Source: a virus
Reading direction: 5' to 3' (one strand)
Length of the DNA stretch: 51,683 nucleotides
IMG/VR virus record: IMGVR_UViG_3300032050_000195
Location: 1-51,683 of that record
Shown piece by piece: positions 1 through 51,683 of this stretch. The position numbers and the translations under genes are program-made. The stretch's first letter is position 1; the number at the start of each line of letters is the position of its first letter. The notes below the pieces were generated by a model. That model saw nothing but the letters and a program-made list of their open reading frames with translations, ran no database searches and was not told the origin of the DNA.

Positions 1-1
1 T

Positions 2-1654
2 CAAGGCAGTAGTGTACAATACTTTAATTCAGCTATAGAAAATAGAGGACTCTTTAGTAGAATACTTAGAAATCTTTCATCATGGGGTATGAACTATGAC
101 GATATGATTATGAGAAATCAAGTAGGTATCGGTATAAACGAAGACCCATATTCTCAACAAGGTAATTCTATGTATGACTTTTTTAGTAAAAGAGCTGTAG
201 CATCAGTTCTTAACAGGAAGTCAATACCTTATCTAGATAGATCATATTCTGATAAAAGAAGAATTTTAAGAGAGTACTCGATCAAAGACGAAATAAGAGA
301 TTTTGTTTCTACAGTTTGTGATGAGGCGGTAATCTATTCAGAAAAAGATTTTTGTAGTCCTAAAAACTTATCTACCGACCTTTCACAAGATATCAGGGAT
401 AAGTATCAAGAATCTTTCGAAAAAATTTATAATAGATATGGATTTTCAGATTCTGTTACTGCTTGGAATTTGATGAAAGATTTTTTGATTGATGGTTATG
501 TTGCTATGGAAATTGTATGGGATGATAAAAATAAAAATATTGTACACTTTAATCGTCTAAGACCAGAAACTTTAGTTCCAGCATTTGAGCCTTCTATAGG
601 AAATTTGTGGATTCAATATCCAGAAGATCCTCAACTTAGAAGAATTTTCTTAGACTCACAAATTATTTTTATCTCATATACAACTCAAAATGACTATTCA
701 GAAACATCTTATGTTGAAGGTTTGATTAAACCGTATAATCAACTTAAAATTATTGAGCAGACTAAAATTATGTTTAACATAATTAACGCAACTGTTTATC
801 AAAAATTTACAATTCCTGTAAAAGGTCTTTCAAGACAGAGAGCTGAGGAACAAATTGGCCAACTTATAAACGATTATTCTGAAGAGGTTGAATGGGATGA
901 TACACTAGGTACTCTTCAAATTAACGGAACAAAACATCTTCCTTATAATAAACAAATTTGGTTTCCAGAAGGTGACGCTGGTACTCCTAATATGGAACTA
1001 GTTTCACCTCAGGGCCACAATCTTAATGAGGACGATATTCTAAAATGGTTTTTTAATATTTTAAAAAGGGCTTCAAAAATACCAGTGCAAAGATTTGAAG
1101 GCGACAATGGTGGTGGTAATGTCTTTACTGATGCTGCTGAGATGACAAGAGATGAGGCAAAGTTCAGTAATTTTGTTAATAGATTAAGAGCTAACTTTAA
1201 AGAATTAATCGTTAAGCCTCTTAAATTACAAATGCTCGTGGAATTTCCCGAATTAAAAAATGATGAAATAGTACTTAATCAAATTGATATTGACTTTGTA
1301 TCTAATCAGCTTTTTGAAGAATGGAAGAAACTTGGAAACATGGCAAAAAAGATAGAGATACTTGGTAGTTATACAGGTATACAAAAGGCAGATGGTACTC
1401 CTTATTTTCACATTGAATATTTGATTGACCATGTCCTAAGGCTATCTGCAGAAGAAAAAGAAGAAAATAGAAGATATTGGATTAAAGATTCAGCGGGAGC
1501 TGGTTCTTCTGATGCTACTCCAAGTGAGATGCCTGAGGGCACAGAGACACCGACTGAAACTCCTACCGAAACACCGACTGAAACTCCAGAGACTCCAGAG
1601 GCAGGTGGAGAAGAGGGTGGTGAGGGAGAGGCAGGTGGAGAATTTGAATTTTAA
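2..1654 (+). CDS. 20: T4-type portal vertex protein, 5' end outside window
   Basis: The frame is open from base 2, so the gene begins left of the window. The ATG at 89 is probably internal, since the 29 codons before it read as normal protein. The product is the gp20-type portal, which in the family forms the ring at one capsid vertex for DNA packaging and neck attachment. Evidence is the length (about 550 residues visible), the central block with HFNRLRPETLVP, and the position directly ahead of protease and capsid genes, as in T4. The C-terminus is unusual: Thr-Pro-Glu repeats (about 1539-1600) followed by a Gly/Glu-rich tail, which looks disordered. A hairpin terminator follows immediately. 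Confidence 0.88.
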   Translation, partial: QGSSVQYFNSAIENRGLFSRILRNLSSWGMNYDDMIMRNQVGIGINEDPYSQQGNSMYDFFSKRAVASVLNRKSIPYLDRSYSDKRRILREYSIKDEIRDFVSTVCDEAVIYSEKDFCSPKNLSTDLSQDIRDKYQESFEKIYNRYGFSDSVTAWNLMKDFLIDGYVAMEIVWDDKNKNIVHFNRLRPETLVPAFEPSIGNLWIQYPEDPQLRRIFLDSQIIFISYTTQNDYSETSYVEGLIKPYNQLKIIEQTKIMFNIINATVYQKFTIPVKGLSRQRAEEQIGQLINDYSEEVEWDDTLGTLQINGTKHLPYNKQIWFPEGDAGTPNMELVSPQGHNLNEDDILKWFFNILKRASKIPVQRFEGDNGGGNVFTDAAEMTRDEAKFSNFVNRLRANFKELIVKPLKLQMLVEFPELKNDEIVLNQIDIDFVSNQLFEEWKKLGNMAKKIEILGSYTGIQKADGTPYFHIEYLIDHVLRLSAEEKEENRRYWIKDSAGAGSSDATPSEMPEGTETPTETPTETPTETPETPEAGGEEGGEGEAGGEFEF

Positions 1655-1663
1655 TGTGAGGGT

Positions 1664-2032
1664 CTAAACTTCTTCAGAAGTTTTTCTTTTTTCAGAAATA
1701 GTTTGCTTCATTTTTCTGTAGATTCTTTTATTCTGAATCGGATATTCAACTCCATAATTTTTTTGTAGAGTTTCTTTTCTTTTATACTCTGAGCATTTTC
1801 TACAATAATAAATTCCAAACTCGTTACCGTATTTTATATAATTTTTAAAAATAACTTTTTTTACTACTCCACATCCATCGCACTGACAGTCAATTTTTTG
1901 ATGAGAACCCTTTGATAAAAGATCTATTGGAATAATAATTTCGTCTCCTATTGAAATATCATATCCTAAATTTTCGAAATAGTGAAAATTTGATTCAGAA
2001 ATTTTTATTGTTATCTCTCTATTAAGAATCAT
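1664..2032 (-). CDS. Zinc-ribbon protein, homing-endonuclease-like fragment
   Basis: 122 residues. Two CxxC pairs (C-D-G-C near residue 53, C-R-K-C near 79) form a probable zinc ribbon. It is followed by KNYGVEYPIQNKRIYRKMKQT, a block typical of the N-terminal region of phage free-standing homing endonucleases. No nuclease domain follows, because the frame stops 10 bp from the end of the portal gene. I infer a truncated or decayed endonuclease, or a small DNA-binding derivative. It sits inverted between two capsid genes that are normally adjacent, which fits a mobile insertion. An ATATATA box lies 22 nt before the start. Function is unproven. Confidence 0.5.
   Translation of the reverse strand: MILNREITIKISESNFHYFENLGYDISIGDEIIIPIDLLSKGSHQKIDCQCDGCGVVKKVIFKNYIKYGNEFGIYYCRKCSEYKRKETLQKNYGVEYPIQNKRIYRKMKQTISEKRKTSEEV
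1666..1685 (+). terminator. Rho-independent terminator after portal gene
   Basis: A 7-bp stem (AAACTTC / GAAGTTT, 1666-1672 and 1677-1683) with a TTCA loop runs into a T-rich tract. It lies inside the 3' end of the opposing small gene, so the two convergent genes share it. Confidence 0.7.
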
Positions 2033-2052
2033 AAAAAACCTCTAATTTTAAA

Positions 2053-2066
2053 GATATATATACAAT
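2053..2066 (-). promoter_or_regulatory. ATATATA-core box, candidate phage promoter
   Basis: On the minus strand the core ATATATA lies 22 nt before the ATG at 2032. The same box (fullest form TTAATATATAA) recurs before many genes in this window. It resembles a minus-10-only late promoter such as the TATAAATA of T4. The promoter role is inferred. Confidence 0.45.
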
Positions 2067-2156
2067 TATATACACTCCCTTGAGTATCTTCTCCTTACTT
2101 TGTTGGATAACCTCCTATAAAAAATCCACCTTTATAATTTTTAGAATTTTCAAGTC

Positions 2157-2167
2157 GATATATAATA
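2157..2167 (+). promoter_or_regulatory. ATATATA-core box before protease-scaffold gene
   Basis: GATATATAATA, with a 22-nt spacer to the ATG at 2187. It lies in the 154-bp gap between the divergent genes ending at 2032 and starting at 2187. Confidence 0.45.
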
Positions 2168-2186
2168 AAAATAAAAGATAAATTTC

Positions 2187-4409
2187 ATGAAATCAGTTCT
2201 TATTGTTGAGAATTCTATGAATTCTCTGAATATCTCAGAGAGTAACAATAAGGAAGATCAATTTGTTTTAGGTGGTATTTTTACAGAATTCGATGTAAAA
2301 AATCGAAATGAAAGAGTATATACTGCTGACAGATTTCTTCCTTGCCTTCAAGAGTTAAATGAGAGAATAGAATCTATGGGTGTTGTATATGGTGAGTTTG
2401 ATCACCCAGATGTATTTGATACTTCACTTTCAAGAGCTTCTCACATTGTAACTAAGGCACATTATGTTAAAGAAAATAACAGAGTAGAAGGTGAGATTAG
2501 ATTACTTAATACTCATTGGGGAAAAGAAGCTAAGGCTCTAGTTGGAGATAACTGTCCAATATTCGTATCATCAAGAGCTGCTGGAATAACTGAGTCAGAC
2601 GGTACAGTAACACTTAAAAAATTATTTACTTACGATATTGTTGCTGATCCTGGATTCGCATCTGCAAAAATGAATGTTAAGATACTTAATGAATCTTTAA
2701 ATTATTCAAATAACGCTAACTTTAGGATATATGAAATGTCCGATGAGTCAAAAATAAACGATCTATTTAATATGAACACTAACGATTTGGTGACAAAACA
2801 ACAATTGACTGACTACTCTCAGTATTTGGTCAATGAGTTAGCTTCTACTAAGAAAGAAGTTCGTAACGCTATCAAGAAGGGTAATTTAAATCCTAAAAAA
2901 TTGGAGCAGTTACTTGAATACTATGAGAATTTGAATGAGACTAATTCTCAAATTTTAAAATATTTAGATTATTTGGCTGAGAAAGTACAAATAGTTGTAA
3001 ATGAAAACACAGATTTGAAAAACACTGCTGACAGATTGATTAAACATAGTGATTACTTGGCTGAAAATTTAGAAAAAGCAATCAACTATACTGAGTATGT
3101 TGCAGAAAATCTTGATAAGAATATTGAGTATTCTGAATATATCGCAGAAAATTTGGATAAGAACATTTCTTATGCTGAATATATCGCTGAGAATTTAGAT
3201 AAGAATATTTCTTATGCTGAATATTTGGCTGAAAACTTAGACAAAAACATCGCATATTCAGAATATCTTGCAGAAAATTTGGACAAGAACATCGCATATT
3301 CAGAGTATATCGCTGAGAATTTAGATAAGAATATTTCTTATGCTGAATATTTGGCAGAGAATTTAGATAATTCTATCGCATACTCAGAGTATCTTGCTGA
3401 GCATGTGGAAGGTAATATCGCTTATTCTGAATATATCGCAGAGAACTTAGATGACAACATTGCTTATTCAGACTATATCGCAGAAAATCTTGACAAATCA
3501 ATTTCTTATCAGAGTTTGATTGTTGAGAAATTAAATGGTGGTAAATTGTTCGAAAGTAACGAAGAAGAAGAAAGACTTCCACTTTTGAATGTTGTTGGTA
3601 TTAATTCATATGAAGAGGAAGAAGAGGAAGAAGGTGATAAGTATGGTGAAGGTGAAAACTGGAACGACTCAGCTGAATCTCCAACTTCTGAAGAAACACC
3701 ACAAGTAGGTGAATCAAATGATACCGAAGAACATCTAGTAGTTGCAGAATCTAATGAAGCTGAAGAGACTCAATCAGAAGCTGAAGAAACTCAGTCTGAA
3801 ACTGAAACTCAATCAGAATCTGAAGAAACTCAGTCTGAAGCTGAAGAAACTACTGGTGAGACAGAAGAAAAAAGATACGAAGGTAATTCTGATTCAGAAT
3901 TATCACAATCTATTGATAAATTGATCGAAGAAGCTAAAAAACGTAAAGCTACTGAAACATCCGATCTACATTTCCTAACGTTTTTAACAAAATCTCAGGT
4001 TGATAGCTACTATTCTTTGACAAACGAAGAACAAGACGCTGTTAAACTTTACATAAGCGAAAAAAGTTTCTTTACACAAGTTGATGTGTTGAGATTAATA
4101 TCTGAGGCTTTAACTGCTAAAAACGAATCTCTTGAAGAAAGAGTAATCAGATTGATGCCTGAAAACATCAAGCCAATCTGGAACCAATTAAATGAGAATG
4201 CTAGAAAATCTATCTTATCACAAGCTAGATTATACCCATCTGAAGTAATGGCAACTGATTCACAAGTTGATCACTTCTGGATGACTAGAAATCTCAAGAA
4301 AAACGAATCTGTAACTAAGAAATTAGTTTCACATGAAAGCATGATTCAAGAAGATAGAATATCTGAAAAAGAATTGGGAGCAATCATGGAGAGATTCAAA
4401 AACTTATAA
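2187..4409 (+). CDS. 21: Prohead protease fused to a repeat-built scaffold
   Basis: 740 residues, far longer than T4 gp21. Residues 1-170 are the gp21-type serine protease: GEFDHPD (His73), VSSRAAG (Ser128/129) and FTYDIVADPGF (Asp150) match the expected catalytic blocks. About residues 210-290 are helical. Residues 290-443 are eleven in-frame 14-residue repeats of the form Y(I/L)AENLDKNIxYxE, two heptads each, so a coiled coil. Next comes an acidic Glu/Thr/Ser/Gln tract with an EETQSEA repeat. The C-terminal 150 residues are a folded domain of unknown type. In T4 the protease (gp21) and scaffold (gp22) are separate, and here they appear to be one protein. Ten of the eleven repeats hold (I/L/V)AE followed by Asn, which resembles the T4 gp21 cleavage motif. 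It is followed by the capsid gene after 39 bp. Confidence 0.85.
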   Translation: MKSVLIVENSMNSLNISESNNKEDQFVLGGIFTEFDVKNRNERVYTADRFLPCLQELNERIESMGVVYGEFDHPDVFDTSLSRASHIVTKAHYVKENNRVEGEIRLLNTHWGKEAKALVGDNCPIFVSSRAAGITESDGTVTLKKLFTYDIVADPGFASAKMNVKILNESLNYSNNANFRIYEMSDESKINDLFNMNTNDLVTKQQLTDYSQYLVNELASTKKEVRNAIKKGNLNPKKLEQLLEYYENLNETNSQILKYLDYLAEKVQIVVNENTDLKNTADRLIKHSDYLAENLEKAINYTEYVAENLDKNIEYSEYIAENLDKNISYAEYIAENLDKNISYAEYLAENLDKNIAYSEYLAENLDKNIAYSEYIAENLDKNISYAEYLAENLDNSIAYSEYLAEHVEGNIAYSEYIAENLDDNIAYSDYIAENLDKSISYQSLIVEKLNGGKLFESNEEEERLPLLNVVGINSYEEEEEEEGDKYGEGENWNDSAESPTSEETPQVGESNDTEEHLVVAESNEAEETQSEAEETQSETETQSESEETQSEAEETTGETEEKRYEGNSDSELSQSIDKLIEEAKKRKATETSDLHFLTFLTKSQVDSYYSLTNEEQDAVKLYISEKSFFTQVDVLRLISEALTAKNESLEERVIRLMPENIKPIWNQLNENARKSILSQARLYPSEVMATDSQVDHFWMTRNLKKNESVTKKLVSHESMIQEDRISEKELGAIMERFKNL
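3054..3515 (+). repeat. Eleven tandem 42-bp in-frame repeats (14 residues each)
   Basis: The repeats encode Y(V/I/L)AE(N/H)(L/V)(D/E)xxIxYx(E/D/S) without gaps, all in the frame of the protease-scaffold gene. Units 3-7 are nearly identical and outer units are more diverged, as expected from unequal recombination or slippage. There are no spacers, so it is not a CRISPR array. Confidence 0.93.
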
Positions 4410-4448
4410 TCTACAAAAAAGTAGACAAAAACAAAAATTTAAAAAAAT

Positions 4449-6188
4449 ATGTCACACATTAGAATAGACAAACAAAAAGCAGTTAAGAAGTGGGCTCCTG
4501 TATTGGAGAACATGGGTGTTACTGGTGAAAGAGTTGACTGGATGGCAGAATATGCTGAGTTTCACTCTATTAACGAAAACGCTTACGCTAATGCTACTAC
4601 TGCTGGTATGGGTCAAGTAATTGCTCCAACTCCAAATGCACTTCCTGGTAACCTTAACTTAGGTAACACAATTGGTACAAACGGTGTAGGATCTGGAGAT
4701 CTTGGTCAAAACCTTTTACCAGTAGCTATGAAAATCGCAGCTCAGACTATCGGTCTTGACCTAGTTGCTGTAAAACCATCACCTGGTCCAAAAATCGATC
4801 TTCTTTATATTGACTTCCAATATGATGATGTAAACACAGAAAGTGGTATTAATTCAAGACCACAGGTTTTCAAACTTACAGGTGCTACAAATTTATCAAC
4901 TGCTATAGGAACTGTTTCTACTTATGTAACTACTACTCAGGGTTATAAATTAACATCTGGTGGTATTCAGGGAGGTAGAGTATTTGCAACAATTGCAACC
5001 GCTTCTACGGTATCTGGAGCACCATCAGCTGGAGCTTTTTATATCGCATCAACAGAACCAACAGTTAAAGCAGGTATAGTTGAATTCTTGGGATTCTCAA
5101 GAGTTGATGGATATCCGATGTTTAAGACCTATAGACAAGTTAATGCATTTGGTCCAGGTGGATATTCTTCACTTACTAACTACTCTTTTGAAGCTCAGTA
5201 TAACACATTCAATGCAACTGGGTCAATGACCGCTCAAATTACGACTGTTGGTACTCAGCCACTTACTGGCACAGTTACTATTGACTTGGTATCTGCACTC
5301 GAAGATCATCTTCCAGGATTTTCAGCTAACTGGACATCTAATATTGCATCAGGTGATTATCCAATGAGTCGTCAGACTGATGATAATACATATTCAGGTA
5401 TCATCGGTCCTAAGGTATCTTCTAAGTCAATTCAAGTAGGTACAGTTGAAGTTTCAACTGCACTTAGAAGAACTGAAATTGAAGACATCAAGGCTAACAC
5501 TGGTATGGACATCGTTCAGAAGATGGAATCAATTCTTGTTAATGAATTGTCTCAGACAATTTCAAGACAAATTGTTAATAAGATTTTTGAACTTGGTGAC
5601 AGAAACAGAAATACATCGCCAGTACAAACTGGATTAGGTGTTACTGTAGTCGGAACAACTGCATCTTCTATATTCGACTTGAATACAGTTTATGCTCAAT
5701 CTGCAGTTGTTGGTGGTGAAACTACACACGCTGTTCAACGTAAGTTGATCACTAAGATGGTTCATGCTTCTAACTACATTGCAACAGAAGGACGTGTTGG
5801 TCCAGCTCAATTCGCTGTAACAAACGGAGGTCTTGCTGCATCACTTATGGATATCGCTGGATATACAATTAACCCAGTTAAATCTAAAATCACTGGTCAA
5901 GGTCAATTGTACCCTGTTGGTCAAATTGGTGATATTTCTATCTATGTTGATCCTTATATGAAGTATAATGATAACAGAATTGTTGTTGGTAGAAAGAACA
6001 ACCCTGATCAACCAGGTCTTATCTTCATTCCTTACTTGATGGCTCAGTCTATCAGTGTAATTTCTGAAGCTACTTTTGCACCAAGAATGTTACTACGTTC
6101 TAGATATGCAATCGCAGATGTTGGTTTCTTCCCAGAGAAGCAATATATGACTATTGTTGTAACTGATAACGCACAGTTGTTGAACTAA
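4449..6188 (+). CDS. 23: Major capsid protein, T4 gp23 type
   Basis: 579 residues. The main shell protein, assembled on the scaffold and trimmed by the prohead protease in the T4 family. Family features: a helical segment with DIVQKMESILVNELS, a block near VTNGGLAASLMD, and a C-terminal block IFIPYLMAQ followed by an RYAIADVGFF-like end, in gp23 order. A candidate maturation site is Ile41-Asn42-Glu43 before Asn44, matching the (I/L)xE rule of gp21 cleavage. This would remove a basic N-terminal helix. The gene follows the protease-scaffold gene and ends in a strong terminator, so the two probably share a transcript. No ATATATA box precedes it. Confidence 0.92.
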   Translation: MSHIRIDKQKAVKKWAPVLENMGVTGERVDWMAEYAEFHSINENAYANATTAGMGQVIAPTPNALPGNLNLGNTIGTNGVGSGDLGQNLLPVAMKIAAQTIGLDLVAVKPSPGPKIDLLYIDFQYDDVNTESGINSRPQVFKLTGATNLSTAIGTVSTYVTTTQGYKLTSGGIQGGRVFATIATASTVSGAPSAGAFYIASTEPTVKAGIVEFLGFSRVDGYPMFKTYRQVNAFGPGGYSSLTNYSFEAQYNTFNATGSMTAQITTVGTQPLTGTVTIDLVSALEDHLPGFSANWTSNIASGDYPMSRQTDDNTYSGIIGPKVSSKSIQVGTVEVSTALRRTEIEDIKANTGMDIVQKMESILVNELSQTISRQIVNKIFELGDRNRNTSPVQTGLGVTVVGTTASSIFDLNTVYAQSAVVGGETTHAVQRKLITKMVHASNYIATEGRVGPAQFAVTNGGLAASLMDIAGYTINPVKSKITGQGQLYPVGQIGDISIYVDPYMKYNDNRIVVGRKNNPDQPGLIFIPYLMAQSISVISEATFAPRMLLRSRYAIADVGFFPEKQYMTIVVTDNAQLLN

Positions 6189-6212
6189 TCAATAATTTGA
6201 AAATTAGAAAAC

Positions 6213-6236
6213 CCCTTCGAAAGAAGGGGTTTTTTA
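6213..6236 (+). terminator. Strong rho-independent terminator after capsid gene
   Basis: A perfect 7-bp GC-rich stem (CCCCTTC / GAAGGGG) with a GAAA tetraloop, flanked by AAAA and TTTTTT. It is the most GC-rich hairpin of the gene ends in the window, consistent with a very highly expressed capsid gene. Confidence 0.93.
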
Positions 6237-6282
6237 TTTTTATATCTTTTTCATTCGAAGTTTGATAATCTAGTTTTAGTCC

Positions 6283-6293
6283 ATAATATATAC
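6283..6293 (+). promoter_or_regulatory. ATATATA-core box abutting the NFACT-R start
   Basis: ATAATATATAC, with only 4 nt between the core and the ATG at 6297. If the box is a minus-10 element, transcription would begin at or next to the start codon and give a leaderless mRNA. Confidence 0.45.
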
Positions 6294-6296
6294 TTC

Positions 6297-6686
6297 ATGA
6301 TAAAAAATTATCAACTTTTCTTAGAATCAAAAAAAGATAAGTTTCCTAATATTAAAACCGTCAAAGTAGGTGATTTCACAGTTTTGATTGGTAAAGATTC
6401 TAAATCAAATGACTATTTAACAACTATTAAGTCACAAGACGAAGATATTTGGTTTCATGCAAAAGGCGTTCCTGGAAGTCATGTTGTGATTAAAAGTAGA
6501 GAAAGTTTGCCAACTCCAGAAATTATTGAAGAAGTTGCTAGAATTGCTGCGAAAAACTCAAAGTCTACTGGTAAGACAAAAGTAGTTTATTGCAAGATTA
6601 AGTTTGTAAATAAAACCAGTGATATGAAAGAAGGTCAAGTTTCGGTAGATTACAACAATGCAGATGAAATCGAAGTTGAAATTTAA
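6297..6686 (+). CDS. Stand-alone NFACT-R (DUF814) domain protein
   Basis: 129 residues, essentially one domain. Residues 38-66 (NDYL... DIWFHAKGVPGSHVVI) are the hallmark of NFACT-R, the C-terminal RNA-binding domain of RqcH/NEMF. RqcH works in ribosome-associated quality control by binding the tRNA-obstructed large subunit and adding C-terminal tails. The remaining 65 residues match the domain's helix and basic strand. The NFACT-N, HhH and coiled-coil parts of full RqcH are absent, so it cannot be a complete RqcH. It may compete with host RqcH or act on tRNA or rRNA. The N-terminus MIKNYQLFLES resembles a capsid targeting sequence. A tmRNA gene lies 1.9 kb downstream on the same strand. Confidence 0.82.
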   Translation: MIKNYQLFLESKKDKFPNIKTVKVGDFTVLIGKDSKSNDYLTTIKSQDEDIWFHAKGVPGSHVVIKSRESLPTPEIIEEVARIAAKNSKSTGKTKVVYCKIKFVNKTSDMKEGQVSVDYNNADEIEVEI

Positions 6687-6693
6687 TATATAA
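6682..6693 (+). promoter_or_regulatory. TTTAATATATAA box before first peptidase gene
   Basis: Full form of the recurring box. It overlaps the stop codon of the NFACT-R gene and sits 21 nt before the ATG at 6714. Confidence 0.45.
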
Positions 6694-6713
6694 TAAAATT
6701 AAGAACAATTTAA

Positions 6714-8054
6714 ATGTCTTTTGAAAGTGTTACATTCTTATATACAGATACTTTACACGAAATTATAGATAATATTTCCGGACCAGTTGCTGAGGCACTG
6801 TTAAAGGCACAAGGTGATAGATTTGTAAAGAATCCTTTTAAAATTGAAGTGGTCGATGTTTCTAAAACACATAGTAGATTTTGGGTGACTTTCAAAGATC
6901 ATAAACAAAATATGAAGATTAAGGCATTTATAAATTCAATTTTGCCTAATTCATTCACCGATCATCAGATTTGGGAATTTATTCAAGAATACAATAAACT
7001 AGCACTTGGTAAAGAAACTCAAGCAGAGACTAAGGTCACTTATAATAAAATTGAACCAAGAGCTTTTAGATTCGAACCAAAAGATATAAGAAATACATTT
7101 ATCTCACTAGTAACACAGACTTATCCACACGGTCATGAAGAAGAAGTTATGAAGTTTATGCCTCAAGATCTTAGTAAAGACGAGTTTGGCAATTACTACA
7201 AAATAATAGGTAAATCTCAGACTATGTTTACTTCACATCTTGACACTGCTGACAGAACTAAAAGTTATGTTAACTTGGTGAGTGTTGAAAGAGATGGAGA
7301 TGAGATAATTATGACTGACGGAACTAGTATTTTAGGAGCTGATGATAAAGCAGGTGTTACTGTTATGCTCTACATGATGGCTCATAACATACCGGGTATT
7401 TATTACTTTTTTATAGGTGAAGAAAGAGGTGGTATAGGTTCTTATAAATTGGCAGCTGCTTTTGATAAATACACTCACTTAAAAGATGTTAAAAGATGTG
7501 TTTCGTTTGATAGAAGAAACTACTTTTCAGTGATCACTAAACAATCTTATAGACAATCCTGTTCAGACGAATTTGCGCAAGCTTTAGCTGACGAATTAAA
7601 TAAGTCAGGACTTAGTTTATCACTCGACCCAACTGGTATTTATACTGATTCGGCTTCATTTATTGATGATATACCAGAATGTACAAATGTATCTGTTGGT
7701 TATTTCAGTGAACACACAACAAAAGAGTGTCAAAATATTTCATACCTTGAAAGATTAGCAAAAGCCTGTCTATCTGCAAATTGGGAAGAACTTCCAACTG
7801 TTAAAAAAGTAGGCTTTGATGAAGAAATTTTAAGGAAGTATAAAGGATTCTTAGCTGAATTAAAGGCAAATGTATTTAATTTAGAAGTTAGAATGGTCAA
7901 TGATTTTGGAGATGCTATAATTAAAATAGAAATAGAACCAGATTTAGAATTGGTTTTTGAAGAGCTAAAAATAATAAGCAGACTACTTACAAAACATAAA
8001 ATGGACCCAGATGTCACATTTGATAATCAATATATTAAAATAAATTTAAAGTAA
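6714..8054 (+). CDS. M20/M28/M42-like zinc peptidase with extra N- and C-domains
   Basis: 446 residues. The core (about 125-355) has the metal-ligand pattern of co-catalytic zinc amino/carboxypeptidases: SHLDT (His175, Asp177), GADDKAG (Asp210/211), GEE (Glu236/237), FDRR (Asp266) and SEHTTKE (His334). An N-terminal part of about 120 residues and a C-terminal alpha/beta part of about 85 residues are specific to this copy. The related gene at 21248 lacks this N-terminal part. The substrate is unknown; family members cleave peptides or deacylate small molecules. It ends in a TAATG overlap with the next gene, so the two are co-translated. Confidence 0.72.
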   Translation: MSFESVTFLYTDTLHEIIDNISGPVAEALLKAQGDRFVKNPFKIEVVDVSKTHSRFWVTFKDHKQNMKIKAFINSILPNSFTDHQIWEFIQEYNKLALGKETQAETKVTYNKIEPRAFRFEPKDIRNTFISLVTQTYPHGHEEEVMKFMPQDLSKDEFGNYYKIIGKSQTMFTSHLDTADRTKSYVNLVSVERDGDEIIMTDGTSILGADDKAGVTVMLYMMAHNIPGIYYFFIGEERGGIGSYKLAAAFDKYTHLKDVKRCVSFDRRNYFSVITKQSYRQSCSDEFAQALADELNKSGLSLSLDPTGIYTDSASFIDDIPECTNVSVGYFSEHTTKECQNISYLERLAKACLSANWEELPTVKKVGFDEEILRKYKGFLAELKANVFNLEVRMVNDFGDAIIKIEIEPDLELVFEELKIISRLLTKHKMDPDVTFDNQYIKINLK

Positions 8055-8503
8055 TGAAGTTTAATACAATTAAATATAGTAAAATATCAATATCTGAGGC
8101 GTCTAAAGAACCTTGGGAAGATGATTATGCGGATTCTTATGAAGATAGATATGATAAATATGGAACTTATGGTCGAGATTTTTATGATGATGCACCAGAA
8201 GAAATAGAAGAGGATGATCAGAAAGATAATATCTCCTACGAAATAAGAAAAATTTTGTCTTTATATGGTATAGTAGGCGAAGTTGAATTTGAAGAAAAAT
8301 ATGGTCTCTCTATAAGAATATACTTAAAGAAAAGAGAGAAAATGAGTAATATTATTAAAATAATGGATACTGTTATTAATAAAGTAAAAAAACAAATATT
8401 ACCACAGTATGAATCTGAAGTTGAGCTATATGAGACTACAAAAGGTCAGCCGGTCCTAGAATTTGATTTTTACCTTTTATCTGATAGCGAATCACCATTT
8501 TAG
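8054..8503 (+). CDS. Acidic protein of unknown function
   Basis: 149 residues, start codon overlapping the stop of the peptidase gene by one base. The N-terminus MKFNTIKYSKISISEAS fits the targeting-peptide-like pattern found in many proteins here (ISE before Ala). An Asp/Glu/Tyr-rich linker (residues 20-60) is followed by an alpha/beta domain with pattern RKILSLYG ... LSIRIYLKK. It may be related to other unknown proteins in the window that share a targeting-like start plus small alpha/beta domain. No catalytic motif seen. Confidence 0.6.
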   Translation: MKFNTIKYSKISISEASKEPWEDDYADSYEDRYDKYGTYGRDFYDDAPEEIEEDDQKDNISYEIRKILSLYGIVGEVEFEEKYGLSIRIYLKKREKMSNIIKIMDTVINKVKKQILPQYESEVELYETTKGQPVLEFDFYLLSDSESPF

Positions 8504-8515
8504 AAAAAACTTTGC

Positions 8516-8546
8516 TTGACATTTAATATATAACTCACTATATTTG
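8516..8546 (+). promoter_or_regulatory. Bacteroidota-type vegetative promoter for the tmRNA gene
   Basis: TTG at 8516-8518 and TATATTTG at 8539-8546 with a 20-nt spacer match the known Bacteroidota primary-sigma consensus TTG-N19-21-TAnnTTTG. The expected start is a few bases downstream, just ahead of the tmRNA 5' end at 8564. The region also contains TTTAATATATAA (8522-8533), so host and phage polymerase programmes may both transcribe the gene. This is the best evidence in the window for host identity. Confidence 0.75.
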
Positions 8547-8563
8547 TAGAAATTATTTTACAT

Positions 8564-8940
8564 GGGGATGAACTTGAATTGATTCGCAGGGTAAAGATGA
8601 TTAAGCAGGCATCGGTTTGGTAAAGTCCGATTAAAATAAATTATCAAAACAAGTAAACGGCAACGTTTCTAACGAAGTAGGAACCAGTGAAGATTTAGTA
8701 GCTGCTCTACAAAACAACTTGCTCACTGTGAATGAGCTTGAAGTAGCCTAATCTTAGGATACATTCTAAAAATTCACACTGAATCACAACAGTATAAATA
8801 GTGATAGTTTTTTGTTAGAGTGTTTTTGAGTCGAAACAACTAAATATTTTGTAAGTTAAAGAAAGAACTTTCTAAGCTTGTGAACGATTAAGCATTTCTA
8901 ACTGAGGAAGACCCCGTAGCGAAAACGGGCATCTCCACCA
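8564..8940 (+). ncRNA. ssrA: tmRNA (SsrA RNA)
   Basis: 377 nt. The tRNA-like half is complete: GGGGATG (8564-8570) pairs with CATCTCC (8930-8936, one G-U), then A and an encoded CCA. The T stem is CCCGT/ACGGG (8913-8917, 8925-8929) with loop AGCGAAA instead of TTCRANN. PK1 is clear: ATCGG/CCGAT (8611-8615, 8627-8631) and TTTGGTAA/TTATCAAA (8616-8623, 8641-8648). A long helix (8761-8769 with 8815-8823) encloses another pseudoknot (8778-8781/8790-8793 and 8783-8787/8801-8805). The likely resume codon is GGC at 8659, opening a 30-codon frame to TAA at 8749. tmRNA with SmpB frees stalled ribosomes. No SmpB gene is seen in the window, so host SmpB is presumably used. Confidence 0.9.
8659..8751 (+). 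other. tmRNA tag reading frame (30 codons)
   Basis: From GGC at 8659 the frame reads GNVSNEVGTSEDLVAAL, continues with 13 more residues ending LEVA, and stops at TAA (8749-8751). The other two frames stop within five or six codons. The GCTCA/TGAGC hairpin (8721-8725, 8733-8737) falls in its end, as P5 does in other tmRNAs. Known tags usually end in Ala-Ala for ClpXP recognition, and this one ends Val-Ala with the LVAA motif internal. The resume codon is inferred from its position after PK1. Confidence 0.6.
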
Positions 8941-8950
8941 ATTAACCACT

Positions 8951-9004
8951 CTAAAGATAGAATCTTTAGACCGACACCAACCATAAGGTTGGTGTTTCTT
9001 TTTT
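8951..9004 (+). terminator. Double hairpin terminator after tmRNA
   Basis: A perfect 8-bp stem CTAAAGAT/ATCTTTAG with an AGA loop (8951-8969) is followed by a 9-bp stem ACACCAACC/GGTTGGTGT with an ATAA loop (8974-8995) and a T-run. The second is a classic terminator. The first may protect or mark the 3' end for processing to CCA. Confidence 0.88.
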
Positions 9005-9746
9005 AATATATCTTAATTATTTTATCTGACTTGTTGTATATTGAATTTACTAATACAGTTAACCACTTTTCTTTATCTTTTCGATACAAATCGTCACTTA
9101 TTCGGACTATTCTCCAGTCGTTACCTATTACCCATTCTTCTAATAATCTATCTTTGGCTTGTTTTTCTTCTAATTGTCCGTATATGTCTTTGAAGTGCCA
9201 AATTCCGTCGTATTCTACTATCACTTTAAGATCATTTGAATAAATATCTCTTGTCAAAATTGTCTCTTTATATTTAAATCCACCTCCTGATGTCCATTTA
9301 TGTATTTTATAATTTTCTTTCAGATAATTTTTAATTTCTTCTTCGCCTTTTGATGTGAACCTTTTGTTTCTATTGGTATTGTTTCTTATTATTTTATTTG
9401 CATATTCTTCATTTTTCCACAGATTTTTACTAGAATCAGATATTTTCTTTTTTGTCTCAATTGAAGATCTTGATTTAGAACAAGAGTCAGAGCAAAAAAA
9501 TCTATTTTTTCTTTTTCTAAATTTACTACTGACTTCGTTTATTTTAAATTCCTTACCACACGTATTGCACGAAACATCGTGTTCTACAACTAATCTGTTT
9601 TTCTCATAATATTTCTTTTTTGCCTCTGATATTTTATTACCTCCTTTATCTCCATTTGTGGTGTTTTTATCACACCATCTTACATGATTCGCATATATAG
9701 AGTGTATACCTTCTATTTCTTTGTTACAATATTTACAAACTTTCAT
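9003..9746 (-). CDS. Free-standing homing endonuclease, Vsr/EDxHD-like
   Basis: 247 residues. Two zinc fingers (CKYCNK at residue 4; CNTCGKEF ... CSDSCSKS around 60-92) are followed by NUMOD-like helices (KKKISDSSKNLW). The C-terminal nuclease domain (from TSKGEEEI) contains VIVEYDGIWHFKD, the Glu-x-Asp...His pattern of Vsr-like homing nucleases, and ends in WRIVRIS. Such enzymes nick or cut DNA to spread their own gene. It lies tail-to-tail against the tmRNA terminator, suggesting the tmRNA locus or its flank was the insertion site. Its box shares a palindrome with the opposite gene at 9792. Confidence 0.8.
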   Translation of the reverse strand: MKVCKYCNKEIEGIHSIYANHVRWCDKNTTNGDKGGNKISEAKKKYYEKNRLVVEHDVSCNTCGKEFKINEVSSKFRKRKNRFFCSDSCSKSRSSIETKKKISDSSKNLWKNEEYANKIIRNNTNRNKRFTSKGEEEIKNYLKENYKIHKWTSGGGFKYKETILTRDIYSNDLKVIVEYDGIWHFKDIYGQLEEKQAKDRLLEEWVIGNDWRIVRISDDLYRKDKEKWLTVLVNSIYNKSDKIIKIY

Positions 9747-9761
9747 ATATTTTATTAATAT

Positions 9762-9778
9762 TTAATTATATATATTAA
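9762..9778. promoter_or_regulatory. Near-palindromic bidirectional ATATATA box
   Basis: TTAATTATATATATTAA reads as the box on both strands. The spacer is 21 nt to the minus-strand endonuclease (start 9746) and 17 nt to the plus-strand small gene (start 9792). Confidence 0.45.
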
Positions 9779-9791
9779 TAAAATTTTCCCT

Positions 9792-9962
9792 ATGAATAAA
9801 AAATATCAATCTAAAATTGATTACAGTAAGAAATACAATTCCTCTCTATCAACTTTTCAAATATCAAAAGAATTGCATAAGAGAGTTAAGGAGTATTGTC
9901 AAGTAAATGGTCTGAAGGTTAGAGATTTCTTGGAGTCTATTCTGGAATCATCAATTAGTTAG
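9792..9962 (+). CDS. Small ribbon-helix-helix-like protein
   Basis: 56 residues. After a Lys/Tyr-rich start comes STFQIS (beta strand), KELHKRVKEYCQVNG (helix) and KVRDFLESILES (helix), the layout of Arc/CopG ribbon-helix-helix DNA-binding proteins. A dimer would bind an operator, so it is a candidate small transcription regulator. It is preceded by its own ATATATA box 17 nt upstream. No toxin gene adjoins it, so I do not call it an antitoxin. The family call rests on pattern only. Confidence 0.6.
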   Translation: MNKKYQSKIDYSKKYNSSLSTFQISKELHKRVKEYCQVNGLKVRDFLESILESSIS

Positions 9963-10012
9963 TCAATAGGAGATTCATATAAAACATATAACATATTTTA
10001 AATATAATTTAT

Positions 10013-10513
10013 ATGATAGAATCATTTACTGGTAGATGGAGATTTCTTTCTAATTTTCACCCTTGTACTATCGAGTTTCAAGGAATTAAATACCCATCTG
10101 TTGAACATTACTACGTCGCAATGAAAATTAAAACTGACCAGCAAATTGAAGGTCGTAATATAACCTTAATTGATTGTAGAGAGATGATTTCAAGAATGAA
10201 AGATACTGCTAAAGTAAAACAACTTGGTAAAATTTTAAAACTCAGAAAAGATTGGGAATTGATAAAACTAGACACAATGCTTTTTGGTGTTAGAGAAAAA
10301 TTTAAAGATGAAGATCTAAGGCAAATGTTACTAGATACTGGAGATCAAGAACTTGTTGAGGGTAATAATTGGGGAGATAAATTTTGGGGAGTTAGTGCCG
10401 GAGAAGGACAGAATAATCTTGGTAAGATATTAATGAAGGTGAGAAAGGAAATAAGAGATGAAAATATAAAGCCTTCACTTGAGGACTTTCTTTTTTCTAA
10501 AGGAAAGTCGTAA
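10013..10513 (+). CDS. NADAR (YbiA-like) domain protein
   Basis: 166 residues. The family blocks are in order: GRWRFLSNFHPC (residues 6-17), YPSVEHYYVAMK (about 29-40) and NNWGDKFWGVSAGEGQNNLG (about 126-145). NADAR proteins act on ADP-ribose-type N-glycosidic bonds. YbiA removes riboflavin intermediates, and some NADARs are reported to reverse ADP-ribosylation of guanine in DNA as partners of DarT-type toxins. In a phage it may counter a DarT-like or NAD-based defence, or act in NAD metabolism; the sequence does not say which. It is convergent with the gene ending at 10514, with no space between them. Confidence 0.82.
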   Translation: MIESFTGRWRFLSNFHPCTIEFQGIKYPSVEHYYVAMKIKTDQQIEGRNITLIDCREMISRMKDTAKVKQLGKILKLRKDWELIKLDTMLFGVREKFKDEDLRQMLLDTGDQELVEGNNWGDKFWGVSAGEGQNNLGKILMKVRKEIRDENIKPSLEDFLFSKGKS

Positions 10514-10825
10514 TTATCTAAATTTAGAAGGATAGATATGTCTCCATTCGTGACCTTGTGGTATATCTTTTGCTCTGATACCAAAAATCTTTTTTTCAGG
10601 ACAAGTGTCCTCACCATCTATATAAAAATTGTTGTTACAAGCCCAAACTTCGATATTTCTACTTAATAACTGACCTTTTTCGAATGGGAATCTGATTCCG
10701 CTATCATTCTTTATTGAAACTATTCTACCTCCTAGTGTTTCAACTTCTATTATGAGGCTAGGATTTCTCTTTCCAGTGAATGTAGTCTTTTTAGAGTAAG
10801 ACTCAAATGTTTTTAGATGATTCAT
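10514..10825 (-). CDS. Unknown protein with targeting-like N-terminus
   Basis: 103 residues beginning MNHLKTFESYSKK, one of the clearest examples of the N-terminal pattern shared by many proteins here. The rest is beta-rich with two spaced cysteines (WACNNN, EDTCPEKK) and a C-terminal DIPQGHEWRHIYPSKF block. No known domain recognised. The box AATATATAC is 4 nt before the ATG, so a leaderless transcript is possible. Confidence 0.6.
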   Translation of the reverse strand: MNHLKTFESYSKKTTFTGKRNPSLIIEVETLGGRIVSIKNDSGIRFPFEKGQLLSRNIEVWACNNNFYIDGEDTCPEKKIFGIRAKDIPQGHEWRHIYPSKFR

Positions 10826-10828
10826 AAA

Positions 10829-10838
10829 GTATATATTA
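10829..10838 (-). promoter_or_regulatory. ATATATA-core box, 4-nt spacer
   Basis: AATATATAC on the minus strand, directly before the ATG at 10825, in the same close arrangement as at 6283-6293. Confidence 0.45.
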
Positions 10839-10906
10839 TTTAATTAAACTATAACACAGAAACTTTTACTAGGCTTTTGATATAATTATAAATAAATCTA
10901 TTTAAA

Positions 10907-11851
10907 ATGTCGATATTGAGTTACTTTGGAGGCAAGAGTTCCTCTACTTTTATGGAACTTATAAATTCCAAAATACCAAAAACTGGTATTAAAACTTATG
11001 TAGAGCCGTTTAGTGGAAGTTTCGCCACTTTTCTAGATGATGACTCACTAAATTTTGAAACAGTCATTTATAACGATAAGAATCGACATCAAGTCAATTT
11101 GATGAAGTGTTGTTCAAATCCGGTAGAATTTATTCCGTATTTAGAAGAACTTAAATCAACACTTTTACATACTACTGAAGCAGAACCATTGAAAAAATGG
11201 GATTTTTATAAAAAAATTTATAAACAGTATCAAAAAAATGATTTTTTAGATGATATGAATTTTGTAATCGGTGATTTTAAAAAGGCCGCTATTTATGCAT
11301 TTTTGATCACATCATCTCACAACTCTGTTTATCCAAGGGGCGGTGGTTTTAATGGATATAAAAAAGACAAGGATCGTCTTAAACTACAGGGTTTAATTGA
11401 CAAATTGAATAAAAATAAATATACACAAAAACTTCAATCGATTACTGAGTTTCTGAATATAGACTTTGAAGAATTGATCCTGAAATATGATTTAGAAGAA
11501 ACATATCTCTATTTGGATCCACCGTACGCGAGATTTGATAGTGATAAAGGCGAAGATGATGCTAAAAGATTATTCTGGTATGGATCAGACGCAGATGGGG
11601 TATTCGGTCCGGCTTCTCACAGAAGACTTCTTGAATTGATTAAATCATCAAAAAGTCGATGGTCACTTTCTTACTATTATTTTCCACTTCTTGAAGAACT
11701 TTTGCCGAAAGATAAATATATCTGGACTGAAAAGGAAGTTTTTAGAAGTTCTGCTCATGGTGGTAATAATTCTAGTAATAAAAAAGAACAATCAAAGGGT
11801 GTGGAATTGTTAATTCTAAATTATGATCCTAAAACTGGAGAAAAACTATGA
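10907..11851 (+). CDS. DNA adenine methyltransferase, Dam/D12 class
   Basis: 314 residues. YFGGKSS (residues 5-11) and EPFSGSFATF (about 37-46) form the SAM-binding region, and LYLDPPYARFD (about 201-211) is the catalytic DPPY motif, in the alpha-class order of Dam and T4 Dam. It methylates adenine N6 in a short DNA site, probably to protect phage DNA from restriction. Its stop overlaps the ATG of the sigma factor gene (ATGA), so the two are translationally coupled. No cognate restriction enzyme is nearby. Confidence 0.88.
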   Translation: MSILSYFGGKSSSTFMELINSKIPKTGIKTYVEPFSGSFATFLDDDSLNFETVIYNDKNRHQVNLMKCCSNPVEFIPYLEELKSTLLHTTEAEPLKKWDFYKKIYKQYQKNDFLDDMNFVIGDFKKAAIYAFLITSSHNSVYPRGGGFNGYKKDKDRLKLQGLIDKLNKNKYTQKLQSITEFLNIDFEELILKYDLEETYLYLDPPYARFDSDKGEDDAKRLFWYGSDADGVFGPASHRRLLELIKSSKSRWSLSYYYFPLLEELLPKDKYIWTEKEVFRSSAHGGNNSSNKKEQSKGVELLILNYDPKTGEKL

Positions 11852-12459
11852 AAGAAAGAAAAAGAGGTCGATTAGGACCTGTGTATACAACACACGAAGA
11901 AGATAAAGCTCTCGTCAAAGAAGCTGTAGATGGTAAACAATCTGCCTATAATACACTTGTTCAGAAGTATAAACCTATTCTTTTCATTGCAGCAAAGAGA
12001 AGGCTTTCATATTACTCAGATGATGATTTAGAAGACATTGTCATGTCGGTTTTGGGTAATTCCTTTGTTAAAATTAAACAATATGATCCTACAAGAGCAA
12101 AGTTTTTCTGGTGGATCTTAGCTTGTCTACACAATCATATTAGTAGTCTTTATAGAAGAGATAAGTTAGTTAACAAGGAAAAGACTGTAAATTTGAAAGA
12201 TGCTGGTAATTTTGCAGTTAATAATGAATTTGACTTTACAGAAGATTATGATAAAGAACAAGTTTCAAAACTCGTAAGATTATTAATAGATAAATTACCA
12301 GAAGATCACTCAAAAGCTATTACACTTAGATATTTTAAAAACTATACAAACGAACAAATAGCTGAAGAATTAGGATGTAAGCCAAATGATGTTTGGTATA
12401 AATTAAAAAAAGCTAAAGAAACACTTAAAAAGCTTTCTAAAAATGGAAAATTATTTTAA
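11848..12459 (+). CDS. Sigma-70 family factor, ECF-like
   Basis: 203 residues. Region 2 spans about residues 35-105, with core-binding and minus-10-reading helices (LEDIVMSVLGNSFVKI, then FFWWILACLHNHISSLYRR). Region 4 is the last 55 residues, with the helix-turn-helix TNEQIAEELGCKPNDVWYKL. It would direct host RNA polymerase to phage promoters, the job T4 gives to gp55. It is the natural candidate for reading the ATATATA boxes of this window, though that link is inferred. The start overlaps the methyltransferase stop, and the end overlaps the next gene by 17 nt. Confidence 0.82.
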   Translation: MKERKRGRLGPVYTTHEEDKALVKEAVDGKQSAYNTLVQKYKPILFIAAKRRLSYYSDDDLEDIVMSVLGNSFVKIKQYDPTRAKFFWWILACLHNHISSLYRRDKLVNKEKTVNLKDAGNFAVNNEFDFTEDYDKEQVSKLVRLLIDKLPEDHSKAITLRYFKNYTNEQIAEELGCKPNDVWYKLKKAKETLKKLSKNGKLF

Positions 12460-13162
12460 AAATTTAAAAATTTCCGATTTTAGTTTATTTAAACATTTTA
12501 CAAATCACAGATTACCACTTAATAACTATCAGACTGGAAAGATACACATAAGTTTATCTAGAGACATAATTCAATCTGAAGAAATAATTTTAGACAGTTT
12601 TTTTGAAAATACTATTCAAAAAATTGAATATCATATTTTAGAAGTACTTTTTTCCAAGTTCAAATCTTCTCTAAGAGAGGATTTTGTTGATACGAGATTT
12701 GATAAAGAATTGAGTTTTCATTTTGAAAGATTCAATTTGAAAAATGTTATTTTAAGCCATAGTCACTTTTTGAAGTTCACAGATTTTTTACTTAACTTAA
12801 ATCTACCAATAACAATAACTAATAATTATCAAGCACCAACATCATCTATTTTTAGTGATTTAGGTAAGTTTCACGGAGTTGGAATATACTATATAAAACC
12901 TAATTTAGATAAAAATATACAAGTCGGAGATTCTGAGTTTTACAGTTTTGATGAAATATATTTTGACATTTGTGATTTTAATTACTATATTAGTGAAGAT
13001 TATGTTTCAGATTTAGTTAATTTACAAGTTGGTTTCAAATACTATTTATCTTTGATAAATCCGTGTAAATTTCACTTGATTGAAAATGAAAAATCACCAA
13101 ATTATATAAAATTCACAAGAGAACTAAGAGATAATAAAATTTCTAAAATACTATATGATTAA
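12443..13162 (+). CDS. Unknown protein in sigma factor operon
   Basis: 239 residues, rich in Phe, Tyr, Asn and Ile. The start overlaps the sigma gene by 17 nt and the end overlaps the following gene by 8 nt, so it belongs to a four-gene operon from 10907. Mixed alpha/beta pattern; a segment near residue 140 reads KFHGVGIYYIKPN. No catalytic signature or membrane segment recognised. A partner of the sigma factor is possible from position only. Confidence 0.55.
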   Translation: MENYFKNLKISDFSLFKHFTNHRLPLNNYQTGKIHISLSRDIIQSEEIILDSFFENTIQKIEYHILEVLFSKFKSSLREDFVDTRFDKELSFHFERFNLKNVILSHSHFLKFTDFLLNLNLPITITNNYQAPTSSIFSDLGKFHGVGIYYIKPNLDKNIQVGDSEFYSFDEIYFDICDFNYYISEDYVSDLVNLQVGFKYYLSLINPCKFHLIENEKSPNYIKFTRELRDNKISKILYD

Positions 13163-13547
13163 AGATTTAAATAGAATTTCAAAATTAGGTTATGAGTGTG
13201 AGATTCACTGGAATACACACATTCAAATTTATTTCGATTTTTCAAAATTTTCTGATAAATTCTTATTTGACGAGACACTATCTGTTTTGACTTGCATGTA
13301 TGATGAACAATTTTCAAATCATAATTTTGAAAAATATGTAGAAGAGTGTTCACATATTTTCTATACTTGGTATAGTCAAAATCATGAACTTGTTCAATCG
13401 TATATTGACCAGTCCGAATCTTCTTCTAATTATTCGAAATCTGACAAATACTCCTCTAATCGAGAAAAATTGGAAAAACTGTGCCTGGGTGATGTCACAA
13501 AAGAGGTGATTAGACAAATACAAATTGATGATGTTATTGACTACTGA
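13155..13547 (+). CDS. Unknown protein, end of sigma factor operon
   Basis: 130 residues. Its ATG lies in the last codons of the preceding gene. The sequence has an aromatic N-terminal half, a Ser-rich stretch (QSESSSNYSKSDKYSS, about residues 86-101) and a helical end. It is convergent with the gene ending at 13541, with a 7-nt overlap. No family recognised. Confidence 0.5.
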   Translation: MIKDLNRISKLGYECEIHWNTHIQIYFDFSKFSDKFLFDETLSVLTCMYDEQFSNHNFEKYVEECSHIFYTWYSQNHELVQSYIDQSESSSNYSKSDKYSSNREKLEKLCLGDVTKEVIRQIQIDDVIDY

Positions 13548-13954
13548 CGAGCTTCTTTGAGAGCCTCAGAGATTATCATATCAATATCAAAATCAATAGA
13601 ATCACTTTTCATATCAGATTCTAATTCCATAATTGCAATTTTCAAAGTCTCAACAAACTTTCCATAAGATACTGAATCTTTAATAGATGATATAACATCA
13701 CTGTTAGCAACTGATTCTCTTAGTGATGCAATTTTATCTTTTAAAAGATCTGGATTGTTATCAAAATCTAATTTATGAGTTACTTTATTATACTTAATTC
13801 TTGGATTACTAATTAATTGTTGACGTTCAGAATTTGGTTTATTTTGTCTCTTGAGCTTTTCAAGTTCTTCCTTTTCAGCGTCTTTATTAAAGTCTTTGAA
13901 ATTAACAACTTTTCTATTTATATTAAATGTTGGTTGATTATCTTTATAAGTCAT
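13541..13954 (-). CDS. Unknown helical protein
   Basis: 137 residues, highly charged. The N-terminal 25 residues (MTYKDNQPTFNINRKV then NFKDFNK) look flexible. From residue 30 on it is predicted helical with many Lys/Glu, ending LDFDNNPDLLKDK ... DIDMIISEALKEARQ. Such proteins are common as small structural or chaperone-like factors in T4-type genomes, but none is identified here. The ATATATA core lies 20 nt before the ATG, overlapping the end of the upstream gene. Confidence 0.5.
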   Translation of the reverse strand: MTYKDNQPTFNINRKVVNFKDFNKDAEKEELEKLKRQNKPNSERQQLISNPRIKYNKVTHKLDFDNNPDLLKDKIASLRESVANSDVISSIKDSVSYGKFVETLKIAIMELESDMKSDSIDFDIDMIISEALKEARQ

Positions 13955-13973
13955 AATAAGATATTAAATTTTA

Positions 13974-13984
13974 GTATATATTAT
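13974..13984 (-). promoter_or_regulatory. ATATATA-core box inside the end of the upstream gene
   Basis: Minus-strand AATATATACT, 20 nt before the ATG at 13954. It overlaps the stop region of the gene ending at 13981. Confidence 0.4.
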
Positions 13985-14682
13985 TTTTTACTGATAGTAT
14001 TTATTATAGTATTTGTTACAGATCCTGGTATTTCCGTTTTTTCAATTTTAAAATCACTTAAATCTATACCACTTATCAAATTTCTAAATTTTCTATCTGT
14101 ATATGACCATCCGTTAGACTTTATTACAATTTTATCATCTTCTAGTCTTATAGTAGTATCATTTGCAAAATCACTTTTACTCGCATAATTTCTTCTTTTA
14201 ATTTCTTTGAATACCTGAGTGATTTTAGTAACTGATTGATCTACTTCGGTATCTAATAATATAAAAAGATAGATAGCAGGCCTATATGAAACTGAACCAG
14301 TGTTTATATGTAAAAAACAATTATCATATCTTTGTGATATTTGTCCTAGTTCTCTAAAAATTGTAAATATTTTCTTGTCACTAATTAAACTTCTTTTTCC
14401 AAACCCAGTTGGTAATTCTAAATTTCCTTCAAGTTGTTGTATTGGAACTTCGATACAAAAACAATATTTATCATCATTGTATATTGGTTTGTTGTGTATG
14501 ATACTAAAAACTTTGTCACCGGGTTGTGCCCTATCGATTGCTTGCTTACTAAAATATCCTTTGTGTATTTCAAAATTTATTAACTCATCTCTTAGGTCAA
14601 GTAAAATATCATTAAGTTCACTCTCATCATCTTCATGAGACTCACGTATCAACTCTATGAATTTTAAAATTTTGTTTTTCAT
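13981..14682 (-). CDS. Unknown protein with targeting-like N-terminus
   Basis: 233 residues, starting MKNKILKFIELIRESHED, a longer version of the recurring start pattern (aromatic/basic helix ending in Glu-Ser). It is followed by an acidic helix and alternating beta strands (FCIEVPIQQL, CFLHINTGSV, AIYLFILLD). The ATG overlaps the stop of the upstream gene (ATGA). General layout resembles the neighbour at 14679-15368 and other alpha/beta unknowns in the window. No enzymatic motif. Confidence 0.55.
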   Translation of the reverse strand: MKNKILKFIELIRESHEDDESELNDILLDLRDELINFEIHKGYFSKQAIDRAQPGDKVFSIIHNKPIYNDDKYCFCIEVPIQQLEGNLELPTGFGKRSLISDKKIFTIFRELGQISQRYDNCFLHINTGSVSYRPAIYLFILLDTEVDQSVTKITQVFKEIKRRNYASKSDFANDTTIRLEDDKIVIKSNGWSYTDRKFRNLISGIDLSDFKIEKTEIPGSVTNTIINTISKK

Positions 14683-15368
14683 TTTAGCTTTTTATCTAGT
14701 ATTCTAGCAATATTTGATCCTATTGTGAAGTGTATGTTTCTTAACGTATCAGATTCTACTGTCTCAATGTCATCCATAAATTTGAACTGGTATCTATATG
14801 AATCATTTTTTTCATCATCACTTGCTCTGTCAATTTTGTAAATTGAAACATCGAATTTATAATTGTTATTCACATCCACTTCAAAATCAAATGTTGTTTT
14901 ATCACAAGGAGTAGTTTTGAACTTTGGTTCATACTTTACATCGAAAATAGAATAGTCTGTAATTTTTGCTCTCCTCATATAATAATTTAAGAACATAGCA
15001 GGGGCTTCAATAAAGTCGGAAAGAATCTGAATGTCTTCTCCAAAGTCATTAGACTCAATTATGTCTTCAATCTTGTTTTTCATATCAACTATATTGTTAA
15101 AATCTACTTTTCTATAATTACAGTTAATATCATAGAGATAGATAAAAGAGTTATCAAGTAATTTTCTCTTTTCCAAATCTGTTTTAAATATGAATTTTGT
15201 ATGTATAATTAAAGTATCTTCAATTGAAAGTCCGTGGATTGAAATTACAAGTTTATAGAATTCACCACCGGGTGATTTTTCCCAAGTTGTTTCAACAGAT
15301 TGTACGAGACCATTTTCTTCACTAAAAATATCTTTAAATGTTTGTTCTATTTCAGCAATTCTTATCAT
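14679..15368 (-). CDS. Unknown alpha/beta protein
   Basis: 229 residues. The start MIRIAEIEQTFKDIFSEE loosely fits the shared N-terminal pattern. Two similar halves of beta strands are separated by a helix with DFIEAPAMFLNYYMRRA. It is translated with its neighbours: ATGA overlap with the downstream gene and a 1-nt gap to the nucleotidyltransferase gene upstream. No family recognised. Confidence 0.52.
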   Translation of the reverse strand: MIRIAEIEQTFKDIFSEENGLVQSVETTWEKSPGGEFYKLVISIHGLSIEDTLIIHTKFIFKTDLEKRKLLDNSFIYLYDINCNYRKVDFNNIVDMKNKIEDIIESNDFGEDIQILSDFIEAPAMFLNYYMRRAKITDYSIFDVKYEPKFKTTPCDKTTFDFEVDVNNNYKFDVSIYKIDRASDDEKNDSYRYQFKFMDDIETVESDTLRNIHFTIGSNIARILDKKLK

Positions 15369-15369
15369 T

Positions 15370-16134
15370 TTATTTGTTAAATTGATTGTCGTAAGACGTT
15401 TTTTTCATCTCCATAACTTTTTCTACGTATCCATTTCTTCTTAATAGTTTAAAAATTAAGTTACCAGTTGATAGTTCACCACCTTCCTCAAGACCCGATT
15501 GTCTTGATTTTTTTATTTTTTTCCAAATTGAGTCTAATTTTTTTTCAATCACTGGATATTCATCCTCTTCAATTTTAGATTTGATCTCGTCAACTACATC
15601 CATAATTGCGCCAGCTTTTTTGATAATCGTTTTCTCATCTGGGACAAATTCTGATTTTTCTGGTTTTTTCAACCATTTATTTTTCATTACTGAGAAAGCA
15701 CCACCCATTCTGTTTGTTTTAATACTTTCTTTGAAATCTTTTTCATCTTGAATGGCAACTTCTACTTCGAATCCTTTTAAGAAAATGTCGTGGTCTAGAT
15801 TCCACTTTTTCTTCGCATAGTCACAAAATTTCTCAACTAATTCTAAATTCTCATCAATATCTTTGTAATTGACAATAATATGTAAGTCGTAATCAGAGTA
15901 TTTATTACTCCAGTTATAGTTACAAAGTGATCCACAAAAAACAATATCCTTAACTTCACAATCTACCTCTACTGAATCAAAGAAATCTTTACCAATTTGT
16001 AGAAGATTCTCTCTAACTTCTTTGTCTAGATTTAAATCATCCCACAATTTAGGACATAGGTTATCTTTAAGATAAAATGATTTAATTGGTTCTAGATCTT
16101 TCTTATTGAATTCAAAGAACTTTTGCAGGATCAT
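15370..16134 (-). CDS. Nucleotidyltransferase (pol beta superfamily)
   Basis: 254 residues. VFCGSLCNYNWSNKYSDYDLHIIV (about residues 65-88) contains the GS...DxD signature of minimal nucleotidyltransferases, and VEVAIQD supplies the probable third acidic residue. Similar single-domain enzymes occur in many large T4-like phages with unknown targets; tRNA ends, RNAs or proteins are possible. The N-terminus MILQKFFEFN fits the targeting-like set. It leads a three-gene minus-strand operon, with the ATATATA box 18 nt before the start. Confidence 0.7.
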   Translation of the reverse strand: MILQKFFEFNKKDLEPIKSFYLKDNLCPKLWDDLNLDKEVRENLLQIGKDFFDSVEVDCEVKDIVFCGSLCNYNWSNKYSDYDLHIIVNYKDIDENLELVEKFCDYAKKKWNLDHDIFLKGFEVEVAIQDEKDFKESIKTNRMGGAFSVMKNKWLKKPEKSEFVPDEKTIIKKAGAIMDVVDEIKSKIEEDEYPVIEKKLDSIWKKIKKSRQSGLEEGGELSTGNLIFKLLRRNGYVEKVMEMKKTSYDNQFNK

Positions 16135-16152
16135 TAATGCAGTCTATTTTTT

Positions 16153-16166
16153 TATATATATTAAAA
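16153..16166 (-). promoter_or_regulatory. TTTTAATATATATA box for the 16134-13981 operon
   Basis: Minus-strand core ATATATA with an 18-nt spacer to the ATG at 16134. Flanked by the AGATTTTAA context also seen at 49053 and 51196. Confidence 0.45.
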
Positions 16167-16211
16167 TCTCTAGATTATTTTGAAAAGATTAGTAAAAACA
16201 AAAGCTAAAAA

Positions 16212-17522
16212 GTGAATTATAATAAAGAAATGAGTAGATTGGTTAACTTAAATAGTGTTGATGATAAAATTTTAGACGAGATATTCAAAGATGATATTAT
16301 CATTTATGAAGATGTTCAAGGTTCTAAAATTTGGGTTAACTCAGACTCTTCTGGGTTTACAATAAAACCGAAGTCTATTTCAAACGAACCTATCAACATG
16401 GTTGATCTTGCTATGCAAAATTATTATAATTCTGCGGTAAGATATTTTAATACATTTGATAGCAGAATAAAGGGTCTAATGCCTAAAAATTGGTGGTTTT
16501 GTTTTGAGTATTTTCCAGATAATCAGCCTGCAAATATTGAGTATAATAGACTTCCAAAAAATTCACTAGTACTCGCTTCTATTTGCAAAGGGGGTAAATA
16601 TGAATATTCAATTGATGAACTAAGAGAATACTCAAGATTGTTTGGTGTAGATTGCCTTCCTGTAATATTTGAGGGTAAATTAAGTGACACGATGAAAGAG
16701 GCAATTAAATACTTTCTGAATACTTCTGAGAAGGATTTAGAGTATGTATTTGGTGAGAAATCTTTTGCATTCTTCTTCTACAAAATATTAAATCCTCAAG
16801 TTGAGGGGTCTTTTTTGATGGATAGTGACTTTCAAAAAAACTTACAGAAAATAGTTATACAAACGTCTAGTAGTAAGTCAAATTTTGAAATTTTGAATCC
16901 ACTCTATCAGAGAATCTCAAATGAGAACTCTACTGAGTTTGTGGAGGTATATACACTAATATTAGTTAGTTTTCTTAATTTCTGCCAAGGTGTAAATATT
17001 GATGATTTAAAAATCAAAGGTCAAAAAAGAGATGAGGCTTACATATATCTAATTTGTAAATTGTTTAATATGTATGTTGATGAGGTAAAAGACGATCTTC
17101 TTAATTTTGACTTCACTATACCTCAGTTTTTTGATAAAGAAAAGTTCAAAATAAATAAAGAACTAATATCAAATAAGTTAACCAAAGAAATTATAACCGA
17201 ATCTGATAAGTTAGAATATATTTTTAAAGTACTTCTTGGATCACTTTCCAAAAAAAGAAAGAAACCTATTGGTGTATTTACAGACAGAACTTTAATTTTA
17301 TTTAACTCTTTTATTGAAAAAATTGATAGAATACTTGACTTATACTTAAATAAGTTAAGAGAAATCGATATTACCAGAGGTGGACTTTTAGACTTTGGAG
17401 ACTTCTTCGATTTAAAATTTGACAGAGATGGTTCTGGTCAGGTTTACCCAGATGTCTATGATACATTTGAAAAAGAACCAACAAGTGTAGAAAAGAAAAA
17501 AGGTAAATTTTATCCAAAGTAA
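16212..17522 (+). CDS. Ligase-like protein with an altered nucleotidyl-Lys motif
   Basis: 436 residues from a GTG start; the ATG at 16230 is an alternative. Residues 30-140 resemble the adenylation domain of phage RNA/DNA ligases: a motif-I-like YEDVQGSKIW, then FCFEYFPDNQ ... EYNRLPKNSLVLASI, matching the motif III/IIIa region. In motif I (usually KxDG) the lysine position is Asp and the Asp is Gln, so covalent nucleotidyl transfer looks impossible. The C-terminal two-thirds are helical and unrecognised. It could be a nucleic-acid-binding derivative. The ligase relation is pattern-based and tentative. Confidence 0.45.
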   Translation: MNYNKEMSRLVNLNSVDDKILDEIFKDDIIIYEDVQGSKIWVNSDSSGFTIKPKSISNEPINMVDLAMQNYYNSAVRYFNTFDSRIKGLMPKNWWFCFEYFPDNQPANIEYNRLPKNSLVLASICKGGKYEYSIDELREYSRLFGVDCLPVIFEGKLSDTMKEAIKYFLNTSEKDLEYVFGEKSFAFFFYKILNPQVEGSFLMDSDFQKNLQKIVIQTSSSKSNFEILNPLYQRISNENSTEFVEVYTLILVSFLNFCQGVNIDDLKIKGQKRDEAYIYLICKLFNMYVDEVKDDLLNFDFTIPQFFDKEKFKINKELISNKLTKEIITESDKLEYIFKVLLGSLSKKRKKPIGVFTDRTLILFNSFIEKIDRILDLYLNKLREIDITRGGLLDFGDFFDLKFDRDGSGQVYPDVYDTFEKEPTSVEKKKGKFYPK

Positions 17523-17569
17523 ATTTTAAAAAAGATTAATCTATTTTATCATGTCAGAGTATAATTGAT

Positions 17570-18808
17570 ATGATTTTAGAAAAGAAAATTTGCCTATCAA
17601 GTAGAATGCTGAAAGTCTCACCAAGACACAAAAAGCAAGCATTGCAATTTTTACCAGATTGTCTACTTGAGATTTCAAAACAAAAATACTTCAATTACAA
17701 AGAGCAGAAACTCAAATCTGCCTATCTTATCGACCTTGTTCACAATCTGATTTTAAAATATTACTTTAAGAAAGAAAATTCATTCTCTCTTTCTGCTATG
17801 ATATTAAAAGATAAATATGGATACCTTTATAACTATTATATTAATTACTTAAAGGATTTAAATATTATTAAACTTCAAAAAAATTATTTAAAAGGATCTA
17901 ACGCAAGAGTCTATTCTTTGAATGATGATATACTTATAAATAAAATTCACAGATTCAATAATGAGGATAAAGTTTTGATAAAAAAGTATATTACAAAACA
18001 CTTACAGTTTGAGCTTGATAAAAATAATATAATCAAAAAGTACATAAAAGAGAAACTAATAGAACATCTATTTCATGTTGAGATTGATTATTCTCGTTCA
18101 ATATTTTTTCTAGACTCTTTAAAGAATGATGATATAGATATATACAATCGAAATAAGTACTCTGTTGAGACAATTAATCAAAAGAATATATTTTACCATT
18201 TTGACTCATACGGTAGAATGCACACAAATTTTACAATATTAAAGTCATTTATAAGAAAAAATTGTCTTCTTATTGATGGGGAAGAAACTTGTGAGATTGA
18301 TATTAAAAATAGTCAACCGCTATTTTTATCTAAATTGATAAAAGATGCTGACTCTAGATGGATTGACGAAAATGAGTTCAATTTGTTTAATATACTTGTT
18401 AAAAACGGTAATTTTTATCAATATTTGATTGATAATTTGAATCTCGTAAGTAAAGAGGATGCAAAAAATTTAACATATAAAGTTCTTTTTGGTCAAAATA
18501 GACCGAACTCTAAATCCGATATTAACTTTATCAAGTTATTTCCAACAATTCATAATTTTATAAAAATATACAAAAAAGAAAAGAAAGATTATAAAATATT
18601 AGCTCATGATCTACAAAAAGCTGAGTCTAATTTAATTTTTAATCAGATAATTAAAAAGATATCAGATGAAAATCCAGATATAAGAGTAATCACGGTACAC
18701 GATTCTATAATTGTTCAAAAAAAATGGAAAGATTTAGTATCGACTATCTTTTTTGATGAGATTTATAATCATTTTAGTATAACTTCTAATCAAGAAATCA
18801 ATATATAA
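17570..18808 (+). CDS. Minimal PolA-like (single-subunit polymerase) palm protein
   Basis: 412 residues. The C-terminal half carries family A polymerase palm motifs in order. YGRMHT followed by a conserved Arg (from residue 214) corresponds to TGRLSS. EIDIKNSQP (Asp244) is motif A. AKNLTYKVLFG (298-308, Lys299) closely matches the O-helix pattern AKxINFGxxYG of motif B. VHDSI (His377-Asp378) is motif C, with Ser in place of the usual Glu, as in T7-type RNA polymerases. No exonuclease domain is present, and the N-terminal half is helical. It could be a DNA, RNA or template-independent polymerase; related proteins occur on plasmids and phages without assigned function. The phage also has a family B polymerase gene (24788). 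Confidence 0.65.
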   Translation: MILEKKICLSSRMLKVSPRHKKQALQFLPDCLLEISKQKYFNYKEQKLKSAYLIDLVHNLILKYYFKKENSFSLSAMILKDKYGYLYNYYINYLKDLNIIKLQKNYLKGSNARVYSLNDDILINKIHRFNNEDKVLIKKYITKHLQFELDKNNIIKKYIKEKLIEHLFHVEIDYSRSIFFLDSLKNDDIDIYNRNKYSVETINQKNIFYHFDSYGRMHTNFTILKSFIRKNCLLIDGEETCEIDIKNSQPLFLSKLIKDADSRWIDENEFNLFNILVKNGNFYQYLIDNLNLVSKEDAKNLTYKVLFGQNRPNSKSDINFIKLFPTIHNFIKIYKKEKKDYKILAHDLQKAESNLIFNQIIKKISDENPDIRVITVHDSIIVQKKWKDLVSTIFFDEIYNHFSITSNQEINI

Positions 18809-18811
18809 ATT

Positions 18812-18970
18812 ATGAACACATACTTTCTAAAAATAAATGAAAGTGACAAAGAAAGTCTCTTAAAATGTCAAAGTGAAAGCTATGAAGAGGCTTGTGAATA
18901 TTTTTCTTCGATCAAAAAACTAGATATAAAAGATCTTCTTGAAATTTATGTTGTGGTTAGTGGCAATTAA
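18812..18970 (+). CDS. Small acidic protein of unknown function
   Basis: 52 residues, MNTYFLKINESDKESLL start and LLEIYVVVSGN end: strand-helix-helix-strand pattern with central YEEACEYFSSIKKL. It starts 3 bp after the polymerase-like gene, so it is probably in the same transcript. It fills the gap before the gene at 18983. No known family. Confidence 0.6.
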   Translation: MNTYFLKINESDKESLLKCQSESYEEACEYFSSIKKLDIKDLLEIYVVVSGN

Positions 18971-18977
18971 TATATAA
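18967..18977 (+). promoter_or_regulatory. TTAATATATAA box, 6-nt spacer
   Basis: Full consensus form overlapping the stop of the small gene. The core ends 6 nt before the ATG at 18983. This is the one gene of the close-spacing class whose product lacks the targeting-like N-terminus. Confidence 0.45.
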
Positions 18978-18982
18978 TTAAT

Positions 18983-19519
18983 ATGCTAGACCTTAGAAAT
19001 TCTGAACTTTCTTATATTTTAGTGTCAGCTTCTAATCTCAGAAGCTTAAGTTCTTATTTGTATTCGAAGGACTATTATCTAGTTGAAATAAAAGGATACT
19101 ATGAAGGTATTTTTGAAGATTCTGTATTAGCTTTTACTAATCTTGAACCATCTGATTTAAAAGAAGACTGTAAAAATATAATGAATTTTTTTGATCAAGA
19201 TTGTGTTATTGTAAAATATAAAAATCAAAACAACGCTTTTAAGATTTTCAGTGATGGTCAAGAAAAACCTCTTGGAATTCTTTTGTATAATACAGATTCT
19301 AAAAACAAGTCTTATATTCATGATGGACTTTCTTTTTCATTTGTTGAACAACAATTATATTATTTTCCAAAAGAGAAATCAGACTTTAAAGAAGGTATGG
19401 TTGTAGAATTTTTGAATAATAATAAATGGGTAGAAAAAAAGGTAGTTGATCCAGTAAATGAGTTTGAAAAGATTTATAAACTCTTAATTAAATACAATAA
19501 GATTAGAATACCTGTTTAA
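18983..19519 (+). CDS. Unknown protein
   Basis: 178 residues. N-terminal half alternates strand and helix (YILVSASNLRSLSSYLYSK). Residues 75-110 form beta strands (CVIVKYKNQNNAFKIF), and the C-terminal part (EGMVVEFLNNNKWVEKKVV) resembles a small SH3/KOW-like barrel. No catalytic residues recognised. Convergent with cysK, sharing 4 nt at the stop codons. Confidence 0.55.
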   Translation: MLDLRNSELSYILVSASNLRSLSSYLYSKDYYLVEIKGYYEGIFEDSVLAFTNLEPSDLKEDCKNIMNFFDQDCVIVKYKNQNNAFKIFSDGQEKPLGILLYNTDSKNKSYIHDGLSFSFVEQQLYYFPKEKSDFKEGMVVEFLNNNKWVEKKVVDPVNEFEKIYKLLIKYNKIRIPV

Positions 19520-20430
19520 AAACAGCTTAGATATCTATCTCCTCTATCACATAGAATAGTAACTACAATACCACTTGGATTATATTCTTCGACAAATCTT
19601 TCACTAGCTAAAACGTTTGCACCACTTGATATTCCAACAAAAAGACCAAGTTCTTTTGTAAGTTCAATAGCTCTTTTCTTAGAATCTTCCGTAGATACTG
19701 TATAGATTTTATCTACTTTTTCAAGATCAACTAGAAATTTAGAACCATCACCGATACCTTGTATTCCATGTAGGCCTGGTTCACCACCTGACATTACTGG
19801 TGATTCTAGAGGTTCTACCGCTATTATTTTAGTTTTTGGCGATTCTTTTGAAAATCTTTTTTGACATCCCATAATTGTACCACCTGTTCCAGTTCCACTT
19901 ACAAAGGCGGATAGTTCTTTACCTCTAGTTTGATTTAAAATTTCAACAGATGTTCCCTCAAAATGAGCTTTGATGTTTAGACTATTATTAAATTGATTTG
20001 TATTGAACCATCCATTTTTTTCAGATAAATTATCTCTTAATTTAATTGCGCCATCAAAGTCACCGGCTTCAACCTCAATTAGTTCTGCACCGTAATATTT
20101 TAATATTTGTTTTCTTTCAACTGACATATTACTTGGCATAATTATTTTAATTTTATACCCTCTTTCGGCTGCTAACCATGCTAATGATATTCCAGCATTG
20201 CCAGAAGTAGCTTCGACAATAGTATCACCTTTTCTTAAAATTCTTTTTTCTTCAGCATTATTAATGATAAATGTTGCCATTCTGTCTTTAAGTGATCCAC
20301 TTGGATTCAAAAGTTCAGCTTTGGCCCAGATTTTATCACTAATTTGAATAAGTGGTGTATTACCTACATTATTGGATAGTAGTACTTTAGATTCGACTAA
20401 ACTATTTATCATACTTATTGACCATTCCAA
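19516..20430 (-). CDS. cysK: Cysteine synthase (O-acetylserine sulfhydrylase)
   Basis: 304 residues, near normal CysK length. The PLP lysine is in NPSGSLKDRMA (about residue 44), the substrate loop in EATSGNAGISLA (about 68-79), the phosphate-binding loop is GTGTGGT (about 176-182) and the pyridine-N site GISSGAN is near residue 266. It joins O-acetylserine and sulfide to make cysteine, so it is a probable auxiliary metabolic gene. The real start is probably Met7 (20412), whose ATGATAAATAG overlaps the glycosyltransferase stop by 11 nt; the 20430 start would overlap by 29 nt. Acquired from a cellular organism by inference. Confidence 0.92.
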   Translation of the reverse strand: MEWSISMINSLVESKVLLSNNVGNTPLIQISDKIWAKAELLNPSGSLKDRMATFIINNAEEKRILRKGDTIVEATSGNAGISLAWLAAERGYKIKIIMPSNMSVERKQILKYYGAELIEVEAGDFDGAIKLRDNLSEKNGWFNTNQFNNSLNIKAHFEGTSVEILNQTRGKELSAFVSGTGTGGTIMGCQKRFSKESPKTKIIAVEPLESPVMSGGEPGLHGIQGIGDGSKFLVDLEKVDKIYTVSTEDSKKRAIELTKELGLFVGISSGANVLASERFVEEYNPSGIVVTILCDRGDRYLSCF

Positions 20431-21163
20431 TTTTAGGCAGAGACATGTTACAGTGTTTTCTTAGATCGTCTACACTAAGTACTACAAGATTATTTAACAA
20501 TTGAAGATTTCTTTGATACGGTGCTGGGTCTGGTGCTCCTCTTTCGTGCCACAGATGAAAACAAGTTGTTCCGGACTGCTCATGCCAATTAAGTAACATT
20601 TTTGATTTATGTGATTGAAAATCGTCTTCTCCTCCCCAACCTATAAATTCTTCACACCATCCACCAATTTTATAAATTGCATCCTTTCTATACATAATTA
20701 TACCACCTGCAAGGCAAATTTTCTGAATATCAGTTTCTCCCCTACCTGGTCTATTGATATTTTGAAGAACTGATAAAGGTAGATTTATTTCATTTGGCTC
20801 TAAATCTATTACTCTTGAATATGGAGAAACACATTCGTAACTTTCAAGAAGCTTTAAAGAATCAATCATTTTTTGAGGATCTAATATGAGATCACAGTCA
20901 CCAAAAACTATAACTGAACTAGTAGCATATTTTAAACCAACATTGAATGCCCAGGCTTTGTTGAATGGCATTTCAGAATATGTGTATATGTATTTGAACC
21001 CCTTCAGTGAAAGTCCTGGTAGTACAGATTTTTTATCTTGTTCTACAATTATAATTTCTACACCACCGAATCCAGAGACCCATTCTAAAACTCTTTTAAG
21101 ATTTGTTAGTCTATCTGGTCGGTGTTTATAAGCAACTATGAATGAAAAAGTATGAGCACTCAT
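20402..21163 (-). CDS. Family 2/7-type glycosyltransferase
   Basis: 253 residues. N-terminal SFIVAYKHRPDRLTNL starts a GT-A fold, FGDCDLIL (about residue 93) holds the DxD metal site, and FIGWGGEDDFQ (about 171) is the acceptor-binding GWGGEDD motif of galactosyl/N-acetylgalactosaminyl transferases. It would transfer a sugar from a nucleotide-sugar to phage DNA, protein or host surface glycan; the target is unknown. It lies upstream of and overlaps cysK, so both are made from one transcript. A TATAAATT element 26 nt upstream is a weak promoter candidate. Confidence 0.87.
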   Translation of the reverse strand: MSAHTFSFIVAYKHRPDRLTNLKRVLEWVSGFGGVEIIIVEQDKKSVLPGLSLKGFKYIYTYSEMPFNKAWAFNVGLKYATSSVIVFGDCDLILDPQKMIDSLKLLESYECVSPYSRVIDLEPNEINLPLSVLQNINRPGRGETDIQKICLAGGIIMYRKDAIYKIGGWCEEFIGWGGEDDFQSHKSKMLLNWHEQSGTTCFHLWHERGAPDPAPYQRNLQLLNNLVVLSVDDLRKHCNMSLPKIGMVNKYDK

Positions 21164-21207
21164 TTAAATTTAGTATTTTTTAATTTATATTTTATAATCT
21201 TTTAAAG

Positions 21208-21239
21208 GTTTGTAAATTCAAAGATATTTTACTATATTT
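21208..21239 (+). promoter_or_regulatory. Near-consensus Bacteroidota promoter for second peptidase gene
   Basis: TTG, a 20-nt spacer, then TATATTTA, one base from the TAnnTTTG consensus. It ends about 10 nt before the ATG at 21248. This gene lacks the ATATATA box, suggesting recognition by host sigma and earlier expression than the boxed genes. Confidence 0.45.
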
Positions 21240-21247
21240 ACTAAAGT

Positions 21248-22300
21248 ATGGATATTAAAAACAAATTTTTAGAACTAACTAAACTCACCTACATCTACGG
21301 TACAGAACACTTACTTGAAAATCACTTACCTTCTGGATTTGAAAGGGATCAATTTGGTAACTATTTTTATAAAATTGGTGACTCTCAAACTATGTTTACC
21401 TGCCATTTAGATACCGCAACTGATAAAGTGCAAAAAGTAAAACATGTTATTAAAGGTAATATAATTTCAACTGACGGTTCCACAATTTTAGGAGCAGATG
21501 ATAAGGCCGGAATGACTGTACTTCTTTATATGATCGAAAAGAATGTACCAGGACTTTATTATTTTTTTGTGGGTGAAGAGGTAGGTTGTATTGGTTCAAA
21601 CGCTGCATCTGCAATGGACTTCTCCTCATATAAGAGGTGCATATCATTTGATAGAAGAGGATATTCATCAATCATAACACATCAACTTGGTGGAAGATGT
21701 TGTTCTGATATTTTTGCCAATTCTATTTGTAAAGAATTAAAACCTTATAATTTATTTTATGAGCCAGACCCGACTGGAGTCGTGACAGATTCTGCTATGT
21801 TTACTAATCAAATTTCAGAATGTACTAATATCTCAGTTGGATATTTTAAAGAACACACAAAGTCCGAATATCAAGATATTCTTTATTTGAGAAAACTCGC
21901 ACAGGCTTGTGTGGAAGTTGACTGGGAATCACTTCCTTCATTAAGAGAACCTAAAATTAAAGAAGACTTTAGGTCTTGGGGACCTGCAGATGAAGAATTT
22001 ATTGAAGAAGAGATAGAAGAATCTGCTAAAATTAAAGTCACAATAAATGACGTAGAGTATCTTGCCACAATAAAAAGTTCAAAAGTTAAAGAAGAGAAGT
22101 ACTTTATAACCAATTGGATCAATAGATCTTCATCATACACTGGGTTCAAAGAAGTTGAATGGGATGGAAAAAGTTGTTATCTCCTATATGATAATTCTTA
22201 CAAAGAGTATATTGGCGAGCGTGAAGAGTTAATTCATGTCATTGATAATTTGTGTGATATTTCAATACACGATTTGAATATTATAAAAAAGTTTAAATGA
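21248..22300 (+). CDS. M20/M28/M42-like zinc peptidase, second copy
   Basis: 350 residues, clearly paralogous to the 6714-8054 product: FTCHLDTATDK, GSTILGADDKAG, YYFFVGEE, SFDRRGYSS, TDSAMF and FKEHTKSEYQD correspond block for block. The metal ligands His, Asp, Glu-Glu, Asp and His are all kept. It lacks the 120-residue N-terminal part of the first copy and has a different C-terminal domain of about 110 residues (SAKIKVTINDVEYLATIK ... start). The peptidase core may serve different substrates in the two copies. The promoter is of host type. Confidence 0.72.
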   Translation: MDIKNKFLELTKLTYIYGTEHLLENHLPSGFERDQFGNYFYKIGDSQTMFTCHLDTATDKVQKVKHVIKGNIISTDGSTILGADDKAGMTVLLYMIEKNVPGLYYFFVGEEVGCIGSNAASAMDFSSYKRCISFDRRGYSSIITHQLGGRCCSDIFANSICKELKPYNLFYEPDPTGVVTDSAMFTNQISECTNISVGYFKEHTKSEYQDILYLRKLAQACVEVDWESLPSLREPKIKEDFRSWGPADEEFIEEEIEESAKIKVTINDVEYLATIKSSKVKEEKYFITNWINRSSSYTGFKEVEWDGKSCYLLYDNSYKEYIGEREELIHVIDNLCDISIHDLNIIKKFK

Positions 22301-22483
22301 TTAACCTAGAATCAAACCAGGATTTTGATATTCTTTTTGAGTTGCAATTTCTAACATCTGAGTTGAGGTGAGTTCTTTTACATTCCAACCCTTTTTCTTT
22401 GAATATTCACTAATGAACTTTTCTCTTAGTAATAACTTTTCATCATCTGATAAAAAATTATTTTTTAAACCACTTTCGATCAT
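22301..22483 (-). CDS. Small protein of unknown function
   Basis: 60 residues, helical: SDDEKLLLREKFISEYSKKKGWN then ELTSTQMLEIATQKEY. Its stop abuts the end of the convergent peptidase gene. A clear ATATATA box sits 18 nt before the ATG, which supports it being a real gene. The sequence looks like a small helical regulator or inhibitor, but no family is recognised. Confidence 0.55.
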   Translation of the reverse strand: MIESGLKNNFLSDDEKLLLREKFISEYSKKKGWNVKELTSTQMLEIATQKEYQNPGLILG

Positions 22484-22501
22484 ATTTTCGATAATTTTTT
22501 T

Positions 22502-22513
22502 TATATATTAAAA
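22502..22513 (-). promoter_or_regulatory. TTTTAATATATAA box before the 60-residue gene
   Basis: Minus-strand full consensus, 18-nt spacer to the ATG at 22483. Confidence 0.45.
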
Positions 22514-22573
22514 CCTCATTTCCTTTCAAAATTCAACTTTATTTTGATAAAATACTACAATTAAAAATTAAAA

Positions 22574-22918
22574 ATGAAAACTTTTAATAAAAAAAACTTT
22601 TTACTTAATCAAAATCTAATCTCTAGTCAGAATATTGAGGAAGATGGTGTTACTAAATTATCAAAACTACATCACATTAAGGAGTGTTTTTTTAATCTTG
22701 CAGAAAAGTTAGAAGATAAAAATGAGTTAAAGTCTATTTCTGAAATTGTTACTCAGATAGAATTTCAACTTCAAAACGTTTGGAAATTCAATCAAGACTC
22801 AAGTTATCATAAATTCTGGAAAATCCCAAAATGTAGTTGTCCAAAGATGGATAATGAGGATGTATATGGTACAGGTCATCGATATATAAATTCAAATTGC
22901 CTTTATCACGGAAATTAA
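22574..22918 (+). CDS. Cys/His-containing protein of unknown function
   Basis: 114 residues. The helical N-terminal part ends in KFWKIPKCSCPKMDNEDVYG and SNCLYHG, giving Cys, Cys, Cys and His spaced as a possible zinc site. This C-terminal block looks conserved and may be a phage family of unknown role. The start MKTFNKKNFLLNQ partly resembles the shared N-terminal pattern but lacks the Glu. It precedes the glycosylase gene by 11 bp, so they are probably co-transcribed. Confidence 0.6.
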   Translation: MKTFNKKNFLLNQNLISSQNIEEDGVTKLSKLHHIKECFFNLAEKLEDKNELKSISEIVTQIEFQLQNVWKFNQDSSYHKFWKIPKCSCPKMDNEDVYGTGHRYINSNCLYHGN

Positions 22919-22929
22919 AATTTAAAATT

Positions 22930-23715
22930 ATGCCAGAAGCAGCTGAAATTAGAATTATGTCTGAGTTTGTTACTCAAAACTCTACAGGAAAAAACTTTAA
23001 GAAACTATATTTTGTAGAAAAGGGAAACATCCCTTTTGATCAAAATTTTGATAGCTTTACTATAGAATGTGATTTCTACGGAAAACAAATTCAACTAAAT
23101 TTAAAAGGTTCTACAGATATGAACATCTCAATCTTTATGGGTATGAGTGGAAACTGGAAATTAGTACCTACTGAACATTGGAGTGAGACTAAATACATTA
23201 GACTTAGAATGGACAGAGAAGATGGAATGAGTATTTTACTTTATGGTGGATATCTTGGTCCCAAATTTAAAGTTGGTGGATTCAATACTAAAAGAGGTTT
23301 TGATATAGTAAAAGATTTTGATAAATTTAAAGATAACATCGTCAAAAACTTAACAACAAAAGTTTTTGAAAAATCTATTTGTGAAGTTTTATTAGACCAA
23401 CGATACTTTGACGGCGTTGGTGCTTATCTATGCTCAGAAATATTAGGTAGGTTAGATATAGATCCTTTTGATAGATTCAATACTTTGAGTAAAAGTCAGT
23501 TAGAAGAACTTTTCAATATGACAAGATACTGTATAATAGAGGCATATAATTATGGTGGTGGAGAATTAAAAGATTGGCAAAATCCATTCGGTAACTCGAG
23601 ACTTGATGATTGGATTCAGTTTTATGGAAACCGTAGAGTTTGTTATAGGCAAGAATTTGGGAAAAGAAATATCTGGATACAGAAAAAGTACAAAAAGGTA
23701 ACAGTATTAAATTAA
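22930..23715 (+). CDS. Fpg/Nei-family DNA glycosylase without zinc finger
   Basis: 261 residues from the ATG at 22930. This start is chosen because Fpg/Nei enzymes need Pro directly after Met as the nucleophile, and here the protein begins MPEAAEIR (Pro2, Glu3). The helix-two-turn-helix is present as LLDQRYFDGVGAYLCSEILG, with Ala where Fpg has the conserved Asn of GxGN. The C-terminal zinc finger is reduced to one Cys (RRVCYRQ), so DNA binding must use a zincless finger. Such enzymes excise oxidised bases and nick the site. Role in the phage (repair or control of modified bases) is not determinable. Confidence 0.8.
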   Translation: MPEAAEIRIMSEFVTQNSTGKNFKKLYFVEKGNIPFDQNFDSFTIECDFYGKQIQLNLKGSTDMNISIFMGMSGNWKLVPTEHWSETKYIRLRMDREDGMSILLYGGYLGPKFKVGGFNTKRGFDIVKDFDKFKDNIVKNLTTKVFEKSICEVLLDQRYFDGVGAYLCSEILGRLDIDPFDRFNTLSKSQLEELFNMTRYCIIEAYNYGGGELKDWQNPFGNSRLDDWIQFYGNRRVCYRQEFGKRNIWIQKKYKKVTVLN

Positions 23716-23722
23716 ACTTTAC

Positions 23723-23734
23723 TTTAATATACAA
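23723..23734 (+). promoter_or_regulatory. TTTAATATACAA variant box before thioesterase gene
   Basis: One base from the usual core (C for T), about 20 nt before the ATG at 23754. Confidence 0.35.
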
Positions 23735-23753
23735 TTATAAATTGTGGTAGAAT

Positions 23754-24206
23754 ATGGAACTAATTACAACTTATATTTGTAAAACTTCTGATCTAGGAGT
23801 TCATGGAAATATGTTCGGTGGAACAATGGTATCACTAATTGATGACGCTGCTGCTTCTTATGCCTCACAAATTTGTGATACACCAAGAATAGTCACAATT
23901 AAAATAGATGAATTAGTTTTCAAAAAACCAGTCAAAGTAGGAAATATCTTAAAAATTTATGGCAAAGTTATAGAATTTGGAAGAACTTCTGTAACACTTT
24001 ATGTTGAAGTCAGAAAACATAATGTTTATACTGGAGAACAAGATGTTGCAACTCATACAAATATTAAATTTGTTAAAATAGATGATGAGGGTAAAGCTCT
24101 CCCGATTCAAAACTATGTCAAGAAAAGATATAAAGATAGAGTTGAGAAATTTGGCAGAGGTCTACTATCTGTTGATGAATTAAAATCTAATCAAACAGAT
24201 ATTTAA
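23754..24206 (+). CDS. Hotdog-fold acyl-CoA thioesterase, YciA/acot type
   Basis: 150 residues, full length for the family. Residues 9-40 (CKTSDLGVHGNMFGGTMVSLIDDAA) contain the hotdog helix with the NxFGGxxxxxxD signature, where Asn and Asp are the catalytic pair. VTIKIDELVFKKPVKVGN is the following strand. It hydrolyses acyl-CoA to free CoA and acid. In a phage this could remodel fatty-acid pools or membrane lipids; this is inference. Such genes are rare in phages and probably host-derived. The next gene starts 17 bp downstream. Confidence 0.85.
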   Translation: MELITTYICKTSDLGVHGNMFGGTMVSLIDDAAASYASQICDTPRIVTIKIDELVFKKPVKVGNILKIYGKVIEFGRTSVTLYVEVRKHNVYTGEQDVATHTNIKFVKIDDEGKALPIQNYVKKRYKDRVEKFGRGLLSVDELKSNQTDI

Positions 24207-24223
24207 AAAATAATCGTATTTAA

Positions 24224-24724
24224 ATGAAGGAAATAGAAGAAAATGATGATCCAATTTATCTCTTAATTAGGGAACAAGTCAAGGACATTAGTACTGAAAA
24301 GCTTTCTGATCAAGTTGATCAAACACCTAGCTATATAGAAACTGAGAAACAACTAGTTTATATTTGGCTTAGATTGTATGTTAAAGATGAAGTTGAAGAT
24401 ATTAAAGAAGGCGACAATATTTATATAACCTATTCAGCGACTGGTGAGAAATTACAGTCAAAGTTTATTTGTTTTGGTAAGAAAAACTCAATTCGTGACG
24501 CTGAGTCAGAAGATCAGATTCAAATGAGTCAAGAAGATGATCCAAAGTGTTTAATACTCATGGTGAATGAAGAAACAATTCAGACCGGTGATGATATTCC
24601 TTTTATTCGATCACTTTTTAAAATTTCTAGACACTATGAGTTTCAAGTTTATAGAAGAGAAGAGCTAATATTTATAAATCAAAGAACTGGTGAGACTATA
24701 CAGTATTATGATTGTGATTTTTAA
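24224..24724 (+). CDS. Unknown acidic protein
   Basis: 166 residues, very rich in Glu/Asp. Residues 48-90 (LVYIWLRLYVKDEVEDIKEG ... start of a beta region) and 135-166 (YEFQVYRREELIFINQRTG) suggest two small beta domains. It follows the thioesterase gene closely and precedes the polymerase. No family recognised, no membrane segment. Confidence 0.52.
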   Translation: MKEIEENDDPIYLLIREQVKDISTEKLSDQVDQTPSYIETEKQLVYIWLRLYVKDEVEDIKEGDNIYITYSATGEKLQSKFICFGKKNSIRDAESEDQIQMSQEDDPKCLILMVNEETIQTGDDIPFIRSLFKISRHYEFQVYRREELIFINQRTGETIQYYDCDF

Positions 24725-24787
24725 CTTAGCTAATTAGAAACTTTCAGAGTTCTATTGACTATACATGAAACAAAAAAGTAAATCGAA

Positions 24788-26329
24788 GTGCTAGTAGATA
24801 CTCAATATTTAATCAATACAAGAAAGTTAGTAGTTAGTTATGTTGATAAAACCGGTGATATTAAATTAAAATATTATGACTGGCAGAATCCTCTTAAATA
24901 TGTAACTTGTGAAGATAATGACCTTCAAAGACATCCTGATTTTAAGTCTTGGGATGGAAAAAATGTTAAACAGATCGAAGTCAATCATCCTGATAGATAC
25001 GCAGTTTATGAGTTCTTAGATGCTCTGCCGGATAAAGAAAAAGAGGAAATTTTTGAATTCAATCTACCAAAGATTTTTTTCATAGATATTGAGACTGAGA
25101 TAATCGATGGATTTCCTGAAGCTGCTGATATCAAAGATCCAAATGGAAATGTCACTAAAGAAGGAGCAGCTACTCAAGTTCTCTCAATTTCAATTGTATA
25201 TGACGATAAGATAATTCTTCTTGGATTAAAAGATATGCCTCAAGATATGCAAGATCGTATTTTAAATAATACTAATAAGTATTTTGAGAAATCTAAAGTT
25301 GAATATAAATTCAAATACATCAAATACGAAGATGAATTTGATATGATGTATAATTTCTTTTACAAGATGGTTCCTAAAATGCCTCTTATTACAGGTTGGA
25401 ACTTTTTAAACTATGACTGGCTATACTTAGTAAATAGAGCAAGAAAGATTACAAAGTGGGTTAATGGTAAAGAGATAAAAATAGACCCCGCAGTATCCTC
25501 ATTCACCAAAAGAATGAATAAAGTTTGGTCAACTGAGTATGAAGTTCCCGCTCATAGAATGATTTTTGATTACATGCAACTTTATGAGATCTGTGATACA
25601 TCTATTAAAGTTAAAGAAAGTTCTTCGTTGGACTTTGTTTCTAATAAATTAGTTGGAGTGGACAAGATTAAATATACTGGCTCTCTTCAGAAATTATATG
25701 AAGATGACTTTGAGACCTTTATGTACTATAACGCGGTTGACTCTGTTCTTGTTCAGAAAATACATGAGGCTAGAAATTATATTTCAATTATTTTCGCGAT
25801 TTCTGCCCTTGCTAAAATTCGTGTAGTTGATATTGTTTCACAAATGAATAATGCTCTTGGTTCACTTGCCATTACAGAGGGAGTCTTGAGGAATAGATTC
25901 CGTGACATGGAGAATATCATCTTGTTTAAAGATGAAAATGCTGTAAGAGGTAGTGAGTCTGGAATCGCAGGCGGATGGGTTAAAGATCCAGTTGTTGGAA
26001 TGAACAAGTGGGTTTGCATCTACGATTTTGCCTCACTTTATCCCACAACTCAGTTACAGTTTTTCATAGCTCCTGAGACTTTTGTTGGTGTAAAAACTGA
26101 TCAGGAAAATGATTACTGTTTTAATGGCAATCAAAGGATCAAAATAGATTCAGAAAAACATGTTGTTTGTGTTAATGGTGTTGTTTTCGAGAAGAGATAT
26201 TCACCAACTTTAAAAATGCTTGATGATGTCTATGCAGACAGAAAGAAGAATAAAAAGATTATGATGTCTAAAAAAGAAGAATATAAGGCAGTCATAGATG
26301 AAATAAAAAGATTAGAATCCGAATTATAA
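24788..26329 (+). CDS. 43: Family B DNA polymerase, N-terminal half (split gene)
   Basis: 513 residues from a GTG; an in-frame stop at 24779 excludes an earlier start. The proofreading exonuclease is complete: FFIDIETE (Exo I, Asp100/Glu102), TGWNFLNYDW (Exo II) and YNAVDSVLV (Exo III). Palm motif A, YDFASLYP, is at about 412-419. The protein then ends after the first fingers helix (MLDDVYADRKKNKK ...). Motif B, motif C (DTDS) and the thumb are missing and are not found elsewhere in the window. The split falls in the fingers, where some T4-like phages are also known to carry separate polymerase halves, so a second gene should exist elsewhere in the genome. Confidence 0.85.
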   Translation: MLVDTQYLINTRKLVVSYVDKTGDIKLKYYDWQNPLKYVTCEDNDLQRHPDFKSWDGKNVKQIEVNHPDRYAVYEFLDALPDKEKEEIFEFNLPKIFFIDIETEIIDGFPEAADIKDPNGNVTKEGAATQVLSISIVYDDKIILLGLKDMPQDMQDRILNNTNKYFEKSKVEYKFKYIKYEDEFDMMYNFFYKMVPKMPLITGWNFLNYDWLYLVNRARKITKWVNGKEIKIDPAVSSFTKRMNKVWSTEYEVPAHRMIFDYMQLYEICDTSIKVKESSSLDFVSNKLVGVDKIKYTGSLQKLYEDDFETFMYYNAVDSVLVQKIHEARNYISIIFAISALAKIRVVDIVSQMNNALGSLAITEGVLRNRFRDMENIILFKDENAVRGSESGIAGGWVKDPVVGMNKWVCIYDFASLYPTTQLQFFIAPETFVGVKTDQENDYCFNGNQRIKIDSEKHVVCVNGVVFEKRYSPTLKMLDDVYADRKKNKKIMMSKKEEYKAVIDEIKRLESEL

Positions 26330-26330
26330 T

Positions 26331-27998
26331 ATGTCACTTAAAAAAGATTTACTTAAATACGACCCTCGTAAAGAACAACAAGATTGTTTGGACTTTATTG
26401 ATTCAGAATATAAAAAAAATAAGGAAAATAAATTTTTCTTATTAAACCTACCTGTTGGGACCGGAAAGTCACATCTGGCCTTAATGATTGCGGATTGGTA
26501 TTTGAAAAATGTTAATGGAAATGCTAAATTTGATGTTATTACAAATAGTAAGATATTACAAGATCAATATTCTGGTACCTATGGTTCAATAAATGATTTA
26601 AAGGGTAAAGAAAACTATGAGTGTGAACAATATTCTTGCTCTTGTGCCCAAGGAAATGAATTTAATAGGTTGAATAAGACTAGTTGTGAAGCATGTCCTC
26701 ACTCTTCTGCACGAGACCAGTATTTAAGTGGTAGAATATCCTTAACTAATTTTTATCTTTATATTCTCTATCAACTCTATATGACAAAAATGATGGAGGG
26801 TAGAGGAGCTAATGTTTTAATAGTTGATGAAAGTCACGAATTTGATGATGTGATGTCGGATTTTATTTCAATAAAAATCACAGAATTTGTTATTAAAAAA
26901 TTGAAGTTTTCTAATGAAGATAAAATACTCAAAGAACTAAAAAGAGTCAGTTCAATTTCTCAATATATTGACTTCCTAAAAGCACTTCAGGGTGAAATTA
27001 ATACTACTATTTCCGATATTGAAAAAGAGTTGGGTAGAGAAAAAAGAACAGCTAGATCAGTTAAGCGTGAAAATAGTGTGAATAAGGTATTGGGTGGGAA
27101 AAATTCAGATTTTAAATTGATGCAAATTATAACAGACTTGCAACAATATCAGTCTAAAATAGAAATATTTTTGAAAGAATATGCTGCTAATCCAAACAAT
27201 TGGGTTTTGGAGTCAAATTACAATGAGAAATCAAAGCAAAAAGAATTATCACTAGAACCAATATGGGCTTTTGACTATCTAGATAAGTATATTTTCTCAA
27301 AGTATGACATGGTGTTTCTAATGTCTGGTACTATACTAGATAAAAATCTTTTTTGTATGTTAAATGGATTAGATGTGGATAAGGCGGTTTACTACTCTAT
27401 AGATTCACCATTTCCAGTTAAGAATAGACCAGTTTTTTATATGCCACTTGGTAAGATGTCTTTCAAATCCAAAGAAGATACTTTCAAAAACTATGTTCCG
27501 TATATTCAAAAAATACTAAATAAATATCCAGATAAAAAGGGTATTATACATACTAATTCTTTTGAACTTGCGAGTTGGATATCTAGAGACTTAAAAGATA
27601 GTAGACTTGTTTATCATGATTCATCTAATAAAGATGAAGTTTTACAAAAACACTTTATATCAGAAAAACCAACAGTTTTAGTAAGTCCGAGTATGGATAC
27701 TGGGGTAAGTTTCGATGACGATCTGGCCAGATTTCAAATAATTGCCAAAATACCTTATCCTTCTTTAGCATCTCAGAAGAATAAACTTAGACAGAAGAAC
27801 AATCCCGAGTGGTATTCATGGAAAACAATTTCCGGTCTGATTCAAATGAGTGGAAGAGCAGTTAGATCGGTAGATGATTATGCCGATACTATTATAATTG
27901 ATGGTTCATTTTCTGATCTTTTGAAGTATTCTGGTCAATATTTCCCGAAGTGGTTTCAAGAGGCAATTAAAAGAATTAATGTTAAGATTGGCGCCTAA
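26331..27998 (+). CDS. SF2 DNA helicase, XPD/DinG type with Fe-S cluster
   Basis: 555 residues, starting 1 bp after the polymerase stop. Walker A is LPVGTGKS (about 40-47). Four cysteines between motifs Ia and II (CEQYSCSC ... CEAC, about 100-125) form a probable 4Fe-4S cluster as in XPD and DinG. Motif II is VDESHEFD (about 165-172), motif III-like FLMSGTIL follows, and motif VI is QMSGRAVRS near the C-terminus. Known relatives unwind DNA 5'-to-3' and act on D-loops and R-loops. Coupling with the polymerase suggests work at replication or recombination intermediates. Confidence 0.87.
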   Translation: MSLKKDLLKYDPRKEQQDCLDFIDSEYKKNKENKFFLLNLPVGTGKSHLALMIADWYLKNVNGNAKFDVITNSKILQDQYSGTYGSINDLKGKENYECEQYSCSCAQGNEFNRLNKTSCEACPHSSARDQYLSGRISLTNFYLYILYQLYMTKMMEGRGANVLIVDESHEFDDVMSDFISIKITEFVIKKLKFSNEDKILKELKRVSSISQYIDFLKALQGEINTTISDIEKELGREKRTARSVKRENSVNKVLGGKNSDFKLMQIITDLQQYQSKIEIFLKEYAANPNNWVLESNYNEKSKQKELSLEPIWAFDYLDKYIFSKYDMVFLMSGTILDKNLFCMLNGLDVDKAVYYSIDSPFPVKNRPVFYMPLGKMSFKSKEDTFKNYVPYIQKILNKYPDKKGIIHTNSFELASWISRDLKDSRLVYHDSSNKDEVLQKHFISEKPTVLVSPSMDTGVSFDDDLARFQIIAKIPYPSLASQKNKLRQKNNPEWYSWKTISGLIQMSGRAVRSVDDYADTIIIDGSFSDLLKYSGQYFPKWFQEAIKRINVKIGA

Positions 27999-28710
27999 CC
28001 GCCTCTATACACTTTTCAACTGCTTCAATTCCTCTTTTATCAAAAGAGAAAACCTTTGACTTAGATCTTTTTTGCAGTTCTGGTTCTAAGAATCTTTCTC
28101 TATCCGAATTTGGGATAGACCATAAATTTGCTGCTGCCCATTCATCATCAGTCATTACAACATCGGATATATCAATAGATGAATGTATATCATCTAATTC
28201 GCCTTTTTCAAAAATTATAATAAATTTGTTTTGCTCTCTATCAACATCTAACTTTATAATAACATCTTCTTCTCGACCTCTCCCTTTTAGAAAGCTATCT
28301 AAATCCGGAATGAAAACTTCTGAATCAAATTCATAAAATTGTAAATTTAAATGTTTTTCCAAATATGTCTTGAATTCTTCGAATGATTTTACATCTTTGT
28401 TAGGATTTACATCTTGATCTTTAAATTTTAACATAAAACTACATCTTGGTCCTCTGTTTTCTGTTCCGGTATAAACATGAAAATGTTCATTTAGTGAAGT
28501 ATATCCAAGTAAGATAACTCTATTATTAAGTTCAATAACATCTTTTAGAAAATCTACTTTATTGACATTTTCTCTTATAAGACCAGATATAGTAACTACA
28601 CCTTCATAGATGTCACACTCTATCTTTTCGTACCCTTGATCTTTAAAATCTAAAAGAAGGTCTTCAATCTCCTCCTTATTTACAGATTCATAGAATTTGA
28701 GTAGTTTCAT
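27982..28710 (-). CDS. Unknown protein with targeting-like N-terminus
   Basis: 242 residues starting MKLLKFYESVNKEE, a clear member of the shared-start group (FYE before Ser). After it comes an acidic helix, then repeated beta-alpha units (KIECDIYEGVVTISGLI; RVILLGYTSL; DVIIKLDVD). It overlaps the helicase gene tail-to-tail by 17 nt. The ATG overlaps the stop of the upstream gene, so it is the last gene of a three-gene minus-strand operon. Confidence 0.55.
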   Translation of the reverse strand: MKLLKFYESVNKEEIEDLLLDFKDQGYEKIECDIYEGVVTISGLIRENVNKVDFLKDVIELNNRVILLGYTSLNEHFHVYTGTENRGPRCSFMLKFKDQDVNPNKDVKSFEEFKTYLEKHLNLQFYEFDSEVFIPDLDSFLKGRGREEDVIIKLDVDREQNKFIIIFEKGELDDIHSSIDISDVVMTDDEWAAANLWSIPNSDRERFLEPELQKRSKSKVFSFDKRGIEAVEKCIEAVRRQS

Positions 28711-28907
28711 AATTGGTCAATTTTAGATTTTAATTCAGTTGTGTCAATATTTTTAGATTGTAAAAACTCTAGTATCTCTTCAAATATTTCAATTCTTCTT
28801 TCTTTTGAATCCGTTGAAATCAAAATATTTAAAAGCTCATTAATTTCTCGATATTTAAAATTACAAATAAGTTTTAAAATATCACTACCGGAATTTTCAC
28901 AATCCAT
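28707..28907 (-). CDS. Small helical protein, middle of operon
   Basis: 66 residues, MDCENSGSDILKLI then a long helix with EIFEEILEFLQSKN. The ATGA overlap with the downstream gene and a 5-bp gap to the upstream gene support translation as part of the operon 29284-27982. No family recognised. Confidence 0.5.
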   Translation of the reverse strand: MDCENSGSDILKLICNFKYREINELLNILISTDSKERRIEIFEEILEFLQSKNIDTTELKSKIDQL

Positions 28908-28912
28908 GAGAG

Positions 28913-29284
28913 TTATCTCTTTTTCTTATCTTCTATTGACTTTTCAATTTTTTTAGCAATAGCCTTTTCCCAACCTTCAATCTTTTTATTCTTATTTCTA
29001 TCCGCTAAATCAGGCCTTTTCAATCCAGATTTTTTATATGAAACAGGTTTATCCTTTTTAGATTCATTACTATCTTCTTCTTCACGCATCTCATCAGAAT
29101 CAAGTACTTGTGGTTCTGGTTGAGTAGATGTTTCATCGTTGAATTCACCCTCTAAATCAGAGTCTTTTGTTATTTTTTCTTCAGGTGATTCAATATTCTC
29201 GATTTCATCTAAGTATTCTCTGTCTTTTGGTTGCTCTAGTTCTGGTGATAAGAAAAATGTTTCAAATCTTTTAAGGTGCCTCAT
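28913..29284 (-). CDS. Disordered acidic protein with targeting-like N-terminus
   Basis: 123 residues starting MRHLKRFETFFLSPE. Residues 15-80 are Glu/Asp/Ser/Pro-rich and probably unstructured. The last 45 residues are strongly basic (KKSGLKRPDLADRNKNKK, then a Lys-rich helix), which would suit nucleic-acid binding or neutralisation. Acidic-plus-basic internal proteins are known in phage heads; that role is inferred from composition. First gene of the operon, box 26 nt before the ATG. Confidence 0.55.
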   Translation of the reverse strand: MRHLKRFETFFLSPELEQPKDREYLDEIENIESPEEKITKDSDLEGEFNDETSTQPEPQVLDSDEMREEEDSNESKKDKPVSYKKSGLKRPDLADRNKNKKIEGWEKAIAKKIEKSIEDKKKR

Positions 29285-29310
29285 ATGGATGGATAATTTT
29301 TTTTGTAAAT

Positions 29311-29321
29311 TATATATTAAC
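29311..29321 (-). promoter_or_regulatory. GTTAATATATA box for the 29284-27982 operon
   Basis: Minus-strand core with a 26-nt spacer to the ATG at 29284. Lies 26 bp from the divergent box at 29343-29357. Confidence 0.45.
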
Positions 29322-29342
29322 TGTCTAATTTCAAATCCTCGA

Positions 29343-29357
29343 TTTTATATATAAATA
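29343..29357 (+). promoter_or_regulatory. TTTTATATATAAATA box abutting the 29359 start
   Basis: The core ATATATA ends 5 nt before the ATG. Also contains TATAAATA, identical to the T4 late promoter consensus. A leaderless transcript is possible. Confidence 0.48.
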
Positions 29358-29358
29358 G

Positions 29359-30558
29359 ATGAAAATTTTAAATTTCTTTGACTTTATTTTTGAGAATTTT
29401 AAAACTATACAAGTGCCTTTTCAGTACTGTGAAGAGTTTGAATCTTTGATAAATCAAATAAATAATCCAATTTCTGGGGCTTTTATGAATTTACGACTAA
29501 AACCCACCGATATTTCACTTATTAATATTGGAGATCAAGATGATTTTGTGACATTTACTACATCGACAAAGCTATCACAACATTTCAAATCAGAAGATGA
29601 AAAGACACTTAGAACACTTATATCACCTTTATCTAGAAACACCGAAATTTACTCAAAGAATAGAACTTCGATAAAAATAGGCAGATTGATTAGAAAATTA
29701 TTTGGGTCAAAATTCTCTGATTCGGAGATTGAAAAATTTGTAAATCAATACAAATCTATTGTAGATAAAAAACTACTCAAATTTGAATTGTGGGATGGAT
29801 ATAAAATTCAAAATGGATACTGTTCTAAGAATTACACTTATGATGCCCCTAGTTCTAACCCACTTTTAAATTCTTGTATGAACGATGAATTACATCTCAT
29901 AGACTTTTATCAATATGCTCCTGTGAAATTATTAGTGTTACTAAATAATGAAGGTCACATTTTTGGAAGATCGTTAATATGGCAGACTAATAGAGGAACA
30001 TTTATGGATAGAGTTTATGTAGCTTTTGATTCTGATTATTACAAATTTACAGATTGGGCTACAAAAAATAACATAATTTATAAATCAAAGAATCAAAGTG
30101 GACCTTTAATTGACTATGTTGTAGGCGGAAAAACTACCTGGTTTCCAATGAAAGTAGAACTTAAATTCAATATAGACGAATATAGTAGAGAGGATTTTAC
30201 TGATACAGTTAGGGATATTCCGTATATGGATACCTTTATTTATGGTCAGAAGAATATTCTAACTAATTATGAGCCACTTGAGGATAAATATTATATATTG
30301 ACTGATACTGATGGATATCCTTTAGAAGTTATACCACATTTTGATATTAAGGGTCGAAGAATTCGCCAAGATGAACTAGATGATTATGAGTGGTCAAATA
30401 CTCAGAAAGGATGGATACATGCAAAAGACGGGTGTTATGTACAAGCAGTTCAAGATTTTTTATCTTTTGACTATTTAAAAGACCCTGTTAATGGATTCAC
30501 ACGAAAGCCAGGAACTAATCCGATATCTCCGAATACTTGGATTAAAAATGTAAATTAA
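29359..30558 (+). CDS. Unknown protein, paralogue of the 31400 product
   Basis: 399 residues with start MKILNFFDFIFENF (IFE before Asn), fitting the targeting-like group. From about residue 100 it matches the 31400 product: IGRLIRKLFGSKFSD, then FVNQYKSIVDKK, LLNSCMND, LLVLLNNEGHIFGRSLIW and MDRVYVAFDSD. The conserved Asn-Ser-Cys-Met and GRS(L/I)xW...DR(V/I)Y blocks suggest a shared enzymatic or binding core, but I recognise no fold. First of three tightly packed plus-strand genes whose products all have targeting-like starts. Confidence 0.65.
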   Translation: MKILNFFDFIFENFKTIQVPFQYCEEFESLINQINNPISGAFMNLRLKPTDISLINIGDQDDFVTFTTSTKLSQHFKSEDEKTLRTLISPLSRNTEIYSKNRTSIKIGRLIRKLFGSKFSDSEIEKFVNQYKSIVDKKLLKFELWDGYKIQNGYCSKNYTYDAPSSNPLLNSCMNDELHLIDFYQYAPVKLLVLLNNEGHIFGRSLIWQTNRGTFMDRVYVAFDSDYYKFTDWATKNNIIYKSKNQSGPLIDYVVGGKTTWFPMKVELKFNIDEYSREDFTDTVRDIPYMDTFIYGQKNILTNYEPLEDKYYILTDTDGYPLEVIPHFDIKGRRIRQDELDDYEWSNTQKGWIHAKDGCYVQAVQDFLSFDYLKDPVNGFTRKPGTNPISPNTWIKNVN

Positions 30559-30565
30559 TATATAC
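30555..30565 (+). promoter_or_regulatory. TTAATATATAC box, 5-nt spacer
   Basis: Overlaps the stop of the preceding gene (29359-30558). Core ends 5 nt before the ATG at 30570. Confidence 0.45.
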
Positions 30566-30569
30566 CCAT

Positions 30570-31403
30570 ATGAGAGTTTTAAACTTTGAAAAATATCAAT
30601 TAGCAGAAGATTTATCTAATTTCATAGCTAATCCAACTATTTTAGAGTCTGCTGAAAAAAATAGCCAAATAGATAATATTTTAAAAAAACTCTCTCAGGA
30701 TCTAAAATTTAATTATGGTCTTGTTTTTACATTTGGTGTTGGTGTTAGAGTAATGTACCCAATTGTTGAAGAGTTAATAAAAAATGGAAATTTAAAAGTA
30801 GAGGCAACAACTGAGAATATAGTTTTAGTTTGTATTGCTGCACTTACAATTACCTATTTAGAAGAGTCAAAAAATAGTGCTGGTGATACAGAAGTTCCTT
30901 GTGATTGTGAAGAAAAAAAGTCTGATTGTGAAATTTGTGGTGGAACGGGAATGATTAAAAGTAAAGTTTCTAAAAGAGACGCTCGTACTATTCTTGAAGA
31001 ATTAAAATTGAGAGGAATAGGCAATGGCATAGTAAAAAAAATGGTTGAGTGTTTCAAGTTTTTAGGATCAATTCTTAAAACTTTATTTAGAAATACTCCC
31101 TATGTAATTAACGGTCTTATAGATATGTTGGCCTATACTGCGATTCTTGTTCCGGCTATGAATGGTATAAGTGCCATTGTGGGTAAATATGATTTGACTA
31201 TTGATAGTCTTATGGGTAACGCCGCCGCGATTTCTCTTGGTATTACTACGTTTTTAGCGAAATATGGATTTGACTCGTTGGTTAAGAAATTCAAAGATAA
31301 ATTTGGATTTGATACTAAGTCTTTGGATGTACCAACTGTTGTTAAACCTTATGATACTGAAAATGATGAACTAGAAGGTAACAAATTAATTAAAGAGCAA
31401 TGA
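30570..31403 (+). CDS. Membrane protein with DnaJ-type CxxCxGxG motif
   Basis: 277 residues. Start MRVLNFEKYQLAED (LAE before Asp) fits the targeting-like set. Hydrophobic segments near residues 50-66, 75-92, 183-205 and 212-232 predict several membrane passes. Between them, CDCEEKKSDCEICGGTGMI (about 111-129) holds CxxCxGxG plus extra Cys, a probable zinc-binding hairpin. The protein lies between the two paralogues at 29359 and 31400 and overlaps the latter by ATGA. A membrane role in DNA delivery or lysis timing is possible but only inferred. Confidence 0.62.
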   Translation: MRVLNFEKYQLAEDLSNFIANPTILESAEKNSQIDNILKKLSQDLKFNYGLVFTFGVGVRVMYPIVEELIKNGNLKVEATTENIVLVCIAALTITYLEESKNSAGDTEVPCDCEEKKSDCEICGGTGMIKSKVSKRDARTILEELKLRGIGNGIVKKMVECFKFLGSILKTLFRNTPYVINGLIDMLAYTAILVPAMNGISAIVGKYDLTIDSLMGNAAAISLGITTFLAKYGFDSLVKKFKDKFGFDTKSLDVPTVVKPYDTENDELEGNKLIKEQ

Positions 31404-33712
31404 TAAAAAAATATTCTGATTTCAAATATTTTTTTTTATTTGAATCACTTCTAAAGATTGATAAAGATTTACATTTAATAATCTCAACACTTTCAACTAA
31501 AGATCCTGTAGCAAAAATGCTACTTAGCTTAATAAATCAAGATATCACAACTAATGTTAATTATTTAAAGCTCGCAGATAAAAACGATGATGTTAAGTTT
31601 GTAAATGACACACAAGTCAAGAGATTTGTAGATTCGGGTCAAGATCCATTCGATAGGGCAACTAATAGTGCAAAAATAGGTAGAACTGTGAGGCAAATAC
31701 TAACATCCAATGGTATTTCTGTGACAGACCATCAGATTGAAACATTTGTAAACAATTACAAAAATGCCTGGGATAAAAAACACAATAAAAATCAAGAGGG
31801 TTTTCATTTAGTATCTGGTGATGAAATTAAAAACTGGTATCTAGAATCAAATTATGTTCCAGGTGGTGGCACATTAAATAATTCATGTATGAGGTATGAT
31901 AGCTGTCAGAAATATTTTGAAATATATTCACAGAATCCCGAGGTTTGTCAACTGTTGATATTATTAGATGACAGGGATAGACTACTTGGTAGATCAATCT
32001 TGTGGAAGTTAAAACCAGGAACTGGAAGAAAAGACTACTATTTAGATAGAATCTATACGAGATTCGATAATGATGTTGAAAAGTTCGCAGAATGGTTTAA
32101 AGAGTTTTTAAAAGTTGATTCTGAAAGTCAAGATTTCAATGCTCATTTTCTTGGTAATACTCGAGGTCTTAGAGTTCAGTTAAAAAATTGGAAATTTAAA
32201 TTATTTCCATACATGGATACATTCTCAGTTTTAGACTATGACTCTGGTCAACTCATGACTTATGATGGAGTTGACTCGTCAAAACTTCAATTTCATATCC
32301 AGAATACTGGTGGATATCCGTCCGTTCCATCTCATGAATGGTCTGAGGCTTATCAAAATTGGTTTCATGTTGATGACTGTGCTTGGATTGAAGATAAGAG
32401 TGACTATTATCCAAAGGAAGATTGTATAAAAGATTACCAATTAAATTGGATTTTAAAGTCTGATTCAATTTATTCTGAGTATTATGGTAATTATATTCAA
32501 AAGTCAACTGCTGTCGATCTTGAAAATTTTGGATTAGTCGACAATCGAGATATAGTTGAAGTTTATGATGAAGTTATAAATGGTCAAATAAAAAAACCAA
32601 AGAAATTTTTGAAAAGTAAACTAAATGATTCAGATTACAAAAAAGTCGAAATAGGTTATGGATATAAATGGGTAAATAAAAAGTATTTAGTTTATGATGC
32701 GGTGAATCATGAGTTTATAATTCAAGATGAGGATTTTGAAGATAATTATACTAAGTTTTACTTTTTACCTCAGTCACCTATTTCAACATTAGAAAAATAT
32801 TTCAGTATTAGTGAAATAGATAGAAATTATGAGTGTTATGGAATTAGTGATGAATACACTCAGACTCCATTTATTTCTAGACTATATAGTGATCTTAGTA
32901 ATGAAACCGGTTATTATGCTATTAAAGAAGTTATTGAAACATTTTCATTGGAAAGTTCAGAGAAATTTGTTGTTGTTAAAACCAGCGACTTTTCCAGATC
33001 ATTTAGAGAGATGTGTTACACTCATACTTTAGAAATTTTAGATAATATTAAGAGTATCAATTCCGAATCTTTGAAGAAAAAATTATCTGATGTACACGAA
33101 GATTGTATGGCAAAATCGCATAGTTATAGACAACTCAACTCAAACTATGAAATGATGAAAGACTATGGTAGTTACTTAAACTATTTTAATTCTACAATTT
33201 CTAAAATGTTCAAAGAAGAAAAAGTATTTGAAATTTTAGAGGGAGAAGAAGTGGTTAATAAATTTCAAAGTTGGATTAGAGAAAATGCGCGGTCTATTGA
33301 TTTTATAGTTAATTATAGAAAAACTAATCAAGAGAATTACAGTATTCAAAGAGATCAAAGTGACAATGAACAAAAAGAATTAATCAGATTATTTATCGAT
33401 ACTTATAAATATCAAATTATCTATTTTTCATATTGGTTGATACTGATGGATGATAGAAGTCATGCTGATGATAAATTGACCACTTTGAATAATAAAATGA
33501 AATTTGATACGAACTTTATAGTAAATTATTTTTGTAGATATGATGAAATATCTGGAGAATTTGCTCAAACAATCTCTGACATAAGATCATCTGTTACTAG
33601 AAAGTTTAACTATCAACCTTTGTTTCAAGAAATGAGTCTGTCTGTTTATGATGAAAATTTTGATAAAATTATGACTATCTACAATGACTTTTTATCAAAA
33701 CTAAATAAGTAA
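31400..33712 (+). CDS. Large unknown protein, paralogue of the 29359 product
   Basis: 770 residues. Start MIKKYSDFKYFFLFES (LFE before Ser) fits the targeting-like group. Residues about 90-290 parallel the 29359 product: KIGRTVRQIL, FVNNYKNAWDKK, LNNSCMRYD, LLILLDDRDRLLGRSILW, then YLDRIYTRFDND. The extra 450 C-terminal residues are mostly helical with no recognised domain. It is translationally coupled to the membrane protein gene. Size, paralogy and N-terminus make a head-packaged protein injected early plausible, as with T4 Alt. No ADP-ribosyltransferase motif was found. Confidence 0.65.
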   Translation: MIKKYSDFKYFFLFESLLKIDKDLHLIISTLSTKDPVAKMLLSLINQDITTNVNYLKLADKNDDVKFVNDTQVKRFVDSGQDPFDRATNSAKIGRTVRQILTSNGISVTDHQIETFVNNYKNAWDKKHNKNQEGFHLVSGDEIKNWYLESNYVPGGGTLNNSCMRYDSCQKYFEIYSQNPEVCQLLILLDDRDRLLGRSILWKLKPGTGRKDYYLDRIYTRFDNDVEKFAEWFKEFLKVDSESQDFNAHFLGNTRGLRVQLKNWKFKLFPYMDTFSVLDYDSGQLMTYDGVDSSKLQFHIQNTGGYPSVPSHEWSEAYQNWFHVDDCAWIEDKSDYYPKEDCIKDYQLNWILKSDSIYSEYYGNYIQKSTAVDLENFGLVDNRDIVEVYDEVINGQIKKPKKFLKSKLNDSDYKKVEIGYGYKWVNKKYLVYDAVNHEFIIQDEDFEDNYTKFYFLPQSPISTLEKYFSISEIDRNYECYGISDEYTQTPFISRLYSDLSNETGYYAIKEVIETFSLESSEKFVVVKTSDFSRSFREMCYTHTLEILDNIKSINSESLKKKLSDVHEDCMAKSHSYRQLNSNYEMMKDYGSYLNYFNSTISKMFKEEKVFEILEGEEVVNKFQSWIRENARSIDFIVNYRKTNQENYSIQRDQSDNEQKELIRLFIDTYKYQIIYFSYWLILMDDRSHADDKLTTLNNKMKFDTNFIVNYFCRYDEISGEFAQTISDIRSSVTRKFNYQPLFQEMSLSVYDENFDKIMTIYNDFLSKLNK

Positions 33713-33769
33713 ATCTTAGAAAACAATAAAATGTATTTTTAGTATAAGAAAAACAAAATATTTTAAACT

Positions 33770-35098
33770 ATGACCTCGTCATTAGAAAAAGTTTTTTTTA
33801 ACTATATTATAAAGAATAAAAAGTACTTCGAAATTGTTAAGCCTTTCTTTTTTAGAAATTCTGAAATTCAATTTATTTATGGAATCCTCAGAGACTATAT
33901 GACTAAAAATCAAGATGCTCAAATTCCTACACCAAGACAGATTCTAGATATGGTCACTCTTGAAGATAAAGAAGGTGTAATCACAAAAGAAATTCTAAAA
34001 AGCGTTTTAACAGATAATCTAAAAGATTATGATGAAAAGAATTTTATAGAGCCGAAATTTAATGCTTGGGTTCTTTCAAATAGAATTAAAGCAGGAACAG
34101 TTGATATAATTGACGAAACTAGAAACTTTGATAATATTTCAGATTTTGATTCAGCAATAGAAAGAGCAAATAAAATTCGAGCAATTGTAGATGATATGTC
34201 TTCTACAAACTTTGTTGATGATGATGACCTAGGATCAGACTTCGATGAACCTGAACTACACATCCAAGATAGTTCAAGGTTTAAGATCAAATCAGGACTT
34301 GAAACCCTAGACCATATTTTAGGTGGTGGATGGGATATTGGTACACTTAATTGTATCATGGCAGAGACTAATAACGGAAAATCGTTATGGATGCAAAATT
34401 TTGCAGTAAAAAGCGCAGATGCTGGTTATAATGTACTATATGTCACTCTTGAGATGAGTGAGCGTAAAGTTCTGAAAAGACTAGGTGCTATGCGTTTAAA
34501 AATACCAATAAATGACTATGATACAGTAAGTAAAGATACTGAATTAATTAAGAAAAAGATTAAGTCTTTAGGGTCAATGAAAGAAGGCGGTGACCTATTT
34601 TCAAATAAAGTTGGTAAAATTTATACTAAGTTTTGGGCGGCTGGAACAGCCACTGTAAATGATTTCGATAACTATATTCAAAAGATACATCAAAAGAGGG
34701 GTATCAAGTTTGATATGATTATTGTTGATTATATCACACTTGTTGCTCCTATAAAAGGGCTAGGTGATAATCTCTACGTCAAAGGAAAACATCTAGCCGA
34801 AGGATTAAGAGCATTAGGTGCGAAATATAAGTGTCCGATTGTAACAGGTGTTCAAGTATCAAAAGATGCTTGGAATGCTTCTGATATTACACTTGAGAGT
34901 GTTCCTGAGAGTAAGGCAATAGCTGAAACTGCTGATACATTTTTTGCTATTATAAGAACAGAAGAAATGAAACGTCTTGGAATTTATAGATTTAAACTTT
35001 TAAAACAAAGGGATGGAGACTTTTTGAAAAGTCAAATAAAGTTGAATTTGAATTCTACTTATTTGACTTTAGAAAATGACCAATTTCTGGATAACTAA
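33770..35098 (+). CDS. 41: Replicative DNA helicase, DnaB/T4 gp41 type
   Basis: 442 residues. The N-terminal part (1-150) is the primase-interacting helical domain. The RecA-like core begins at KSGLETLDHILGGGWDIG (about 173). Walker A is AETNNGKS (about 202-209), with Ala replacing the usual first Gly. LYVTLEMSERKV is motif H1a, DMIIVDYITLV (about 320) is Walker B and VTGVQVSKDAW is H3. A KQRDG block near residue 415 matches the H4 region. It encircles the lagging strand at the fork. Ordered with nrdA and nrdB downstream in a replication/nucleotide block. Confidence 0.9.
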   Translation: MTSSLEKVFFNYIIKNKKYFEIVKPFFFRNSEIQFIYGILRDYMTKNQDAQIPTPRQILDMVTLEDKEGVITKEILKSVLTDNLKDYDEKNFIEPKFNAWVLSNRIKAGTVDIIDETRNFDNISDFDSAIERANKIRAIVDDMSSTNFVDDDDLGSDFDEPELHIQDSSRFKIKSGLETLDHILGGGWDIGTLNCIMAETNNGKSLWMQNFAVKSADAGYNVLYVTLEMSERKVLKRLGAMRLKIPINDYDTVSKDTELIKKKIKSLGSMKEGGDLFSNKVGKIYTKFWAAGTATVNDFDNYIQKIHQKRGIKFDMIIVDYITLVAPIKGLGDNLYVKGKHLAEGLRALGAKYKCPIVTGVQVSKDAWNASDITLESVPESKAIAETADTFFAIIRTEEMKRLGIYRFKLLKQRDGDFLKSQIKLNLNSTYLTLENDQFLDN

Positions 35099-35175
35099 GG
35101 CGTAACTTTTGTAGTCTAAAAAGTATAATAATATATAAAAATTTTAAAAATGAATATAAAAAATAATAAAAATCT

Positions 35176-36111
35176 ATGTCTAAAAAGAGAAAACACGAGG
35201 ATGATGAAGAATTCGATGGTGAAATAGACAATATTGAAGAGACTCCGTTTGAAGACGATGTAGAAGAAGAAACATCCTCTGAATCTGAAGGATTAGGTGG
35301 TGACTTATTAGCAGATGATTCTGATGATATTGACATAGTTTTAGAAATTTCCGAAGATGAATCTGAATCAGATACTCAAGAGCCAACTCCAGATGAAGTA
35401 ATTTTATCTAAACATAAAGTGCAAGGAAAGCACTCATTAAAATACGACTCTATTTTTAAGGGAAAAAAAGAAGATAAACCAGATGAAGACTTTGATCAAA
35501 CTTCGATGTATTTTAATGAGAAATTTGAAGTAGATAAATCTTCCTATTTTTATGTCGAGTCGCAAGATAATGAGTTTTATGTAAGACAGAAAAATGTTAA
35601 AGAAAAAGTCTATAATGTTTTACTAAATCATACTAATATAAACTTCTTAAATAATAGAAGAAAGCCTTCAAAGTCAGACTTTAATCACTATTATTACCTT
35701 TTAAAAATTAATTTAGAAGGAGATGGGTTTACAAATGTGGAGTTATTTAACGAACTCTCTGTTTACTTCTCTGATAATCTTTTTAATATGTTCAAACTAC
35801 TTGATAATAAGTGGAGGAATTTAATTATCAATGAGTTACAAGACCATATTGGTAAAAATAAGAACTCAAAAGAGATTACAAATCGTAACATCTATGTTGG
35901 TACTGAGTTAGAGTTCTCACACGCCGACGCATTGGGTACGGTACGAGTTTATACGGGAGTTGTGGTTGAGACGGATTATGAAGAGTCTCTATTTAAGATT
36001 GATTCATATGAAAATGTCTATGAAATACACATAACATCTATAATTCGTATACTGAATAATAGTAAATTTAAATATAATTTAAATAAACTTAACAACATAG
36101 ATTTTCTTTGA
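35176..36111 (+). CDS. Unknown protein with long acidic N-terminus
   Basis: 311 residues. MSKKRKHEDD opens an approximately 75-residue Asp/Glu/Ser tract that must be disordered. The rest folds: residues 105-230 are alpha/beta with helices (FNHYYYLLKINLE...), and 235-285 (VRVYTGVVVETDYEESLFKI) look like a small beta barrel. Lying between helicase and nrdA, it might be a replication accessory such as a helicase loader or single-strand-binding protein, but neither signature is seen. An ATATATA core lies 38 nt upstream. Confidence 0.5.
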   Translation: MSKKRKHEDDEEFDGEIDNIEETPFEDDVEEETSSESEGLGGDLLADDSDDIDIVLEISEDESESDTQEPTPDEVILSKHKVQGKHSLKYDSIFKGKKEDKPDEDFDQTSMYFNEKFEVDKSSYFYVESQDNEFYVRQKNVKEKVYNVLLNHTNINFLNNRRKPSKSDFNHYYYLLKINLEGDGFTNVELFNELSVYFSDNLFNMFKLLDNKWRNLIINELQDHIGKNKNSKEITNRNIYVGTELEFSHADALGTVRVYTGVVVETDYEESLFKIDSYENVYEIHITSIIRILNNSKFKYNLNKLNNIDFL

Positions 36112-36150
36112 AATTTTAAAAGAAAATACTTCAACCAAAAAATACAAACA

Positions 36151-36158
36151 ATATATAA
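36151..36158 (+). promoter_or_regulatory. AATATATAA box before nrdA
   Basis: Core ATATATA ending 28 nt before the ATG at 36186. A similar CTATATAATAG element occurs before nrdB near 38539. Confidence 0.4.
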
Positions 36159-36185
36159 TTTTCTAATCAAAAAATAATTAGGTTC

Positions 36186-38501
36186 ATGCAAGAATTAATA
36201 ACAAAAGATATAAAAAGAACTAGTCGCAACGAAATAAATGTCACAAAAAGAAATGGTAAAAATGAGATATTTGAAGCTGAAAAAATTAATAAGATATTAC
36301 TCTGGGCAACAACTGGTCTGAGTGGTGTATCTGCTTCAGACGTGGCAATGAATGCTCATTTGCAATTTTATCCAGGAATTAAAACATCTGAAATACACAA
36401 AGTTCTGATTCAATCTGCTGTTGATCTAATCAGTGATAAGAATCCTAACTATCAATTTGTTGCTTCTAATCTTTTGAACTACCTTTTAAGAAAAGAGGTT
36501 TTTGAAATTAAGAAAGAAATGCCTACTTTGAAATTCTGTATTGATAGAAATATCAAGGTAGATCTTTACGATTCGTTAATTCTTGAAAAGTATACAGAAG
36601 AAGAAATTTCAAAGTGCAACTCATACATCAAACATGAACGTGATTATGATTTGACATATGCCGGCCTTCAACAACTTATTGACAAGTATCTTGTTAAAGA
36701 TAGATCTACCGGAAAATCGTATGAGACCCCACAATTTTGCTTTATGATGATTTCTATGACTGTTTTTGCAGATTATGACAAGTCACATAGAATGGAATAC
36801 ATCAAAGAGCTTTATGATATGATTTCTGAGCACAAGATATCACTACCAACACCAATTATGGCTGGAATTAGAACACCAAACAGACAGTTTTCTAGTTGTA
36901 CACTTATTGAAATTGGTGACTCTTTAGATTCGATTTTTCATGGTAACGTGGCTATCGGTCAATATGTTGCTAAAAGAGCTGGTATTGGAGTAAATGCGGG
37001 ATCTATTAGAGCACTTGGATCAAAAGTTAGAAACGGTGAAGTTGTACACACTGGTGTTATTCCTTTCTTCAAAATGTTTCAATCAACTTTACACTCTTGT
37101 TCACAGGGTGGAATTCGTAAAGGATCTGCTACACTTTATTTTCCTTGGTGGCATAAAGAAATTGAAGATGTTCTTGTCTTGAAAAACAATAAGGGAACAG
37201 ATGATAACCGTGTAAGACATATGGACTATGGAATCCAGTTTGAAAAGGTGTTTTACAGTAGATTTGTTTCTAATGGTGATATCACTCTTTTTTCTCCTTC
37301 TGATGTTCCAGGACTTTATGACTCTTTTGGTCTACCAGAATTCGAAGAATTATATTTGAAATATGAGTCGGATAAGAAAATCCCAAAAAAGACTGTTAAG
37401 GCAAGAGAACTAATGAATGCTTTTGCTCAAGAAAGAATTGGTACGGGTAGAATGTATGTGATGAATATTGACAATGCTAATACCAATTCTCCTTTCTTAG
37501 AAAGATTAAAAATGTCTAACTTATGCGTTGAGATTGTTTTACCAACAGCTCCGATTGAAAATATCTATGACATTGATAATAAAACAGAAAATGAACAATA
37601 TTCAGATGCTGAAATCGCACTTTGTACACTAGCAGCTTTCAACTTAGGTAATATTAAATCTATGTCAGAGTTACACAGAGTAGCTGAATACATTGCTAGA
37701 ATTCTTGAATATGTAATTGAAAATCAAGATTATCCAATTAATGCAGCTAAGAAGATGTTGAAGCGTCGTTCAGTTGGTGTTGGTGTTACTAATTTTGCAT
37801 ATTGGTTAGCTAAACAAGGCATTAAATATTCTGATAAAGAAGCACTTTTCTATGTTGATGAATTATTTGAGAATATTCAATATTCTTTATTGAAAGCTTC
37901 AAATAAATTGGCACAAGAATTTGGAAAGTGTGAATGGTATGATAAAACTACTTATTCTAAGGGAATTTTGCCTATTGATAGATATAATAAAAACGTCGAT
38001 GAGTTAGTTAAAAGAGACTACTCTTGTGATTGGGACACATTAAGAAGTGATATTGAAAAGTTTGGATTAAGAAACTCAGTATTAACTGCTATAATGCCGG
38101 CTGAATCTTCAGCAGTTGTTCAAAATGCAACTAATGGTATTGAGCCTATTCGTTCACTTGTTATTACTAAAAAGTCTAAATCTGGACTTGTTAAGCAAGT
38201 AGCACCAGAGTGTATTAAGTTGAAGAATAAATATGAACTGGCATATGAAATGCCAGATAATCGTGGATATACTAATATATGTGCTGTTATCCAAAAATGG
38301 ATCGATCAGTCTATTTCAGCTAACCATTATTATCAATACTCAAATGAAGGTATTTCAATTGGTGGTGTAATTAAGGACATTCTCTACTCTTACAAATACG
38401 GACTTAAAACACTTTATTACGCTAATACAGATGATAAGAAATCTGATGACTTAGATTCAATGGGTGGTGCTGGTTGTGATTCTGGTGCTTGTGCAATTTG
38501 A
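36186..38501 (+). CDS. nrdA: Ribonucleoside-diphosphate reductase alpha subunit, class I
   Basis: 771 residues. An ATP cone starts at VTKRNGKNEIFEAEKINK (about 19). SSCTLIEIGDSLDS holds the first active-site Cys, NLCVEIVLPT (about 440-450) holds the radical Cys and Glu, and GGAGCDSGACAI at the C-terminus carries the CxxxxC reducing pair. It reduces NDPs to dNDPs for phage DNA synthesis, with NrdB supplying the radical. The two genes are 74 bp apart. All catalytic residues look intact. Confidence 0.95.
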   Translation: MQELITKDIKRTSRNEINVTKRNGKNEIFEAEKINKILLWATTGLSGVSASDVAMNAHLQFYPGIKTSEIHKVLIQSAVDLISDKNPNYQFVASNLLNYLLRKEVFEIKKEMPTLKFCIDRNIKVDLYDSLILEKYTEEEISKCNSYIKHERDYDLTYAGLQQLIDKYLVKDRSTGKSYETPQFCFMMISMTVFADYDKSHRMEYIKELYDMISEHKISLPTPIMAGIRTPNRQFSSCTLIEIGDSLDSIFHGNVAIGQYVAKRAGIGVNAGSIRALGSKVRNGEVVHTGVIPFFKMFQSTLHSCSQGGIRKGSATLYFPWWHKEIEDVLVLKNNKGTDDNRVRHMDYGIQFEKVFYSRFVSNGDITLFSPSDVPGLYDSFGLPEFEELYLKYESDKKIPKKTVKARELMNAFAQERIGTGRMYVMNIDNANTNSPFLERLKMSNLCVEIVLPTAPIENIYDIDNKTENEQYSDAEIALCTLAAFNLGNIKSMSELHRVAEYIARILEYVIENQDYPINAAKKMLKRRSVGVGVTNFAYWLAKQGIKYSDKEALFYVDELFENIQYSLLKASNKLAQEFGKCEWYDKTTYSKGILPIDRYNKNVDELVKRDYSCDWDTLRSDIEKFGLRNSVLTAIMPAESSAVVQNATNGIEPIRSLVITKKSKSGLVKQVAPECIKLKNKYELAYEMPDNRGYTNICAVIQKWIDQSISANHYYQYSNEGISIGGVIKDILYSYKYGLKTLYYANTDDKKSDDLDSMGGAGCDSGACAI

Positions 38502-38575
38502 TGTAGTCTAAAATCTACCACAACCTAAGAATCAAAAACTATATAATAGATATTAAATTTTAAAAATTAAAAAAA

Positions 38576-39658
38576 ATGAAGCATATATTAAACACAAACC
38601 AAGATTTAGATTTTACTAAGTCTCCACTTTTTTTCGGAAATGATGGTGGACTATCAATTCAAAGATATGATAAGTTCCGTTATGAGAAGATATTCAATAT
38701 GTTTAAACAACATATTTCTTATTTCTGGAGACCTGAAGAGATAAATCTGTCAAAAGATAAAGGAGATTTTCACTCATTAACTGAACATGAGAAATTCATT
38801 TTCACTAAAAATTTAGGATATCAAATACTTTTAGATTCAGTTCAAAGCCGCGGTATCTCTAATCTTTTAGAAAATTGTTCAAATCAAGAAGTTGAATTAT
38901 TCGCAAAGACTTGGGAATTCTTTGAGACTATACATTCTTATTCATACACTTATATAATTAAGAATATCTATCCAAATCCAAGTGAAGTATTTGATTCCAT
39001 TATGAGAGATGAAGAGATTCTAAAAAGAGCATCTTCAGTTACTCACTATTATGATGAATTGATTAATTCAATTCCGGAAGAGTCTGAATATGATAGAAAA
39101 AAGAAGCTCTATTTGACCTTGGTTTCTATTAATATTTTAGAAGGAATTCGTTTTTATGTTTCTTTCGCTTGTTCTTATTGTTTTGCGCAGAATAAGAAAA
39201 TGGAAGGTAATGCTAAAATTATTTCTCTTATTAATCGAGATGAAAATCTACATATGGGATTTTCTTCTTTTATCCTAAAGACACTTCGTGAAGAATGGGA
39301 AGAGGGTTTCCAAAAAATCGTACAAGAATGTGAACCACTTGTGATTAAGATGTACCAAGACGCTGCTAAAGAAGAATTAGAGTGGGCAGATTATCTTTTC
39401 AAAGATGGATCTATGATTGGTCTAAATGCTGAAATTTTGACTCAATATATGAAGTGGTTAACAAATAATCGTATGAAAATTATTGGTCTTGATCCACTTT
39501 TTGATAAAGTTCAAAATCCAATTAGTTGGATTAATGTATGGACAGGTGGCTCTACTCAAGTTCAGAATGCACCACAAGAAACAGAAATCGATTCTTATAC
39601 TATCGGTGCTTTCAAACAAGATGTAGATGATGCTAGTTATGATGAATTTTCATTTTGA
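38576..39658 (+). CDS. nrdB: Ribonucleoside-diphosphate reductase beta subunit, class I
   Basis: 360 residues. The diiron ligands are visible in the helices KTWEFFETIHSYSYTY (Glu...His, with the radical Tyr region) and INRDENLHMGF (Glu, His), and FRPEE-like FWRPEEINLS lies near the N-terminus. It makes the tyrosyl radical used by NrdA. The last residues are acidic and aromatic (DDASYDEFSF), as expected for the tail that binds NrdA. Confidence 0.94.
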   Translation: MKHILNTNQDLDFTKSPLFFGNDGGLSIQRYDKFRYEKIFNMFKQHISYFWRPEEINLSKDKGDFHSLTEHEKFIFTKNLGYQILLDSVQSRGISNLLENCSNQEVELFAKTWEFFETIHSYSYTYIIKNIYPNPSEVFDSIMRDEEILKRASSVTHYYDELINSIPEESEYDRKKKLYLTLVSINILEGIRFYVSFACSYCFAQNKKMEGNAKIISLINRDENLHMGFSSFILKTLREEWEEGFQKIVQECEPLVIKMYQDAAKEELEWADYLFKDGSMIGLNAEILTQYMKWLTNNRMKIIGLDPLFDKVQNPISWINVWTGGSTQVQNAPQETEIDSYTIGAFKQDVDDASYDEFSF

Positions 39659-39726
39659 TTTGTTAAATATTTCTGGAAAATGTTGATTCCATTGAATTGT
39701 AGAATATTGAACTTAATAAATACATA

Positions 39727-41271
39727 ATGGAAAAAAAATTACTACCTTATTTAGTCGTGATATCGGCACTTTCAGTGTCATTATCTGCGGCATTTTATTC
39801 TGTTACTGGACTTGGAAAGATGTTTTCTGGGGCAAGTGTTCAAGTGATGATAATGATGTCGTCACTTGAAATTGCTAAGTTAGTCTTAGCTTCTCTTTTA
39901 TATCAATACTGGGCAAATTTGAACAGAGCTTTAAAAACTTATTATTTTATAGCTCTTTTTGTGCTTATGTCTATTACCTCTGCTGGTATTTATGGATATC
40001 TTTCTTCTGCTTATTCTGATACCTTGAATAAAGTTGAAAATATTGACAAGCAAGTTGGTGTACTTGGTACAAAAAGAGAAATGTTTCAAACTCAGTTAAA
40101 CGATGCTAGAACAGAAAAAGAAAGATTGAATCAAAATATTGCTGAGTTAACAAAGGGTGTTTCTAATAACTTTGTGCAAAGTAAAGATAAAGATGGAAAC
40201 ATTATCACTACGACTTCAGCTGCAAATAGAAAAGTCTATGAAGAACAATTAAAATCATCTCAAAAAAGAAGAGATGATATATTACTTACTGAGACAGCGT
40301 TAAACGACTCTATTACTAAAATAGACTTGAAGAAACTTGAGTTGGAGACTAATACTGACATTGCAGGAGAAATCGGTCCACTAAAATATATTGCAAAGTT
40401 GACTGGGAAGTCTATGGACCAAGTAATAAATTGGTTTATTATCGCACTTATGTTAGTTTTTGACCCTCTTGCTGTATCACTTGTAGTGGGTGCAAACGTT
40501 ATTTTTAGAGATAAAAATAAAGAAAAGGAAAAACTAAAATTGAGTCAGGAAATTGACCAAAAAATAATTGAATTTGATAGTCGAAAATTAGAGATAGAAA
40601 CCTTAAACTCCGAAATTGAAGAAAGACTTAAAATAGTAGATGAAAAGGAAACACAAATTGAAGATTATAAAGTTCAAAAAGAACAAGAGTTTGAAAACAG
40701 AAATAGTGAGTTAGAATCTCAATTTATTAAAAAAAGTGATACTTTGGAATCTGATTATAGAGATTTAATAGCAAGTCTAGATGATAGAAAAAAATCACTT
40801 GATGAACTAGACGCGGAGTTGACTAAAAAAGTTCAAGATCTTGCTAACGATTTTAAAATGAAGCAGGAATCATTTGATTCATTTAAAAAAGAAGAAACCT
40901 TAAAGTTAGAGAAAATTAAATCTGATTTAGACCAGAAAAAGATAGAGGTAGATTCAAAAGAAAAGTCTGTAAATGAGACCATAGAGTCCGAAATGACGAA
41001 GGCTAAAGAGAAATTTCAGAAAGAAGTTGATTTGTTAAATACTCAGAAAAAAGAATTGGCATCTCTTAAAAAACAAATTTCTTTAGAAAAAAAAGAATTA
41101 GAATCAGAGACAGAGAAACTTCAAGAAATGAGAGATCAAATACTTGAAAAGCAGACTGATCTAGAAAAATTAGATAACGAGATCAAACAATGGGAATCAC
41201 AACATTGGCAGATGCAAAGATTAAAAGGTTATAACGGAACACCACCGCCACCTCCTTCTGCTATAGTTTAA
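39727..41271 (+). CDS. Membrane protein with long coiled coil
   Basis: 514 residues. Three hydrophobic segments near the N-terminus (about 5-27, 37-57, 72-94) and one at about 234-255 predict four membrane passes. Residues 100-225 and 260-495 are long Lys/Glu/Leu coiled coils. The end is GTPPPPPSAIV, a polyproline tail. No enzymatic domain. Proteins of this type occur in many large phages without known role; membrane anchoring of phage complexes or interference with cell-surface processes is possible. It ends at a bidirectional terminator. Confidence 0.65.
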   Translation: MEKKLLPYLVVISALSVSLSAAFYSVTGLGKMFSGASVQVMIMMSSLEIAKLVLASLLYQYWANLNRALKTYYFIALFVLMSITSAGIYGYLSSAYSDTLNKVENIDKQVGVLGTKREMFQTQLNDARTEKERLNQNIAELTKGVSNNFVQSKDKDGNIITTTSAANRKVYEEQLKSSQKRRDDILLTETALNDSITKIDLKKLELETNTDIAGEIGPLKYIAKLTGKSMDQVINWFIIALMLVFDPLAVSLVVGANVIFRDKNKEKEKLKLSQEIDQKIIEFDSRKLEIETLNSEIEERLKIVDEKETQIEDYKVQKEQEFENRNSELESQFIKKSDTLESDYRDLIASLDDRKKSLDELDAELTKKVQDLANDFKMKQESFDSFKKEETLKLEKIKSDLDQKKIEVDSKEKSVNETIESEMTKAKEKFQKEVDLLNTQKKELASLKKQISLEKKELESETEKLQEMRDQILEKQTDLEKLDNEIKQWESQHWQMQRLKGYNGTPPPPPSAIV

Positions 41272-41280
41272 AAAATAAAA

Positions 41281-41307
41281 ACCTCTGAAAGTTCAGAGGT
41301 TTTTTTA
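41281..41307. terminator. Bidirectional terminator between convergent genes
   Basis: 8-bp stem ACCTCTGA/TCAGAGGT with an AAGT loop, T-run on the right and A-run on the left. Serves the membrane protein gene and the minus-strand gene ending at 41305. Confidence 0.85.
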
Positions 41308-42120
41308 TAAGTTATCACTACAGTAACCTTCTTCATAGGATTTTACAGCTCTATCTAACTCATCATAATGAATTACTAGTCTATCTTTATCGTTTAGATC
41401 TTCTTCATCTTCATGATAAAAGTCCGCAATTACTATTATTTCATCATTTGTTAAAAAACCAAATGAAACAAATCCAAGTTCTTCAATGTCTTGAGAGTCT
41501 ATTAGCCTCTCAGCTTCAATCACTCCTCTTTCTTTTAGCATCTTTACAATATTTTCTTGAGCTTGTTTTAATGGGCTATTTTCTTTTTGAAATCTTTTTT
41601 TAGCCTCAATAAGTTCATTTGTAATTATGTAGTGATACATACTTAGCCTCAGACTGAATGTACCAAATTCTTTAAGATTATTACCAGAACCTATAAATGG
41701 AACCTCACTTACAGTCTTGGTTTTGACATTAAGGTCTTCAGCTTTACTGATTCTACCAGAACACTCTTCGAATATCTTAATGAAATTTGATAGATTGTCC
41801 AAAAAATCTTTATATTTATCAGTATCCATGTAATAACTTTTAGAATAGTCGTTTGTTGGATTTTCAATTTGTTTTGTAAAAGAGATGTCGTATGAAATTC
41901 TGATACCATCATCTGACATTTTTGTTCCTTCAATTTTTTGTTGACTGAACATTTCAGACGCTATTTGAATTTCAAATCCTTCATCAATAAGATCAGTGAA
42001 ATAATCTTTAATTAAAGAATCTGGTAGTCTATATTTATCCTCTATTTGATAAAACTCCTCACTATTTTCAAAATGTATTGTATTAGATTCTAGAAATTTA
42101 CTCCATTTAAAAATTCTCAT
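41305..42120 (-). CDS. Unknown protein with targeting-like N-terminus
   Basis: 271 residues starting MRIFKWSKFLESNTIHF, a model example of the shared start. Next comes an acidic helix (DYFTDLIDEGFEIQIA), then beta strands (IRISYDISFTK), a helix and a second alpha/beta portion. This helix-DEGF-strand layout resembles other unknowns in the window such as the 28710 product, suggesting a paralogous family. The box is 5 nt from the ATG. It ends at the shared terminator. Confidence 0.55.
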   Translation of the reverse strand: MRIFKWSKFLESNTIHFENSEEFYQIEDKYRLPDSLIKDYFTDLIDEGFEIQIASEMFSQQKIEGTKMSDDGIRISYDISFTKQIENPTNDYSKSYYMDTDKYKDFLDNLSNFIKIFEECSGRISKAEDLNVKTKTVSEVPFIGSGNNLKEFGTFSLRLSMYHYIITNELIEAKKRFQKENSPLKQAQENIVKMLKERGVIEAERLIDSQDIEELGFVSFGFLTNDEIIVIADFYHEDEEDLNDKDRLVIHYDELDRAVKSYEEGYCSDNL

Positions 42121-42125
42121 AATTG

Positions 42126-42135
42126 TATATATTAT
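42126..42135 (-). promoter_or_regulatory. ATAATATATAC box, 5-nt spacer
   Basis: Minus-strand core ending 5 nt before the ATG at 42120. Confidence 0.45.
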
Positions 42136-42139
42136 GAGT

Positions 42140-42910
42140 CTATTTCCAAATTTCTTCTAGGTCAATTTTAGCAGTGACATCAATTATTTGCGAGTCTCTT
42201 TTAAGTGAATATCTACCTATTTCAGATAACTTTTTGACTATCTTTCTGATATATTTTCTATCAGACTCTGGAATATCAAAATTAAATATTTGTATTAGAT
42301 TATCGATTTCTTGAAAAGACAATGTTGATTTGTTACCAAGAAAGTATAGAAAATCATAAGAGTAAGTATTATAGGATTCAGAATTAGGATCATCTGATTT
42401 TGATACAAGGAAGTGTGTTAATGAGTTTTCAATACCTATTGATGGAACAGAGTATTTATAACCATTAAAGTTAAATTCTTTGGTTTCTGTGTCATACTTT
42501 TCAATTAAATCAAGTTCTGGTTCGTAATAATTGAAAGTTTCAGATTCGAAATTTATTAGTTCATCTTTTCCATTTGTATCGTTAAAATAGTTTAATTTTA
42601 TTGGTTTATTATTTGTAAACTTGACTATCTCTAAAAATAGGAAAACAATATCTATACTTTTTATATCGTTGTAAGTATAGTTTTTTGATAAAATAACATT
42701 TTTTTCTACAATCTTTTTAAGTCTTGTAATTACTGAACCAAGATTTTCTTTGTTGTACTTATATTCGTATTCGATAATGTCTTCGATTTTGGCTTTTTTG
42801 ATATAGAGTTCAAAATCGTCTTTGTAAAAAAGTCCTTGTGAAGGAAGGTAAATTACTTCGATTTTTTTTTGAACATTTAAAATACCTTTAATAATCGATA
42901 TTAAATTCAT
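42140..42910 (-). CDS. gp26-like baseplate hub candidate
   Basis: 256 residues. The N-terminal EVIYLPSQGLFYKDDFELYIKK fits the LPSxGxxY start seen in T4 gp26/gp51-type baseplate assembly proteins. Further similarity is only in general layout: helical KAKIEDIIEYEYKY, then alternating strands and helices ending ADLEEIW-like (IDLEEIWK). The gene is followed (on its strand) by a head/tail-type unknown and lies 2.4 kb from tail fibre genes. The assignment is tentative; otherwise unknown. Confidence 0.45.
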   Translation of the reverse strand: MNLISIIKGILNVQKKIEVIYLPSQGLFYKDDFELYIKKAKIEDIIEYEYKYNKENLGSVITRLKKIVEKNVILSKNYTYNDIKSIDIVFLFLEIVKFTNNKPIKLNYFNDTNGKDELINFESETFNYYEPELDLIEKYDTETKEFNFNGYKYSVPSIGIENSLTHFLVSKSDDPNSESYNTYSYDFLYFLGNKSTLSFQEIDNLIQIFNFDIPESDRKYIRKIVKKLSEIGRYSLKRDSQIIDVTAKIDLEEIWK

Positions 42911-42919
42911 TTAATTTAT

Positions 42920-44032
42920 TTAGTTTTCTTGAAGTATTAAATAAATAGTTTGAGCAAATTCATTTATTGGTACTTCATCAAATATCTTTTTATCTTTTAA
43001 TTCAACTTGAACTAAATTTTTCTTAACATCATACTTTACGTGTATTATATAATGTTTTGACTTGTAATTTATATCAAATAAATAAAAATAGTTTCCTTGA
43101 TGTTGCCAATCAGCTTCTATTTGAAAATCCTCTAGTTTATTAAACTCGTTGAATAATTCAGAAATTGATCTAGTTTCATCTGTTGAAAAAAGAGGAAAAA
43201 CTTTTTCTCGAATAGTATCTAATAGTCTCTTTGCCTCCAAATTAGGATCAGAATTTAGGTTTAATTGAAATGTTAGATTCATTGAATTTGTTTTCTCACC
43301 AATCTTTTTTAGATTATTTAGAGTATCATAATGTATTGGTAAACTATCTCTCATCCAAGTTCGGAAAATGAAATCTGGTTTATCTAAATCTAAATCTTGT
43401 ATCCATCTATCATTTAGATTCCTTGAGCTATTGAAGAAAAAACTTGTTGATATTTTATAATTTAAATAATTAGATTCAATATTCTCTCTATTTAATTTTA
43501 GATTTACTCCAAGTTTACTTAGATATTTTCTTATCCATATAGTCAGACTTTTGGTGTTGCCAAAATCATCGGTTGTCAGATCTATAACTGATGTGTAAGG
43601 ATTGTCTTTTATCTCCCATATCTCATCTTCTATTGAGTATTCAAACTCACAAATAAATTTTAATACTTGATACTCTTTTTCATTGCAAATCACAAATTCA
43701 TTTATTGGGAATGATTGTAATGATATACATTTAATCTTCTCATCAAATTCTAAAGATAATGTAGATTCGATTCTTGGTGATATACTATCAAATTCTTCTT
43801 TTTCAATTCTTCCATTGAATGATACTAAGTAACTTCTAAATTCTAAGTCGTCACTAGAATATTCACTCCTTTTTAAATCGTGACAAGTTATTTGATTATC
43901 ATTGATTGCAATAATTGATTGGTGAATTACTGGAACTATTGATTCTTCTATTTCAGAAAGAATAATATCTTCTACTGTGTCTTTTATAAATGATAACTCG
44001 TTATAATCTTTGAATTCTAATAGAAGCCTCAT
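42920..44032 (-). CDS. Unknown protein with targeting-like N-terminus
   Basis: 370 residues. Start MRLLLEFKDYNELSF fits the shared pattern. An acidic helix (DTVEDIILSEIEESIV) precedes at least three alpha/beta repeats (ITCHDLKRSEYSSDD, SIDEL-like segments, YFYLFDINYKSKHY). Upstream of the gp26-like gene with 9 bp between, so co-transcribed. The box is 7 nt before the ATG. No family recognised. Confidence 0.52.
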   Translation of the reverse strand: MRLLLEFKDYNELSFIKDTVEDIILSEIEESIVPVIHQSIIAINDNQITCHDLKRSEYSSDDLEFRSYLVSFNGRIEKEEFDSISPRIESTLSLEFDEKIKCISLQSFPINEFVICNEKEYQVLKFICEFEYSIEDEIWEIKDNPYTSVIDLTTDDFGNTKSLTIWIRKYLSKLGVNLKLNRENIESNYLNYKISTSFFFNSSRNLNDRWIQDLDLDKPDFIFRTWMRDSLPIHYDTLNNLKKIGEKTNSMNLTFQLNLNSDPNLEAKRLLDTIREKVFPLFSTDETRSISELFNEFNKLEDFQIEADWQHQGNYFYLFDINYKSKHYIIHVKYDVKKNLVQVELKDKKIFDEVPINEFAQTIYLILQEN

Positions 44033-44039
44033 GATAGAG

Positions 44040-44050
44040 TATATATAATT
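44040..44050 (-). promoter_or_regulatory. AATTATATATA box, 7-nt spacer
   Basis: Minus-strand core ending 7 nt before the ATG at 44032. Lies between divergent genes starting at 44032 and 44068. Confidence 0.42.
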
Positions 44051-44067
44051 AAAATTGAATTAGATAA

Positions 44068-44790
44068 ATGTTAATTTTAGATGATTGTTATAACTATCTT
44101 TCTAAGATTGAAAATAATAGTATTGACCTAATCTTGACAGATCCTCCTTATGCTGTTTCAAGAACTTCAAATTTTGATAAAATATCAAAAACTGCTGATG
44201 AGACTTTGAGAGTTAAATACACAAAACATTCAATTGATTTCGGATATTGGGACACTGAAATAGATTTAGATATTTTATTTAAAGAATACTATCGAGTTCT
44301 TAAAAAAGGTGGAACACTTATAATTTTTTATGATATTTGGAAAAGCTCACTTATAAAACAGTTCGCTGATAAGTGGAAATTTAAACAACCAAGAGTTGGT
44401 CAATGGTTAAAAACAAATCCAGTTCCGATTAACTCTAAAGTTAATTATCTTTCAAATGCTTCTGAATACTTTTTTTCTTTTATTAAAGATAAAAATCCGA
44501 CATTTAATTCTGAGTACGATCCAGGAATTTATAAATATCCACTTTGTCATGGTAAAGAAAGACTTGAACATCCAACACAGAAACCACTTGGTCTGATAAA
44601 GGATTTAATCAAAAAACATTCAAATATTGGTAATACTGTTCTTGATACATTTTCTGGAGTCGCGACCACTGCTATTGCTTGTATAGAAACAGAAAGAAAG
44701 TGGATTTGTATCGAAAGAGATGAGAATTACTATAATATTTCAAAAAAACGACTAGAAAATCACAAACAATCTAATTTAGACACTATATAA
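44068..44790 (+). CDS. DNA methyltransferase, beta-class (N6-adenine or N4-cytosine)
   Basis: 240 residues. ILTDPPYAVSR (about 24-34) is the catalytic DPPY. EHPTQKP follows (about 171-177), then VLDTFSGVATTAIAC (about 192-206), the SAM-binding FxGxG-like block. The order, catalytic motif before SAM motif, marks the beta class. It has no specificity or nuclease partner nearby, so it is a solitary enzyme. With the Dam-type enzyme at 10907 it would mask two different restriction sites. DPPY in both suggests adenine N6 as target. Confidence 0.87.
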   Translation: MLILDDCYNYLSKIENNSIDLILTDPPYAVSRTSNFDKISKTADETLRVKYTKHSIDFGYWDTEIDLDILFKEYYRVLKKGGTLIIFYDIWKSSLIKQFADKWKFKQPRVGQWLKTNPVPINSKVNYLSNASEYFFSFIKDKNPTFNSEYDPGIYKYPLCHGKERLEHPTQKPLGLIKDLIKKHSNIGNTVLDTFSGVATTAIACIETERKWICIERDENYYNISKKRLENHKQSNLDTI

Positions 44791-44812
44791 TAAAAAAATA
44801 TACTGTTAACAA

Positions 44813-45214
44813 ATGTCTTTTAAAATAAAAAATTCACAAATTAATAATGAGGCTTTAGAATGTTTGAATTCAATAATCGATGAGGATATCAATGCCGGTG
44901 CTGCTTTTAAACTAACAAGAATTCTAAAATTTATTTCAACTATAGTTGAGGATCGAGTAAAGGCAGAAGAGAAAATACTTGATAAGTGGGTCCAAAAGGA
45001 TGAAAATGGTCAGATAAAAAAAGCAACGGGTGAAAATGGTGAAGATTTGCCAGATACAGTTTATATAAAAGATGTAGATGCATTTAGTAAGGATATGTCT
45101 GATCTATTGAATGCCGAAAATGTAATTCCATTTGAAAAGTTAGAGTTTTCAGAACTAGGACTCAAGACTGCTAAAATTAAAGATCTTCTAAAGATCGAAT
45201 TTCTTTTCAATTAA
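44813..45214 (+). CDS. DUF1617-like phage protein
   Basis: 133 residues. MSFKIKNSQINNEALECLNSII at the start and a C-terminal IPFEKLEFSELGLKTAKIKDL block resemble a small helical protein family common near tail genes of many phages and known only as a domain of unknown function. It precedes the tail/fibre genes, which suggests a tail assembly role. The family link is from memory of the pattern. Confidence 0.5.
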   Translation: MSFKIKNSQINNEALECLNSIIDEDINAGAAFKLTRILKFISTIVEDRVKAEEKILDKWVQKDENGQIKKATGENGEDLPDTVYIKDVDAFSKDMSDLLNAENVIPFEKLEFSELGLKTAKIKDLLKIEFLFN

Positions 45215-45250
45215 TTTATTCAAAGAAAATATTATTATAAACTGACGAAG

Positions 45251-45261
45251 TTAATATATAC
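45251..45261 (+). promoter_or_regulatory. TTAATATATAC box before tail genes
   Basis: Core ending 21 nt before the ATG at 45282. Fits a late promoter for the two tail/fibre genes. Confidence 0.48.
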
Positions 45262-45281
45262 AATAAAATTGTATAATTTTA

Positions 45282-46832
45282 ATGGCAGTTGCAACTTATA
45301 GTATAAGTGTAGGGACCACACAGGAGTCAAGTAGTAAATCGCTAATAACAGATGTGTTGTCTCTTTTACCTGATAATACTTCTAAAGAAATTACACCTAG
45401 AGATGTAAGAGATGCCATTTTTTCTGCATGGGAAAGTTCAGTCATAAGATATACATCTGATGGTGCAACTGACTATATCGGAATTGATAGAAATACTGTC
45501 AAAGATACCAAAATATTTCTAGGTAAAAAAGAAATATCAGGAACAACTGTTCTTAGTGGTCTTTTAGGCAGTGATACTGATATATTTCTATACAATACAA
45601 AATCTGACTCAGCCTTAACTCAGAATTTCAAAATGAGTTTACTAGCTGGATCTAATACTGGTTTATTTTCAACAGCTCCTTATATATCCTCTGAATTTGT
45701 ATCAGGTTCACCGAATTATCTTTCACTCGGATTAGTAAATCCTGGAACTTACGGTACAATAAATATTGAAAGTGGTTCATCCGCGAGTATAAGTATAAAT
45801 AATTTAATATTTCCATCAACAAGTTATGTTGATGATATAGTGAATTTAGTAGTAACACCTCAAGCATCAGATGGAAGTACACTCTTGTTAGCTACAAGAG
45901 CCGGTGGTAATGTTGAGTTACTTACACCAGCCGCTTTAGCAGGTGGTACTATTGGTGCAACTGGTTCACCTACTAACATCTACGGAACGCCGGTCACTGT
46001 AAACGGTCAACCTTTAGAATATACAAATGCTATTCCGACTGTAACTCAGACTGGTGGTGTTGCAATTGGTACAACCTTCACAGATGTTCCACTTGTAGAT
46101 GTGCTTACTGCCATACTTTATCCTTATATACCACCAGCTGCTACAATTATAATTACAACATCACTTGGTGTTAATAGAACACTTGAGAGAAATCACTCAT
46201 CTAATACTTCAATTGCTTATACATATACTTTAACTAAAGCTACTTATAATATTACTTCTACTTCTTTACAAGTTTTAAGAAATGGTACATTAATAGTTAA
46301 TGACTCATCTCTATCAACTCTTTCAGGTTCAGGTTTAATCACAAATACATATACAAATACAAGAAATATAACTGCTGCTGAAGTTTCATCTGTTTCTAAT
46401 GGACCTTGTGTGATGACATTTTCTATTGTTCCGACTGATGGAACTTCTTCAGGCACAGCTTCTACAAGAATAGAATTTGTTTATCCATATTTTTACGGAT
46501 TTAGTGCAACAAACGTGACAGATGGTGCTGGATTTAATGGTATCAACTCATCACTTAGCAAAAAATTAGATATTGGTGGTAGTCAATCAGTTGCTATGAA
46601 TGGTACAGGATATATGTATTTCGCATATCCAGCTTATCACGGAAACTTGACTACTATTAAAGATGGAAATGACTTTACGGAATTTTCACCAGTTGATTTT
46701 AGTACTTGGACTTACTCGTACTACGCAAATATACAAGGCACAAATTGGTCTAATGGTCAATACTATGTCTATAAAAAATGGGTTAGTGTATCTACTGTTA
46801 ATCCAACACAAACATATAAATTTAATTTCTAA
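45282..46832 (+). CDS. Tail or baseplate-associated structural protein
   Basis: 516 residues, Thr/Ser/Gly/Asn-rich with few charged residues, the typical composition of phage tail fibres. N-terminal ITDVLSLLPDNTSKEITPRD (a TPxDVRDAI-type virion-attachment segment) is followed by beta-rich repeats. The C-terminal 200 residues look like an Ig-like or adhesin domain (SLQVLRNGTLIVNDSS; FYGFSATNVTDG). It is 2 bp from the next tail gene and shares the RDAI motif near the start with it, so both may attach to the same virion part. Confidence 0.7.
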   Translation: MAVATYSISVGTTQESSSKSLITDVLSLLPDNTSKEITPRDVRDAIFSAWESSVIRYTSDGATDYIGIDRNTVKDTKIFLGKKEISGTTVLSGLLGSDTDIFLYNTKSDSALTQNFKMSLLAGSNTGLFSTAPYISSEFVSGSPNYLSLGLVNPGTYGTINIESGSSASISINNLIFPSTSYVDDIVNLVVTPQASDGSTLLLATRAGGNVELLTPAALAGGTIGATGSPTNIYGTPVTVNGQPLEYTNAIPTVTQTGGVAIGTTFTDVPLVDVLTAILYPYIPPAATIIITTSLGVNRTLERNHSSNTSIAYTYTLTKATYNITSTSLQVLRNGTLIVNDSSLSTLSGSGLITNTYTNTRNITAAEVSSVSNGPCVMTFSIVPTDGTSSGTASTRIEFVYPYFYGFSATNVTDGAGFNGINSSLSKKLDIGGSQSVAMNGTGYMYFAYPAYHGNLTTIKDGNDFTEFSPVDFSTWTYSYYANIQGTNWSNGQYYVYKKWVSVSTVNPTQTYKFNF

Positions 46833-46834
46833 AT

Positions 46835-48364
46835 ATGTCAATAAATATACAAGATACATTTAAAGTTAACATCGGACTTCCAATCGACTCCAGGATTGTA
46901 GCAACAACTTCTGCAGTTAGAGATGCTATTACATATAAATATGATGGACTTAGTGTATTCCAATTAAGTGATAGAAAGACATACACTTGGAATGCGAATA
47001 CTGCTACTTGGTCAGGTACTGCTGATTTCGTGGGTGCTGGTAATGTGGGTTATCTGGCACGTTTTAGTGATGTTAGAGGACTTACCTCCTCAGCATTATA
47101 TATGACGACTGGTTCTACTCCACTAAAGGGTAAAATAGGTATAAATACACCTAATCCGCAAGAAATATTTCAAATTAACGTTGATACAGGTAGTGCTGAT
47201 CCTTTTGTTGTTTCTCAAGCTACTAATACGATTCTAGCACTTAACTGGTACAATGATGGAACTGATAAATCGTTTTCAAATGCAAATCCGTCTGCTGCAA
47301 TAAAATTTAGAAGAACTGATGGAGCAATACATTTTCTTAGTAGGGCTGCAAGCACTTCTGCTTTAGATTCAAGTGATACATTCAATGTAAATAACGTTTT
47401 AGCAAGATTTTCACTTGGTTCTATAAATTTCACTAGAGATTTGAATTTCAACAATGCTAACAGCGGTTCAAGTGCCGCTTATATTAGAGCTACTGGATCC
47501 GTCGTGTCATCTTTTTCGACTAAGTCACTTCCAGACTATACCTGGAATAGCGATGGATCTACAGGTCTTTATCATCCAGCTTCCGCCAGAATTGGTTTTG
47601 CTATCGGTGGTCAACAGAAAATGGTACTTAACGCCAGTGGCTTACTTATAAGTTCAGATGATACAGCAGTAACAACACCGTCAAGCAGACTACACTTACA
47701 CAACTCAACTGCTGCTCAAACATATTTACAGATATCAAATGTTAATACTGGTAGTGGTGCGAACGATTCGATGCTTGTTGGAATAAGTCAAGAGGGTTGG
47801 CCTCAGATTCAAAGTAGATGGGATAACAAACCATTTTTAATTAGATTTTCAAATGGTAATACTGGTGGTGGTAATTTCTTCCGATTCGAAAGAAACTATT
47901 TCACAATTTTCTCAAACGAATTAGGAAGTGGTTTTAGTGAAATGACTTCAAATGCCTACGACCGTGTGATGTATGGAACTAGAAATTTTAACTGGTTTTC
48001 TGAGGCAAGTCAAGCATTCAGAACCGTTTTTCAACTTACATTACCTAGTAGTTCATCTGTCATTATTGAGTGTCAATTTAACACGTCGATAAATGCTAGT
48101 GGAAACAAACAGTTTAGAAACCAGAAATCAATATACGCTTTTACAGTAAACTTATCAGGCGCTATACAACAATTGCCTGGTAGTCCTGATCTTATTTCAG
48201 AAAGTGCTTCTTCAAGTATCTCATTTATTGGACAATCACAAGTTGTGTCTGCTGGTGCAAATACTTTAGCGTTTCAGGTAAATTTAGGTAATGGTGCGAA
48301 TGGATGGTCAGGAAGATCGGTTGTTTCTTTTACATCAACGGTCAACAGATACCAAGGGCACTAA
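46835..48364 (+). CDS. Tail fibre-like protein
   Basis: 509 residues. N-terminal VRDAITYKYDGLSVFQLSD and NAYTW-like segments are seen in attachment domains of Bacteroidota phage fibres. GKIGINTPNPQEIFQINVD is the classic fibre motif of repeated beta-solenoid proteins of these phages. The rest is Ser/Thr/Asn-rich beta sequence, and the C-terminal 150 residues may be the receptor-binding head. No chaperone/peptidase S74 triad is seen. Last gene of the tail pair, ending tail-to-tail with the minus gene at 48361. Confidence 0.75.
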   Translation: MSINIQDTFKVNIGLPIDSRIVATTSAVRDAITYKYDGLSVFQLSDRKTYTWNANTATWSGTADFVGAGNVGYLARFSDVRGLTSSALYMTTGSTPLKGKIGINTPNPQEIFQINVDTGSADPFVVSQATNTILALNWYNDGTDKSFSNANPSAAIKFRRTDGAIHFLSRAASTSALDSSDTFNVNNVLARFSLGSINFTRDLNFNNANSGSSAAYIRATGSVVSSFSTKSLPDYTWNSDGSTGLYHPASARIGFAIGGQQKMVLNASGLLISSDDTAVTTPSSRLHLHNSTAAQTYLQISNVNTGSGANDSMLVGISQEGWPQIQSRWDNKPFLIRFSNGNTGGGNFFRFERNYFTIFSNELGSGFSEMTSNAYDRVMYGTRNFNWFSEASQAFRTVFQLTLPSSSSVIIECQFNTSINASGNKQFRNQKSIYAFTVNLSGAIQQLPGSPDLISESASSSISFIGQSQVVSAGANTLAFQVNLGNGANGWSGRSVVSFTSTVNRYQGH

Positions 48365-49053
48365 TTATCAACCTCTTCAAACCACCAGTTGAAATAAACA
48401 AAGTTGTCACCAGTCAAGGTATATTGATTACTATCATATTCAAAAATTAATCTACCGTCATATGATTTCAAAACTTCAATTATTGAGTTTTGTGGAAGTC
48501 TAAGTAATTTACCAGTGAGGTTTGAATAACAAATGACCTCATCTTTTAGTAGTTTGAACTTACCAAATTGAGGTTTCATCCAGTTTTTGATATGTTTGAT
48601 AATTAATCCCTTGGTTTTGATAATCCATTCTTTTGTTTGAAGTAAAAGATGGTCTTTGAATACCTCTGATTTAAATTCTGGATTATTTAATATATCTGTA
48701 ATAACGCCCCAATATTCATCTTCGTCAATTTTAAAACTTAAATAAACATCATACTGAAAACTACTTGATTTCACTATTCTAATGATTTTTACATTTGAAA
48801 TTTCTTGGTCTTCTAGTGAAAGTTTTGACTTTAGTGTTTTATAACCTTGTGTATTCTGAAGAGCTCTTGAAAGGTTTCCAAGTTTTGATATTGCTTGTCT
48901 TACTACATCTTCGTGTTTGTCAAATGCATTAATAGAAAGGCTAGGATCATCAACGTGAATTGATGCCCTCACACTATCGGAATTCAATCTTTGGTAGTTG
49001 AACTCAGTCGATTCATTTACAAGAAATTTTTTGTAATTCGATATTCTTTTCAT
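48361..49053 (-). CDS. Unknown protein with targeting-like N-terminus
   Basis: 230 residues starting MKRISNYKKFLVNESTEF (VNE before Ser). Middle: helix with ISKLGNLSRAL and strands NVKIIRIVKSSSFQYDVYLSF. C-terminal 70 residues resemble a small SH3-like barrel (KDEVICYSNLTGKLLRLP). Overlaps the fibre stop by 4 bp. Its box (spacer 29 nt) is shared in opposite orientation with the 49111 gene. Confidence 0.53.
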   Translation of the reverse strand: MKRISNYKKFLVNESTEFNYQRLNSDSVRASIHVDDPSLSINAFDKHEDVVRQAISKLGNLSRALQNTQGYKTLKSKLSLEDQEISNVKIIRIVKSSSFQYDVYLSFKIDEDEYWGVITDILNNPEFKSEVFKDHLLLQTKEWIIKTKGLIIKHIKNWMKPQFGKFKLLKDEVICYSNLTGKLLRLPQNSIIEVLKSYDGRLIFEYDSNQYTLTGDNFVYFNWWFEEVDN

Positions 49054-49080
49054 TAGTAATAATCAGTATTAAAAAATAAT

Positions 49081-49094
49081 AATATATATATTAA
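49081..49094. promoter_or_regulatory. Bidirectional AATATATATATTAA box
   Basis: The palindromic core serves the minus gene starting at 49053 (29-nt spacer) and the plus gene starting at 49111 (20-nt spacer). Confidence 0.45.
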
Positions 49095-49110
49095 AATCTA
49101 ATGTTATAAT

Positions 49111-49416
49111 ATGAAGATTAACAGATTCAATGAAAGTGAAGTTCAAAATTTATCCTCTGATAGAACAGACGAGATTATAAAAAGTCTTCAAGAACTATCA
49201 GTTTTAATAAATCAAAAAGATGAGATAATTGAGTCATTAATAAATGAGTTAAATAATTTTAGAGATGTGTCTAAGTCTAAAAATGATCAAATTGACGATT
49301 CAATTTCGAATTTACAAATTGTAAAATCTAGTTTTGTTGAGTCACTTGATAAAATGAATAACGTAGTTATCAGTTTGAACGATTACAAAGAGTCGGGTAG
49401 AAAATACTTATATTAA
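49111..49416 (+). CDS. Coiled-coil protein with targeting-like N-terminus
   Basis: 101 residues starting MKINRFNESEVQNL (FNE before Ser). The rest is one long helix with heptad-like spacing (IIKSLQELSVLINQKDEII; LQIVKSSFVESLDKM), so probably a coiled-coil oligomer. Ends GRKYLY. A terminator follows 4 bp later. It could be a small structural or internal head protein. Confidence 0.58.
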   Translation: MKINRFNESEVQNLSSDRTDEIIKSLQELSVLINQKDEIIESLINELNNFRDVSKSKNDQIDDSISNLQIVKSSFVESLDKMNNVVISLNDYKESGRKYLY

Positions 49417-49421
49417 TAAAA

Positions 49422-49447
49422 AAGTCCTCAATTTGAGGACTTTTCTT
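49422..49447. terminator. Bidirectional terminator
   Basis: 9-bp stem AAGTCCTCA/TGAGGACTT with an ATT loop between convergent genes, A-run on the left and T-rich tract on the right. Confidence 0.85.
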
Positions 49448-49448
49448 T

Positions 49449-49919
49449 TTACTTTAGATAAGTAAGTTTATAAATTGTTTTATAAAAAAGAGCTATGATT
49501 TCATCTACAATATTGTGAAGGTGTGTATCTTCTGATGATATTGCCTTTCTTTCTTTCTTAATAAATTCTACATTTTCTTTTAAGTAGTCTAAAGATTTAG
49601 TTTCACTAGTAATTGAGGAATCAATTATTTCATATCCTTCTACAATTCCGTATTGACCTTGATATGTCTCGATTAGATCATCAGTGAATTCTAAAATCTC
49701 ATTATAAAATTCACCAAGTGCTTCGTGTTGCCATCCAGAACCCATATCACCTTGAACTTGAAGATGAAAAATATGTGAAACCTGTCTTACTTCAAATAAC
49801 TTTGAAAAGAAGATTGCAACTTCTGATTTTTCTATTTGAACTTCTGGTTCATTTTGAACAATTTCTTGTTCATTTAATTTTTCAATTTTTTGTATTTTAA
49901 AATCACTAAATCTTTTCAC
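49449..49919 (-). CDS. Unknown helical protein with targeting-like N-terminus
   Basis: 156 residues from a GTG. Start MKRFSDFKIQKIEKLNE (LNE before Gln). Residues 50-75 read HIFHLQVQGDMGSGWQHEAL, and the remainder is helical (FYNEILEFTDDLIETYQ; HNIVDEIIALFYKTIYKL), a layout like ferritin-like or four-helix proteins: two His and several Glu are present. A DUF5856-type phage helical protein is a possible match. Function unknown. Confidence 0.5.
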   Translation of the reverse strand: MKRFSDFKIQKIEKLNEQEIVQNEPEVQIEKSEVAIFFSKLFEVRQVSHIFHLQVQGDMGSGWQHEALGEFYNEILEFTDDLIETYQGQYGIVEGYEIIDSSITSETKSLDYLKENVEFIKKERKAISSEDTHLHNIVDEIIALFYKTIYKLTYLK

Positions 49920-49937
49920 TTTGATTATTATTTTTTT

Positions 49938-49946
49938 TATATATTA
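49938..49946 (-). promoter_or_regulatory. ATATATA-core box before the 49919 gene
   Basis: Minus-strand core 18 nt before the GTG at 49919; it overlaps the end of the upstream gene. Confidence 0.42.
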
Positions 49947-50126
49947 TTTTGTCTCACCAATATTTTTGATGGTATATTCTGACTGTTCTTGGATTGACTG
50001 AAGAATTGAATCAGACATGTATCCGGCTTCTCCTTCATTTTCAGCAAAAATTTCTAGTTTTACTTCAGCAACTACTTCATATTTTTTCAAATATTTATTT
50101 TCTAATATTTTCGTGAACTTTTTCAT
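49944..50126 (-). CDS. Small protein with targeting-like N-terminus
   Basis: 60 residues starting MKKFTKILENKYLKK (ILE before Asn). A strand (YEVVAEVKLEIFAENEGEAG) and helix (SDSILQSIQEQSEY) follow, the pattern of a small phage protein family seen in large phages. ATGA overlap with the upstream gene, so coupled to the 51196 product. Confidence 0.55.
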   Translation of the reverse strand: MKKFTKILENKYLKKYEVVAEVKLEIFAENEGEAGYMSDSILQSIQEQSEYTIKNIGETK

Positions 50127-51196
50127 AAGCTTGCCTTTATATTATTTGCTTTCCTTTTTATTGTCTTGCCTTGAAAATTTATTCTTTTCTGCCAATATTT
50201 TAAAAATTCAAGACAATTCATTTTATTCAATGTTTCAAAACTTATTACCGGTTGTGTTTTTTGATTATCACATTCTCTTTTATAAGTTTTTACCCACATA
50301 TCTTTTATTCTATCTGCAACATCAGATTCTATTCCTTTATAAGGTTCGTGATCAGAAATTTTACTTAGGAGTTCTTCATAATACTTTTCTGCGTTGAATT
50401 TTTCCATCTCATCTGCCTTTTTATAAATTCTGAACTCAGATAGCTCTTTTTTTGGATATTTTTTTATAAAGTAGTAAATTTCTTGAATATTTGCTCTTGT
50501 TTCATGAAATTCAGAAAAGTAAAGAAAATAGGCGAAGTTTGTCCAGAATTTCCAGATATTTTTTGGAAATTTCCAAATATTTTCAGCCCAGCTAAGTGTT
50601 GAGTTAAAACTTCTACTTTCTGGTCTTATTATTTTAGATTTCCTCTTAACTCTAACATAGTGCTCATAACAATGATGTAGCTCATGATAAACAGTTGAGT
50701 TTATATCATCTTCCAGAATATTCTTATAAGTTCTGTTTTTATAATCAAAATCAGGTCCAATATCAATTGAAATTCCTAAATAAATTATTACAGAGTCGTC
50801 AGAAACTTGTTTGACTGGTTCAAGTATTCTTGAGTATCCAGACCAATTTTTATTACCGAAATACGATGCAAAACCACCTGTTTTAATTTCTAAATTTTTA
50901 TCTGAAGTAGAAGGTGGGTATTTTTTATCAAAATCTTTTTTTGATAGCTTATTAAAATCAATTTGTATTTCAAATTGTATTACTGGAAAATCAGACCAAA
51001 GTTCTTTATTATAAATAAGAGGATTTAATATTCTGTAGTCAATAGTTTCTATGGTTTGAAGTACATTTTCACCAGAATAAAAAAAATCAACAAATTTTGA
51101 TCTAACTCTTCTGAATATCGTATTACTGAACATCAAGGATGATTCAGATACACCAAACTTTTCAAGTAAAAAATTCTGAAATGTTTTTAACCTCAT
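50123..51196 (-). CDS. HExxH zinc metallopeptidase-like protein
   Basis: 357 residues. STVYHELHHCYEHY (His171, Glu172, His175) is a HExxH zinc-peptidase helix. A later helix with FHETRANIQEIYYF (about 227-240) supplies a probable third ligand Glu, the gluzincin-like arrangement. Start MRLKTFQNFLLEKF (LLE before Lys) fits the targeting-like set. If packaged it could act on host protein after injection; substrate is unknown. Box spacer 27 nt. Confidence 0.65.
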   Translation of the reverse strand: MRLKTFQNFLLEKFGVSESSLMFSNTIFRRVRSKFVDFFYSGENVLQTIETIDYRILNPLIYNKELWSDFPVIQFEIQIDFNKLSKKDFDKKYPPSTSDKNLEIKTGGFASYFGNKNWSGYSRILEPVKQVSDDSVIIYLGISIDIGPDFDYKNRTYKNILEDDINSTVYHELHHCYEHYVRVKRKSKIIRPESRSFNSTLSWAENIWKFPKNIWKFWTNFAYFLYFSEFHETRANIQEIYYFIKKYPKKELSEFRIYKKADEMEKFNAEKYYEELLSKISDHEPYKGIESDVADRIKDMWVKTYKRECDNQKTQPVISFETLNKMNCLEFLKYWQKRINFQGKTIKRKANNIKASL

Positions 51197-51223
51197 AAAA
51201 CAATAATTAATTGTATTTGAGAT

Positions 51224-51235
51224 TATATATTAAAA
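51224..51235 (-). promoter_or_regulatory. TTTTAATATATAA box
   Basis: Minus-strand core 27 nt before the ATG at 51196. Shares the AGATTTTAATATATA context with the boxes at 16153 and 49081. Confidence 0.45.
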
Positions 51236-51244
51236 TCTAAAGGT

Positions 51245-51683
51245 TTATAATTGTGAAAGCCACTTTTCAATTTGTCTATCAGCAACTTCAATTATATCTT
51301 TCTTTTGGAACTTACCATAGTTTAAAATATCCATTGTCATAATTAGACAGTCAACAGTTTCAAGAAGTATATTATTCTTTATTTCTTCTTTTGATAGATC
51401 AGAATTTTTAAAGCCTTTTAATTTTAAGACTTCAGCAGAGAGTTCTCCAACCTCTTCTTGTAACTTAATAACTCTTTCTGTTAACCCATATCCTTGCATT
51501 GAAGTTACATTCTTAATAAGATCAAAGATGTAATCGAGGTCCTCGTTTGTGAAATCATCCTCTAATCTCACTTTAGATAAATTATTTTGCTCCCAGTGGT
51601 CAATTAGTTGTTGAATTACAAGAATATCGTTAGTTTGTTCTTCACTTAATTCTACACCGTAGAGACTATCTAAATATTTTATG
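51245..51683 (-). CDS. MazG-like nucleotide pyrophosphohydrolase, 5' end outside window
   Basis: The frame stays open from the right edge, so the GTG at 51571 is probably internal: the 37 codons upstream (LYGVELSEEQTNDI ... LIDHWEQNN) look coding. The MazG-like core holds KLQEEVGELSAEVLKLKG (metal-binding EExxE) and LLETVDCLIMTMD (ExxD), the four acidic ligands of all-alpha NTP pyrophosphatases. It cleaves NTPs or dNTPs to the monophosphate; T4-type phages use such enzymes to alter nucleotide pools or (p)ppGpp response. Confidence 0.78.
   Translation of the reverse strand, partial: IKYLDSLYGVELSEEQTNDILVIQQLIDHWEQNNLSKVRLEDDFTNEDLDYIFDLIKNVTSMQGYGLTERVIKLQEEVGELSAEVLKLKGFKNSDLSKEEIKNNILLETVDCLIMTMDILNYGKFQKKDIIEVADRQIEKWLSQL

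Follow-up and report, generated by a model that had tools for sequence, protein, structure and literature searches.

The question raised by the gene at 17570–18808 (plus strand, as are its motifs and domains described below) of the window, the whole 51,683-nucleotide stretch of viral DNA that was analysed, is what a minimal PolA-like polymerase would do in a phage that has other replication genes. The window also encodes portal, prohead protease and major head proteins, a sigma factor, a class I ribonucleotide reductase and a DnaB-like replicative helicase (33770–35098, plus strand; phrog_19, E 3.8e-66). Motifs, alignment, a structural model, Foldseek comparison and a profile match all point to a 412-residue minimal family A enzyme resembling the TV-Pols, or transposon-virus polymerases. 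The kind is already known, and the interest of the locus lies in its huge-phage setting and in the natural pair formed with a second PolA.

Sequence blocks and predicted fold

The reading frame is intact, comprising 412 codons from ATG to TAA. The four palm blocks noticed in the sequence-only reading are all present and in the order given there, namely GRMHT (residues 215–219), DIKNSQP (244–250), AKNLTYKVLFG (298–308) and VHDSI (376–380); in 200,000 shuffled versions of the protein this order did not occur once. Comparison of the protein with Pfam, NCBIfam, PHROGs and PDB sequences gave nothing above chance, so that its recognition by eye as a polymerase went beyond the standard libraries. In an alignment of 77 members, R216, D244, S248, Q249, P250, Y283, K299, F320, P325, Q349, E352 and D378 are invariant, the invariance of NSQP being partly by construction because the retrieval patterns contained NSQP or GRxHT. 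The [N/S/T]SQP form is kept in all 14 profile-retrieved Bacteroidota copies outside this alignment; in one phage copy (L115) the sequence is NCQP. Among close relatives pN is 0.15–0.18 against a pS of 0.67–0.82, and the gene is thus under purifying selection.

Motif A (D244-I-K-N-S-Q249-P; 18299–18319), identified from the alignment and the TV-Pol profile, would provide the first catalytic Asp and has Gln at Asp+5, the sugar-gate position, in 77 of 77 members. The Pol I residue at Asp+5 is Glu710, which excludes ribose; this equivalence rests on motif spacing, as the profile alignment has two gaps there. Motif B, or the O helix (residues 295–308; 18452–18493), has the form [RK]xxxK299xxx[YF]xxx[FY]G and aligns with the PolA pattern RxxxKxxxFGxxYG, with K299 in all 77 members and Arg or Lys at 295 in 76. 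The fingers of TV-Pols are described as having a conserved Asp and RxxxK; the latter element is present here as [RK]xxxK, and in place of a single conserved Asp the same alignment shows only an acidic position, 269. In profile alignments the LQ349xxE352 block (residues 348–353; 18611–18628) corresponds to the Pol I Q-helix (IQGTAAD) and is common to TV-Pols. Motif C (VHD378S; 18695–18709) would contribute the second catalytic Asp, D378 being found in 77 and S379 in 75 of the 77 members. The protein is co-linear with bacterial DNA polymerase I through the equivalents of R668, D705, R754/K758, Q849 and D882 (E. coli numbering). It differs from Pol I in the absence of exonucleases, in having Gln for E710 and in the stretch from P325 to Q349, reduced to 20–26 residues in 77/77 members as against some 60 in the Pol I of the alignment. 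The equivalent Pol I segment helps to hold the duplex primer-template.

The AlphaFold2 model, obtained with the 77-sequence alignment, has a mean pLDDT of 92.2 and a pTM of 0.87. Foldseek comparison with the PDB put family A DNA polymerases on top (7.9e-5; apicoplast DNA polymerase and KlenTaq) and the mitochondrial RNA polymerase POLRMT below them, at modest TM-scores of 0.3–0.4, as expected for a reduced enzyme. The modelled palm and fingers and the two putative catalytic Asp residues place the protein in superfamily A. No exonuclease or linked nuclease domain was seen in the sequence or the model of the 412-residue protein. The description of a minimal PolA-like polymerase devoid of exonuclease thus agrees with the fold, the motif order and both Asp residues; the palm is predicted, and the structures nearest to it are those of family A DNA polymerases.

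The N-terminal part of the model (residues 20–120; 17627–17929) forms a winged-helix-like domain of three helices and a beta wing, the order of elements in this region being helix 50–67, strand 72–75, helices 76–83 and 87–96, and strands 100–104 and 112–117. This domain is predicted to hold DNA, which would replace the missing exonuclease and full thumb. It is followed by a helical region (residues 134–203; 17969–18178; predicted helices 134–149, 157–167, 174–184 and 189–203) that may be equivalent to the polymerase thumb, in TV-Pols a pair of antiparallel helices, and by a beta-hairpin (residues 209–219; 18194–18226; strands 209–211 and 217–219) with the invariant R216 of the GRxHT block, which would touch the template. 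Two-metal palm catalysis, with D244 and D378 as the putative ligating pair, can be regarded as secure by homology, and the incoming nucleotide would be held by K299 and the O helix.

An enzyme using ribonucleotides, either a small RNA polymerase or an RNA primase akin to T7 RNA polymerase, was among the roles suggested from the sequence, and its HDS motif C and DxxGRx[HY] block are indeed shared with T7-type RNA polymerases. Replacement by Gln of the ribose-excluding Glu of Pol I and of the priming enzyme CcPol, and the second rank of mitochondrial RNA polymerases in Foldseek, are in line with this possibility. However, DNA polymerases lead the Foldseek ranking, the T7 RNA polymerase profile scores 16.4, which is the shuffle level, and the protein is half the size of the T7-type enzymes and lacks their large promoter-recognition domains. 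Moreover, its O helix has Tyr/Phe as in DNA polymerases at the position where T7 RNA polymerase, aligned by motif, has Met. The use of ribonucleotides is therefore not favoured, and we consider it improbable.

Relationship to TV-Pols and other reduced family A polymerases

TV-Pols were described by Iyer, Abhiman and Aravind (2008) as predicted primase-polymerases (PMC2579912). They are minimal and possibly ancestral family A enzymes, proposed both to prime and to extend, and occur mostly in small elements or viruses and in mobile elements (PMC2579912). CcPol-MP, which has been assigned to this group, primes with dNTPs on single-stranded DNA (PMC7581432). Four TV-Pols, from Microcystis phage LMM01, two Polaromonas plasmids and one Calothrix plasmid, were picked by their element context and kinship to LMM01. 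In a profile-profile comparison (hhalign) the family of the 412-residue protein matched these four with a score of 39.3, while the maximum in 100 column shuffles was 19.7, and the blocks D[IL]x[NS][CS][HQ], LQxxE and HD are common to both. The TV-Pols in turn matched the Pol I profile with a score of 42.2; the match of the family to Bacteroidota Pol I alone was not significant (22.8 versus shuffles up to 24.8). The link is clear only with the four-sequence TV-Pol profile: the family profile gave nothing above noise among the LMM01 ORFs, the LMM01 TV-Pol taken singly gave no match, a motif regular expression applied to LMM01 found only the ordinary PolA of that phage, and the N-terminal domain alone had no significant match to the N-terminus of TV-Pols. 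On this profile evidence the polymerase belongs to the TV-Pol branch of superfamily A, of which it represents a conserved huge-phage branch.

The genes of the four TV-Pols have a mobile-element context. The LMM01 gene (MAP_030) adjoins a transposase, and a resolvase or recombinase is found near the TV-Pol genes of the Calothrix plasmid and one Polaromonas plasmid. In the 7.2-kb Polaromonas plasmid pW9NP1 (NZ_MG869627) the TV-Pol gene at 37–2497 is followed 10 bp downstream by RepA, a possible minimal replication module.

The window protein shares with TV-Pols the minimal superfamily A core, the conserved hairpin Arg, the two catalytic Asp residues, fingers of the RxxxK type and the lack of an exonuclease, as well as a distribution over mobile elements and viruses that includes Bacteroidota, Planctomycetota and Verrucomicrobiota. 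Unlike the described TV-Pols, in which the N-terminus is all-helical, it has a predicted winged helix there, and a fused or neighbouring D5 helicase was not seen, the neighbours being those among the 25 families listed around bacterial copies. The Gln at Asp+5 is shared with the Calothrix TV-Pol, whereas the Polaromonas and LMM01 enzymes have His. The carriers also differ, being phages of 500–735 kb with a full replisome, while small elements and viruses were the main source of the TV-Pols described. The modelled winged-helix N-terminus, a sugar gate with Gln where Glu is usual, and the loss of the Pol I segment are thus the distinct features of the huge-phage TV-Pol.

Two further groups of reduced enzymes are comparable. 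CcPol-MP and the PolA-SSB primases likewise have a family A core that has been pared down to serve priming in mobile elements (PMC7581432, PMC10061031). However, CcPol is a near relative of housekeeping Pol I, has Glu at Asp+5 (E174; PMC7581432), where the window family has Gln249, and is paired with an OB-fold SSB. The divPolA2 of barbaviruses and Vibrio phages, reported in 2024, is an additional PolA variant that lacks an exonuclease and whose N-terminal domain is unexplained (PMC11348598). It resembles the window protein in its length of about 430 residues, its accessory status beside a regular polymerase, the absence of an exonuclease, the novel N-terminal domain replacing the thumb, its structural matches, which include DNA polymerases as well as mitochondrial RNA polymerases, and a similar GRM...IDGxxTC stretch. 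It differs in motif A (DFKAFE, with Glu at Asp+5) and in lacking NSQP and LQxxE. The profile match, made with one divPolA2 sequence only, was weak (31.5 versus shuffles up to 24.2), and divPolA2 was not retrieved by tblastn with the window protein; it may be a sister group of the window family. A candidate divPolA1, the first gene of immuto 3-5A, scored at the shuffle level and was rejected. Homologues of divPolA2 occur in 266 phage records of Vibrio and Rheinheimera phages, ICP1 included, and are annotated as hypothetical proteins in the matches listed.

Distribution and genomic setting

A tblastn search of annotated phages found six records only, all of them huge phages of 595–735 kb with 31–61% identity, and a search of plasmids found one Hymenobacter plasmid. 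Profile-guided scans of viral contigs gave 130 and 140 relatives, mostly on huge-phage contigs, and a scan of bacterial genomes gave 26, in Bacteroidota, Ignavibacteriota, Planctomycetota and Verrucomicrobiota. Complete carrier genomes comprise 634,780, 636,363, 642,428 and 735,411 bases; in length these agree with the four largest genomes of a published huge-phage study, which were assigned there to the Mahaphage clade with predicted Bacteroidetes hosts (PMC7162821). In a quick tree 56 phage rows, that of the window among them, form one group with 99% SH-aLRT, and a few other viral rows fall among the bacterial ones.

Among Bacteroidota a profile search identified carriers in 16 of 396 genomes, some with several copies, a sporadic pattern typical of mobile DNA. 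Tyrosine integrases account for 10 of the 145 proteins encoded around bacterial copies, and D5 helicase was absent from the 25 neighbour families listed there. Three bacterial loci have a UvrD helicase gene upstream and AAA_24 and DUF3871 genes downstream, and some other neighbours are DNA methylases. Since the Hymenobacter plasmid encodes a replication initiator of its own, the enzyme is not simply a plasmid Rep. This sporadic occurrence, the residence of TV-Pols in mobile elements (PMC2579912) and the prediction that the related huge phages infect the same phylum (PMC7162821) would suit a passenger, the replication gene of a TV-Pol mobile element that once entered a huge-phage ancestor and has no replication role now. 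Such an origin without present function is nevertheless very unlikely given the purifying selection, the well-supported huge-phage clade and the catalytic residues intact throughout; in addition, neither an integrase nor a resolvase was noted next to the copy in the window.

The immediate neighbours of the phage gene are also conserved. A same-strand gene for a 436-residue protein of no known family (16212–17522, plus strand in the window) precedes it in 40/40 loci checked out of 42. This protein had no PDB match and no convincing Pfam match; its N-terminal part, as judged by eye, may be similar to the core of a nucleic acid ligase in which the nucleophilic Lys would be replaced (VYEDIQGS-like). 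The downstream gene (18983–19519, plus strand) codes for a 178-residue protein whose alignment and model (pLDDT 90) indicate a SAM-lyase-like fold, with the T3 SAM lyase structures 8bb1 and 7ock as best matches, and which is probably anti-restriction. Since this neighbour is SAM-lyase-like, the local cluster in the window lineage is not a replication operon and an SSB partner of the CcPol-MP type is not seen in it. A PolA-SSB primase pair formed with the downstream neighbour was ruled out, the modelled fold not being that of an OB-fold SSB.

The anti-restriction function of SAM lyase in T3 and the DNA methylases near some bacterial copies are what might be expected if the enzyme were a nucleic-acid synthesiser of defence or counter-defence, for example of the DRT kind, a role that had also been suggested from the sequence. 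PADLOC, however, applied to nine family members and their neighbours, returned nothing beyond a general PolA match, that of the partner PolA in phages; Foldseek ranks DNA polymerases rather than DRT enzymes first, and the distribution follows integrases, so that the partners are those of mobile elements rather than of defence. A defensive role finds no support here and appears the most far-fetched of the functions considered.

The polymerase had further been described as lying beside a family B polymerase. A PolB gene is present in the window (24788–26329, plus strand), but it is 6 kb away and, by its sequence and comparison with relatives, encodes only the N-terminal half of a split enzyme, and other carriers are devoid of PolB. 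In the relatives searched PolB is split into two distant genes, which in the complete huge phages LR745206, LR756502 and LR756504 are about 100–280 kb apart. No intein-like ends were seen by eye in the half encoded by the window. In LR756511, G002 and G006 no PolB match was obtained; instead they have Pol III alpha. A DnaG-type primase match was found in all five named huge-phage genomes; the first negative result was a failure of sensitivity, because Pfam DNAG_N had missed most of them. These findings ruled out two simple explanations, namely that the enzyme is a primase because the phage has none and that it is the replicative polymerase because no other is present. Because the carriers already have a main polymerase, and most of them a DnaG-type primase, the polymerase is an accessory one in the phages examined.

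In LR756511, G002 and G006 a PolA gene of 409–429 residues, with Glu kept at Asp+5, lies directly downstream of the polymerase gene, with a four-base overlap in two of them. A three-gene unit consisting of the TV-Pol, a Glu-gated short PolA and an ORF of 186–194 residues resembling sigma region 2 by eye was observed in LR756511 (393923–396300), L113 and L115 (7902–10908). Its PolA exonuclease region is apparently inactive, and the unit is conserved across divergent huge phages.

Priming, gap filling and division of labour

Among the roles offered for the enzyme in the sequence-only reading, the most fitting is that of a primase-polymerase, since the protein can be aligned with TV-Pols, which are predicted to prime and in the case of CcPol-MP were shown to do so. 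The pairing of TV-Pol with RepA on the Polaromonas plasmid likewise indicates a replication setting. We therefore give about an even chance to an accessory, exonuclease-free, template-directed DNA polymerase of the TV-Pol type that would start and extend short DNA strands. The DNA product, the de novo start and the site of action are those that we infer from the TV-Pol group and CcPol-MP. The main replisome of the phage comprises DnaB, DnaG and either a split PolB or Pol III alpha, and the enzyme would be an accessory to it. The short strands that it might start and extend, for example at origins, in gaps or where replication restarts, could then pass to the main polymerase or to the partner PolA.

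Several observations count against priming. A DnaG-type primase is present in the five named huge phages, and priming by the TV-Pol is therefore not needed by default; the coexistence of the two speaks most strongly against general priming and in favour of a function in restart, at origins or in gaps. CcPol by itself cannot prime without its SSB (PMC7581432), and the downstream neighbour here is SAM-lyase-like. In 8 of the 14 relatives collected through PolB, these being fragments, the polymerase gene did not turn up, and in the window lineage it is not embedded in a replication operon.

Coexistence with a main polymerase and DnaG would equally suit a primer-dependent polymerase that never starts strands and instead fills gaps or bypasses lesions in repair or recombination, a nuclease-free phage counterpart of host Pol I. 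The UvrD helicase and AAA_24 ATPase genes beside bacterial copies are compatible with such work, missing proofreading is common in repair polymerases, and the possibly related accessory divPolA2 has also been proposed for repair (PMC11348598). Replication initiation is indicated instead by membership in the TV-Pols and by the pair of TV-Pol and RepA genes on a plasmid, and the duplex-holding segment of Pol I is cut short throughout the family. Gap filling is accordingly a serious alternative, to which we would assign something like one chance in three.

If short strands are indeed started by the TV-Pol, a more specific arrangement may be considered, in which the Gln-gated enzyme of huge phages is specialised in starting strands and a separate polymerase receives these for elongation. 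In the lineage with adjoining genes this would amount to a two-gene split primase-polymerase, the Gln-gated TV-Pol starting strands and the adjoining Glu-gated, apparently exonuclease-defective PolA extending them. This proposal is speculative and, as it stands, rather unlikely. The division of labour within this natural pair is directly testable, and the family provides more than 100 sequences marked by a single diagnostic change in the position that governs sugar choice. The occurrence of a conserved TV-Pol branch in the largest known phages, alongside complete replisomes, suggests a new and testable role for TV-Pols.

Elsewhere in the window, a Fpg/MutM-like H2TH glycosylase below the Pfam cut-off, which also matches phrog_21295, is encoded at 22897–23715. 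Two peptidases of the same family, phrog_4191, are encoded at 6714–8054 and 21248–22300, and three large same-strand ORFs (399, 277 and 770 residues; 29359–33712), which had no PHROGs match, lie upstream of DnaB.
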